A stretch of DNA of 45,490 bases from Aromatoleum diolicum (lineage in GTDB: Bacteria; Pseudomonadota; Gammaproteobacteria; Burkholderiales; Rhodocyclaceae), in the NCBI RefSeq assembly GCF_012910955.1, contig NZ_WTVQ01000038.1:1-45490 (forward strand), given 5' to 3'. Position 1 is the first letter of the stretch, and each line of letters starts with the position of its first letter. Below, one piece after another: positions 1 through 45,490 of this stretch. The translations under genes and the position numbers were made by a program. Under the pieces are notes generated by a model. It had not been told where the DNA came from. It ran no database searches and saw nothing but the letters and a program-made list of their open reading frames with translations.

Positions 1-1223
1 CAGATCACCTGGTCGTGCCGGAGCCGTTCGATGTCGGCGGGCGACAGGCCGAGCAGCGATGCGAGCACCGCGTCGGTATGCTCGCCGAGCAGCGGCGGCG
101 CGCGGCGGTATTCGACCGGCGTCGCCGATAGACGCATCGGGCTGGCGACTTGCGGCACGTCGCCGATCGCCGGGTGCGACATGTCGACGCGCAGGCCGCG
201 CGCCTGCACCTGCGGGTCGGCGAAGACGTCGGCAAGGGTGTTGATCGGTCCGCAGGGCACACCGACGGCTTCCAGGCAACGGATCCACTCGTCGGTTGGC
301 CGGCGGATCGTCAGTTTGTTGAGCAGCGGAATCAGCGTTGCACGGTTCTCCACGCGCGCCTTGTTCGTGGCGAAACGCGTGTCGCGGGCGAGCGCCGAAT
401 CGCCGGCCGCTTCGCAGAAGCGCGCGAACTGGCCGTCGTTGCCGATCGCGAGGATCATGTGGCCGTCGTCGGTGGGGAAATCCTGGTAGGGCACGATGTT
501 CGGGTGGGCATTGCCCAGCCGCCCGGGCGCGACCCCGGTCGTCAGGTAATTCATCGCCTGGTTGGCAAGACAGGCCACCTGAACGTCGAGCAGCGCGAGG
601 TCGATGTACTGGCCCTCGCCGCTTTTTTCGCGCCAGGCCAGTGCGGCTTGCACGGCGTTGGCCGCGTACAGGCCGGTGAGGATGTCGGTCAGCGCGACGC
701 CGACCTTGATCGGCCCGCCGCCGGGTTCCGTGTCGGGCCGCCCGGTCAGGCTCATCAGGCCGCCGAGGCCCTGGATCAGGAAATCGTAGCCGGCGCGCGC
801 CGCATACGGGCCGTCCTGGCCGAAACCGGTGATCGAACAGTACACGATGCGCGGATTCACCGCCTTCAGCGACGCATAGTCGAGGCCGTAGCGCGCGAGG
901 CCGCCCTGCTTGAAATTCTCGACCACGACGTCACAGTCCTTCACCAGCTCGCGCAGCAGCTGCTGGCCTGCGGCCTGCGTCATGTCGACGGTGATCGAGC
1001 GCTTGTTGCGGTTCGCGCACAGGTAATACGCGGCGACATCGGTGTCGGCGCCGCGCTCGTCCTTGAGGAAGGGCGGGCCCCAGTGGCGCGTGTCGTCGCC
1101 CTCCCCCGGACGCTCGACCTTGATGACGTCGGCGCCGAGGTCGGCGAGGATCTGGCTGGCCCACGGGCCGGCCAGAATCCGCGACAGGTCGAGCACCCGG
1201 ATATGCGACAAGGCGCCCGACAT
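1..1223 (-). CDS. Family III (CaiB/BaiF) CoA-transferase, C-terminus cut by window edge
   Basis: Translating the minus strand from the ATG at 1223 gives 407 codons before the window ends, beginning MSGALSHIRVLDLSRILAGP. The early LDLSRxLAGPxxxxxLADLGADVIKVE stretch and the ENFKQGGL segment are typical of family III CoA-transferases. An Asp in LALLDVQVA (about residue 213) sits where the family carries its catalytic aspartate. The visible length is close to the usual 400 or so residues, so only the last codons, perhaps just the stop, are missing. The gene starts 8 nt after gcdH, so the two are almost certainly cotranscribed. That partner suggests a transferase activating glutarate, for example succinyl-CoA:glutarate CoA-transferase. 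The family assignment is firm; the substrate is an inference from the neighbour. Confidence 0.85.
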   Translation of the reverse strand, partial: MSGALSHIRVLDLSRILAGPWASQILADLGADVIKVERPGEGDDTRHWGPPFLKDERGADTDVAAYYLCANRNKRSITVDMTQAAGQQLLRELVKDCDVVVENFKQGGLARYGLDYASLKAVNPRIVYCSITGFGQDGPYAARAGYDFLIQGLGGLMSLTGRPDTEPGGGPIKVGVALTDILTGLYAANAVQAALAWREKSGEGQYIDLALLDVQVACLANQAMNYLTTGVAPGRLGNAHPNIVPYQDFPTDDGHMILAIGNDGQFARFCEAAGDSALARDTRFATNKARVENRATLIPLLNKLTIRRPTDEWIRCLEAVGVPCGPINTLADVFADPQVQARGLRVDMSHPAIGDVPQVASPMRLSATPVEYRRAPPLLGEHTDAVLASLLGLSPADIERLRHDQVI

Positions 1224-1231
1224 GGTGAGGC

Positions 1232-2419
1232 TCAGTTCGAGAAGGCGGCGATATCGGTGATCGCGCGGCCGAGGATCAACGCATGCACGTCGTGCGTGCC
1301 CTCGTACGTATTGACCACCTCGAGGTTCACCAGGTGACGCGCGACGCAGAACTCGTCCGAGATGCCGTTGCCGCCCAGCATGTCGCGCGCCATGCGCGCG
1401 ATGTCGAGCGACTTGCCGCAGGAGTTGCGCTTCATGATCGACGTGATCTCGACCGCCGCCGTCCCCTCGTCCTTCATGCGGCCCAGGCGCAGGCAGCCCT
1501 GCAGGCCGAGCGTGATCTCGGTCAGCATGTCGGCGAGCTTCTTCTGGATCAGCTGGTTGGCGGCGAGCGGACGGCCGAACTGCTTGCGGTCGAGCGTGTA
1601 TTGGCGCGCCGTCTCGTAGCACGCTTCGGCGGCACCCAACGCGCCCCAGGCGATGCCGTAACGTGCCGAGTTCAGGCAGGTGAACGGTCCCTTCAGGCCG
1701 CGCACCGTCGGGAAGGCATTCTCTTCCGGGCAGAACACCTCGTCCATGACGATCTCGCCGGTGATCGACGCACGCAGGCCGACCTTGCCGTGGATCGCCG
1801 GTGCCGACAGACCCTTCCAGCCTTTCTCGAGCACGAAGCCGCGAATCTGGCCTTCGTCGTCCTTCGCCCAGACGACGAAGACGTCGGCGATCGGGCTGTT
1901 GGTGATCCACATCTTCGCACCCGACAGGCTGTAGCCGCCGTCGACCTTCCGTGCGCGCGTGACCATGCTGCCGGGGTCGGAGCCGTGGTTCGGCTCGGTC
2001 AGGCCGAAGCAGCCGACCCATTCGCCGGTCGCGAGTTTCGGCAGGTATTTCCGCTTCGTGGCCTCGTTGCCGAATTCGTTGATCGGCACCATCACCAGCG
2101 AGGACTGCACGCTCATCATCGAACGGTAGCCGGAATCGACGCGCTCGACTTCGCGCGCGATCAGGCCGTAGCACACGTAATTCATGCCGGAACCGCCGTA
2201 TTCCTCGGGGATCGTCGCACCGAGCAGGCCCAGTTCGCCCATCTCGTTGAAGATCGCGCGGTCGGTCTTCTCGTGGCGGAAAGCTTCCTGCACGCGCGGC
2301 AGCAGGCGTTCCTGGCTGTAGGCGCGGGCAGTGTCGCGCACCAGGCGCTCGGTGTCGGTGAGTTGGCTGTCCAGGTGCAGCGGATCGGCCCAGTCGAAGG
2401 TCACGCGGTTTGTTGCCAT
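1232..2419 (-). CDS. gcdH: Glutaryl-CoA dehydrogenase (decarboxylating)
   Basis: This 395-residue flavoprotein of the acyl-CoA dehydrogenase family should oxidise and decarboxylate glutaryl-CoA to crotonyl-CoA. The step is used in lysine and tryptophan breakdown and in the lower part of anaerobic benzoate degradation. The sequence shows the full family layout: an N-terminal helical domain, the [15 protein letters not shown] and [15 protein letters not shown] middle domain, and a C-terminal [19 protein letters not shown] block. Glu373 of that block is the expected catalytic base. The [16 protein letters not shown] signature separates glutaryl-CoA dehydrogenases from other acyl-CoA dehydrogenases. 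The CoA-transferase follows after 8 nt and a LysR gene diverges upstream. The start ATG is preceded on its own strand by GAGGAG, a good ribosome site. Confidence 0.93.
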
Positions 2420-2550
2420 GTCGAATCTCCTCGGTACAGCGAATTGTGGGTTGCCGATGGGCCGTGTCCGGCGCTGCCGTCCGGCTTCTTGCGTGACTTC
2501 ACTCTAGTCAATCGCCGGAACGTAGACAAACGAAAAATCCGCGGTACCTT

Positions 2551-2565
2551 GTGCGAAAAGCGCAC
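2551..2565. promoter_or_regulatory. LysR-type operator (T-N11-A) between gcdH and the LysR gene
   Basis: The sequence GTGCG-AAAAG-CGCAC is a perfect 15-bp interrupted palindrome. It contains TGCGAAAAGCGCA (2552-2564), which is exactly the T-N11-A pattern with inverted flanks bound by LysR-type regulators. It lies in the 290-bp divergent gap, about 130 bp from the gcdH start and 145 bp from the LysR start. It is therefore well placed to control both. Binding by the adjacent regulator is an inference. Confidence 0.6.
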
Positions 2566-2709
2566 TCCGTATCACACGTAGCGAACTCAAGGGGCTAAGA
2601 TCGGATGTGCAGACCGCTGCGGCGGCGGGGCTTGTGCTGGTGAAACCCGGTACAGCCCGACCATGGTGTCCGCAGCTCATGCATTTTTCGCATTCTTTGG
2701 GAGACATCG

Positions 2710-3621
2710 ATGCGGCGCAAGATTCCCAGCACGGCGGCGCTGCTCGCGTTCGAGCGGGCCGCGCGGCACGAGAGCTTCACGCGCGCGGCCGAAGAGCTGG
2801 CGCTGACGCAGAGCGCGGTGTGCCGCCAGATCGCGGCGCTGGAGGACTTCCTCGGGCTGCGGCTGTTCCGCCGCACCAAGCGCGGCGTCACGCTGACCGA
2901 GGCAGGGCTGTCGTACAGCCGCCAGATCAGCGCGCGGCTCGACGCGATGGAACGCGACACCTTGTCGGTAATGGCGCATCACGGCCGCGGCGCGACAATC
3001 GAGCTGGCCGTGATGCCGACCTTCGCGACGCGCTGGCTGTTGCCGCGGCTCGGCGGTTTTCTCGCGGGCCATCCCGACGTGACCGTGAACATGACCAATC
3101 GCACGCGGCCCTTCCTGTTCGCGGACACCGAATTCGATGCCGCGGTGTACTTCGGCGATGCCGGCTGGCCCGGTACCGAGGCGCACTTCCTGATGCGCGA
3201 AAACACCGTGCCGGTGTGCAGCCCGCGCATGCTCGGGGACCGTGCTGGCCTGACGGCGCAGGAAATCGCCGCACTGCCGCTATTGCAGCAGACGACGCGG
3301 CCCTACGCGTGGCGTCAGTGGTTCGGCTCGCTCGACCTGCACATCGCGCACGACATGACCGGCACCCGCTACGAGCTGTTCTCGATGCTCGCACAGGCGG
3401 CCATGCAGGACATGGGCGTCGCGCTGATCCCGCCTTTCCTGATCCAGGAAGAGCTCGACAGCGGCCGCCTGGTGATCCCGCTGCGGCACACCTACCTGAG
3501 CGACAAGGCCTATTACCTGATCATCCCCGAACGCAAGGCCGAAACCGCCTCGCTCGCCGCGTTCAGCGAGTGGCTGCTGGGCGTTGCGGCGGAATACCGC
3601 GTCGTTGCCGGGCTGGAGTGA
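2710..3621 (+). CDS. LysR-family transcriptional regulator (GcvA-like), probable regulator of gcdH
   Basis: This 303-residue protein has an N-terminal winged helix-turn-helix at about residues 6-64 (LLAFERAARHESFTRAAEEL, then SAVCRQIAALEDFLGLRLF). It continues with a LysR substrate-binding domain to the end (AVMPTFATRWLLPRL, FDAAVYFGD). The AxxHxSFTRAAEELxxTQSAVxRQI pattern and the IPPFLIQEELDSGRLV close of the effector domain place it in the GcvA-like group. It is divergent from gcdH with a T-N11-A palindrome in between, the usual LysR layout. By analogy with known LysR control of gcdH it may sense glutarate or glutaryl-CoA. That ligand is inferred, not seen. The start ATG follows GGGAGACATCG, a good ribosome site. 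Confidence 0.87.
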   Translation: MRRKIPSTAALLAFERAARHESFTRAAEELALTQSAVCRQIAALEDFLGLRLFRRTKRGVTLTEAGLSYSRQISARLDAMERDTLSVMAHHGRGATIELAVMPTFATRWLLPRLGGFLAGHPDVTVNMTNRTRPFLFADTEFDAAVYFGDAGWPGTEAHFLMRENTVPVCSPRMLGDRAGLTAQEIAALPLLQQTTRPYAWRQWFGSLDLHIAHDMTGTRYELFSMLAQAAMQDMGVALIPPFLIQEELDSGRLVIPLRHTYLSDKAYYLIIPERKAETASLAAFSEWLLGVAAEYRVVAGLE

Positions 3622-3640
3622 AGGCGGGCGGCCCGCCGTG

Positions 3641-5719
3641 TCAGGCCAGGATCGTGTCGCCGCAGACCCGATCGCGGCCGGTCTGCTTGGCGCGGTACAT
3701 CAGATCGTCGGCGCGTTTGAGCAGCGCGTCGGTGTCTTCGTCGGGGCGCAGCGTGACAACGCCGACACTCGCAGTCACGACGCCCGCGACCGGCGTCGGG
3801 CAGTCGCGCAGTGCCTGCAACAGGCGCTCGGCGAGCCCCGCCGCATCCGCGGCCGAGGTATCCGGACACAGCACCATGAATTCCTCGCCGCCCCAGCGTG
3901 CCAGCACGTCGGTACGGCGGATCGCCTCGCGCACCGTGTTCGCGGTGGCCGCCAGCACCTGATCGCCGGCGTCGTGGCCCCAGGTGTCGTTGATGCTCTT
4001 GAAGTTGTCGAGGTCGTACATGATCACCGACAGCGGATCGCCGTAGCGCCGCGTACGATCCACCTCGCGCTCGAGCACGCGATGCAGGTAGCCGCGGTTG
4101 TGGCAGCCGGTGAGGGGGTCGGTGGTGGCGAGGCGCACCAGTTCCTGTTCGTTGCGCTTGCGCTCGGTGATGTCGCGGTTGACGCCGATCATGCGTGCCG
4201 ACCGGTTTGCATTGCCCGGCACCAGCACGGCATGCGCATCGATATGACGGACTTCGTGGCCGTGGCGCAGGATGCGGAAGCTGGTCTCGAAGTCGCACCG
4301 TGTGCGCAGCGTTTCGTCGATCAGTGACTGCAGGTGTGGCAGATCGTCCGGGTGGATGTGCGCGGTGATATCCTCGAAACGGCCGTGGAACTGGTCCTGG
4401 GTCAGTCCGAAAATTTCGTACATGGTGCCGTCCCACACCACTTTGCCGGTTTCCGGTTCGTATTCCCAGATGCCGATATGCGCGGTACGGGTGGCCAGCG
4501 TCAGGCGCTGCGTCAGATGGCGGACTTCCGCTTCGGCGGTCTTGCGCGTCGTGATGTCCAGCATCAGGCCGCGCAGCAGCCTGGGTTCGCCGTTTTCGGC
4601 GACGACGGTGACAATGTCCTCGAGCCAGACGACGCGGCCGTCGGCGGCCATGAAGCGGTACTCGAAGCGATGGGGCTCCAGCCGGCCGGTGCATGAGATG
4701 CAGTATTGCGGCGCCCATTCGCGGTCCTCGGGATGCAGGTGTGCGACCCAGAAGCCCGGCTCCTGCCAGTTCGCGACCGGAAAGCCGAGCAGGCTTTCGG
4801 CCTTGAGGCTGACGAAGGAGAACACGAAGGTGTGCGCATCGGACTCCCAGACGATGCCGTCGGTGGTGTTGACCAGGTCGAGAAAGCGCTGGTGGTTGTG
4901 CCGCGCCTCCGCTTCGCTCGCGCGGTGGGCGGCGGTTTCGTCCGCCAGCTTGGCGGTACGCTCGGCAACGCGCTCCTCCAGCGTGGCAGTGAGCGTCTTC
5001 AGGCTGTCCCACTGGCGACGGTACTGGTGCAGGTAGACGAGCAGCATCAGACTGACCAGGGCCCACACCGCGGCGTGGCTCGCGATCTGGTCGCGCCGTG
5101 CGGCGGCGAGGCGCGCAACGAAGTCGCCGGCCGGAATCGACACGCTGATGCCGCCGCGCACGTCGCCCACGCGGTAGCCCTGTTTCTTATGGCAGTCCAT
5201 GCACTCGTCGCGCACCAGCAGCGGCGCCATGTAGCGGATCAGCGGACTGCCGTCGATGAGGATCTCGCTGCGTTCCTTCTCGGCCTGCCGATCAAATGCC
5301 TCGAGCGCCCGGGTTTCCCACGCGTCCGCCGCGTTGCCCGGATTGATCGGCCGCAGGCTCGTGATATGGATGCGGATGCCGGTTTCCGCGGCAATGACCC
5401 CGGCCATCTGGCGCGTCATGTAGGCAGGATTGACGGTGGTCAGGTGAATGCCCGAGGTGGTGACCGGGTCGCGTTCGGGCAGTTCGAGGTAGGGGTTGGG
5501 GCGAGTCGTTTCGCTCTGGCGGACCAGCACGCCGCCGGCGCGCGAGTTCCACAGGCGTGTCGCCTCGACCATGCGAAAGATGTCGCGCCCCTGCTGCCGT
5601 GCCGTCTCGAAGGCGGCCTGCCCGGTATTCTGGAGTACCAGGACGAGCGACAGCAGGATCAGCCCGGTCCATGCGCCCAGGGGTAGCAGCCAATACAGAC
5701 GATCGGGGAGGCGCAGCAT
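3641..5719 (-). CDS. Membrane diguanylate cyclase with periplasmic c-type haem sensor, two PAS domains and GGDEF
   Basis: This 692-residue protein should make c-di-GMP in response to a periplasmic redox or ligand signal. A transmembrane helix at about 10-31 and another at about 212-231 enclose a periplasmic domain of DUF3365/Tll0287 type. That domain carries CMDCHKK (Cys173, Cys176, His177), a c-type haem attachment motif. A charged, probably coiled segment (238-275) leads to two PAS domains (about 280-395 and 405-520) and a GGDEF domain. The active motif is GGEEF at 610-614, and RRTD (601-604) lies exactly five residues ahead, so the inhibitory I-site is intact. There is no EAL domain. It is the last gene of a leftward run with hemerythrin and HD-GYP genes. 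The DUF3365 label is from memory; the CxxCH, the helices and GGEEF are directly visible. Confidence 0.9.
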   Translation of the reverse strand: MLRLPDRLYWLLPLGAWTGLILLSLVLVLQNTGQAAFETARQQGRDIFRMVEATRLWNSRAGGVLVRQSETTRPNPYLELPERDPVTTSGIHLTTVNPAYMTRQMAGVIAAETGIRIHITSLRPINPGNAADAWETRALEAFDRQAEKERSEILIDGSPLIRYMAPLLVRDECMDCHKKQGYRVGDVRGGISVSIPAGDFVARLAAARRDQIASHAAVWALVSLMLLVYLHQYRRQWDSLKTLTATLEERVAERTAKLADETAAHRASEAEARHNHQRFLDLVNTTDGIVWESDAHTFVFSFVSLKAESLLGFPVANWQEPGFWVAHLHPEDREWAPQYCISCTGRLEPHRFEYRFMAADGRVVWLEDIVTVVAENGEPRLLRGLMLDITTRKTAEAEVRHLTQRLTLATRTAHIGIWEYEPETGKVVWDGTMYEIFGLTQDQFHGRFEDITAHIHPDDLPHLQSLIDETLRTRCDFETSFRILRHGHEVRHIDAHAVLVPGNANRSARMIGVNRDITERKRNEQELVRLATTDPLTGCHNRGYLHRVLEREVDRTRRYGDPLSVIMYDLDNFKSINDTWGHDAGDQVLAATANTVREAIRRTDVLARWGGEEFMVLCPDTSAADAAGLAERLLQALRDCPTPVAGVVTASVGVVTLRPDEDTDALLKRADDLMYRAKQTGRDRVCGDTILA

Positions 5720-5846
5720 GGCAACGGGACCCGCGCGATGGGTACCCGGTCATTCTAGTCCCCGTTCGATCAAGCTGTCATTGGCGCGGCCGGGCTGATA
5801 CTACCCGTATCGGGTCGTTCCTCGATGTTGCCGGCCTGCGGGCAGC

Positions 5847-6269
5847 TCAGGCACGTGCGCCGCCAGCCAGGTAGGGCATGTAATCCTTGTCGGTGCCGCA
5901 GATGTGGTGGATCAGCCATTCACCATACAGGAAGGGCATCATCCGCTGCAGGGCGTCGGCGTCGCCGTTTTCGAACACCTGCTCGAATTCCTGCACCTTG
6001 CGCAGCATCGAATTGTGTTCGGCCTGGTGTTCCACGATGCGCTCTTCGGGATAACCGGCGGCGGCAATGCGGTCTTCCTCGTAGGCAAAGTGCGCCGTCA
6101 CGTAGTTGGCCAGATGATCGAACACCGCACGCGCTTCGGCGATCGCCGGCCCCTCGGCCCCCTGCAGCTGATCTGCCAGTTCGTTGATGATCGCAATCAA
6201 TTCGGCATGTTGCGTGTCGATCACCGGATCACCGACCGAATACTCCGGTTTCCATTCGAATCTGCTCAT
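5847..6269 (-). CDS. Bacteriohemerythrin
   Basis: A 140-residue single-domain hemerythrin, a non-haem di-iron oxygen carrier or sensor. All expected iron ligands are visible: His21 (DTQH), His60 and Glu64 (HFAYEE), His81 and His85 (EHQAEH), and the H-x4-D pair His122/Asp127 (HHICGTDKDY). An in-frame ATG 27 nt upstream (6296) lies inside the preceding gene. The start at 6269 is preferred because GAGGA lies 8 nt ahead of it and the FEWKPEYSVGDPVID beginning is where the family starts. It begins 11 nt after the HD-GYP gene stop, so the two are translationally close and likely cotranscribed. This suggests a role in oxygen sensing or delivery for the c-di-GMP module, which is an inference. Confidence 0.93.
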   Translation of the reverse strand: MSRFEWKPEYSVGDPVIDTQHAELIAIINELADQLQGAEGPAIAEARAVFDHLANYVTAHFAYEEDRIAAAGYPEERIVEHQAEHNSMLRKVQEFEQVFENGDADALQRMMPFLYGEWLIHHICGTDKDYMPYLAGGARA

Positions 6270-6280
6270 GTCTGGTGTCC

Positions 6281-7510
6281 TCAGTGGCGATGCCACAGGC
6301 CGCGGATGACGACCACCGAACCACGATGGCTGGAAAATGGCACCATGCCCTCGATGCGGAACTGCTCCTGCGTCGTGTCGCGTTGCAGCGGCGTCAGCAT
6401 CGGCATGCCGTTGGGCTTGACGAAGGAAAATACCAGCGGACAGGCGGTATTGGCGGTGCGCTTCTTCACGACCGCCACGTCGCCGTTCGCCAGCCGCACG
6501 GTCGCGCCGGGCGGGAACACGCCGATCTCCTTGATCATCATGCTGATCAAGCGGTTATCGGTCTTCTCGCCCTGCTCGAGCATCAGCTTGCGCATCGCTT
6601 CGGTGGACACCATCGCCTTGCGGTAAGGCCGGTCACGCACCATCGCGCTATAGATGTCGGCAATCGCCAATACGCGAGTTTGCAGCTTGATGGCATCGCC
6701 CGAGCTGCCGTCGGGGTAGCCGGTACCGTCGAGGCGTTCGTGATGATGGCGCACCGGATCCAGCCACGCCGTCTCGCGCACGCCCAGCGTGGTCAGGATC
6801 GATTCGCTGTCGATGGGATGGCGGGTGATGCGCTCGCGCTGCTGCGAGGTGAGCGGATTGACCTGCTGGTCGAGGATATCCTGGATGTCGAGCAGGCCGA
6901 TGTCGTGCGTCAGCCCGGCCTTGATCAGCGGCAGGCGCGATTCGTCCGGCACGCCGAGTTTCTTGCCGATCAGCTCGCACAGCATCGCCGCCTGCAGGTG
7001 GTGGACCACCGCATAGGACGTGTCGTAGTCCAGGTGCAGGTTGGCCAGCGCCGAGTCGGTGTCGTGCGTGCAGGCTTCCTGGATGGTCAGCGCGATGCCC
7101 TCGATGCGCGGCACGAAGTCGTCGCCGAGGCCGCCGCTCTTGTACAGGTCAAACGTGCGTTTCAGGCGGATCTTGAGCAGGTCGAACATCTCGAAGGAGC
7201 TGTGCTCCTCATTGACCGCTGCCACCGGCAGGGTGGGGTGAGCCGGTCGTGCGTGTTTCGCGTCGCCCGCGGCAAAGCACCCGTTGGCGATCAGGACATC
7301 GCGTTGTTTGGCCGTATTGATGACGAAACCGGCCTGCAGCAGCAACATCCCGGTGCTGTCATAGACCGCAAAGGGCAGAGGTTCGCCCAGGCGGATGTCC
7401 TTCGGCGAGACACGTTGGTAATTGCCCTGAGGCCGTTCTGTCATGTTGTCGGCGTGGTAGCTCGAAGTCGTTCGGATGAGTCGGTCAGCATACCCGAAGG
7501 CGGCCGGCAT
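6281..7510 (-). CDS. HD-GYP domain c-di-GMP phosphodiesterase
   Basis: This 409-residue cytoplasmic protein has an N-terminal region of unassigned fold (about 1-150) and an HD-GYP domain. The domain shows THDIGLLDIQ for the HD metal site, HPIDSESIL, HHHERLDGTGYPDG for the GYP motif and ADIYSAMVRDRPYR. These are the residues needed for c-di-GMP hydrolysis. The usual HDIGK is HDIGL here, so one lysine is missing. A C-terminal beta-rich tail (VRLANGDVAVVKKR to the end) is typical of this subgroup. No transmembrane segment is seen. It heads the leftward run with hemerythrin and the diguanylate cyclase, so synthesis and breakdown of the same messenger are encoded together. The ATG at 7510 gives the longest form; an internal ATG at 7444 is also possible and neither has a strong ribosome site. 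Confidence 0.87.
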   Translation of the reverse strand: MPAAFGYADRLIRTTSSYHADNMTERPQGNYQRVSPKDIRLGEPLPFAVYDSTGMLLLQAGFVINTAKQRDVLIANGCFAAGDAKHARPAHPTLPVAAVNEEHSSFEMFDLLKIRLKRTFDLYKSGGLGDDFVPRIEGIALTIQEACTHDTDSALANLHLDYDTSYAVVHHLQAAMLCELIGKKLGVPDESRLPLIKAGLTHDIGLLDIQDILDQQVNPLTSQQRERITRHPIDSESILTTLGVRETAWLDPVRHHHERLDGTGYPDGSSGDAIKLQTRVLAIADIYSAMVRDRPYRKAMVSTEAMRKLMLEQGEKTDNRLISMMIKEIGVFPPGATVRLANGDVAVVKKRTANTACPLVFSFVKPNGMPMLTPLQRDTTQEQFRIEGMVPFSSHRGSVVVIRGLWHRH

Positions 7511-7910
7511 AGGCCGGTTCCGTCACCCGGATTGCCGCGGGATCCCGATTGCAAGGCGCAATGGCTTAGCACTTTCGTAATAGTGCCACAGCTCTCCGGT
7601 GCCGGCCGAGAGATTCGACACGGCCGGCTCGCGCAGCGGCGGCAGGGCCGTGTGCTGCCCGAACCGGCAACTGCGCCTGTCGACGGCAGGACGGAAGCGT
7701 TCTACACGCTGGACTGGGCTACCGCAAAGCGTGTCTATATCGGCATGTTCCGGCACATGTCGGATGCCACGGAACGTGAAAACTCGAACCCTTGATTCAA
7801 AATGAGTTTTTTAAGTTGTGTGGCACAGGACTTCGGGTGGGGTGTTGCAATTCGTGAAAAGATCGTGCAACCGTGCCACGAAAAATGGAAAAATCGGGTG
7901 TCCGTGGTGA
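7511..7910. other. Intergenic stretch without a convincing gene; nested inverted repeats
   Basis: No reading frame here resembles a protein. The right half is AT-richer than the surroundings. It contains two nested inverted repeats: GTGGCAC (7820-7826) with GTGCCAC (7873-7879), and inside it GTTGCA (7844-7849) with TGCAAC (7866-7871). This could be an operator or the relic of a regulatory region lost with the genes that decayed to the right. No good -10/-35 or sigma-54 promoter was found. Confidence 0.4.
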
Positions 7911-8105
7911 TCAAGCGCGGGCGTGGTTTTCCGGCTCCACGGAAAGGCGTAGGCCAACTGTCTTGAGGACGGCGAGTAAGGTCTTCAGTGTTGGATTGCC
8001 CTTGGGCGACAGCGCGCGATAGAGGGATTCCCGGCTGATGCCGGCTTCTGCGGCTACCGTGCCAAGGCCTCCATACGCTTCGGCCACAGTGCGCAGTGCG
8101 AGCAG
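7911..8105 (-). pseudogene. C-terminal remnant of an HTH addiction-module antidote (HigA/Xre-like)
   Basis: The last 64 codons of a minus-strand frame read [34 protein letters not shown] and LLAVLKTVGLRLSVEP. This is the C-terminal helix-turn-helix region of the putative addiction module antidote family, which normally has about 95-100 residues. The expected N-terminal part is missing. Beyond about 8105 the frame runs antisense through sequence that codes a sigma-54 activator on the other strand. No toxin gene is found beside it. The fragment is therefore a truncated antitoxin created by a rearrangement. The family is clear from the [15 protein letters not shown] core; whether a hybrid protein is made is unknown. 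Confidence 0.75.
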
Positions 8106-8119
8106 TCCACCGGCTCGAT

Positions 8120-8686
8120 CGTTGGGATAATCGAGCGATTCATCGCCGCTTTCAGCCAGCCCTTCGTTGCGATCAACTGCGCGGCGATCCCGCACGACCT
8201 GATCGAATCGGAACTCTTCGGCGTGCAGAAGGGCGCCTACACGGGTGCGCAGCATTCTCGCCCGGGGCGCTTCGAGCGCGCCAACGGCGGAACGCTGTTC
8301 CTCGACGAAGTGGGCGACCTGTCGCCCGCCGCACAGGTGAAGCTGCTGCGCGTCCTGCAGACCGGCGAGATCGAACGGCTGGGCGACGACCAGACGCGCA
8401 AGGTGAACGTGCGCCTCGTTGCCGCGACCAACGTGAACCTGCAACAGGCCATTGCCGAAAGACGGTTCCGCGCCGACCTCTATTACCGGCTCGCAACCTA
8501 TCCCGTCACAATTCCGCCGCTACGCGAGCGCAGGCGGACATCCCGCTGCTGGCCGCGGCCCTGGTCGAAAAATACGCGCCGACCTACCACAAGAAGATCG
8601 AAGGCATCACCGACCGCGCCATGCAGGTGCTCGCGCAACCGGGCGAATTGGCTGACCTGAGCGAGTTGGTGGGCGCGTTGGGATAG
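8120..8686 (+). pseudogene. Remnant of a sigma-54-dependent activator (XylR/DmpR/NtrC-type AAA+ domain), frameshifted and truncated
   Basis: The plus strand encodes part of a sigma-54 interaction domain: [25 protein letters not shown] (the GAFTGA loop), [17 protein letters not shown] (Walker B), NVRLVAATN and FRADLYYRL. The Walker A region, the sensor domain and the DNA-binding domain are absent. Near 8530 the frame shifts: LRERR changes to the frame reading [22 protein letters not shown]. This fits loss of one base in an original LRERQADIP. A second shift lies near 8150, where AIHRR is out of frame with QPFVAIN. The tail ITDRAMQVL runs into unrelated sequence and a stop at 8684. The closest remembered relatives are aromatic-pathway activators of the XylR/DmpR type, but that sub-assignment is tentative. 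Confidence 0.82.
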
Positions 8687-8797
8687 GGATCGTGGGCATT
8701 GCCTGCAGCCGCCGATGATACTAAAACGGTGGAAAGGCTTCGCTTCTGCGCGGAGCGGCAGTTGTCTTCGACCTCATCGACAAGAGGGGCGGCGGAA

Positions 8798-9256
8798 ATG
8801 AGCAATGCCAACCGAGAGCTGGTCAAGTTGTGGTTCGAGCAGGTGTGGAACAAGGGCGACGAGAGCGTGATCGACCGGCTGATGTCACCGACCGCGACGG
8901 TCTACGGGCTGGGTGCTGCCCACGGAGAGCCGGTCAGCGGTCCCGAAGGATTCAAGACCTTCTTCCGGGCCTTCCGCACGGCCTTCCCTGACATCAGGAT
9001 CCGCATCATGCGCACGATCTGCGAGGGCGACATGGTGGCCTGCCACTGCGCCGTCACGGCGACACACACCGGGGGAGACCTCGGAGTGGCCCCGTCCAAC
9101 GCGCCGATCGAGATCTACGGCGTTTCGATCGCGCGAATCGAGAATGGGCAGATCCAGGAAGGCTGGAACTGCTACGACTTCTTGTCCCTCTATCAGCAGA
9201 TCGGCCTGCTTCCCAAGCTGGCTGCGAAGCCAGGGGAATCGCCGCCGCTCGCGTGA
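8798..9256 (+). CDS. SnoaL-like (NTF2-fold) ester cyclase family protein
   Basis: A 152-residue protein starting MSNANRELVKLWFEQVWNKGD, with ATVYGLGAAHGEPVSGPEGFKTFFRAFRTAFPDIRI and ARIENGQIQEGWNCYDFLSLYQQIGLL. This is the usual pattern of the SnoaL-like polyketide cyclase/ester cyclase family, small alpha+beta barrels with one binding pocket. Members act on diverse substrates and the real reaction cannot be told. The ATG at 8798 follows AGAGGGGCGGCGGAA, a strong ribosome site. An in-frame start 99 nt upstream would add a low-complexity leader and is not preferred. It stands alone between a pseudogene and a 246-bp gap in the scarred accessory patch, so it may be a passenger gene. Confidence 0.78.
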   Translation: MSNANRELVKLWFEQVWNKGDESVIDRLMSPTATVYGLGAAHGEPVSGPEGFKTFFRAFRTAFPDIRIRIMRTICEGDMVACHCAVTATHTGGDLGVAPSNAPIEIYGVSIARIENGQIQEGWNCYDFLSLYQQIGLLPKLAAKPGESPPLA

Positions 9257-9365
9257 CTGGCTACTTCCGCCGGAACGGCAGGAATTGCGAAAACTGCCGC
9301 TGCTGGAAGCTCGTCTGCGGCCGGCAGGCGCTGCGTCTCGGCGACCGCGTGGGCGGATAAAATTG

Positions 9366-9388
9366 TGGTCTGTCCCTTGGTCTGTCCC
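9366..9388 (+). repeat. Two tandem copies of a TGGTCTGTCCC motif
   Basis: The 11-mer TGGTCTGTCCC occurs at 9366-9376 and 9378-9388, spaced by one T. It lies in the 246-bp gap (9257-9502) between the SnoaL-like gene and the end of the 561-residue orphan. Nothing else recognisable is in that gap. Similar motifs occur near mobile-element scars in other genomes, but no transposase is visible here. Confidence 0.45.
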
Positions 9389-9502
9389 CTATTTCCCGAG
9401 TTCGGCCAGAGAAGCGGCCGTCGGCTTTCAGGACCGCTTCCGCTGCGGATCGCCAGCTGGAGGCGGCCTGCAGCACCGGTCTGTTATCAGACTTGGTGTC
9501 AC

Positions 9503-11188
9503 TCAACGACGCTTGACGTGTCTGAACAGTAGGCCCGTGGGGGACTCTCGGCGTGCCTTGTCTTCAGCCGAGATCTGCTTAAACTTCGTCTTGATGTCCT
9601 TGAGATTAGGGAGACCAGCAACGCCGAGAACGCCAGAGATTGCGCCTAAGGTCACGTTGCCCGTCAATGCAGCCGCGACGGCCACTGCACCAGTCGCTGC
9701 ACATGCGCCTACGTCAATGCCGTAGAGCGAGAGTTTCTTCTGCCGCGCTTCCATCAGCGCTTGCTGGTGCTTGCGGAACGCAGAGTCCAGGTTGTCCACA
9801 ACTTGATCGGCTGTCCGGAAGTAGTTGTCGGGATTAATGCCGATCAGGTTCGAGACGCCGTGCCCGAGCAATTCACGCAATTCATCAGCCAAGCCGCGCT
9901 TGCGGATCTCCAGCACGGTTTCGGCAGGGACGTTGCCAAGCCATTCGAGATTGTTGTGTGCCTCAGACGCTAATGCGCGCACCACGTGCATGCTATGGCG
10001 ATTGGTCAGGTCGTCTTCGCGAGGCGTTCCCTGATATTCCAGCAGCCAGGTAAAGTGCAACCAAGAGGTCTCAGCGTTGATGAATGGCGATCCACCGAAG
10101 TGGTTGGCAGCCTGCTGTGCCCCCATTGCCTGCGGCATTCTCCCGATGCTTGAAGCGAAGACATGGAAGCCTGCGTTCGGCTCATCCATCCCTCTAAGAA
10201 GATGGGAATTTTCCTTGAGCGACATCGAAAGCTGCTGAACAGGGTCTTTCCCCCACTCCGTGTCGAAGATCAGGCGGTCGGGACGCTTCAGCTCCTTCAT
10301 CACCTGATCCACCGTCTTGAGATGGACACAGAATTTCTGCAGCTCTTCAACGCTTTCAAAGGTTCGGTCGAAGAGATATTTGGCGTGGGCGCATATGGCA
10401 GGAGTCGCCCGAAGGATCAACCCTTTGCGATCTTCATCGTCAGCATCATCAGTATTGGGGACGATCATCGCAATCGGAGGGTCAACATCGGCAAGAGCGA
10501 TGTCTCTGTACGTCATCGCAGTGAGGATGTGCTTGATGATCACCTTGACTATCTGCTTGGAGGGCGCAGCCTTCAAGATCGTGCCCAGCCGGGTAATGGG
10601 ACAGGGCAGGATGATCGTGTCGACATAGAGCCCTGCAGTTGAAACGGCGTTCTCCCAGTGAGCAGGAAAAATGTCCCCGGCGAAGACAGCCTTGAGCTGT
10701 CGGCCATCTTGAAGATGATAGCCAGCCGCTTCGCCAACTGAAGACCAGAACTCCCGAACGGCATCGACCATCTCTGGCAACGCCTCGGAAAGGTTCTGCA
10801 TCATGTCATCGTGCCGCGAGGTGACTTCGGCTGCTGCCGACGGTGTTGCCTGGGCCTTCTTCATCTGATCGTAAAGCCAGCCGAATTCCCGAAAAAGGAA
10901 GGCGAAATACTCTTCTTGGACTTGGACCAAGCTCAAAGACTTCTTGGCATCTTCGCGCTGCTTCATCGCGACCAACGCAAGAGTGGATGCGCGGATGCGA
11001 CCATCGAGGGACGTGGGGTCGACCTTGCCATCGGGTCGAAGCCGAATGGCTTCGTAGCTACGACGGAATCCGTCTGCCAGTTCTTGATTGGCGAATCGAA
11101 TCTTGCCCGCTTCCAACTGTTCCTTCAGGAGAAAGACTCGGTCTGTAAGGTCTTGAACTTCTTCTTCGGTGTATGTTCTGGACGACAT
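9503..11188 (-). CDS. Orphan protein of unknown function, 561 residues, with hydrophobic Gly/Ala-rich C-terminal segment
   Basis: I do not recognise this protein. The ATG at 11188 is preceded on its strand by GGGAG seven nt upstream, so the protein begins MSSRTYTEEEVQDLTDRVF. A longer in-frame extension up to 11410 would read through the 36-bp palindrome and is rejected. The N-terminal 110 residues are helical and charged. The middle has mixed alpha/beta character (AAPSKQIVKVIIKHILTAM, PPIAMIVPNTDDADDEDRKG). Near the C-terminus there is one Gly/Ala-rich hydrophobic stretch of about 30 residues (IDVGACAATGAVAVAAALTG and following), long enough for a membrane helix or hairpin, and then a basic tail. 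The gene is visibly less GC-rich than its neighbours and has no operon partner. It sits beside pseudogenes, so recent acquisition is likely. Confidence 0.75.
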   Translation of the reverse strand: MSSRTYTEEEVQDLTDRVFLLKEQLEAGKIRFANQELADGFRRSYEAIRLRPDGKVDPTSLDGRIRASTLALVAMKQREDAKKSLSLVQVQEEYFAFLFREFGWLYDQMKKAQATPSAAAEVTSRHDDMMQNLSEALPEMVDAVREFWSSVGEAAGYHLQDGRQLKAVFAGDIFPAHWENAVSTAGLYVDTIILPCPITRLGTILKAAPSKQIVKVIIKHILTAMTYRDIALADVDPPIAMIVPNTDDADDEDRKGLILRATPAICAHAKYLFDRTFESVEELQKFCVHLKTVDQVMKELKRPDRLIFDTEWGKDPVQQLSMSLKENSHLLRGMDEPNAGFHVFASSIGRMPQAMGAQQAANHFGGSPFINAETSWLHFTWLLEYQGTPREDDLTNRHSMHVVRALASEAHNNLEWLGNVPAETVLEIRKRGLADELRELLGHGVSNLIGINPDNYFRTADQVVDNLDSAFRKHQQALMEARQKKLSLYGIDVGACAATGAVAVAAALTGNVTLGAISGVLGVAGLPNLKDIKTKFKQISAEDKARRESPTGLLFRHVKRR

Positions 11189-11364
11189 GGGTCTCCCTAG
11201 TTGTTTGGCGATTGTTGGAACAAGGAGTGGTTCGCCCCCTTGACAAACCGCTCCGAGTCCATTGTTGCCCTCTAATAGTGTCCAAACCTGCCGTCCAAGC
11301 GCCGAATGCCTGAACGGCAGAAAACTTCGTGACGTGGAACGGACGGGCCGTTGCCAGCATGTCG

Positions 11365-11400
11365 AAATGAAAAATGCCCGCATGCGGGCATTTTTCATTT
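11365..11400. terminator. 36-bp perfect palindrome, bidirectional terminator between gyrB and the orphan gene
   Basis: Every base from 11365 to 11400 pairs with its partner around the centre at 11382/11383. The GC core GCCCGCATGCGGGC is flanked by AAAAAT and ATTTTT and then by AAATG and CATTT. A GC-rich stem followed by a T-rich run on both strands is the form of a rho-independent terminator acting in both directions. It lies about 60 bp after the gyrB stop, so it should end the dnaA-dnaN-gyrB transcript before the orphan gene. Confidence 0.8.
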
Positions 11401-11462
11401 TCTGTGACACTACTTTTTCACTTACTTGGCAAAGTTTTCACGTTTCGTGACATTCGACAACC

Positions 11463-13967
<2,505 letters not shown>

Positions 13968-13988
13968 CTAGTGATTCATCAAAGAACG

Positions 13989-14010
13989 CGCCCCGGGGTG
14001 CCCCGGGGCG
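13989..14010 (-). other. GC-only hairpin between dnaN and gyrB
   Basis: CGCCCCGGGG (13989-13998) and CCCCGGGGCG (14001-14010) are perfectly complementary and separated by two bases. They form a very stable hairpin in the dnaN-gyrB spacer. No T-run follows, so it is not a standard terminator. It may act as an mRNA processing or pausing site that changes gyrB expression relative to dnaN. Confidence 0.5.
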
Positions 14011-14043
14011 AAAGACGTGCTTCCGGCGGGATGCCGTGCGGCG

Positions 14044-15150
14044 TCAAATGCGCATGGGCATCACGACATACTTGAAGGTGTCGTTGCCCGGCAGGGTCAC
14101 CAGCGCGCTGGAGTTGCCGTCGTTGAAGCGCCACTCGATCTTGTCTTCGGCGACGTTGTTGAGCACGTCCAGCAGATAGGTGACGTTGAAGCCGATATCA
14201 AGCGGATCGCCGTGGTAATCGACTTCCAGCTCTTCCTGGGCTTCTTCCTGTTCGGCGTTGGTACTGGCGATTTTCAGCGTGCCGTCGCCGAGCACCAGGC
14301 GCACGCCGCGGAACTTGTCGTTGGTCAGGATCGCCACGCGCGACAGCGTGGCGAGCAGCGGCGCACGCTCGAAAGTCAGCATCTTCGGGTGATTCTGCGG
14401 GATCACGCGCTCGTAGTCGGGGAACTTGCCGTCAATCAGTTTCGACACCAGCTCGATCGGGCCGAAGCGGAACACGATCTGGTTGCCGGCGAGGATCACT
14501 TCCAGCGGGTCTTCGCTGTCGGAAAGCTGGCGCGCGAGTTCCATCACCGTCTTGCGCGGCAGGATCACTTCGGTGCGCGGCAGTTCGCTTTCCAGCGGGC
14601 TGGAGGCGAAGGCGAGGCGGTGGCCGTCGGTCGCGACCATGCGCAGCTCGTTGCCGGCGACGATCAGCAGCAGGCCGTTGAGGTAGTAGCGGATGTCCTG
14701 CTGCGCCATCGCGTAGGCGACTTGTGCGAGCTGACGCTTGAAGGTCTTCTGGCTCACGGTGAAGCGCGTCGCGTCGCCGTCGGGCAGATTCATGCGCGGG
14801 TAGTCGGCGGCGGGCAGGGTCTGCAGCGCGAAGCGGCTGCGGCCGGCCTTGACGGTGAGGCGCTTGTCGTCGAGGGTCACATTCACATCGCCCGCCGGCG
14901 GCAGCGCGCGCAGGATGTCCTGCAGCTTGCGCGCGGCGACGGTGATCGACGCGTCCTCGCCGCCGATATGGCCGGCCGTGGTGGTGCGGATCTGGATCTC
15001 GATGTCGGTGGCGAGCAGGGTGAGCTGGTCGCCGCGCTTCTCGATCAGCACGTTCGACAGGATCGGCAGGGTGTGGCGTTTTTCGACGATGCCGGCGACC
15101 GACTGCAGCGGGGCGAGGAGCGCGTCGCGGGTGGTGGTGAGCAGAAGCAT
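14044..15150 (-). CDS. dnaN: DNA polymerase III beta subunit (sliding clamp)
   Basis: A 368-residue protein of normal length with the three repeated clamp domains. It begins MLLLTTTRDALLAPLQSVAGIVEKRHTLPILSNVLI. It continues with DYPRMNLPDGDATRFTV, then LVSKLIDGKFPDYERVIP, and ends DTFKYVVMPMRI. The terminal VMPMR is the conserved end that forms part of the partner-binding pocket. The dimeric ring holds the polymerase on DNA. It lies 76 bp after dnaA and 85 bp before gyrB on the same strand, the standard origin arrangement. Confidence 0.98.
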   Translation of the reverse strand: MLLLTTTRDALLAPLQSVAGIVEKRHTLPILSNVLIEKRGDQLTLLATDIEIQIRTTTAGHIGGEDASITVAARKLQDILRALPPAGDVNVTLDDKRLTVKAGRSRFALQTLPAADYPRMNLPDGDATRFTVSQKTFKRQLAQVAYAMAQQDIRYYLNGLLLIVAGNELRMVATDGHRLAFASSPLESELPRTEVILPRKTVMELARQLSDSEDPLEVILAGNQIVFRFGPIELVSKLIDGKFPDYERVIPQNHPKMLTFERAPLLATLSRVAILTNDKFRGVRLVLGDGTLKIASTNAEQEEAQEELEVDYHGDPLDIGFNVTYLLDVLNNVAEDKIEWRFNDGNSSALVTLPGNDTFKYVVMPMRI

Positions 15151-15226
15151 GGCGTCTTGTCTTCCGGTTTGAGTTATTCAGGTTGTCCGGGTTTGGCGCG
15201 GTGGGCGCCCGGCGACGGTCGGTGAC

Positions 15227-16693
15227 TCATCCGCGCAGCACCTGCGTGAGTACGTGGACGTCGTGGTTCAACTGGTGGTCGCCGAGGCGCAGTTCGGCGA
15301 TCGTGCGGCAGGCGTGCAGCACAGTGGTGTGGTCGCGTCCGCCGAAGGCCTCGCCGATCGCCGGCAGCGACATCGGGGTGAGGTCCTTGGCGAGCCACAT
15401 CGCCACCTGGCGCGGCCGCGCGATGACGCGCGTGCGCTTCTTCGAGTGCATGTCGGCGACCTTGATCTTGTAGTAGTCGGCGACCGTCTTCTGGATGTGC
15501 TCGATGGTCAGCTGGCGGTTGTGCGCGTTGAGCAGGTCCTTGAGCGCGTCCTTGGCGACTTCGAGCGTGATGCCGCGGCCGTGGAAGCGCGCGAAGGCGA
15601 CGACCTTGTTCAGCGCCCCTTCGAGTTCGCGCACGTTGGAGCGCAGGTTCTTGGCGATCAGGAAGGCGACGTCGTCGTGCAGATCGACGCGCAGCGCCTC
15701 GGCCTTCTTCTGCAGGATCGCGACGCGCATCTCGAGCTCGGGCGGCTCGATCTGCACGGTGAGGCCCCAGTCGAAGCGCGAGATCAGGCGGTCTTCGAGG
15801 CCCTGGATGTCCTTCGGATAGGTGTCGCAGGTGATGACGATCTGCTTGCGCGCCTCGGTCAGCGCGTTGAACGCGTGGAAGAACTCTTCCTGCGTGCGGT
15901 TCTTGTTGTTGAAGAACTGGATGTCGTCGATCAGCAGCAAGTCGAGCGAGCGGTAGTAGCGCTTGAACGCGTCGAAGCTCTTCTGCTGATAGGCGCGCAC
16001 GACGTCGGCGTAGTAGTCCTCGACGTGCACGTAGCGGATCACCGCGCGCGGGTTGTGCTTGTACACCGCGTTGCCGATCGCATGCACGAGGTGGGTCTTG
16101 CCGAGGCCGACGCCGCCATAGACGAACAGCGGGTTGTACGAGGTGCCCGGGTTCTGTGCGACCTGCATCGCGGCGGCGCGCGCGAGGTCGTTGGCGCGTC
16201 CGGTGACCAGGGTGTCGAAGGTGAAATCCGGGTTCAGGCGCGTTTTTTCATAGGCCAGTTCGGACGCCGTCGCGGCCGGCTCGGGCTGGGGGACGCGCGT
16301 GATGATTGCCGGTGCGGCCGGTGTATTGGCGGCCGGCGTGGTGCTGGCAATGCTGGACGCCGTCGCGGCGGCCGGGGTCGTGGGCGCGGTGCTGCGGGCG
16401 TTGCTGGTGGCGGGCAACACCAGTTCCAGCGCCATCGGCCCGCCATGGAATTCTTCGCCGAGTTCGCCGATGCGCCGCAGGTAACGCTCACGCACCCACT
16501 GCATGACGAAACGGCTGGGCGCGAGCAGGCGCAGCGACGGCTCCGGTGCGGCGTTCTCGGGATCGGCCTGCAGCGGTTTGATCCAGGTGTTGAACTGCTG
16601 CTGCGGCAGCTCGCTTTCCAGGCGCGACAGGCAAAAGGACCAGAAGTCTTGGCTCACGGGTTGAACGGATGATGCTTGCGACACGATTTTCAA
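15227..16693 (-). CDS. dnaA: Chromosomal replication initiator protein DnaA
   Basis: A 488-residue initiator with all four domains. Domain I is [29 protein letters not shown]. Domain II is an Ala/Thr/Pro-rich linker of about 75 residues. Domain III is the AAA+ module with Walker [10 protein letters not shown] and Walker [11 protein letters not shown]. Domain IV ends in the signature [15 protein letters not shown]. The start is not ATG. A TTG at 16693 lies 7 nt after GGAGAAAGG, an excellent ribosome site, giving [22 protein letters not shown] at 16684 is possible but spaced too far from that site. The use of TTG may limit translation. A DnaA box overlaps the predicted promoter upstream. Confidence 0.96.
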
Positions 16694-16838
16694 AACGCGC
16701 CTTTCTCCAGGAATGACCAAGGCGGCGAACCGGATACGGCGGCTTGATATTGATTCAGGGTTGCTTTGGCCGCTGGCTGACGGCAACGGGGTTTGCGGTG
16801 ACCACCGGTTGCATGTCGGGCGAAAGCCGAAGCGATGG

Positions 16839-16867
16839 ATTCTACCCGTGGGGGTGAAAGTTATCCA
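16839..16867 (-). promoter_or_regulatory. Predicted dnaA promoter
   Basis: On the minus strand TGGATA (16867-16862) and TAGAAT (16844-16839) are separated by 17 bp, giving -35 and -10 hexamers each with fair matches to sigma-70 consensus. They point at dnaA, about 145 bp ahead of its start codon. The -35 hexamer lies entirely inside the DnaA box. Confidence 0.5.
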
Positions 16868-16869
16868 CA
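16861..16869 (+). promoter_or_regulatory. Perfect DnaA box TTATCCACA
   Basis: The 9-mer matches the strict DnaA binding consensus. It lies in the dnaA-rpmH spacer and covers the predicted -35 element of the dnaA promoter. Binding could both mark the origin and repress dnaA. The site is seen directly; its function is inferred. Confidence 0.75.
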
Positions 16870-16889
16870 GCTTGAGCTAAAAATTGTGC

Positions 16890-16918
16890 TTGACAAACAG
16901 AGTATTATCCCATTAAAT
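16890..16918 (+). promoter_or_regulatory. Predicted rpmH promoter
   Basis: TTGACA (16890-16895) is a perfect -35 hexamer. It is followed after 17 bp by TTAAAT (16913-16918), a 4/6 match to the -10 element. The start codon of rpmH is 33 bp downstream. A strong promoter is expected for a ribosomal protein gene here. Confidence 0.6.
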
Positions 16919-16950
16919 CCTCGGTTTGACCCAAACACTGGCCAACCGAA

Positions 16951-17085
16951 ATGAAACGCACCTATCAGCCGTCCGTCGTTCGTCGCAAGCGCACCCATGG
17001 TTTCCTGGTCCGCATGAAGACCCGTGGCGGTCGCGCCGTGATCCGCGCCCGTCGTGCCAAGGGCCGTCACCGTCTCGCCGTCTGA
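16951..17085 (+). CDS. rpmH: 50S ribosomal protein L34
   Basis: A 44-residue very basic protein reading [20 protein letters not shown] and continuing [24 protein letters not shown]. This matches L34 over its whole length. L34 is part of the large ribosomal subunit and is almost always the first gene of the rpmH-rnpA-yidD-yidC-mnmE series, as here. The stop codon is overlapped by the ribosome site of rnpA, which couples the two genes closely. Confidence 0.98.
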
Positions 17086-17098
17086 GGTGATCAGCCCG

Positions 17099-17449
17099 TT
17101 GGGCGTTGACCAGCGGTTCCTCAGCGCCTACAGATTACGAAAAACGGATGAGTATTCATCCGTTTTTGCTTTTCGGCGGGCGCTCAAGGGACGGTTCCTG
17201 ATCGCCCATTATCGCCCCAACGAGCTCGGCACTGCGCGCCTCGGCGTGGTGGTGGCGAAGAAGCTGGCGAAACGCGCCAATGTGCGCAATCTCGTGAAAC
17301 GCATCGTGCGCGAACAGTTCCGCAAAATTCGTGCGGCACTTCCTCCTCATGACCTGATCGTGCGCCTGCACGCGCCCGTCGGTCAGGCGACGCGGGCGAT
17401 GATCAACGACGATGTGGCGCAATTGTTTGAACGGTTGCGTGCATGTTGA
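17099..17449 (+). CDS. rnpA: Ribonuclease P protein component
   Basis: A 116-residue basic protein that helps the catalytic RNA of RNase P mature tRNA 5-prime ends. It contains [33 protein letters not shown] and [11 protein letters not shown], the RNR-type RNA-binding helix of this family. In the usual RNR position the sequence reads RNLVKR. No ATG is available at the right place. A TTG at 17099 lies 8 nt after GAGGTGA (17084-17090), an excellent ribosome site that overlaps the rpmH stop, so this start is chosen. A GTG at 17087 would lie inside that site. The end overlaps yidD by 7 nt. Confidence 0.93.
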
Positions 17450-17655
17450 AGGCGCTGCTCCTTGGCATGCTGGGCGTGTACCGCTATGCCGTGAGCCCGT
17501 TGCTGGGGCGCAATTGCCGCTTTCATCCGAGTTGCTCCGAGTATGCTGTCGAAGCCGTCGAGCGCCACGGTGCGATGCGTGGCGGCTGGCTGGCGTTCAA
17601 GCGGGTGGGCCGTTGCCACCCATTCCATCCCGGCGGGTATGATCCCGTTCCCTGA
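17443..17655 (+). CDS. yidD: Membrane protein insertion efficiency factor
   Basis: A 70-residue protein with the family core [20 protein letters not shown], then [38 protein letters not shown]. The conserved cysteines (NCRFHPSCS and [10 protein letters not shown]) are all present. YidD is a small membrane-associated factor that assists insertion of inner membrane proteins together with YidC. The ATG overlaps the rnpA end by 7 nt, indicating translational coupling, and yidC follows 26 nt later. Confidence 0.96.
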
Positions 17656-17681
17656 ACCTTCCCAGAACATACAACAATCCG

Positions 17682-19328
17682 ATGGATCAGCGTCGTCTCA
17701 TACTCTTCCTCATCTTCTCCTTCGCCGTCCTCATGCTGTGGGAGGGCTGGCAGAAGCAGCATCAACCTGCCCCGGTCGCGACCGTGTCTGCGCCGGCTGC
17801 CGGCGGCGCCCCGGGTGTCGTGCCGACCCCCAGTGCCGGTGCGGCCGCTGTCGCAGCCTTGCCGGACGCGCAGGGTGCGGCCGCTAGCGCACCGCGCGTG
17901 GTGGTGCGCACCGACGTGCTGGTCGCCGAAGTGTCGGCCGAGGGCGGCAGCATCGTCCGTCTCGAGCTGACCCGGCACAAGTCGAAGGCCGACGCGACGC
18001 GCAGCTTCGTGCTGTTCGACGACGGTGTCGAGCATCTCTATGCCGCACAGTCGGGCCTGATCGGCGATGGCCTGCCGAGCCACAAGACGATGTTCACGCT
18101 GCCTGCGGGCGAGCAGGTGCTCAAGGACGGCCAGGACAGCCTGACCGTGCGCCTCGAGGCGCCGGAACAGAATGGCGTGAAGGTCACGAAGCTGATGACC
18201 TTCCATCGCGGCAACTATCTCGTTGACGTCGCCTACGAGATCAACAACGCCAGCGCCAGCCCGCTTTCGCCGCATGCCTATTATCAGCTGACGCGTGATG
18301 GCAAGCCGGCCGAGCAGGTCGAAGCTTTCGGCGTGAATACCTTCAACGGCCCGGCCTTCTACACCGAGGCCGAGAAGTTCCAGAAGGTGACGTTCGAGGA
18401 GATCGACAACGGCAAGGCCAAGTTTGCGAAGAAGGCCAGCGATGGCTGGACGGCGCTGGTGCAGCACTATTTTGTCAGCGCCTGGCTGCCGCAGGGCGAC
18501 GTCGAGCGCGAGTTCTTCGCGCGCAAGGTCGGCAGCGACCTGTACTCGTCGGGTGTGATCCTGCCGGTTGCGTCGATTGCACCGGGGGCATCGGGCACGA
18601 TCTCGGCGCGCCTGTATGCGGGTCCGCAGGAGCAGGACAAGCTCGAGGGCATCGCCAAGGGTCTCGATCTGGTCGTCGACTACGGCTGGCTGACGGTGAT
18701 CGCCGCGCCGCTGTTCTGGGTGCTGTCATGGTTCCACAACCTGACCGGCAACTGGGGCTGGGCGATCATCCTGGTGACGATTGCGATCAAGCTGGTGTTC
18801 TTCCCGCTGTCCGCGGCAAGCTACAAGTCGATGGCCAAGATGCGCGTGCTCGGGCCGCGCATGCAGCGCCTGAAGGAGCTGTACGGCAACGACAAGGTGA
18901 AGATGCAGCAGGAAATGATGGAGATGTACCGCAAGGAGAAGATCAACCCGCTGGGGGGTTGCCTGCCGATCCTGGTGCAGATTCCGGTGTTCATTTCGCT
19001 GTACTGGGTACTGCTGGGTAGCGTGGAGATGCGGCACGCACCATGGCTGGGCTGGATCCAGGATCTGTCGGCGCAGGATCCGTTCTACATCCTGCCGGTC
19101 ATCATGGGCGCAACGATGCTGATCCAGACCAAGCTCAACCCGACGCCGCCGGACCCCATCCAGGCCAAGGTGATGCTGGCGATGCCGATTGTGTTCACCT
19201 TCATGTTCCTGTGGTTCCCGTCCGGTCTGGTGCTGTACTGGGTGGTCAACAACACGCTGTCGATTGCCCAACAGTGGCAGATTACGAGGATGATCGAAGG
19301 TGGAAAGTCCGGCGCCAAGCCTGCCTGA
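17682..19328 (+). CDS. yidC: Membrane protein insertase YidC
   Basis: A 548-residue inner membrane insertase that works alone and with SecYEG. It has an N-terminal helix ([19 protein letters not shown]), an Ala/Pro-rich linker and a large periplasmic beta domain (about residues 60-330). The conserved C-terminal membrane domain then reads [42 protein letters not shown] and [22 protein letters not shown]. Length and layout are those of Gram-negative YidC. The 3-prime end overlaps mnmE by 29 nt. Confidence 0.98.
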
Positions 19329-20655
19329 TACCATCGCCGCCGTTGCGACCGCTCCCGGTCGCGGCGGCATCGGCGTGATCCGCGTGTCGGGTGCAGCGCT
19401 CGCGCCAATGGCGTACGCGCTTACCGGCAAGCCTCCCGAACCCCGCACTGCGGGGTTCGTGCGTTTCCTCGACGTCGATGACAAGGTCATTGACGAGGGA
19501 ATCCTGCTGTATTTTCCGGCACCGCGTTCCTTCACGGGCGAGGACGTGCTGGAGCTGCAGGGGCATGGCGGGCCGGTGGTGATGCAAATGCTGCTCGCGC
19601 GCTGTGTCGAACTCGGCGCGCGGCTGGCGCAGCCCGGCGAATTTTCGCGGCGCGCCTTTCTCAACGGCAAGATGGATCTGGCCCAGGCCGAGGCGGTCGC
19701 GGACCTGATTGAAGCGTCGACGGTGGCCGCGGCGCGCTCGGCGGTACGTTCGCTGTCGGGGGCGTTTTCCGACGAGATGCACCGGTTGACCGATGCACTG
19801 ATCGATCTGCGCATGCTGGTCGAGGCGACCCTCGATTTTCCCGAGGAGGAGCTCGAGTTCCTCGAGAAGGCGCGGGCGATGGAGCGGCTGGAGGCGATCC
19901 GCGCGCAACTGGCCGATGTGCTCGACCGCGCGCGCCAGGGGGCTTTGCTGCGCACCGGCATGAATGTCGTGCTGGTTGGTCAGCCTAACGTCGGCAAGTC
20001 CAGTCTGCTCAACTGCCTCGCGGGAGAGGAGCGGGCGATCGTGACGGACATCGCCGGGACAACACGCGATGCGGTGCGTGAGACGATCGCCATCGAAGGC
20101 ATCCCGATTCACGTCATCGACACGGCAGGTCTGCGCGACACTAGCGATCCGGTCGAGCGGATCGGTGTCGAGCGCACCTGGCGCGAAATCGCGCGCGCAG
20201 ATGTGATCCTGCGCCTCGTCGACGCGCGCGAGGGTGTGCAGGCGCGGGACCGGACGATCGATGCAGCCTTGCCGGCGGGCGTTGAGCGTATCACCGTGCA
20301 CAACAAGATCGACCTGTGCGGGGTCGATCCGGCGCGCAGCGAAGAGAACGGGGCCGTGTCGGTATTCCTGTCGGCGCAACAGGGGGCCGGCGTCGACCTG
20401 CTGCGCCGCGAACTGCTGCGCATCGCCGGCTGGCACGCGCATGGCGAGGATGTGGTGCTCGCACGCGAACGTCATCTCGTTGCGCTGCGTGCTGCGCTTG
20501 GACACGTGGAAGCGGCGCGCGAACAGGGGGCGGCGCTGGAACTGTTCGCCGAGGAACTGCGTCGTGCGCAGGAGAGTATCGGTGAGGTGACTGGCGAATT
20601 CACGGCCGATGATCTGCTGGGCGTGATCTTCTCGCGCTTCTGTATCGGCAAGTGA
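19300..20655 (+). CDS. mnmE: tRNA modification GTPase MnmE
   Basis: A 451-residue GTPase that with MnmG forms the carboxymethylaminomethyl group on wobble uridine of tRNAs. The N-terminal folate-binding domain ([22 protein letters not shown]) is followed by a helical domain holding the G domain: [28 protein letters not shown] and NKID. The protein ends FCIGK, the conserved end with the functional cysteine. The start is GTG at 19300, inside yidC. No ATG fits and the [19 protein letters not shown] beginning matches the family. It closes the rpmH-to-mnmE series. Confidence 0.97.
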
Positions 20656-20738
20656 GTATCGGACGAAGCACGCGGTTCCGCGCGTGGCGTCGCTGAGCGG
20701 CGTACGTCCGGCGCGACGCGGCGCCCCAAGCATTTGTG

Positions 20739-20754
20739 TGTTTCACGTGAAACT
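20739..20754. promoter_or_regulatory. parS-like ParB binding site 1
   Basis: TGTTTCACGTGAAACT matches the widespread chromosomal parS consensus at 15 of 16 positions, with a perfect 14-bp palindrome GTTTCACGTGAAAC at its core. It lies about 3.9 kb from the dnaA-rpmH spacer, where parS sites normally cluster. It ends only 8 bp before the start codon of the TauE/SafE gene. parA and parB are not in the window. Confidence 0.85.
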
Positions 20755-20762
20755 TTTCTTCG

Positions 20763-21542
20763 ATGCCTGATATCGATTCGCTGTTCTTCGTCCTTGGTCT
20801 GGCGGCATTTTTCGCGGGCCTGGTCGACGCCGTGGTCGGGGGTGGCGGCCTGATCCAGATCCCCGCCTTGTTCGCGGCATTCCCGACGACGACGCCCGCG
20901 ACCTTGTTCGGTACCAATAAACTGGCGAGCGTCGTGGGGACGAGCAGTGCCGCCATCCAGTATGGGCGGCGCGTCGCGATCCCCTGGCGTGTCGCCCTGC
21001 CGGGTGCGGCGGCTGCGTTCGTCGGTTCGTGGTTCGGTGCCAAGGCAGTCGCGTATCTGCCGCCCGAAGTACTGAAGCCGCTGATCCTCGCGCTGCTGAT
21101 CACGGTGGCGATCTACACTTTCTGGCGTAAAGACTTCGGCACCGGTGCCGGCAAGGCGATTTCCGGCACTCGCCCGCTCGTGCTTGCCATTGTGATTGGC
21201 GCGGGCATGGGTTTTTACGACGGTTTCTTCGGCCCCGGCACCGGGAGCTTTCTGATCTTCCTGTTTGTCCGATGTCTCGGGATGGATTTTCTGCGCGCTT
21301 CAGTGACGGCGAAGATCCTCAACGTCGCGACGAATGTCGCGGCGATTGCGTTCTTTGCGTTCAATGTCGAAATTCTGTGGCGTATTGCCGCGGTGATGGC
21401 ACTGTGCAATCTGTCCGGAGCGGTGGTCGGGTCGCGTCTCGCCTTGCGTCATGGTGCGGGCTTCGTCCGCAAGATGTTCCTGTTTGTGGTGTGCGCACTG
21501 ATCACCAAGATGCTCTACGATCTGATTGCCTCGGCGGTCTGA
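20763..21542 (+). CDS. TauE/SafE family membrane permease (sulfite exporter family)
   Basis: A 259-residue integral membrane protein with about seven or eight hydrophobic helices. It starts SLFFVLGLAAFFAGLVDAVVGGGGLIQIPALF and contains the family signature GTNKLASVVGTSSAAIQYGR. The second half repeats the pattern (GFYDGFFGPGTGSFLIFLFV and MDFLRASVTAKILNVATN). The family exports small organosulfur or sulfite anions in several bacteria, but the substrate here is not known. The usual ribosome site position is occupied by the parS palindrome, so translation may begin from a weak site or be affected by ParB. A second parS follows the gene. Confidence 0.88.
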   Translation: MPDIDSLFFVLGLAAFFAGLVDAVVGGGGLIQIPALFAAFPTTTPATLFGTNKLASVVGTSSAAIQYGRRVAIPWRVALPGAAAAFVGSWFGAKAVAYLPPEVLKPLILALLITVAIYTFWRKDFGTGAGKAISGTRPLVLAIVIGAGMGFYDGFFGPGTGSFLIFLFVRCLGMDFLRASVTAKILNVATNVAAIAFFAFNVEILWRIAAVMALCNLSGAVVGSRLALRHGAGFVRKMFLFVVCALITKMLYDLIASAV

Positions 21543-21562
21543 TGCGTGATCTTGGCCGGGGA

Positions 21563-21578
21563 TGTTTCACGTGAAACT
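21563..21578. promoter_or_regulatory. parS-like ParB binding site 2
   Basis: The same 16-bp sequence as site 1, TGTTTCACGTGAAACT, lies 824 bp further on in the short gap between the TauE/SafE gene and the spermidine-synthase-like gene. It is also immediately upstream of a start codon. Two identical near-consensus sites this close to the origin strongly suggest the centromere-like region of the chromosome. Confidence 0.85.
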
Positions 21579-21598
21579 TTCCATTGCGGATGCTCGTG

Positions 21599-22489
21599 AT
21601 GACTGATGAGATCAATCCGGTAGCGATTCCGGCCAATGCCCTGGTCGAGCAGTTGAACGCGTACTACGGATTCTTCTGCCGTGGTGGCCATCTGCTTGAA
21701 TCGGGGGCCTCGCCCTTCCAGCGCTATGAAGTGTGGGACACGCCGACCTTCGGCAAACTGTTCCGTCTTGACGGCCGTTTCATGAGTTCGGAAGGCGACG
21801 AATTCTACTATCACGAGAATCTTGTCCATGTTCCCGCCATCACCCACGCGGCACTGCGTCACGCGCTGGTGATTGGCGGTGGAGACGGAGGCTCGGCAAA
21901 GGAGCTGCTGAAGTACCGCGACATCGAACGGGTCGTGATCGTCGAGCTCGACGCGGCCGTCATCGAGCTTGCGCGACGCCATCTGGGCGCCGTCCATCAT
22001 GGCGCGCTCGATGATGCGCGCACGACGATCCGTGTTGAGAACGGACTGGATTATGTGTGCCGCCAGGCCCGGCCCGGTGGCGAACGCTTCGACTTGATCG
22101 TGCTCGATCTGACGGACCCGGTCGGGCCGGCGGCGGCATTGTATGAGCGTGCGTTTCTGGAGAATTGCCGGACGCTGCTGGGGCGGCAGGGCGCGCTGAC
22201 TTTGCATCTCGGTTCCCCCGTCTTCCAGTCGGCCCAGGTGCGCACGCTGATGCACGGCCTGCGCGCCGTTTTTCCCACGGTGCGCCCCTATTTTCTCTAC
22301 ATTCCCCTGTATGCCAGCCTGTGGGGATTTGCCTGCGCCTCCGAGCGGATCGATCCCTTCGACATAGATGCGGATGAGATCGACAAACGCCTGCTACAAC
22401 GGGGAATCGGCCCGCTCCGGTATTACAATGGCGCCATACACAAAGCGCAATTCGCGCTGCCGAATTATCTGCGCGCCATGCTCGAGTGA
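21599..22489 (+). CDS. Spermidine synthase-like aminopropyltransferase
   Basis: A 296-residue protein with the polyamine synthase fold. The parts are YEVWDTPTFGKLFRLDGRFMSSEGDEFYYHE, then the SAM-type motif ALVIGGGDGGSAKELLKY, VVIVELDAAVIELAR and LIVLDLTDPVGPAAALY. The last corresponds to the conserved DxTDPxGPA loop that carries a catalytic aspartate. It should transfer an aminopropyl group from decarboxylated S-adenosylmethionine to a diamine, but no speD lies nearby. The name therefore stays at family level. The start is uncertain: ATG at 21590 and 21599 are both in frame after the parS site, and neither has a strong ribosome site. The stop overlaps the rsmB start. Confidence 0.85.
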   Translation: MTDEINPVAIPANALVEQLNAYYGFFCRGGHLLESGASPFQRYEVWDTPTFGKLFRLDGRFMSSEGDEFYYHENLVHVPAITHAALRHALVIGGGDGGSAKELLKYRDIERVVIVELDAAVIELARRHLGAVHHGALDDARTTIRVENGLDYVCRQARPGGERFDLIVLDLTDPVGPAAALYERAFLENCRTLLGRQGALTLHLGSPVFQSAQVRTLMHGLRAVFPTVRPYFLYIPLYASLWGFACASERIDPFDIDADEIDKRLLQRGIGPLRYYNGAIHKAQFALPNYLRAMLE

Positions 22490-23847
22490 ATCGCAGCGGA
22501 AGCGCGCGCATCCCAGCGACGACTTCTTACGTGACTCGATCCCAACGACCATCCAATGGCGCCGCCGCGCTTCCGCCGGATAGCCTCGCCTTCGCCTTCA
22601 GCCGTGCGGCGACCCTGGTCGAATCCGTGATCGGGGGTGCCAACCTGACCGACGCCTTCGAGGCGATGCTCCTGGCGCATCCGCAGTGGCCCGACGCGAC
22701 GCGCGGCGCAGTGCGCGATCTTGCCTGGGGTACGCTGCGCGATTACGGTCGCGGCGATGCCCTGTTGCACCAGCTGCTGCACAAGCCGCTGCCGGAAGCG
22801 ATCCATGCCTTGTTGCTGGTCGCCATGTACCGGCTCGACAGCCGTCCGGAGCAGGCTCATACGGCGGTGAACCAGGCGGTCGAAGTCGCCGCGGCGCTGT
22901 TGCCGGCGCTCAAGGGGGTCGTCAATGGCGTGTTGCGCAATCGTCTGCGCAACGCCGCTGCGCTCGATGCCGAGATCGCGGGGGACGAGGCGGCGCGATA
23001 CCGCCACCCGGCGTGGTGGGTGGAGCGCCTGCGGACCTCGTTTCCGGATGCCTGGGAGGCGGCGCTTGCCGCCGGCAACCAGCGGCCGCCGATGGGTCTG
23101 CGCGTGAATCGCCTGCGTGCGTCGCTAGAGTCGGTTGCCGGGGAACTCGATCAGGCGGGGCTGGCTTTCCGTAGCCTCGTCAATGAGGCACTGGTGCTGG
23201 AGCGGCCGGTTGCGGTTGCCGGCTTGCCGGGTTTTGCCGAAGGCCGGGTGTCGGTCCAGGATGCCGGTGCGCAGTGGGCCGCGCGCTGGCTGGACCTCGC
23301 GGCCGGCCAGCGGGTGCTGGATGCGTGCGCGGCGCCGGGCGGCAAGTCGGCGCACATCCTCGAAACCGCGGCGGTAAACCTGCTTGCGCTGGAACTGGAC
23401 GCCACCCGCACCCGACGCATCGAGGAAAACTTCCGCCGCCTGGGCGTGTCTGCCCAGGTGCGCACCGCGGACTGCCGCAAGCGGGCGGCCTGGTGGGACG
23501 GCGAGCCCTTCGATCGCATCCTCGCCGACGTGCCGTGTTCGGCGTCCGGCGTCGCGCGCCGCCATCCGGACATCAAGTGGTTGCGCCGGCCCGAGGACAT
23601 CGCGCGTTTCGCCGCGCAGCAGGCGGAGATCCTCGATGCGCTGTGGCCGACACTCGCGGCCGGTGGCAAGCTGCTGTACGTGACGTGTTCGCTGTTCGAC
23701 GAGGAAAATGGCATGCAGATCGAGCGCTTCTGCAGCTGCCATCCCGATGCGCTGCGGCTGCCGATCGACGGCCAAGTGGAATGTCAGCTACTGCCCAATG
23801 CGGACCATGACGGCTTTTACTACGCGCTCGTCGGCAAGCATCGCTAG
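22486..23847 (+). CDS. rsmB: 16S rRNA (cytosine-967-C5)-methyltransferase
   Basis: A 453-residue RsmB/Sun enzyme. The N-terminal NusB-like RNA-binding domain (about 30-170) shows ALLLVAMYRLDSRPEQAHTAVNQAVEVA and VNGVLRN. The SAM-dependent methyltransferase domain has VLDACAAPGGKSAHILE, then ILADVPCSASGVARRHPDIKW with the release cysteine, and YVTCSLFDEENG with the catalytic cysteine. The GTG at 22486 overlaps the previous stop and gives the longest form; a second GTG at 22531 is possible. The gene opens the series rsmB-DUF4390-ntrY-ntrX-trkA-trkH, which is conserved in betaproteobacteria. Confidence 0.95.
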   Translation: MNRSGSARIPATTSYVTRSQRPSNGAAALPPDSLAFAFSRAATLVESVIGGANLTDAFEAMLLAHPQWPDATRGAVRDLAWGTLRDYGRGDALLHQLLHKPLPEAIHALLLVAMYRLDSRPEQAHTAVNQAVEVAAALLPALKGVVNGVLRNRLRNAAALDAEIAGDEAARYRHPAWWVERLRTSFPDAWEAALAAGNQRPPMGLRVNRLRASLESVAGELDQAGLAFRSLVNEALVLERPVAVAGLPGFAEGRVSVQDAGAQWAARWLDLAAGQRVLDACAAPGGKSAHILETAAVNLLALELDATRTRRIEENFRRLGVSAQVRTADCRKRAAWWDGEPFDRILADVPCSASGVARRHPDIKWLRRPEDIARFAAQQAEILDALWPTLAAGGKLLYVTCSLFDEENGMQIERFCSCHPDALRLPIDGQVECQLLPNADHDGFYYALVGKHR

Positions 23848-23851
23848 GCGC

Positions 23852-24403
23852 ATGCGCGCCGGCCTGGCCGCGATGGCGCTATGCCTGCTGGTCCCGCTGA
23901 CCGCGCTGGCGGAGGGGCGCATCGGCTACGCCGAAATCGTGCCGAGCGAGGAGGGTTACGTCGTCAATGCCGACATCGACATCGAACTCAACCCGCGTCT
24001 CGTCGATGCCGTGTCACGCGGCGTCTCGCTGTACTTCACCGCGCAGTTTCTCGTCGAGCGCTCGCGCTGGTACTGGCTCGACGAAGTGGTGGCGGAGCGT
24101 GCGCTGAATTTCCGCGTGTCGTACAACGCGATCACCCGCAGCTACCGTCTGTCGGTGGGCAATTTTCATCAGAGCTTCGAGACCCTGGAGTCGGCCGTGC
24201 GCACCATGCTGCGTATCCGCAACTGGCAGATCGTGCCCGTGGCGGATCTGCAGAGCGGCACGTCCTACCATGCGGCGCTGCGTTTTCAGCTCGACACCAG
24301 CCTGTTGCCGAAGCCCTTCCAGGTGACCGCCATCGGCAGCCGTGACTGGAATCTGGCGACCGACTGGCTGCGCTGGACCTTTCTCGCGGGTGCTGTCCAA
24401 TGA
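23852..24403 (+). CDS. DUF4390 family exported protein
   Basis: A 183-residue protein with a clear signal peptide (MRAGLAAMALCLLVPLTALAEG, cut probably after ALA). A beta-rich mature domain follows: YVVNADIDIELNPRLVDAVSRGVSLYFTAQFLVERSRWYWLDE. This matches the DUF4390 family found beside ntrY in betaproteobacteria. Its function is unknown; being periplasmic, it may act with the sensor domain of the kinase that follows. The start lies 4 nt after rsmB, and the stop overlaps the kinase ATG in an ATGA arrangement, so the two are translationally coupled. Confidence 0.85.
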   Translation: MRAGLAAMALCLLVPLTALAEGRIGYAEIVPSEEGYVVNADIDIELNPRLVDAVSRGVSLYFTAQFLVERSRWYWLDEVVAERALNFRVSYNAITRSYRLSVGNFHQSFETLESAVRTMLRIRNWQIVPVADLQSGTSYHAALRFQLDTSLLPKPFQVTAIGSRDWNLATDWLRWTFLAGAVQ

Positions 24404-26514
24404 AGCGCGCGCTGCTCGTCGTCGTCGCCGCCATCGCCGGCATCTCGCTGTTCCTGCTCGCCTCGGCGAGCGCCAACACCGACCTGTTCGCCGACAGTTA
24501 CCCGTACCTGCTGGCGATCAACGGTGCGATCGCCGTCGCATTGCTGGGCTTGGTCGCGTTCCAGCTGCGCAGCCTGTGGCGCGAGTATCGCGCACGCCAG
24601 TTCGGCTCGCGCCTGAAGTACCGCCTGATGCTGATGTTCGCCTTGATGGCGCTGGTGCCGGGTGTCGTGGTGTATGCCGTTTCGCTACAGTTCGTGGTGC
24701 GCAGCATCGAGTCATGGTTCGACGTGCGCGTCGATTCGGCGCTGGAAGGGGGTATCGCGCTCGGCCAGAATGCGCTCGATTATCTCGTCACGCAGGTCAG
24801 CGACAAGGCGCGTGACATGGCGCTGGACCTGGAAGGCGCCGACCCGATTTCGCCGACGCTGCTGAACCGCCTGCGCGAGCAGGCCGGGGTGGGTACCGTG
24901 ACCGTAATCGGCCCGAGCGGGCAGGTGATGGTGACGGTGTCGGATGGCCTCGCCGGCTTCATGCCGGATCTGCCAAGCATGGCGCAGTTGCGCGAGGCGC
25001 GCCAGACGCAGCGCTATCACGTGGTCGATACCCGTCCCGGGGAGGGCTTGGCAATACGCGTGGTGGTGCCCATTCCGTCGCGCCTGCTCAGCCTCGAAAC
25101 GCATTATCTGCAGCTGACGCAGCCGGTGCCGGAGACTTTCGTGCGCCATGCCGAGGCGGTGCAGGAGGCGTACCGCGAATATCAACAGCTGACGCTGAGC
25201 CGCACCGGCTTGAACCGCATCTATACCCTGACGCTGACGCTGGCCCTGCTGCTCGCGCTGCTTGCAGCGGTGGCGGTGGCCTTCGTGCTGTCGCGGCGCC
25301 TGGCGGCCCCCTTGCTGATTCTCGCCGAGGGGACGCAGGCGGTGGCGCAGGGCGACTTCAGCCCGCGCCAGGCGCTGCCGGCACGCGACGAGCTCGGCGT
25401 GCTGACCCAGTCCTTCAACCGCATGACGCGCCAGCTGGTCGAAGCGCGCGATCTGGCCGAGCGCAACAGCGCAGCGGTGGAGGGGGCGCGTGCCTATCTC
25501 GAAAGCGTGCTGGCGAACCTGTCGACGGGGGTGCTTGCGTTCGCCGCAGATGGTAAGCTGCGCGCCGCCAATGCCGGAGCGATGGCGATCCTGCATGACG
25601 AGCTGGAAGGCTTCGAGGATTTGTCGTTGGCGGAGTGGCCGCGTCACCATAGCTTCCGGGACGCGCTGCTGAAGGGCTTCGCCGACAACGAGGGCGACTG
25701 GCACGAGCAGTTCGAGCTGGGCCCCGATGCGGGCCTGCCGCAGACGCTGCTGATCCATGGCGCGCGCCTGCCGCAGGCTTCCGGCGGCGGCCTGGTGGTG
25801 GTGTTCGACGACATCTCGCGCCTGATCGCGGCGCAGCGCACCGCGGCGTGGGCCGAGGTGGCGCGGCGGCTGGCGCATGAGATCAAGAATCCGCTGACGC
25901 CGATCCAGCTTTCGGCCGAACGCCTGGCCTACAAGCTGGCTGACCGGCTCGATGCGGAAGGACGCGAGATTCTTGAGCGCGCGACGCGTACCATCGTCAA
26001 TCAGGTCGAGTCGATGAAGAATCTGGTGAACGATTTTCGCGACTATGCGAAGCTGCCGAGTCCGGTGTTCGGTCGTCTCGACCTGAATGCGCTGATCGGC
26101 GAGGTGCTGAATCTCTACGAGAGCTCGCCCGTGCTGATCCGCGCGGAGCTTGCACGCAATCTGCCGCCGGTCGCGGGTGACGCCAGCCAGATACGCCAGG
26201 TGATCCACAACCTGCTGCAGAATGCCGAGGATGCATTGTTCGGACAGGAGCACGGGGTGGTCATCCTGTCGACTAGACTGGAGGGCGACCGCGTGGCGCT
26301 GTTGCTGCGCGACAACGGCCCGGGGTTTCCGGCGCCGGTTCTGACGCGAGCGTTCGAACCGTATTTCACGACCAAGAGCCGGGGCACCGGCCTGGGTCTG
26401 GCGATGGTCAAGAAGATCATCGACGAACATGGCGGCGACATCCGCCTGCTGAACGGCGATTCCGGTGGCGCCGAGGTCCGCATCCGCTTGCGCCTCGCGA
26501 CCGCCGAACTGTGA
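24400..26514 (+). CDS. ntrY: NtrY-like membrane sensor histidine kinase
   Basis: A 704-residue kinase. N-terminal membrane helices (about 5-25, 38-56 and 77-100) precede a periplasmic sensor region. A further helix at about 275-300 (LTLTLALLLALLAAVAVAFVL) leads to a HAMP domain, a PAS domain, the histidine box RLAHEIKNPLTPIQLSAERL and a catalytic domain. The catalytic domain shows NLLQNAEDALF, DNGPGF, FEPYFTTKSRGTGLGLAMVKKI. The EIKNPLTPIQLSAERL box is typical of the NtrY group, which pairs with NtrX and responds to nitrogen or redox conditions in other proteobacteria. The signal here is unknown. It is followed by its likely partner 10 nt downstream. Confidence 0.93.
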   Translation: MKRALLVVVAAIAGISLFLLASASANTDLFADSYPYLLAINGAIAVALLGLVAFQLRSLWREYRARQFGSRLKYRLMLMFALMALVPGVVVYAVSLQFVVRSIESWFDVRVDSALEGGIALGQNALDYLVTQVSDKARDMALDLEGADPISPTLLNRLREQAGVGTVTVIGPSGQVMVTVSDGLAGFMPDLPSMAQLREARQTQRYHVVDTRPGEGLAIRVVVPIPSRLLSLETHYLQLTQPVPETFVRHAEAVQEAYREYQQLTLSRTGLNRIYTLTLTLALLLALLAAVAVAFVLSRRLAAPLLILAEGTQAVAQGDFSPRQALPARDELGVLTQSFNRMTRQLVEARDLAERNSAAVEGARAYLESVLANLSTGVLAFAADGKLRAANAGAMAILHDELEGFEDLSLAEWPRHHSFRDALLKGFADNEGDWHEQFELGPDAGLPQTLLIHGARLPQASGGGLVVVFDDISRLIAAQRTAAWAEVARRLAHEIKNPLTPIQLSAERLAYKLADRLDAEGREILERATRTIVNQVESMKNLVNDFRDYAKLPSPVFGRLDLNALIGEVLNLYESSPVLIRAELARNLPPVAGDASQIRQVIHNLLQNAEDALFGQEHGVVILSTRLEGDRVALLLRDNGPGFPAPVLTRAFEPYFTTKSRGTGLGLAMVKKIIDEHGGDIRLLNGDSGGAEVRIRLRLATAEL

Positions 26515-26524
26515 TTAGTGATAC

Positions 26525-27769
26525 ATGGCAAACATACTTATCGTTGACGACGAAGTCGGCATCCGCGAACTCCTCTACGAGATCCTCAGCGACGAGGGGC
26601 ACGACGTCGTGGTGGCCGAGAACGCCACTGCGGCACGCGCGGTGCGCAATGCGCAGCGCCCCGACTTGGTGCTGCTCGACATCTGGATGCCGGACACCGA
26701 CGGCATCACGCTGCTGAAGGAATGGTCGGCGAACGGCCAGCTCAACATGCCGGTCGTGATGATGTCCGGGCACGGAACGATCGACACCGCGGTCGAGGCG
26801 ACGCGCATCGGCGCGATCGACTACCTCGAAAAGCCGATCGGCCTGCAGAAGCTGCTGTCGGCGGTCAAGCGCGGGCTGCAGCGGCCGGCCGCGCCCGGTG
26901 CGCCGACGCCGCTGACCCTGGCGGCGTTCACGCGTTCGGTGCCGCTGCGCGAATTGCAGCGCCTGGTGCAGCAGGTGGTGGTGAACTCGCGCGTGTTGTT
27001 GCTGCGGGTCGGCAGCGGCAGCCTGGCGGAGCTGGCGGCGCGCAGTTTCCAGTCGAAGGCGTCGCCGTGGCTGGATCTGTCGAGCGTGTCGACGCCGCTT
27101 GACCTGACCCAGCTGCAGGCCTGCCAGGGCGGGGTGCTGTTCGTCGCCGAGCTGTCGCGTCTGTCGCGCACGCAGCAGAAAAATCTCGCTTTCGCGCTGG
27201 AGCGCCTCGATCGCTACGACCTGCGAATGGTGGTGGCAACCGACCACACGCAGGAAACGCTGGTGCGTGACGGCTGGGAGGAGTCGCTGGTGCTGCGGCT
27301 GTTCGAGGTCAGTCTGGCGCCGCCGTCGATTGCCGATGTGCGCGACGATCTGCCGGAGATCGCCGCACAGCTCCTGCTGCATCTGGTCGAGGCGGGAGAG
27401 GTGCCGCGTCGCCAGTTCTCCACGGCGGCACTCAACGCCTTGCGCGCGCAGCCATGGCCGGGCGGCTACGCCGAGCTGCGGGCTGCGGTGAAGTCCCTGG
27501 CGCTGGGTACGCTGGACGAGGAAATCAGCCTGACGGACGTGCGCCGGCTGCTGATTCCGTCCACCGAGGGGGTCGTCGCGGTGTCGCTCGATCAGCCGCT
27601 GCGCGAGGCACGCGAGGCCTTCGAGCGCCTGTACTTCGAGCACCACCTGCGCCTCGAAGGCAGCAACATGACGCGTCTCGCGGAGCGCAGCGGGCTGGAG
27701 CGCACGCATCTGTACCGCAAGCTCAAGCAGCTCGGGCTGCAGGGTGGTCGCAAGAGCGAAGAAGCCTGA
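26525..27769 (+). CDS. ntrX: NtrX-like response regulator with a decayed AAA+ domain
   Basis: A 414-residue regulator. The receiver domain is intact: IVDDE, the phosphorylation site Asp52 in LVLLDIWMPDTDG, SGHGT and Lys103 in YLEKP. The central region still aligns with a sigma-54 activator domain: GGVLFVAELSRLSRTQQKNL for Walker B, LRMVVATDH for the sensor region and RLFEVSLAPPSIADVRDDLPEIA. The Walker A loop is replaced by RVGSGSLAE and there is no GAFTGA loop. It therefore cannot hydrolyse ATP or contact sigma-54 in the normal way. The C-terminal Fis-type DNA-binding helix is present (NMTRLAERSGLERTHLYRKLKQLGL). It probably acts as a conventional DNA-binding regulator. Confidence 0.9.
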   Translation: MANILIVDDEVGIRELLYEILSDEGHDVVVAENATAARAVRNAQRPDLVLLDIWMPDTDGITLLKEWSANGQLNMPVVMMSGHGTIDTAVEATRIGAIDYLEKPIGLQKLLSAVKRGLQRPAAPGAPTPLTLAAFTRSVPLRELQRLVQQVVVNSRVLLLRVGSGSLAELAARSFQSKASPWLDLSSVSTPLDLTQLQACQGGVLFVAELSRLSRTQQKNLAFALERLDRYDLRMVVATDHTQETLVRDGWEESLVLRLFEVSLAPPSIADVRDDLPEIAAQLLLHLVEAGEVPRRQFSTAALNALRAQPWPGGYAELRAAVKSLALGTLDEEISLTDVRRLLIPSTEGVVAVSLDQPLREAREAFERLYFEHHLRLEGSNMTRLAERSGLERTHLYRKLKQLGLQGGRKSEEA

Positions 27770-27842
27770 AGCACCAGCGTTCTGACGCCACTCCGGGTAG
27801 CGTAGAATCCCCGTTTCTCCACCGTTTCGGGACGTCTGTCAG

Positions 27843-29246
27843 GTGAAAATCATCATCCTCGGTGCAGGCCAGGTCGGCGCCTCGGTGGCCGAGAATCTGG
27901 TGTCGGAAGCGAATGACATCACGCTGATCGACACCAGCGCGGATCACCTCGAGGTGCTGCGCGACCGGCTGGAGCTGCGCACCGTGTGCGGCAATGCCGC
28001 ATCGCCGTCGGTGCTGCGCGACGCCGGCGCGGACGACGCCGACCTGCTGATCGCGGTCACCCAGTCGGACCAGACCAATCTGTGCGCGTGCCGCGTCGCC
28101 AAGACCTTGTTCAACCTGCCGACGCGCATTGCGCGGCTGCGGTCGACCGATTTTGTCGATTATCCCGAACTGCTCGACGACAGCAATTTTGCGGTGGATT
28201 TCTCGATCTGCCCGGAGCAGATCGTCACCGATTACGTCAAGCGCCTGATCGCCTTCCCGGAGGCGCTGCAGGTAATGGAATTCGCCGATGGCGTGCTGAG
28301 CCTGATCTGCGTGCGCGCCTTCGAGGGCGGACCGCTGGTGGGGCATCCACTGAAGGCGCTGCGCTATCACATGCCGAACGTGGAGGTGCGCATCGCGGCG
28401 ATCTACCGTGAGGGCGAGCCGCTGATTCCGGAAGGCGATACGATGGTCCTGGCCGGCGACGAGGTGTTCTGCCTTGCCGCGACGGTGCATATCCGCCAGG
28501 TGATGCGCGAGTTGCGCCGCTCCGACCGGCCGACGCGCCGCATCCTCATCGCCGGTGGCGGCAACATCGGCCTGCGGCTCGCACGCAGCATCGAGGAAGA
28601 TTACAACGTCAAGGTGATCGAGGTCGACAAGCACCGTGCGGATCTGCTGGCGACGCAGTTGCGTCGCGCGCTGGTGTTGCGCGGCGACACCACCGACGAG
28701 AAGCTGCTCGAGAACGAGGGCATCGACGAGACCGACCTGTTCGTTGCGCTGACCAACGACGACGAAGACAACATCATGTCGGCGTCGCTCGCCAAGCGCA
28801 TGGGCGCGCGGCGCACGCTGGCGCTGATCAACCGCAAGAGCTATGTCGACCTGGTGCAGGGCGGGCCGATCGACATTGCGATCTCGCCGGCGCAGACCTC
28901 GATCGGGTCGCTGCTTGCGCATGTGCGCCAGGGCGACGTCGTCGCCGTGCACAGTCTGCGCCGTGGTGCCGCCGAGGCGCTGGAGATCATCGCGCATGGC
29001 AACCACAAGGAATCGAAGGTGGTGGGGCGCGCAGTGGAGGCGATTGCGCTGCCGAAGGGTGCGACCATCGGCGCGATCGTGCGCGAGGAGCGCCGCCCCG
29101 ACGGCAAGGTGTTGCGGCGCATGGTGGTGATGCCGCACCACGATACGGTGGTCGAGAGTGGCGACCATGTGATCGTGTTCTGTACGCACAAGAAGCTCGT
29201 GCGTCAGGTCGAGAAGCTCTTCCAGGTCGGGTTCACTTTCCTGTGA
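27843..29246 (+). CDS. trkA: Trk potassium uptake system NAD-binding protein TrkA
   Basis: A 467-residue cytoplasmic protein with two repeated RCK units. Each begins with a nucleotide-binding Rossmann motif: IIILGAGQVGASVAENL at the N-terminus and ILIAGGGNIGLRLARSIE at about residue 235. Each is followed by a TrkA-C domain. It gates the TrkH channel in response to nucleotides. The start is GTG at 27843. A possible -10 element TAGAAT lies at 27803-27808, but its -35 is weak. The stop overlaps trkH by 4 nt (GTGA), so both are made together. Confidence 0.96.
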   Translation: MKIIILGAGQVGASVAENLVSEANDITLIDTSADHLEVLRDRLELRTVCGNAASPSVLRDAGADDADLLIAVTQSDQTNLCACRVAKTLFNLPTRIARLRSTDFVDYPELLDDSNFAVDFSICPEQIVTDYVKRLIAFPEALQVMEFADGVLSLICVRAFEGGPLVGHPLKALRYHMPNVEVRIAAIYREGEPLIPEGDTMVLAGDEVFCLAATVHIRQVMRELRRSDRPTRRILIAGGGNIGLRLARSIEEDYNVKVIEVDKHRADLLATQLRRALVLRGDTTDEKLLENEGIDETDLFVALTNDDEDNIMSASLAKRMGARRTLALINRKSYVDLVQGGPIDIAISPAQTSIGSLLAHVRQGDVVAVHSLRRGAAEALEIIAHGNHKESKVVGRAVEAIALPKGATIGAIVREERRPDGKVLRRMVVMPHHDTVVESGDHVIVFCTHKKLVRQVEKLFQVGFTFL

Positions 29247-30709
29247 GCCGCTTCACCAGCTACCACCCGCCGCTCAACGCGCTGGGCCTGATCGTGATGA
29301 TCTTCGGCCTGTTGATGCTGTTTCCGCTGGCCGTGTCCTTCTTCCTCGGCGACGGGGCCACCACGGCCTTCGACAACGCGGTGCTGATCACGCTGGCGGC
29401 CGGCGCCGCACTGTGGGCGCTGACGCGCGGCCGGCGGCGCGATTTGCACGCCCGTGACGGTTTCCTGCTGGTGGCGCTGACGTGGATCGTGATGCCGGTG
29501 TTCGGTGCCTTGCCGCTGCTCGACTTCATCCCCGGCCTGTCCGTCACGGACGCGTATTTCGAGGCGGTATCGGGCCTGACGGCGACCGGCGCGACGGTCC
29601 TCACGGGACTCGACGAGCTGCCGATCTCGATCAACCTGTGGCGCACCTTCATGCACTGGATCGGCGGCATGGGCGTGATCGTGCTGGTGGTGGCGATCCT
29701 GCCGCTGCTGGGCATCGGCGGACGCCAGCTGATGAAGGCCGAAGTGCCGACGCCGATGAAGGAGCAGAGCCTGACGCCGCGCATCGCCGAGACCGCGAAA
29801 GGCTTGTGGCTGACGTATTCGCTGCTGACCGTGGCGTGCGCGCTCAGCCTGTGGATTGCCGGGCTGGATGGCTGGGAAGCGCTGATTCACGCCTTCACCG
29901 TGACCGGACTGGGTGGATTTTCGAGCAAGGACGCATCGCTCGGGCACTTCGACAGCGTGCCGGTGGATCTCATCGTGATGGGCTTCGCGCTGCTGTCGGG
30001 ATTGAACTTCGCGACCCATTACCTCGCACTGGCGCGGCGCAGTCTGCGACCCTATCTGGCGGACCCCGAGCTGCCGTTCTACTTCGCCATGCTGGCGCTG
30101 AGTATTGTCGTGCTGACGACCTTCCTGACGCAGTTCGATGCGCACGGCGATGTTTTCAGCACGCTGCGCTACGTCGGCTTCCACGTCGTGTCGATCTCCA
30201 CCTCGCTCGGCCTTGCGACTTTCGATTACACGCTGTGGCCGATGTTTGCGCAGATCTGGGTGTTGTTCCTCGGCAGTTTCATCGCCTGTTCGGGCTCCGC
30301 CGGGGGCGGCATCAAGATGATGCGCGCGATGATCCTGTACAAGCAGGTGTACCGCGAGATCGTGCGCTCGCTGCACCCGCAGGCGGTGCATCCGGTGCGC
30401 ATCCGCGACAAGCCGGTGTCGGACGACATCCTGCACGCGGTGCTGGGCTTCAGTTTCATGTACATGGTCAGCATCGTGTCGCTGACCCTGCTGCTGTCGG
30501 CCACCGGGCTGGACATCATCACGGCGTTCTCGGGCGTGGTGGCCTGTCTCAACAACACCGGCCCCGGCCTCGGCGCGGTCGGACCGGCATCGAACTACCA
30601 GGGCCTGAGCGATTTCCAGAGCTGGGTGCTGGCCTTCACGATGATCCTCGGGCGTCTCGAGATCTTCACCTTGCTGGTGGTGATGACGCCGGTGTTCTGG
30701 CGGCGCTGA
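29243..30709 (+). CDS. trkH: Trk potassium uptake protein TrkH
   Basis: A 488-residue membrane protein with about ten hydrophobic segments and the four pore-loop repeats of the TrkH/KtrB family. Visible loops include YFEAVSGLTATGATVLTGLDEL, AFTVTGLGGFSSKDASLGHFDS, FHVVSISTSLGLATFDY and FSGVVACLNNTGPGLGAVGP. The WMPIGGMG-type segment reads MHWIGGMGVIVLVVAILPLLGIGGRQLMKAE. It is the potassium-conducting subunit. The GTG start overlaps the trkA stop. It ends the operon; a 222-bp gap to urtA follows. Confidence 0.96.
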   Translation: MSRFTSYHPPLNALGLIVMIFGLLMLFPLAVSFFLGDGATTAFDNAVLITLAAGAALWALTRGRRRDLHARDGFLLVALTWIVMPVFGALPLLDFIPGLSVTDAYFEAVSGLTATGATVLTGLDELPISINLWRTFMHWIGGMGVIVLVVAILPLLGIGGRQLMKAEVPTPMKEQSLTPRIAETAKGLWLTYSLLTVACALSLWIAGLDGWEALIHAFTVTGLGGFSSKDASLGHFDSVPVDLIVMGFALLSGLNFATHYLALARRSLRPYLADPELPFYFAMLALSIVVLTTFLTQFDAHGDVFSTLRYVGFHVVSISTSLGLATFDYTLWPMFAQIWVLFLGSFIACSGSAGGGIKMMRAMILYKQVYREIVRSLHPQAVHPVRIRDKPVSDDILHAVLGFSFMYMVSIVSLTLLLSATGLDIITAFSGVVACLNNTGPGLGAVGPASNYQGLSDFQSWVLAFTMILGRLEIFTLLVVMTPVFWRR

Positions 30710-30733
30710 GCCGCACGATGCGGTGACGCGCGG

Positions 30734-30750
30734 CGCACTGCCTTGGTGCC
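30734..30750. promoter_or_regulatory. NtrC-like binding site upstream of urtA
   Basis: CGCACTGCCTTGGTGCC resembles the NtrC consensus TGCACY-N5-GGTGCA, matching in both half sites except the outermost base of each. It lies about 120 bp upstream of the sigma-54 promoter, the normal distance for an NtrC enhancer site. Only one clear site was found, and half sites at this GC content can arise by chance. Confidence 0.45.
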
Positions 30751-30857
30751 GCCGCCTCGTGCCGTGCGTCATAGCGGGGCGCAATGCCCTCTGCTGCGGC
30801 CCCGCGGGCGGCCGCAATTTACGCCTTAGTCATTGAATTTGCGGCAATTTTACGATC

Positions 30858-30872
30858 TGGTACAGGCCTTGC
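30858..30872 (+). promoter_or_regulatory. Sigma-54 promoter of urtA
   Basis: TGGTAC-AGGCC-TTGC fits the -24/-12 consensus TGGCAC-N5-TTGC with one change. GG (30859-30860) and GC (30871-30872) are separated by exactly the required 10 bases. The urtA start codon is 60 bp downstream. With the upstream NtrC-like site this predicts nitrogen-limitation control of urea uptake. Confidence 0.7.
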
Positions 30873-30931
30873 GAAAGAAATTGTGACAACGCACCGCGCG
30901 TTGCACCACTTTCCAACAGGGGGATCTGTCG

Positions 30932-32185
30932 ATGAATCGTCGCAATTTCGTCAAAGCGCTCACGCTTTCCGCTTCCATTGCTGCGATCGGCCTGCCGGTC
31001 GGCGCGCATGCGGCCGAAACGATCAAGGTCGGCATCCTGCATTCGCTGTCGGGCACGATGGCGATTTCTGAAACGGCGCTGAAGAACGTCGCGCTGATGA
31101 CCATCGAGGAGATCAACGCGGCCGGCGGCGTAATGGGCAAGAAGCTCGAGCCGGTGGTGGTCGACCCGGCGTCGAACTGGCCGCTGTTCGCCGAGAAGGC
31201 GCGCCAGCTGGTCGCCCAGGACAAGGTCGCGGCGGTATTCGGGTGCTGGACCTCGGTGTCGCGCAAGTCCGTGAACCCGGTGTTCAAGGAACTCAACGGC
31301 CTGCTGTTCTACCCGGTGCAATACGAGGGTGAGGAACTGGAGAAGAACGTCTTCTACACCGGCGCGGCACCCAACCAGCAGGCGATTCCCGCGGTCGAGT
31401 ACCTGATGAGCGCCGAAGGCGGCGGCGCCAAGCGCTTCGTGCTGCTGGGCACCGACTACGTTTATCCGCGCACCACGAACAAGATCCTGCGCGCCTTCCT
31501 GAAGAGCAAGGGGGTGGCCGAGGCCGACATCATGGAGGACTACACCCCCTTCGGCCATGCGGACTACCAGACGATCATCGCGAAGATCAAGAAGTTCGCC
31601 GCCGAGGGCAAGAAGACCGCCGTGATCTCGACGATCAACGGCGACTCGAACGTGCCCTTCTACAAGGAATTGGGCAACGCCGGACTGAAGGCGACCGACG
31701 TGCCGGTGGTGGCGTTCTCGGTTGGCGAGGAGGAGTTGCGCGGCGTCGACACCAAGCCGCTGGTCGGCCACCTCGCGGCGTGGAACTACTTCATGACGCT
31801 GAAGAACCCCGAGAACGACGCGTTCGCGAAGAAGTACAAGGACTGGGCGAAGAAGAACGGCGTGCCGAACGCCGACACCGTGGTCACCAACGACCCGATG
31901 GAGGCGACCTACGTCGGCCTCTACATGTGGAAGCAGGCGGTCGAGAAGGCCAAGTCGACCGACACCGACAAGGTCATCGCGGCGATCGGCGGCCAGACCT
32001 TCAAGGCGCCGTCGGGCTTCACGCTGACCATGGACAAGACCAACCACCACCTGCACAAGCCGGTGTACATCGGCGAAGTACGCGGCGACGGCCAGTTCGA
32101 CGTGGTGTGGAAGACCAAGGAGCCGATTCGCGCCCAGCCGTGGAGCCCGTTCATCGCCGGCAACGAGGGCAAGCAGAAGCTGTAA
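30932..32185 (+). CDS. urtA: Urea ABC transporter substrate-binding protein UrtA
   Basis: A 417-residue periplasmic binding protein of the branched-chain amino acid/urea type. The leader MNRRNFVKALTLSASIAAIG carries an RRxFxK twin-arginine motif and a hydrophobic core ending AHAAE, so export is probably by Tat. The mature protein has IKVGILHSLSGTMAISETAL, FGCWTSVSRKSVNPVFKELNGLLFYPVQYEGEE and WKQAVEKA, all typical of UrtA. It should deliver urea to UrtBC with high affinity. A sigma-54 promoter and NtrC-like site precede it. GC-rich hairpins follow, which may raise its expression over the rest of the operon. Confidence 0.96.
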   Translation: MNRRNFVKALTLSASIAAIGLPVGAHAAETIKVGILHSLSGTMAISETALKNVALMTIEEINAAGGVMGKKLEPVVVDPASNWPLFAEKARQLVAQDKVAAVFGCWTSVSRKSVNPVFKELNGLLFYPVQYEGEELEKNVFYTGAAPNQQAIPAVEYLMSAEGGGAKRFVLLGTDYVYPRTTNKILRAFLKSKGVAEADIMEDYTPFGHADYQTIIAKIKKFAAEGKKTAVISTINGDSNVPFYKELGNAGLKATDVPVVAFSVGEEELRGVDTKPLVGHLAAWNYFMTLKNPENDAFAKKYKDWAKKNGVPNADTVVTNDPMEATYVGLYMWKQAVEKAKSTDTDKVIAAIGGQTFKAPSGFTLTMDKTNHHLHKPVYIGEVRGDGQFDVVWKTKEPIRAQPWSPFIAGNEGKQKL

Positions 32186-32243
32186 GCCGGAGCAGAACAA
32201 AAAAGTGGAGGAGACCTTTCGGGCCAGCGGCTGGCATGGCCCG

Positions 32244-32330
32244 GGGCGGATTCTGCGGTCCGCCCGTTGTAGCGCGAGCCATCTCTCCTTGTTGTATGTT
32301 CGGGCCGGCTGCGGCCGGCCCGCCTTTTCC
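32244..32330 (+). terminator. Hairpins between urtA and urtB, probable attenuator
   Basis: Two hairpins lie in the 195-bp gap. The first is GGGCGGA (32244-32250) with TCCGCCC (32259-32265). The second is GGGCCGGC (32302-32309) with GCCGGCCC (32314-32321), a 4-nt loop and a following short T-run (GCCTTTTCC). The second looks like a weak rho-independent terminator. Placed after a binding-protein gene, such structures commonly give more binding protein than membrane subunits. Confidence 0.6.
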
Positions 32331-32380
32331 GAATTCCTCGCCCGGTGCGACGCCGGGTGAATGATGCGACGGAGCCGGCG

Positions 32381-34006
32381 ATGCACCGACTGCCTGCACT
32401 TCAAATTTTGCTGCGTGGCGTGTTGCTGTTGACGCTGCTTGTCGGGCCGGCGCGCGCCGCGCTCGACGAAGGCATGGTGGCGGGCTTCGCTGGCGACTTC
32501 CAGAGCCGCCTCGACACCATCGAGGCCCTGGGCGTGGCCGGCGGCGCGGAGGGTGGCAACGAGGCGCGCCGCGTGCTCGACGCGCTCGAAGCCGGTGCGC
32601 TTGGTGTAGCCGGCGGCAGGGTGGTGATCGTGCATGGCGACACGGTTGCCGCGGCGGCCACCGGGGAAGCGCTCGATATCGCGCCCGCGGCGGTCGAGCC
32701 CGTGACCGTGAATAACCGCGTGCGCCGCGCGCTCGCCACCGCAAGGGCGGCGCTGGCGCTGTCGTCGGCGGATCGCGGCGAGCGCCTCGCAGCGGCGCGC
32801 ACGCTCGCCGACAACACCGGCGAAACGCTGCTGCCGGTATTCGAGCGGGCGCTGGCGAGCGAAGCCGACGACGAGATCCGCGGCGTGCTCGGCCGCGCTG
32901 CCGCGCGCGTGTATCTCGCTTCGGGCGATGCCGCCAGGCGCCTGAAAGCCGCCGAGATGCTCGGCGAATCGTCCGATCCGGCGGTGAAGAACCTGCTCGC
33001 GGCGCTGCTGGCAAAGAACGGCAACGACTGGTCCGAGCCGAGCGCCGAAGTGCGTGCCGCCGCCGAGGCCTCGATCCGCGCCATCGACCGCCGCGTCGCC
33101 ACCGCCGAGGCCGTCGGCACGCTGTTCTCCGGCCTGTCGCTGGGCTCGATCCTGCTGCTCGCGGCGCTGGGTCTCGCGATCACCTACGGCGTCATGGGTG
33201 TCATCAATATGGCGCACGGCGAACTGCTGATGGTGGGCGCGTACGCGACTTTCGTCGTGCAGGGTGTCTTCCGCAATCACTTCCCGGCCTACGTCGATTG
33301 GTACGTCGTCGCCGCGATCCCGGTCGCCTTCCTGTCCGCCGCGCTGGTCGGTGTCGCGATGGAGCGCCTGGTGCTGCGCCACCTCTACGGCCGTCCGCTG
33401 GAAAGCCTGCTCGCGACCTGGGGCCTGTCGCTGGTGCTGATCCAGGCCGCGCGCGTGAGCTTCGGCCCGCAGAACCTCGAACTCGCGAACCCGACGTGGA
33501 TGTCGGGCGGCATCGAGATGGCGGCTGGTGTGGTGTTGCCGTGGAACCGCATCGTCATCGTCGGCTTCGCGGTGTTCGTGCTGCTCTTGATCTGGCTGAT
33601 GATGCAGAAGACCCGCCTGGGCATGTTCGTGCGCGCGGTCACGCAGAACCGTCCGATGGCGGGCTGTGTCGGCGTGCCCACCGCGCGCGTCGATACGCTG
33701 GCGTTCGCGATCGGCTCGGGCGTGGCCGGTCTCGGCGGCCTCGCGCTGTCGCAGATCGCCAACGTCGGTCCGGCGATGGGCACCGGCTACATCGTGGATG
33801 CCTTCATGGTCGTGGTGCTCGGTGGCGTCGGCCAGCTTGCCGGCGCGGTGTGGGCGGCGCTGGGGCTCGGGATCGTCGGCAAATTCCTCGAAGGCTGGGC
33901 CGGCGCGGTGATCGCGAAGATCCTCGTGCTGGTGTTCATCATCATCTTCATCCAGAAGCGGCCGCAGGGGATTTTTGCGCTGAAGGGAAGGTTTGCGGAC
34001 AACTGA
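32381..34006 (+). CDS. urtB: Urea ABC transporter permease UrtB
   Basis: A 541-residue permease. After a signal-like helix (LQILLRGVLLLTLLVGPARAA) there is a long N-terminal extracytoplasmic region (about 25-245) of Ala-rich helices, a feature that distinguishes UrtB from ordinary LivH permeases. The membrane domain follows: GLSLGSILLLAALGLAITYGVMGVINMAHGELLMVGAY. It contains the family motif FGPQNLELANPTW and the LGGVGQLAGAVWAALGLGIVG loop. The ATG at 32381 is chosen because GGAG lies 6 nt upstream. Longer GTG starts at 32345 and 32357 lack a ribosome site. A pair of palindromic repeats separates it from urtC. Confidence 0.95.
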   Translation: MHRLPALQILLRGVLLLTLLVGPARAALDEGMVAGFAGDFQSRLDTIEALGVAGGAEGGNEARRVLDALEAGALGVAGGRVVIVHGDTVAAAATGEALDIAPAAVEPVTVNNRVRRALATARAALALSSADRGERLAAARTLADNTGETLLPVFERALASEADDEIRGVLGRAAARVYLASGDAARRLKAAEMLGESSDPAVKNLLAALLAKNGNDWSEPSAEVRAAAEASIRAIDRRVATAEAVGTLFSGLSLGSILLLAALGLAITYGVMGVINMAHGELLMVGAYATFVVQGVFRNHFPAYVDWYVVAAIPVAFLSAALVGVAMERLVLRHLYGRPLESLLATWGLSLVLIQAARVSFGPQNLELANPTWMSGGIEMAAGVVLPWNRIVIVGFAVFVLLLIWLMMQKTRLGMFVRAVTQNRPMAGCVGVPTARVDTLAFAIGSGVAGLGGLALSQIANVGPAMGTGYIVDAFMVVVLGGVGQLAGAVWAALGLGIVGKFLEGWAGAVIAKILVLVFIIIFIQKRPQGIFALKGRFADN

Positions 34007-34020
34007 TACGTTGGGGGGCA

Positions 34021-34118
34021 GGTGTTGGCGGCCAGGGGTGTCTGCTCCGTGGCTGCGGAACTCGCCCTTCGGGCAGACAGTCCTCGCCCCTCCGCAGACA
34101 CCCCTGGCCGCCAACACC
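34021..34118 (+). repeat. Large palindromic repeat, copy 1 (urtB-urtC gap)
   Basis: Outer arms 34021-34045 and 34094-34118 are perfectly complementary over 25 bp. The interior carries the family blocks GGCTGCGGAACTCGC and CAGACAGTCCTCGCC, which can pair through GG(A)ACT with AGTCC. The central hairpin is short in this copy (GCCC-TTC-GGGC). No protein is encoded. It forms an inverted pair with copy 2, 41 bp away. Confidence 0.9.
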
Positions 34119-34159
34119 GCGAACGTTGTGTGCACGGCCCAAAAGGAAACAGCGTCGAT

Positions 34160-34239
34160 CGGGGCATTTGCGGCGCGGGCGAGGACTGTCTGAGCGAGTG
34201 TAACGAGCGAGTTCCGCAGCCCGCAGAGCAAATACCCCG
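34160..34239 (-). repeat. Large palindromic repeat, copy 2 (urtB-urtC gap)
   Basis: Same family, opposite orientation. Outer arms 34160-34171 and 34228-34239 match at 11 of 12 positions. Reading the minus strand gives GGGCTGCGGAACTCGC, a different centre without a convincing hairpin, and CAGACAGTCCTCGCCC. The inner CGGGC/GCCCG pairing is kept. The remaining 66 bp to urtC hold nothing else except its ribosome site, AGAAGGAGG. Confidence 0.87.
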
Positions 34240-34305
34240 GGCGGCGCAAGCGAAGGCACGGCCCGTTGGGGCTTGGCGAATTGAAACAAGAAGGAGGCGC
34301 CACAA

Positions 34306-35553
34306 ATGCGCACCCCGTTCACCATAAGACTGATCCAGAGCATGCCGCGAACCGGCTGGATCGCCCTCGCGCTCTTCGCCGCGATCACCTGGATCGGGGT
34401 GCCCGTCGCCCACCTGGCGCTGCCCGAGGGCCACCCGCTGTACCTGTCGGCCTACACCGTCAGCCTGCTCGGCAAGATCCTGTGCTACATGGTCGTTGCC
34501 GTCGCAATGGACCTCATCTGGGGCTACGCCGGCATTCTCAGCCTCGGCCACGGCCTCTTCTTCGCCCTCGGCGGCTACGCCTTCGGCATGTATCTGATGC
34601 GCCAGATCGGCCGCGACGGCAGCTACCAGAGCGATCTGCCCGACTTCATGGTGTTCCTCGACTGGAAGGAACTGCCCTGGTACTGGGCCGGTTCCGACTC
34701 CTTCCTGTGGTCCGCCCTCCTCGTCATGGCGCTGCCCGGCCTCATCGCCTTCATCTTCGGCTACTTCGCCTTCCGCTCGCGCATCAAGGGCGTGTACTTC
34801 TCCATCATCACCCAGGCGCTGACCTACGCCGCGATGCTGCTGTTCTTCCGCAACGAAACCGGCTTCGGCGGCAACAACGGCTTCACCGACTTCAAACGCA
34901 TCCTCGGCCACAGCATCACCTCGCCCGAGATGCGCGTGACGCTCTTTGCCCTGTCCGCGGCACTCCTCGTCGCCTGCCTGATCCTCGGCCGCTACCTCGT
35001 CACCTCGCGCTTCGGCCGCGTGCTCGCCGCGATTCGCGATGCCGAGAGTCGCGTCATGTTCATCGGCTACAACCCGCTGCACTACAAACTCTTCATGTGG
35101 ACCCTGTCGGCGGTGCTGTGCGGCATCGCCGGCGCGCTGTACGTGCCCCAGGTGGGCATCATCAACCCGTCCGAAATGAGCCCCGCCAACTCCATCGAAA
35201 TCGCCGTATGGGTCGCCGTAGGCGGGCGCGGCACGCTCGTCGGTGCGGTGCTCGGCGCCGGCATCGTCAACCTCGCGAAAAGCTGGTTTACCGTGTCCTT
35301 CCCCGAATACTGGCCCTTTTTCCTCGGCTTCCTGTTCATCGCGGTCACGCTGTACCTGCCTGACGGCGTCGTCGGCCTGTGGCGCAAGTTGCGCACCCGC
35401 AAGGCCGAGCTGCCCCCTGCGGCGCCGGTGTCGGCGAGGGGGGCGACGACGGCGACACTACCCGCCGATGCGCGCCCGGGTGTGCAGCCCGACGCCACGG
35501 TGATGGAATCCGGCGCGCCCAGCATTGCCGCAGCCAAAGGAGCGACCGCATGA
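34306..35553 (+). CDS. urtC: Urea ABC transporter permease UrtC
   Basis: A 415-residue second permease subunit with about ten membrane helices. It includes YAGILSLGHGLFFALGGYAFGMYLM, the UrtC motif FFRNETGFGGNNGFTDFKRILG and GVVGLWRKLRTRK near the end. A Pro/Ala-rich tail of about 45 residues follows the last helix and is probably cytoplasmic. The start ATG has AAGGAGG upstream, a strong ribosome site that may allow it to be translated independently after the repeat pair. Its stop overlaps the urtD start as ATGA. Confidence 0.95.
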   Translation: MRTPFTIRLIQSMPRTGWIALALFAAITWIGVPVAHLALPEGHPLYLSAYTVSLLGKILCYMVVAVAMDLIWGYAGILSLGHGLFFALGGYAFGMYLMRQIGRDGSYQSDLPDFMVFLDWKELPWYWAGSDSFLWSALLVMALPGLIAFIFGYFAFRSRIKGVYFSIITQALTYAAMLLFFRNETGFGGNNGFTDFKRILGHSITSPEMRVTLFALSAALLVACLILGRYLVTSRFGRVLAAIRDAESRVMFIGYNPLHYKLFMWTLSAVLCGIAGALYVPQVGIINPSEMSPANSIEIAVWVAVGGRGTLVGAVLGAGIVNLAKSWFTVSFPEYWPFFLGFLFIAVTLYLPDGVVGLWRKLRTRKAELPPAAPVSARGATTATLPADARPGVQPDATVMESGAPSIAAAKGATA

Positions 35554-36419
35554 ACGCCGTCTCCACCGACCTCGACCGCGCCGCGGCGGACGCTTTCGCG
35601 ACGCGCGAAAACCTGCGCGAACAATGGGAGGGCGAGGCCTCGACGAGCCATCTGGTGCAGCAGGGCGAGCTGGATCTGTCGCACAACGTCATCCTGTATC
35701 TGGACGACATCACGGTGAGTTTCGACGGCTTCCGTGCGCTCAACAAGTTGTCGCTGGAAATCGACGCCGGCGAGCTGCGCTGCATCATCGGCCCGAACGG
35801 CGCCGGCAAGACGACGATGATGGACGTCATCACCGGCAAGACGCGGCCCGATTCGGGCAAGGCCTTCTTCGGCCAGACGATCGACCTGACGCGCCTCACG
35901 GAGCCGCAGATCGCGCACGCGGGCATCGGCCGCAAGTTCCAGAAGCCGACGATCTTCGAGCAGCACACGGCGTTCGAGAATCTGGAGCTGGCGATGAAGG
36001 CGGACAAGCGCGTGCGCCGCACGCTGTTCGCGGCCTTGTTCGGCGACGAACGTGATCGTATCAGTGAGGTGTTGCGTCAGATCCGTCTCGACAAGGAGGC
36101 CGACCGGCAGGCGGGGCTGTTGTCGCACGGCCAGAAGCAGTGGCTGGAGATCGGCATGCTGCTGATGCAGGAGCCGCGCCTGTTGCTGCTGGACGAGCCA
36201 GTAGCGGGCATGACGGACGACGAGACGGAGCGCACGGCGGAGTTGTTCGTGAGTCTTGCCGGCAAGCATTCGCTGGTGGTGGTGGAGCACGACATGGCCT
36301 TTGTCGAGGCCTTGGGCGGCAAGGTGACGGTGTTGTGCGAAGGATCGGTGCTGGCGGAAGGGGATCTGGCGACGGTGCAGGAGGATCCGCGGGTGATCGA
36401 GGTGTATCTGGGCCGCTGA
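35550..36419 (+). CDS. urtD: Urea ABC transporter ATP-binding protein UrtD
   Basis: A 289-residue ATPase subunit. Walker A is GPNGAGKTT, the signature region LSHGQKQWLEIGMLLMQEP is a variant of LSGGQ, and Walker B is LLLLDEPVAGMT, followed by VVEHDMAFVE. About 45 residues before the ATPase fold are polar and extend the usual start. The ATG at 35550 overlaps the urtC stop and has AAAGGAG upstream. A longer frame to 35379 would lie inside urtC and is rejected. A 388-bp gap with two palindromic repeats separates it from urtE. Confidence 0.95.
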   Translation: MNAVSTDLDRAAADAFATRENLREQWEGEASTSHLVQQGELDLSHNVILYLDDITVSFDGFRALNKLSLEIDAGELRCIIGPNGAGKTTMMDVITGKTRPDSGKAFFGQTIDLTRLTEPQIAHAGIGRKFQKPTIFEQHTAFENLELAMKADKRVRRTLFAALFGDERDRISEVLRQIRLDKEADRQAGLLSHGQKQWLEIGMLLMQEPRLLLLDEPVAGMTDDETERTAELFVSLAGKHSLVVVEHDMAFVEALGGKVTVLCEGSVLAEGDLATVQEDPRVIEVYLGR

Positions 36420-36461
36420 GAAAGAAGGAATGAAGCGGCCTTCGATAACGAACATCGCAAG

Positions 36462-36570
36462 CCGGACATTGGGGGTGTTCCCGCAGCGGCGAGGACTGTC
36501 TGAGCGGAGGCGCGGAAGCGCGCCGTCCCGCGAGTTCCGCAGCCGCGGAGGGAATACCCCCTGTGGCCGG
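36462..36570 (-). repeat. Large palindromic repeat, copy 3 (urtD-urtE gap)
   Basis: Outer arms 36462-36482 and 36550-36570 match at 17 of 21 positions. On the minus strand the interior reads GGCTGCGGAACTCGCG, a central hairpin GGCGCG-CTTC-CGCGCC, and CGCTCAGACAGTCCTCGCC. The inner pair is GCGGC/GCCGC instead of CGGGC/GCCCG, a compensatory change. It is the left member of an inverted pair with copy 4. Confidence 0.9.
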
Positions 36571-36649
36571 CGGTTAGCAGCAAGACCCCAATCGCTCACG
36601 GAATTTGGTGCGATTGTGAAAGCGGTGCTGGGAGATCGTGGGAGTAATC

Positions 36650-36760
36650 GCCGGCTGTGGCGGGTAATTGCTCCAGGGCTGCGGAACTCGCGCAGCAGCG
36701 CGCTTCCGCGCTTGCGCTCAGACAGTCCTCGCCCTTCCGCAAACACCCGCCACATCCGGC
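36650..36760 (+). repeat. Large palindromic repeat, copy 4 (urtD-urtE gap)
   Basis: Outer arms 36650-36671 and 36739-36760 match at 19 of 22 positions. The interior has GGGCTGCGGAACTCGCG, the hairpin AGCGCG-CTTC-CGCGCT and GCGCTCAGACAGTCCTCGCCC. Both the closing pair of the hairpin (A-T instead of G-C) and the inner stem (AGGGC/GCCCT) show compensating changes. Between copies 3 and 4 there is only a small inverted repeat, CAATCGC (36589-36595) with GCGATTG (36610-36616). Confidence 0.9.
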
Positions 36761-36807
36761 TTGGCGGCGGAGGCTTGGTGGGCGCGTATTTTGGAAAGGA
36801 ATGGAAC

Positions 36808-37500
36808 ATGCTGAAAGTCGACAACCTGAACCAATACTATGGCGGTAGCCACATCCTGCGCGGCCTCTCTTTCGAAGTGCCGCTCGGCAAGGTCACCACG
36901 CTGCTCGGGCGCAATGGCGTCGGCAAGACCACGCTGCTCAAGACCCTGATGGGACTCGTGCCCGCTGCCAGCGGCAAGGTCACCTTCGGCGACGAGGACA
37001 TCACCCGCGCCCCCTCGCATGCCCGTGTGCGTGCCGGCATCGGCTTCGTGCCGCAAGGGCGCGAAATCTTCCCAAGGCTCACCGTCGAAGAAAACCTGCT
37101 CATGGGCCTCGCCACGCGGCCGCGCGGCACCCCGATGCCCGCGCGCATCTTTGACATGTTCCCGGTGCTCAAGCAGATGCTCGGCCGACGTGGCGGTGAC
37201 CTCTCCGGCGGCCAGCAACAACAGCTCGCCATCGGCCGTGCGCTCGCCTTCGGACCGAAACTGCTCATCCTCGACGAACCCACCGAAGGTATCCAGCCCT
37301 CGATCATCAAGGACATCGAGCGCGCCATCCGCAGCCTCGCCGAAACCGGCGAGATGGCGATTTTGCTCGTCGAACAGTATTACGACTTCGCCCGCTCGCT
37401 CGCCGACCACTACCTCGTCATGGAACGTGGCGAGATCGTGATGCGCGGGGCGGGCGCCAACATGGAGGCCGATGGCGTGCGCGAGGCCCTGGCGGTGTAA
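36808..37500 (+). CDS. urtE: Urea ABC transporter ATP-binding protein UrtE
   Basis: A 230-residue ATPase subunit of normal length, beginning MLKVDNLNQYYGGSHILRGLSF. Walker A is GRNGVGKTT, the signature is LSGGQQQQLAIGRAL and Walker B is LLILDEPTEGIQPSIIKDIE. The motif VPQGREIFPRLTVEENL is typical of the second, LivF-like ATPase. The ATG at 36808 has AAAGGAATGG upstream. An upstream in-frame reading region crosses the repeat pair and is not a credible coding extension. It is the last urt gene and converges on a YihY gene. Confidence 0.96.
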   Translation: MLKVDNLNQYYGGSHILRGLSFEVPLGKVTTLLGRNGVGKTTLLKTLMGLVPAASGKVTFGDEDITRAPSHARVRAGIGFVPQGREIFPRLTVEENLLMGLATRPRGTPMPARIFDMFPVLKQMLGRRGGDLSGGQQQQLAIGRALAFGPKLLILDEPTEGIQPSIIKDIERAIRSLAETGEMAILLVEQYYDFARSLADHYLVMERGEIVMRGAGANMEADGVREALAV

Positions 37501-37569
37501 GACCGGAAATTCCGTTCGCCGCCCGGCACCTCGTCTGCAACATTCGCGCGCATCTGGGACACCGTCCAG

Positions 37570-38469
37570 TCAGCCCCGCCCGGTCGTGAACGGCTGCGGT
37601 CGCGCTTCAGTCTCGCCATTGCCGGCGCGTTCGAACTCGGCGATCACCTGAGCGCCCAGCAACAGCAGCGTTGCTGCAACCTCCAGGCTCAGCAGCACCG
37701 CGATGGTTGTCGTCAGCGAGCCGTAAACGGTGCTGATCTGCGACAGCGTGGCGAAGTACCACACCAGCGCATGGCGCGACAGCTCCCACAGCAGGGCCGC
37801 GGTGACTGCACCGATCAGCGCGTGCTGCAGCGACAGCCGGCCCACCGGCATCACCAGGTACACGGACGTCAGCACGAAGATTTCGCCCGCGAGACCCAGC
37901 AGATAGAGCAGCACACCGGACACGCCGCCGAGTGACCAGCTGCGCCCGAGGAATTCCACCTGTTCCTCGCCCATCGCCTGAATGCTGCCTGCCACCAGCG
38001 TCACCAGCAGCAACCCGAACGCGAGCGACACGATGTAGACATACGGGATCACCGCAGAAACGAGAAAATGGCGCCGCCTGATCGCCACCCGGTGGTGGAA
38101 GATCACCGACATCGCGTTTTCCAGCACGGTGAAGGCCAGCGAGCTGAAGAACAGCATCGTGGCCAGCAAGACCCAGCCGATGACTTCACGGTGCGCGAGG
38201 AAATTCGCCAGTTCCGCGAGGATCGCTCGCGAGTGCCCCGGCATCAGCCATTCGAGGTAGCGCCCGAGGGTCCGCAGCAACTCGTTTTCATCGATGATGT
38301 GCGACAGCCCGATCACGGTCAGGATCAGCAGCGGCACCGTCGACAGCAAGGCGTAATAGGCGATCGCGCCGGCCAGCAGCAGGCCCTGGTTGGCGCGAAA
38401 CGCCTTCAGTGTCCGCAGGACGAACGCGCCCGGGTGCTTGAGGACTTCAGCGGTGTGGCCGGTCAGCAT
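37570..38469 (-). CDS. YihY/UPF0761 family inner membrane protein
   Basis: A 299-residue protein with about six hydrophobic helices. They include GLLLAGAIAYYALLSTVPLLILTVIGLS near the N-terminus and VIGWVLLATMLFFSSLAFTVLENAMSVIF. The AYYALLSxVPLLIL segment marks the YihY family, older name BrkB or ribonuclease BN-like. The family has no established enzymatic role; the RNase BN label came from an early mistake. It converges with urtE with a 69-bp gap in which no terminator hairpin was seen. The tail GNGETEARPQPFTTGRG is polar. Confidence 0.85.
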   Translation of the reverse strand: MLTGHTAEVLKHPGAFVLRTLKAFRANQGLLLAGAIAYYALLSTVPLLILTVIGLSHIIDENELLRTLGRYLEWLMPGHSRAILAELANFLAHREVIGWVLLATMLFFSSLAFTVLENAMSVIFHHRVAIRRRHFLVSAVIPYVYIVSLAFGLLLVTLVAGSIQAMGEEQVEFLGRSWSLGGVSGVLLYLLGLAGEIFVLTSVYLVMPVGRLSLQHALIGAVTAALLWELSRHALVWYFATLSQISTVYGSLTTTIAVLLSLEVAATLLLLGAQVIAEFERAGNGETEARPQPFTTGRG

Positions 38470-38724
38470 GGTTGCATGGATGCGGAATCCCGCATGGTTT
38501 GTCGGAAGGCAGCGTCAGACTACACCGATGCGCGGGCGACGGCACCGGCGCAGTTCATCGTCGATACGGTCGCCGGCGCCGTCATGATCGACCGCGCCGT
38601 AACGCGCCCTTGCGCAAACGATCATCCCCATGCACGATGGACTGTTCGCCTTCTCCGATACCCGAAGGCGCCTGCGCGGCGAGTTCGTTCCTGCATGCAC
38701 CCACCTCCTGATTCGTCCCGCTTC
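38470..38724. other. Divergent spacer, no gene or clear site seen
   Basis: These 255 bp separate the starts of the leftward YihY-family gene and the rightward lipoprotein gene, so promoters for both should lie here. No hexamer pair, hairpin or repeat stands out. The frames that cross it do not resemble proteins. Confidence 0.35.
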
Positions 38725-39837
38725 ATGCCCGTCGCTTCGCGTGCCGGCCAGTGGCTTGCCGCCTTGGGCATCGCCACGCTGGTCGGCTGTGCGAGCGAAG
38801 TGCGCCTGCCCGAGCCCCCGCCGGCACGCCCCGCCGAGGTCCGCTCGAAGATCGCAAACTTGCTGCCCGCCAGTACCGCCGATCGCTCGGGCTGGGCCGT
38901 GGATATCTACGCGGCGTTCGCGGCGCAGGGGATCACGCCGAACCAGTCGAACATCTGCGCCGTGCTTGCCGTCACCGAACAGGAGTCGACCTTTCGCGCC
39001 GACCCGCCGGTCGCCAACCTCGCGCGCATTGCCTGGGAGGAGATCGACCGTCGCGCCGAGCGCCTGGGCGTGCCCAAGCTTGCCGCGCGCGTAGCCCTGC
39101 AACTGTCGTCCTCCACCGGCAAGAGCTATAGCGAGCGCATCGATGCGGTGAAAACCGAGCGGGAACTGAGCGAAATATTCGAGGACTTCATCGGCATGGT
39201 GCCGATGGGGCAGCGCCTGTTCGGCGGCTTGAATCCGGTGCGGACCGGTGGCGCAATGCAGGTCAGCATCGCCTTTGCCGAAGAGTACGCGAGGGAGCAC
39301 ACCTACCCCTACGCCGTGGCCGGTTCGATCCGCCACGAAGTGTTCACGCGCCGTGGCGGCCTGTATTTCGGCATCGCGCATCTGCTCGATTACCCGGCAT
39401 CCTACGACAAGCAGCTCTACCGCTTTGCCGACTTCAATGCCGGCCGCTACGCGAGCCGCAACGCCGCGTTCCAGAGCGCGGTGAGCGTGGCGTCGGGCAT
39501 ACCGCTCGACCTCGATGGCGATCTGGTGCGCCACGGCGACGATGATGAGACCCGGCCTGGCAGCACGGAGCTTGCGGTGCGCTCGCTCGGCAAGCGCCTC
39601 GACCTGGATCAGCGGGCGATCCGCGGTGCGCTCGAACAGGGCGATAGCGCCGATTTCGAGCGCAGCACGCTCTACCAGCGCGTGTTCGACCTGGCGGACA
39701 GGATCGAGCGCCGCCCCCTGCCGCGCGCGGTGGTGCCGCGCATCGCGCTGAAGGGGCCCAAGATCAGCCGCAAGCTCACCACCGAATGGTTCGCCAAGCG
39801 GGTCGACGAGCGGCATCAGCGATGCCTCGCGCGCTGA
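38725..39837 (+). CDS. DUF1615 family lipoprotein
   Basis: A 370-residue predicted lipoprotein. The leader MPVASRAGQWLAALGIATLVGCAS has a lipobox LVGC, so the mature protein would be lipid-anchored at the cysteine. The mature part starts with a Pro-rich linker. It continues IANLLPASTADRSGWAVDIYAAF, QSNICAVLAVTEQESTFRADPPVANL and HLLDYPASYDKQLYRFADFNAGRYASRNAAFQ. The AVxEQEST segment resembles the active-site helix of lytic transglycosylases, so a peptidoglycan-related role is conceivable. That is only an inference; the DUF1615 family itself has no assigned function. An upstream ATG at 38695 would add ten residues ahead of the signal and is less likely. Confidence 0.8.
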   Translation: MPVASRAGQWLAALGIATLVGCASEVRLPEPPPARPAEVRSKIANLLPASTADRSGWAVDIYAAFAAQGITPNQSNICAVLAVTEQESTFRADPPVANLARIAWEEIDRRAERLGVPKLAARVALQLSSSTGKSYSERIDAVKTERELSEIFEDFIGMVPMGQRLFGGLNPVRTGGAMQVSIAFAEEYAREHTYPYAVAGSIRHEVFTRRGGLYFGIAHLLDYPASYDKQLYRFADFNAGRYASRNAAFQSAVSVASGIPLDLDGDLVRHGDDDETRPGSTELAVRSLGKRLDLDQRAIRGALEQGDSADFERSTLYQRVFDLADRIERRPLPRAVVPRIALKGPKISRKLTTEWFAKRVDERHQRCLAR

Positions 39838-39891
39838 ACTGGGTGCTGCGCGTGGAGTCGCTGAGGCGCCTGTCACGGTCCGACGGAGGCG

Positions 39892-39966
39892 TTAGCGCAG
39901 CCCGAAAAACGACAAGATCACTAACACGATGACGATCAGACCGACGATGTAAACGATGCTGTTCAT
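39892..39966 (-). CDS. 24-residue hydrophobic membrane peptide
   Basis: The minus strand from 39966 reads MNSIVYIVGLIVIVLVILSF and ends FGLR before a TAA. Almost the whole peptide is one membrane helix with an Arg at the C-terminus. GAGGT lies 10 nt ahead of the ATG, a strong and well-spaced ribosome site. Small single-helix peptides of this form occur in other proteobacteria, but no function can be given. It is convergent with the DUF1615 gene and stands alone. Confidence 0.65.
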   Translation of the reverse strand: MNSIVYIVGLIVIVLVILSFFGLR

Positions 39967-40238
39967 GAGATTTACCTCGATGTGAGTTAAGCGACCGGAT
40001 CGCCGTTACCGCGCGATTCACCCGTCACCGATTCCACAGTACCCGTGTCGGTCGGCCGGTTCCGTACGTCAGCGCGCACAGCAGCGTATAAATTCCGCGG
40101 GCGCCTTCCGGGCACGAATTCGTGACATTCGAAAAAATCCCCATGCGTTCGGTAACGAACGGAGTTGCGCCGCCATTGCGATCAGATTAGAGGGGCAAGC
40201 ACGCGCATCCGATTTTTACACGTCACCTGGAGATCCCG
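39967..40238. other. Spacer between the small peptide and the 98-residue gene
   Basis: These 272 bp must hold the divergent promoters of the peptide gene and the 98-residue gene. The part around 40120-40140 and 40205-40220 is AT-richer (GAAAAAATCC, GATTTTTACA). No confident hexamer pair or operator could be assigned. Confidence 0.35.
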
Positions 40239-40535
40239 ATGGATAACCCGAACCTCACGCACGCCTCAGCGACCGATCAGCAGGGATGGAAAAACGAGGA
40301 ATACCACGGCAGGCAAATACATGTCTGCGCGAATCCTTGCGCCGAGCAAAACGAAACGCTTGCCGGCCATGGACAGCAAGGGGGTTTCATGGTGAACATC
40401 ACGGCGCCGGGCGCCGGACCCATGTCTGATACCGTCGCTCGCGCCCAGTCAGATCCGGAACTCTTCTATTCCACGCAAGCCATCGCTGAAGAAATGGGCT
40501 TCATCAAAGGCCGGGAACTCATTGACGGGATCTGA
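40239..40535 (+). CDS. Small protein of unknown function, 98 residues
   Basis: I do not recognise this protein. It is soluble and polar, beginning MDNPNLTHASATDQQGWKN, with YHGRQIHVCANPCAEQNETL holding two cysteines four residues apart, and ending AIAEEMGFIKGRELIDGI. CTGGAGA lies just upstream of the ATG, which supports translation. It precedes the alternative oxidase by 164 bp on the same strand. Cotranscription is possible but not shown. Confidence 0.6.
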   Translation: MDNPNLTHASATDQQGWKNEEYHGRQIHVCANPCAEQNETLAGHGQQGGFMVNITAPGAGPMSDTVARAQSDPELFYSTQAIAEEMGFIKGRELIDGI

Positions 40536-40699
40536 CTGCCGGCTGCGCACCATGCCTGGAAAAAACCTGGGCGCGCACTAAAGTCTCGGTGTGATGGTGC
40601 GCCATTCAGTCGCAAGCAGGCAGGCGCCGGAGGGGGGCCTTTGGCTGGCTGACGGTCCTGCATGCACGGCGAAAGTGAGCAATACACAAGGCTGCACGT

Positions 40700-41314
40700 A
40701 TGTCAGAAACGCCCCCGCTTGAGCGGCACCACGTTCCACGCGATTTCTCGGACCGGATTGCGCTGGCCTTCACCAAGGCGATGCGCTTCTTCGCCGACAC
40801 GGTCTTCGCCCGTCGCTACGGCCATCGTGCGGTGGTGCTGGAAACGGTTGCTGCCGTGCCCGGCATGGTGGGCGGCGCGCTGCAGCATCTGCGTGCGCTG
40901 CGCCGGATGGAAGGCGACCGCGGCTGGATCCGCACGCTTCTGGACGAAGCGGACAACGAACGCATTCACCTGATGACCTTCATTCATGTTGCCCAGCCGA
41001 CGCGGTTCGAGCGTCTGCTGATCGTGATCGCGCAGGGCGTCTTCTTTAACTTCTACTTCCTGCTGTACCTGATCTCGCCACGGACCGCGCATCGCGTCGT
41101 CGGTTATTTCGAGGAGGAGGCGGTCTACAGTTACACCGAGTATCTGGCTGGCGTGGACAACGGCACCTACGCCAACATCCCGGCGCCGAAGATCGCGATC
41201 GATTACTGGAATCTCGCCCAGGACGCGCGCCTGCGCGAGGTCATCGTCGCGGTGCGTGCCGATGAACTCCATCACCGCGATGTCAATCACGCCTTTGCCG
41301 ACGAGCTGAGCTGA
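40700..41314 (+). CDS. aox: Alternative oxidase (cyanide-insensitive ubiquinol oxidase)
   Basis: A 204-residue di-iron oxidase of the AOX family, which passes electrons from ubiquinol to oxygen without pumping protons. All ligand motifs are present: Glu48 in VLETVA, Glu87 and His90 in NERIHL, Glu139 in FEEEA, and Glu189 and His192 in [12 protein letters not shown]. The DYW after the fourth block is also kept. There is a hydrophobic segment near 107-127 ([20 protein letters not shown]). It is shorter than plant AOX because it lacks the targeting region. AOX is common in plants and fungi and found in only part of the proteobacteria. It could support respiration under cyanide, nitric oxide or sulfide stress. 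The ATG follows AAGG by 8 nt. Confidence 0.93.
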
Positions 41315-41319
41315 GCCGA

Positions 41320-41350
41320 CCCGGCGTCGGCATGCAGGAGCGACGCCGGG
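41320..41350 (+). terminator. 10-bp perfect hairpin after the alternative oxidase
   Basis: CCCGGCGTCG (41320-41329) and CGACGCCGGG (41341-41350) pair perfectly across an 11-nt loop, five bases after the oxidase stop. No T-run follows, so it may be a terminator of the factor-dependent kind or an mRNA-stabilising stem. It separates the oxidase from the urease genes. Confidence 0.55.
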
Positions 41351-41431
41351 CGCAGGATGGTGAGCGCCGCTCGATCCTGTCCTGTGTTCCATCGCTCTTC
41401 CATCGCTCGCGCCTGGCCTGAGGATTGCTAC

Positions 41432-42319
41432 ATGACGTGCATGAATGCCGTCGTCGACGCCCTTCCTGGCCTTGAGCCCACGTTTTCGCCGCAGCCCGGC
41501 GCATCCGGATGGTGCGCCGAGCTCGGGCTCCAGTTCGCACGCCGGGGCGCTCGCACTGTTCTTGTGCGTCGGCACCATTTTGGGCCGCTGCGCGTGCAGA
41601 AGGCGCTGTACCCGGAAGGCGAGGGCGTGTGCCACGGCATCGTGCTGCATCCGCCGGCCGGCATCGCCGGGGGCGACTCGCTGGTGATCGACGTCAAGGT
41701 GGATGAGGGGGCGCACGCCTTGCTGACGACGCCGGGTGCCGGCAAGTGGTATCGCAGCGCCGGGCCGTCCGCAGGGCTGACGCAGCGCATCGCGGTGGCC
41801 GACGGCGCCGTGTGCGAGTGGTTGCCGCAGGAGACCATCGTCTTCGATGGCGCTTTGGGCACCCTCGGCACGGACGTGACGCTGCAGGGCGATGCGCGCT
41901 TCATTGGTGCCGAGATGCTGTGTTTCGGCCGTACCGGCGCGGGTGAGCGTTTCACCCGCGGCGAACTGGCGCTGCAAACGCGCATCTGCCGCGACGGGCG
42001 CCCTGTGTGGCTGGAGCGCGGGCGGATCGGTGGCGGCAGCGCGCTGCTGGATTCGCCGGTGGGGCTGGCGGGCCAGCCTGTCGTCGGCACCTTGCTGGTG
42101 GCGGCGCCGGCCTGCGACACGGCTTTGCGTGATGTCTGCCGCGACATCGTGCCGAGCGTCGGCGAGGGCGCGGTGACCTTGTTACCGGGCTTGCTGGTGG
42201 CGCGTTATCTGGGTCCGGCGTGCGAACCGGGGCGGCAGTGGTTCACGCGGCTGTGGGGTGCGGTTCGGCCGGTGGTGACGGGCTTGCCGATGTGCGTGCC
42301 GCGCATATGGAATACCTGA
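41432..42319 (+). CDS. ureD: Urease accessory protein UreD
   Basis: A 295-residue chaperone that binds apo-urease with UreF and UreG during nickel insertion. Family blocks are [66 protein letters not shown] and [14 protein letters not shown]. The ATG at 41432 is 7 nt after GAGGA; the upstream in-frame ATG at 41357 has no ribosome site and adds an unrelated leader. It heads ureD-A-B-C-E. ureF and ureG are not in the window and would be expected to the right. Confidence 0.93.
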
Positions 42320-42347
42320 GGGAATACCTGAACGAGGACAGGACGAG

Positions 42348-42650
42348 ATGGAACTGACCCCACGCGAGAAGGACAAGCTGCTGCTGTTTACCGCGGGTCT
42401 GCTCGCCGAGCGCCGGCGCGCGCGCGGCCTGATGCTGAACTACCCGGAGGCGGTCGCGCTGATCTCGTGCGCGATCCTCGAAGGCGCACGTGACGGGCGC
42501 ACGGTGGCCGAGCTGATGAGCGAGGGTACGACGATCCTGACCCGCGAAGAGGTCATGGAGGGCGTACCGGAGATGATCCCGGAGATCCAGGTCGAGGCGA
42601 CTTTTCCGGACGGCACGAAGCTCGTGACCGTGCATAACCCGATCGTGTGA
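42348..42650 (+). CDS. ureA: Urease gamma subunit
   Basis: A 100-residue structural subunit of normal length: [20 protein letters not shown], then [28 protein letters not shown], ending [10 protein letters not shown]. These match UreA throughout. It packs around the alpha and beta subunits of cytoplasmic urease. It starts 28 nt after ureD and is separated from ureB by a 189-bp gap that contains a palindromic repeat, which is unusual because urease structural genes normally lie close together. Confidence 0.98.
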
Positions 42651-42682
42651 GGGGCGTGGGATGTCGTCCATTGTTGCTGCCC

Positions 42683-42799
42683 GCGCCTTGACGGGTGGGA
42701 ATTTGCTCCGTCGGGCTGCGGAACTCGCGTGCGGCGCGCTTCCGCGCCTGCGCTCAGACAGTCCTCGCCCGCTCCGCAAACTCCCACCCGTCAAGGCGC
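42683..42799 (+). repeat. Large palindromic repeat, copy 5 (ureA-ureB gap)
   Basis: Outer arms 42683-42706 and 42776-42799 match at 23 of 24 positions and are unrelated in their outer half to those of the other copies. The interior reads CGGGCTGCGGAACTCGCG, hairpin GGCGCG-CTTC-CGCGCC, and GCTCAGACAGTCCTCGCCCG. It is the most complete copy and the only one outside the urt operon. Confidence 0.92.
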
Positions 42800-42839
42800 T
42801 ACGCGGCGCCACGACCGACAATTTTTGGGAGAAAGATTA

Positions 42840-43141
42840 ATGATTCCCGGTGAATTTCTCGTCGCCGATGGCGACATCGGACTCAACGCCGGCCGCGTGA
42901 CGCTGACGCTGGCGGTCACCAATACCGGCGACCGGCCGATCCAGGTCGGCTCGCATTACCACTTCGCCGAAACCAATGCCGCGCTCGCCTTCGACCGCGC
43001 CGCGGCGCGCGGCTTCCGGCTGAACATCGCCGCCGGCACGGCGGTGCGTTTCGAGCCGGGGCAGTCGCGCACCGTCGAGCTCGTCGTGCTGGCGGGCGAG
43101 CGCAAGGTCTTCGGCTTCAACGGCGACGTGATGGGGGCGTT

Positions 43142-43145
<4 letters not shown>
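42840..43145 (+). CDS. ureB: Urease beta subunit
   Basis: A 101-residue subunit starting [19 protein letters not shown], with [21 protein letters not shown] and the [10 protein letters not shown] end. The GSHYHFxExN block is the UreB signature. GGGAGAAAG upstream gives an independent ribosome site, needed because a palindromic repeat lies between it and ureA. The stop overlaps the ureC ATG as ATGA, so beta and alpha subunits are coupled. Confidence 0.97.
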
Positions 43146-44857
<1,712 letters not shown>

Positions 44858-44869
44858 GAGATTCACGCG

Positions 44870-45412
44870 ATGGCTGAAACCGATCCCCTGGTTCCCGACA
44901 CGTCCGGCGCGGTGCGTCCGATGCTGCTGCTCGAGGCGCTGTACGATGGCCCCGAGGCCGCGAGCGAGCGTCTGGAGCTCGATTTTTCCTACCGCACGAA
45001 GAGCCGCCTGCGCGCGAAGCTCGCGTCCGGCGAGGAAGTCGGCCTGTTCCTGCCACGCGGGACGATCCTGCGTGGCGGGCAGAAGCTCGCCGGGCGCGAC
45101 GGGCGCATCGTCGAGGTCGTCGCCGCGCCGGAGGACCTGCTCGAGGCGCGCTGCGCGAATCCGCTGGCGCTGGCGCGCGCGGCCTACCACCTCGGCAACC
45201 GTCACGTCGCGGTGGAGGTCGGGGCGGATGCGGCCGGCAGCTGGCTGCGCATTCAGGCGGACCATGTGCTCGAAGGCATGCTCGTCGGGCTCGGCGCGAC
45301 GGTCACCGCGCTGCGTGCGCCCTTCGAGCCCGAGGCTGGCGCCTATGCGCATGGGCACCAGCATCCGGGGGACGGCAGCGGGGCGCGGATTCACATGATG
45401 GGCGGGCGCTGA
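44870..45412 (+). CDS. ureE: Urease accessory protein UreE (nickel donor)
   Basis: A 180-residue metallochaperone. The N-terminal domain shows [39 protein letters not shown]. The metal-binding domain has [19 protein letters not shown] and ends in [21 protein letters not shown]. The LGNRH segment carries the interface histidine that binds nickel at the dimer, and the histidines of the tail add capacity. The His tail is modest compared with strongly His-rich versions. An N-terminal extension of about 15 residues ([17 protein letters not shown]) precedes the domain. Confidence 0.93.
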
Positions 45413-45490
45413 CCGTGCTGAAAACGCGGCGCGCCAAAAACCCGCACCCCGGCGGGGGGCTGCCGTGTTCAGGGCTGGGCGGGCGTGCCC
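45413..45490. other. Window end after ureE
   Basis: The last 78 bp show no recognisable start of ureF or any other gene. A short GC hairpin (CCCCGG-CGG-GG region near 45445-45457) could be formed, but no T-run follows. The expected ureF and ureG would lie beyond the window. Confidence 0.3.

Follow-up and report, generated by a model that had tools for sequence, protein, structure and literature searches.

Palindromic repeats between the urea genes of Aromatoleum diolicum belong to a family that is not urea-specific, probably dispersed in the manner of mobile repeats and may act as punctuation in operon transcripts

Background

The urea transport and urease genes of Aromatoleum diolicum are separated in several places by related palindromic elements, which raises the question of what these elements are and whether they belong to urea metabolism at all. 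The first-pass annotation described five copies and suggested that they might be a REP-like non-autonomous element, an mRNA processing or stability device, or a regulatory RNA structure shared by the nitrogen regulon. The copies were examined here in the window (the whole stretch of 45,490 bases of contig NZ_WTVQ01000038.1), in the genome and genus, and in wider sequence collections. The five repeats are real but are not specific to urea genes.

Results

Five palindromes in the urea transport and urease genes

Exact matches to two 15-mer blocks, five for each block and always paired up, confirmed the five copies at the places and on the strands first described for them. The next-best block matches in the 45,490 bases had three mismatches, or two in one case (block A at 5542, minus strand). 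Two of the copies, 34021-34118 on the plus strand (core 34051-34088) and, inverted relative to it, 34160-34239 on the minus strand (core 34178-34221), lie in the gap between urtB (32345-34006), a urea ABC transporter permease gene whose called ORF has a long N-terminal extension, and urtC (34306-35553). A second inverted pair, 36462-36570 on the minus strand (core 36488-36544) and 36650-36760 on the plus strand (core 36677-36733), lies between urtD (35550-36419) and urtE (36808-37500). The fifth copy, 42683-42799 on the plus strand (core 42714-42769), is an unpaired single between ureA (42348-42650) and ureB (42840-43145), the genes for the urease gamma and beta subunits. All these genes are on the plus strand, and their identities agree with the gene neighbours originally assigned.

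Each of the five copies is a long palindrome centred on a fixed, imperfectly paired core, which consists of CTGCGGAACTCGC, a stem-loop and GCTCAGACAGTCCTCG. The outer arms vary from copy to copy, yet pair within their own copy; the inner stem-loop is short and variable. Element length in the genus is 80-125 bp. Nine folds, of both strands of copies 2-5 and the plus strand of copy 1, were each compared with 200 shuffles. In seven of them no shuffle folded as well, for both strands of copy 2 a single shuffle did, and z-scores ranged from -2.95 to -8.40. Such stable, GC-rich hairpins downstream of genes could be taken for intrinsic terminators, or for attenuators, lying between the genes of an operon. 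A terminator scan of 33900-42950 found three terminator-like sites, against 5.8 expected from shuffles, and none of the three is a palindrome of the family, in keeping with the earlier remark that the elements lack T-runs. Moreover, the stems, with their internal loops, are far longer than those of intrinsic terminators, and the downstream subunit genes must be expressed; a terminator or attenuator function is therefore very improbable.

Copies elsewhere in the genome and genus

The confinement to urea genes seen in the window did not extend to the genome. A covariance model gave 10 rows, representing 9 distinct places, of which 4 are outside the urea genes: an inverted pair between cysD and cysN, one copy between ctaD and cox11, and one adjoining allA. 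This count is a lower bound (at least nine), since scoring covered 150 of the 3271 candidates from a first look and diverged copies may be missed. Of 17 genomes of the genus, 15 have matches to the model, and the intra-operon positions fall into about ten site types. Elements also sit in a ring-hydroxylating dioxygenase operon and beside a phosphoribulokinase gene. Wherever a gene was called on either side of the element, in 43 loci of which many are orthologous, the two flanking genes run in the same direction. Genes for urea, allantoin or nitrate adjoin six of the ten sites; this was counted post hoc, and a bias toward such genes may exist. A urea- or nitrogen-specific regulatory RNA, as a rule for the family, was rejected in view of the sites at cysD/cysN, at ctaD/cox11, in the dioxygenase operon and beside the phosphoribulokinase gene, and of copies in other taxa beside unrelated housekeeping genes.

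Copies are few, rather than the hundreds at random sites that the first-pass annotation had envisaged as the case against a urea-specific role: 9 in this genome and 1-14 in each of the other carrier genomes that were read, while a shorter pattern gave 32 in one genome. When the short pattern was applied to 150 genomes of the phylum, ten matched, with six control matches. Palindromic arms were present in only five of the ten (G000, G128, G390, G420 and G432); the remaining matches resemble chance hits, which means that the short pattern over-counts.

Inner loops are genome-specific and common to different sites of one genome, loops have been exchanged between sites, and elements have been lost from single genomes without trace; the urtB/urtC elements occur in only 3 of 8 urt loci. 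These features would fit a selfish or neutral repeat, in which old palindromes spread, moved from site to site through conversion and are tolerated between genes without affecting expression. Such an account is unlikely in view of the cysD/cysN gap, where conservation is higher in the hairpins than in third codon positions, spacer or flanks, compensatory changes are seen, and the pair is kept in most genomes.

Persistence and conservation of the cysD/cysN pair

The cysD/cysN gaps were found through a search for CysN, independently of the element. The inverted pair is present in 14 of 16 gaps, being missing in G009 and G011, and its order is identical in all 14 carriers. G009 is nested beside a carrier and has therefore lost the pair; no fresh insertion was found, and the clean case at cysD/cysN is this loss. 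Identity, with gaps counted, is 0.84-0.94 in the hairpin segments, 0.35 in the spacer and 0.48 in the left flank, compared with 0.90 for the genes and about 0.79 for their third codon positions. The core halves (28 and 26 copies) are 0.98-0.99 identical, while arms, loops and spacer vary. Compensatory cells numbered 8 versus 2.5 in shuffles and paired cells reached 0.838 versus 0.801, values attained in 0 of 2000 shuffles in each case; the number of pair types was 7 versus 5.0, attained in 103 of 2000. This shuffle control leaves sequence kinship in. Conversion between copies could account for part of the conservation at orthologous sites.

The core outside the genus

A species-wide collection contains the exact core, flanked by unrelated but self-complementary arms, in at least 119 stretches, of which 24 have titles that place them outside Pseudomonadota. 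It is common to Pseudomonadota, Actinomycetota, Bacillota and Patescibacteria, in surroundings that vary, and in these other taxa the copies adjoin unrelated housekeeping genes. In the viral collection the long core was found in one contig and a short core with a TNCG loop in seven. BLAST searches with one probe, by which other loops would be missed, gave no match in 50,697 phage records or 5,426 E. coli genomes, and among plasmid records gave only 21-nt inner matches (2 of 72,556) and a 45-base piece of a long Gallionella-type element in one record. A phage or plasmid element was rejected because matches are so scarce in the viral, phage and plasmid collections.

The recurrence of one core between unrelated arms in several phyla, its near-identity at cysD/cysN amid varying arms, loops and spacer, and the compensatory changes are all consistent with a structured RNA that is not mobile but is selected in many bacteria for its internal loop, as a protein-binding hairpin, regulatory element or ribozyme. 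For such an RNA, AACUCGC opposite GCUCAGACA with a UCA bulge would be what matters, and the stems would merely present it. We regard this as doubtful, however, since the neighbouring genes are unrelated, no Rfam family is matched, and the orientation of the copies, described below, does not suit a transcript of one fixed sense.

Orientation and placement of copies

All 56 distinct pairs of copies less than 500 bp apart are inverted, with a spacing of 86-387. Pairs account for 35 of 121 copies, and many copies are single. Outside the genus, the gaps that hold copies lie between 65 codirectional, 26 convergent and 4 divergent gene pairs, whereas all neighbouring gene pairs comprise 303, 65 and 63, respectively. 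Relative to the codirectional genes, 31 of these copies are on the same strand and 34 on the opposite one. Thus copies avoid divergent gene pairs and sit downstream of genes, without strand bias. Both the occurrence on either strand and the inverted pairing, which would leave one partner of each pair antisense, argue against the structured RNA. Two of 137 copies are within called ORFs, which are possibly false. The median pairing score was 12.8 for a copy's own arms and 6.8 for swapped arms; the own-arm score exceeded the 95th percentile of swaps in 139 of 193 cases.

The spacer between urtD and urtE is inverted between two groups of genomes, with at least two flips; the segment between the two cores in the window (36545-36676) has the opposite orientation in three relatives. 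Together with the lack of strand bias and the invariable inversion of close pairs, this would fit a site acting at the DNA level, with inverted pairs serving recombination, cruciform formation, or domain-boundary or gyrase binding as proposed for BIMEs, and the RNA hairpin being incidental. That is improbable: pair order at cysD/cysN does not vary among carriers, many copies are single, and the flips may come from ordinary homologous recombination, since the two members of a pair are 78% complementary over as much as 119 nt.

Search for a mobilising protein or a known RNA

A search for a RayT, which the first-pass annotation had proposed, gave no support for one. The Y1 transposase family PF01797 was found in 13 of 23 genomes, and not in the window's genome. 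All ten genomes without it, several of which are incomplete MAGs, carry copies, while Y1 transposases are present in G009 and G011, the two among the searched genomes of the genus that lack copies. A RAYT-driven REP was rejected because PF01797 does not track the copies. When the 814 ORFs lying no more than 3 kb from a copy were clustered, no associated gene family emerged; the largest clusters comprised ABC-type ATPases, urt- and cys-locus genes, and spurious ORFs reading through the repeat. ORFs within ten wider-spaced pairs were unrelated by eye, and with no family from the clustering an autonomous element carrying a gene between inverted copies was likewise dismissed.

In Rfam searches of the window and 16 other loci, no family threshold was reached on an element, and only weak, chance-level matches were seen (E-values 0.28-2.7, in 33900-36900). 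The 'skipping-rope' RNA, considered as a lead, gave no Rfam match; likeness to the hairpin ribozyme and to kink-turns was weighed and dropped.

Comparison with known repeat systems

REPs, BIMEs and REPINs include palindromes tagged GTAG or CGTC (PMC3733652; PMC2817692; PMC3116915). As described in PMC3733652, REP dimers are of opposite orientation, head-tail dimers are rare, and CGTC REPs have no dedicated transposase. Our elements resemble these in being palindromic, lying between genes and forming inverted dimers. They differ in size (80-125 bp versus 20-40 bp for REPs), in copy number (about 9 here versus more than 100), in having a core common to several phyla, and in occurring in ten genomes that lack the Y1 transposase expected of the GTAG superfamily. 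Nor do most members have a GTAG or CGTC foot. CTAC, which is GTAG on the other strand, is enriched at the right foot but in a minority (18 of 69 copies in the genus and 50 of 148 others; in more distant windows, 0-6 of 69 and 5-7 of 136-143, respectively); CGTC is not enriched (8 and 2 of 69).

ERIC, NEMIS/Correia, RUP and BOX are likewise short palindromes in intergenic regions, for which effects on mRNA stability have been reported or proposed; their sequences are not known to resemble that of the element. The E. coli malE-malF REPs and the Rhodobacter puf hairpin are intercistronic hairpins that stabilise mRNA; they are likened to the element by mechanism, not sequence, as their working mode is the one proposed below. 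PMC3110155 names ERIC, NEMIS/Correia, RUP and BOX, and describes BRE, a beta-proteobacterial repeat element of about 90 bp that is mostly intergenic, has 1-29 copies, is listed once in Azoarcus sp. EbN1 and is thought to be mobile now or to have been so formerly. Going by its description, BRE is similar to our element in size, intergenic location, low copy number and presumed mobility, but it is tandem, not inverted, and is reported there in betaproteobacteria.

Discussion

We consider it probable that the family dispersed as mobile repeats do, and possible that it punctuates the messages of operons. The explanation that we favour, and to which we would give an even chance, is a non-autonomous, REP/BIME-like palindrome that is longer than a classic REP and present in fewer copies, spread as inverted doublets and is kept as an mRNA hairpin inside operons. 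The earlier suggestions of a REP-like element and of an mRNA device are upheld in part, by the strong hairpins, the inverted doublets, the position downstream of genes and the conservation of sites within operons. The core would be the recognition structure of a hairpin-acting factor supplied in trans, for which a single-stranded DNA transposase, a nuclease or a widespread hairpin-binding protein are candidates; such recognition would explain the fixed core, and the factor would spread the element as doublets. In either orientation, a copy between operon genes would form a stable hairpin in the polycistronic RNA. This hairpin might shield the upstream cistron from 3'-5' exonucleases or be cut as a processing site, and so help to set the ratio of neighbouring subunits. 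RNA punctuation of this kind would explain why copies are retained.

A broader proposal, which we offer tentatively as a possibility, is a bacteria-wide hairpin motif. Its internal-loop core, AACTCGC opposite GCTCAGACA, extended in many taxa to CTGCGGAACTCGC/GCTCAGACAGTCCTCG, would be read by one putative widespread factor that spreads inverted doublets 3' of genes and punctuates operon RNA, and the arms and loops would follow host base composition provided that pairing is kept. Known REP families are mostly lineage-specific, and the same centre across four phyla amid varying surroundings is unusual for a palindromic repeat; our searches of open-licence PMC papers brought up no description of this core. 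If one kind of factor reads the core, it would be a new factor, and a findable one. The genus provides a natural experiment, with orthologous operons in which the element is paired, single or missing or the spacer is flipped, so that the effect of the hairpin on subunit ratios is directly testable.

Architecture of the palindromic elements

The first-pass annotation had described two 15-nt blocks recurring together five times in the window, and this family was borne out. Both 15-mers were found exactly at 34021-34118 (+) and 34160-34239 (-) in the urtB/urtC gap (copies 1 and 2), at 36462-36570 (-) and 36650-36760 (+) in the urtD/urtE gap (copies 3 and 4) and at 42683-42799 (+) in the ureA/ureB gap (copy 5), and elsewhere in the window with at least two mismatches. 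Copies 1/2 and 3/4 form inverted pairs; copy 5 stands alone. Each copy is a single long palindrome. Read from the outside inward, it has a variable arm, CTGCGGAACTCGC (the fixed 5' strand of a core), a short inner stem-loop variable in both length and sequence, GCTCAGACAGTCCTCG (the fixed 3' strand) and the partner arm; the two arms of a copy pair with each other. The core strands pair partially, GGA with TCC and TC with GA, leaving a bulge and an internal loop in between; copy 1 is missing GCT ahead of CAGACA on its 3' strand. Relative to shuffled sequences, copies 1, 3, 4 and 5 folded far better and copy 2 moderately better.

On the minus strand at 43296-43578, antisense to urease alpha, Rfam family RF02514 (5' ureB sRNA) gives a 105-bit match, which may reflect nothing more than conserved coding sequence.

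Copies elsewhere in the genome and genus

A covariance model built from the five copies, for which 150 candidates per genome were scored out of the roughly 3000-4600 raised at the first look, identified at least nine distinct places in the 5.15-Mb genome, five in the window and four on other contigs. The latter are an inverted pair between cysD and cysN (contig C94; genes named from translations) and single copies flanked by ctaD and a cox11-type assembly gene (C63) and by genes for a ureidoglycolate lyase and a GntR-type regulator (C135). The proposed confinement to urea transport and urease genes thus fails within this very genome. The C135 copy has a different 5' half. In this second core form the 3' strand stays the same, whereas the 5' strand GGAACTCGC gives way to a longer one that contains a small hairpin of its own; the form occurs at locus L022:1501-1654 (G000:C135:26947-27100 in the present genome), in the cysD/cysN gaps of relatives G013 and G016 and in the urtB/urtC gap of G015.

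Of 17 genomes in the genus, 15 contain model matches; an exact pattern was likewise present in 15 of the 17, and in 21 of 61 relatives overall. About ten intra-operon site types were recognized: cysD/cysN, urtB/urtC, urtD/urtE, ureA/ureB, ctaD/cox11, narG/narH, dioxygenase alpha/beta, allA/amiS-ureI, allA/regulator and a site beside a phosphoribulokinase gene. Most of these gene names are backed by family searches; a Pfam search gave no match for the dioxygenase alpha fragment or for one of two NarH fragments. Among the 45 loci that were read, 43 have called genes on either side of the element, and in all 43 these genes share one direction; of the other two, one lacked the pattern and one a called gene on the left. 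In L316, L332, L334, L343 and L344 the start of a called ORF overlaps an element. Six of the ten site types, counted after the fact, touch urea, allantoin or nitrate genes, a count that could reflect chance or local spread.

Persistence and change

A CysN search made independently of the element yielded the locus in 16 of 17 genomes. Fourteen of these 16 cysD/cysN gaps span 378-494 bp and hold the inverted pair; the gap without it is 47 bp in G009 and 84 bp in G011. On the cysDN tree G009 is nested beside the pair-carrying G012 (support 0.98), so G009 has lost the pair; the position of G011 is unsupported (0.05). Mean pairwise identity over the 14 gaps, gaps counted, was 0.84-0.94 for the hairpin segments, 0.35 for the spacer and 0.48 for the left flank, and the cysD/cysN genes of these genomes have 0.90 (about 0.79 at every third column). 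The core halves reach 0.98 (28 copies) and 0.99 (26 copies, omitting two with the other 5' half). Four standard pair types occur at one position pair of the outer helix. Compensatory cells exceeded all 2000 shuffles but the number of pair types did not, 103 of 2000 reaching it; this control leaves relatedness in place.

The inner loop is replaced as a whole from one species to another, and the sites of one genome have loops in common, a pattern that suggests conversion between copies. At urtD/urtE, G000, G001, G004 and G014 carry the stretch between the cores in the opposite orientation to G013, G015 and G016. The cysDN tree joins G016 with G001 and G013 with G015 as sisters, so at least two flips are needed. 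Among eight genomes with urtC, the urtB/urtC gap holds two elements in G000 (318 bp), one in G016 (294 bp) and G015 (334 bp), and none in G004 and G011 (29 bp) or G001, G013 and G014 (about 10-13 bp from the coordinates as listed). Another palindrome, of the type TAGGGCGGAT..ATCCGCC, adjoins element copies in the urtB/urtC gaps of G015 and G016 and in L022 near 1670-1700; it looks like a GTAG-type REP.

Distribution beyond the genus

With a free gap, the exact core was found in at least 119 stretches of a one-genome-per-species contig collection, against a chance expectation of about 0.0002 (arithmetic, uniform bases). By record title, the matches listed comprise 93 from Pseudomonadota, two untitled ('bacterium') and 24 from other groups: Actinomycetota 12, Patescibacteria 5, Bacillota 3, Campylobacterota 2 (one MAG), Desulfobacterota 1 and Bacteroidota 1. 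MAG titles can be wrong; against mistitling, arm G+C tracks locus G+C (r = 0.67, 95 loci), and several non-proteobacterial genomes have 2-7 copies each with a genome-specific loop. Core invariance among these copies is by construction, as they were retrieved through the exact core; their arms pair far better with their own partners than with arms of other copies.

Within the order, a stricter pattern matched 20 of 250 genomes. A shorter one matched 10 of 150 Pseudomonadota genomes, five of them, G000 included, with palindromic arms and one of these five with 32 matches. Their flanks have little in common beyond AACTCGC and GCTCAGACA, and the same holds for matches of 21 nt on Ilyobacter (Fusobacteriota) and Aureibacter (Bacteroidota) megaplasmids, so this shorter form is probably the general core.

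In Gallionella-type bacteria (L092, L102 and L105, and 54 aligned copies) the palindrome lies within a longer element of about 250 nt, whose upstream module comprises, in this order, CCGGGGGTAGCCCGGC, a GTTACTTTTTCTTG/CAAGAAAAAGTAAC hairpin and AAAGAAGGCGACCC; a similar hairpin lies near the Ilyobacter and Aureibacter matches. At L130:4591-7480 and L174:3747-6249, copies in inverted orientation whose arms are nearly identical enclose ordinary genes over 2.5-2.9 kb, named by eye as a chromate-transporter-like pair and a peptidase-like with a helicase-like ORF.

Placement and possible role

Placement was scored for 137 copies on titled contigs; as genes were called from a simple composition score, the counts are approximate. 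Called genes flanked 95 of the copies on either side, 40 lay near an edge and two inside a called ORF. The 95 gaps were codirectional in 65 cases, convergent in 26 and divergent in 4, compared with 303, 65 and 63 among all pairs of neighbouring genes on the same contigs. Within the codirectional gaps, 31 copies ran with the genes and 34 opposite. All 56 distinct close pairs, orthologous ones included, were inverted, and 35 of the 121 copies with enough flank belong to such pairs. Sampled neighbours are ordinary genes, among them formate-THF ligase, cyclodeaminase, moaC, a fatty-acid-oxidation pair, uvrC, release factor, chaperonin and S-adenosylmethionine synthetase.

The inverted doublets, neutrality of orientation and location downstream of genes recall REP sequences and BIMEs. 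A GTAG foot, a REP-like trait, is enriched, but only a minority of copies carry it. The element thus acts like a REP, yet is not classed as one because of its length, its copy number, the minority tag and the lack of a transposase. The beta-proteobacterial repeat element BRE (PMC3110155) is a possible relative. The palindrome family itself is well supported; its fixed core calls for a factor that reads it, and conservation inside operons calls for some role. From conservation and placement we infer that the hairpins act in RNA, and the role demanding least would be that of an RNA hairpin which, in either orientation, separates the fates of neighbouring cistrons.
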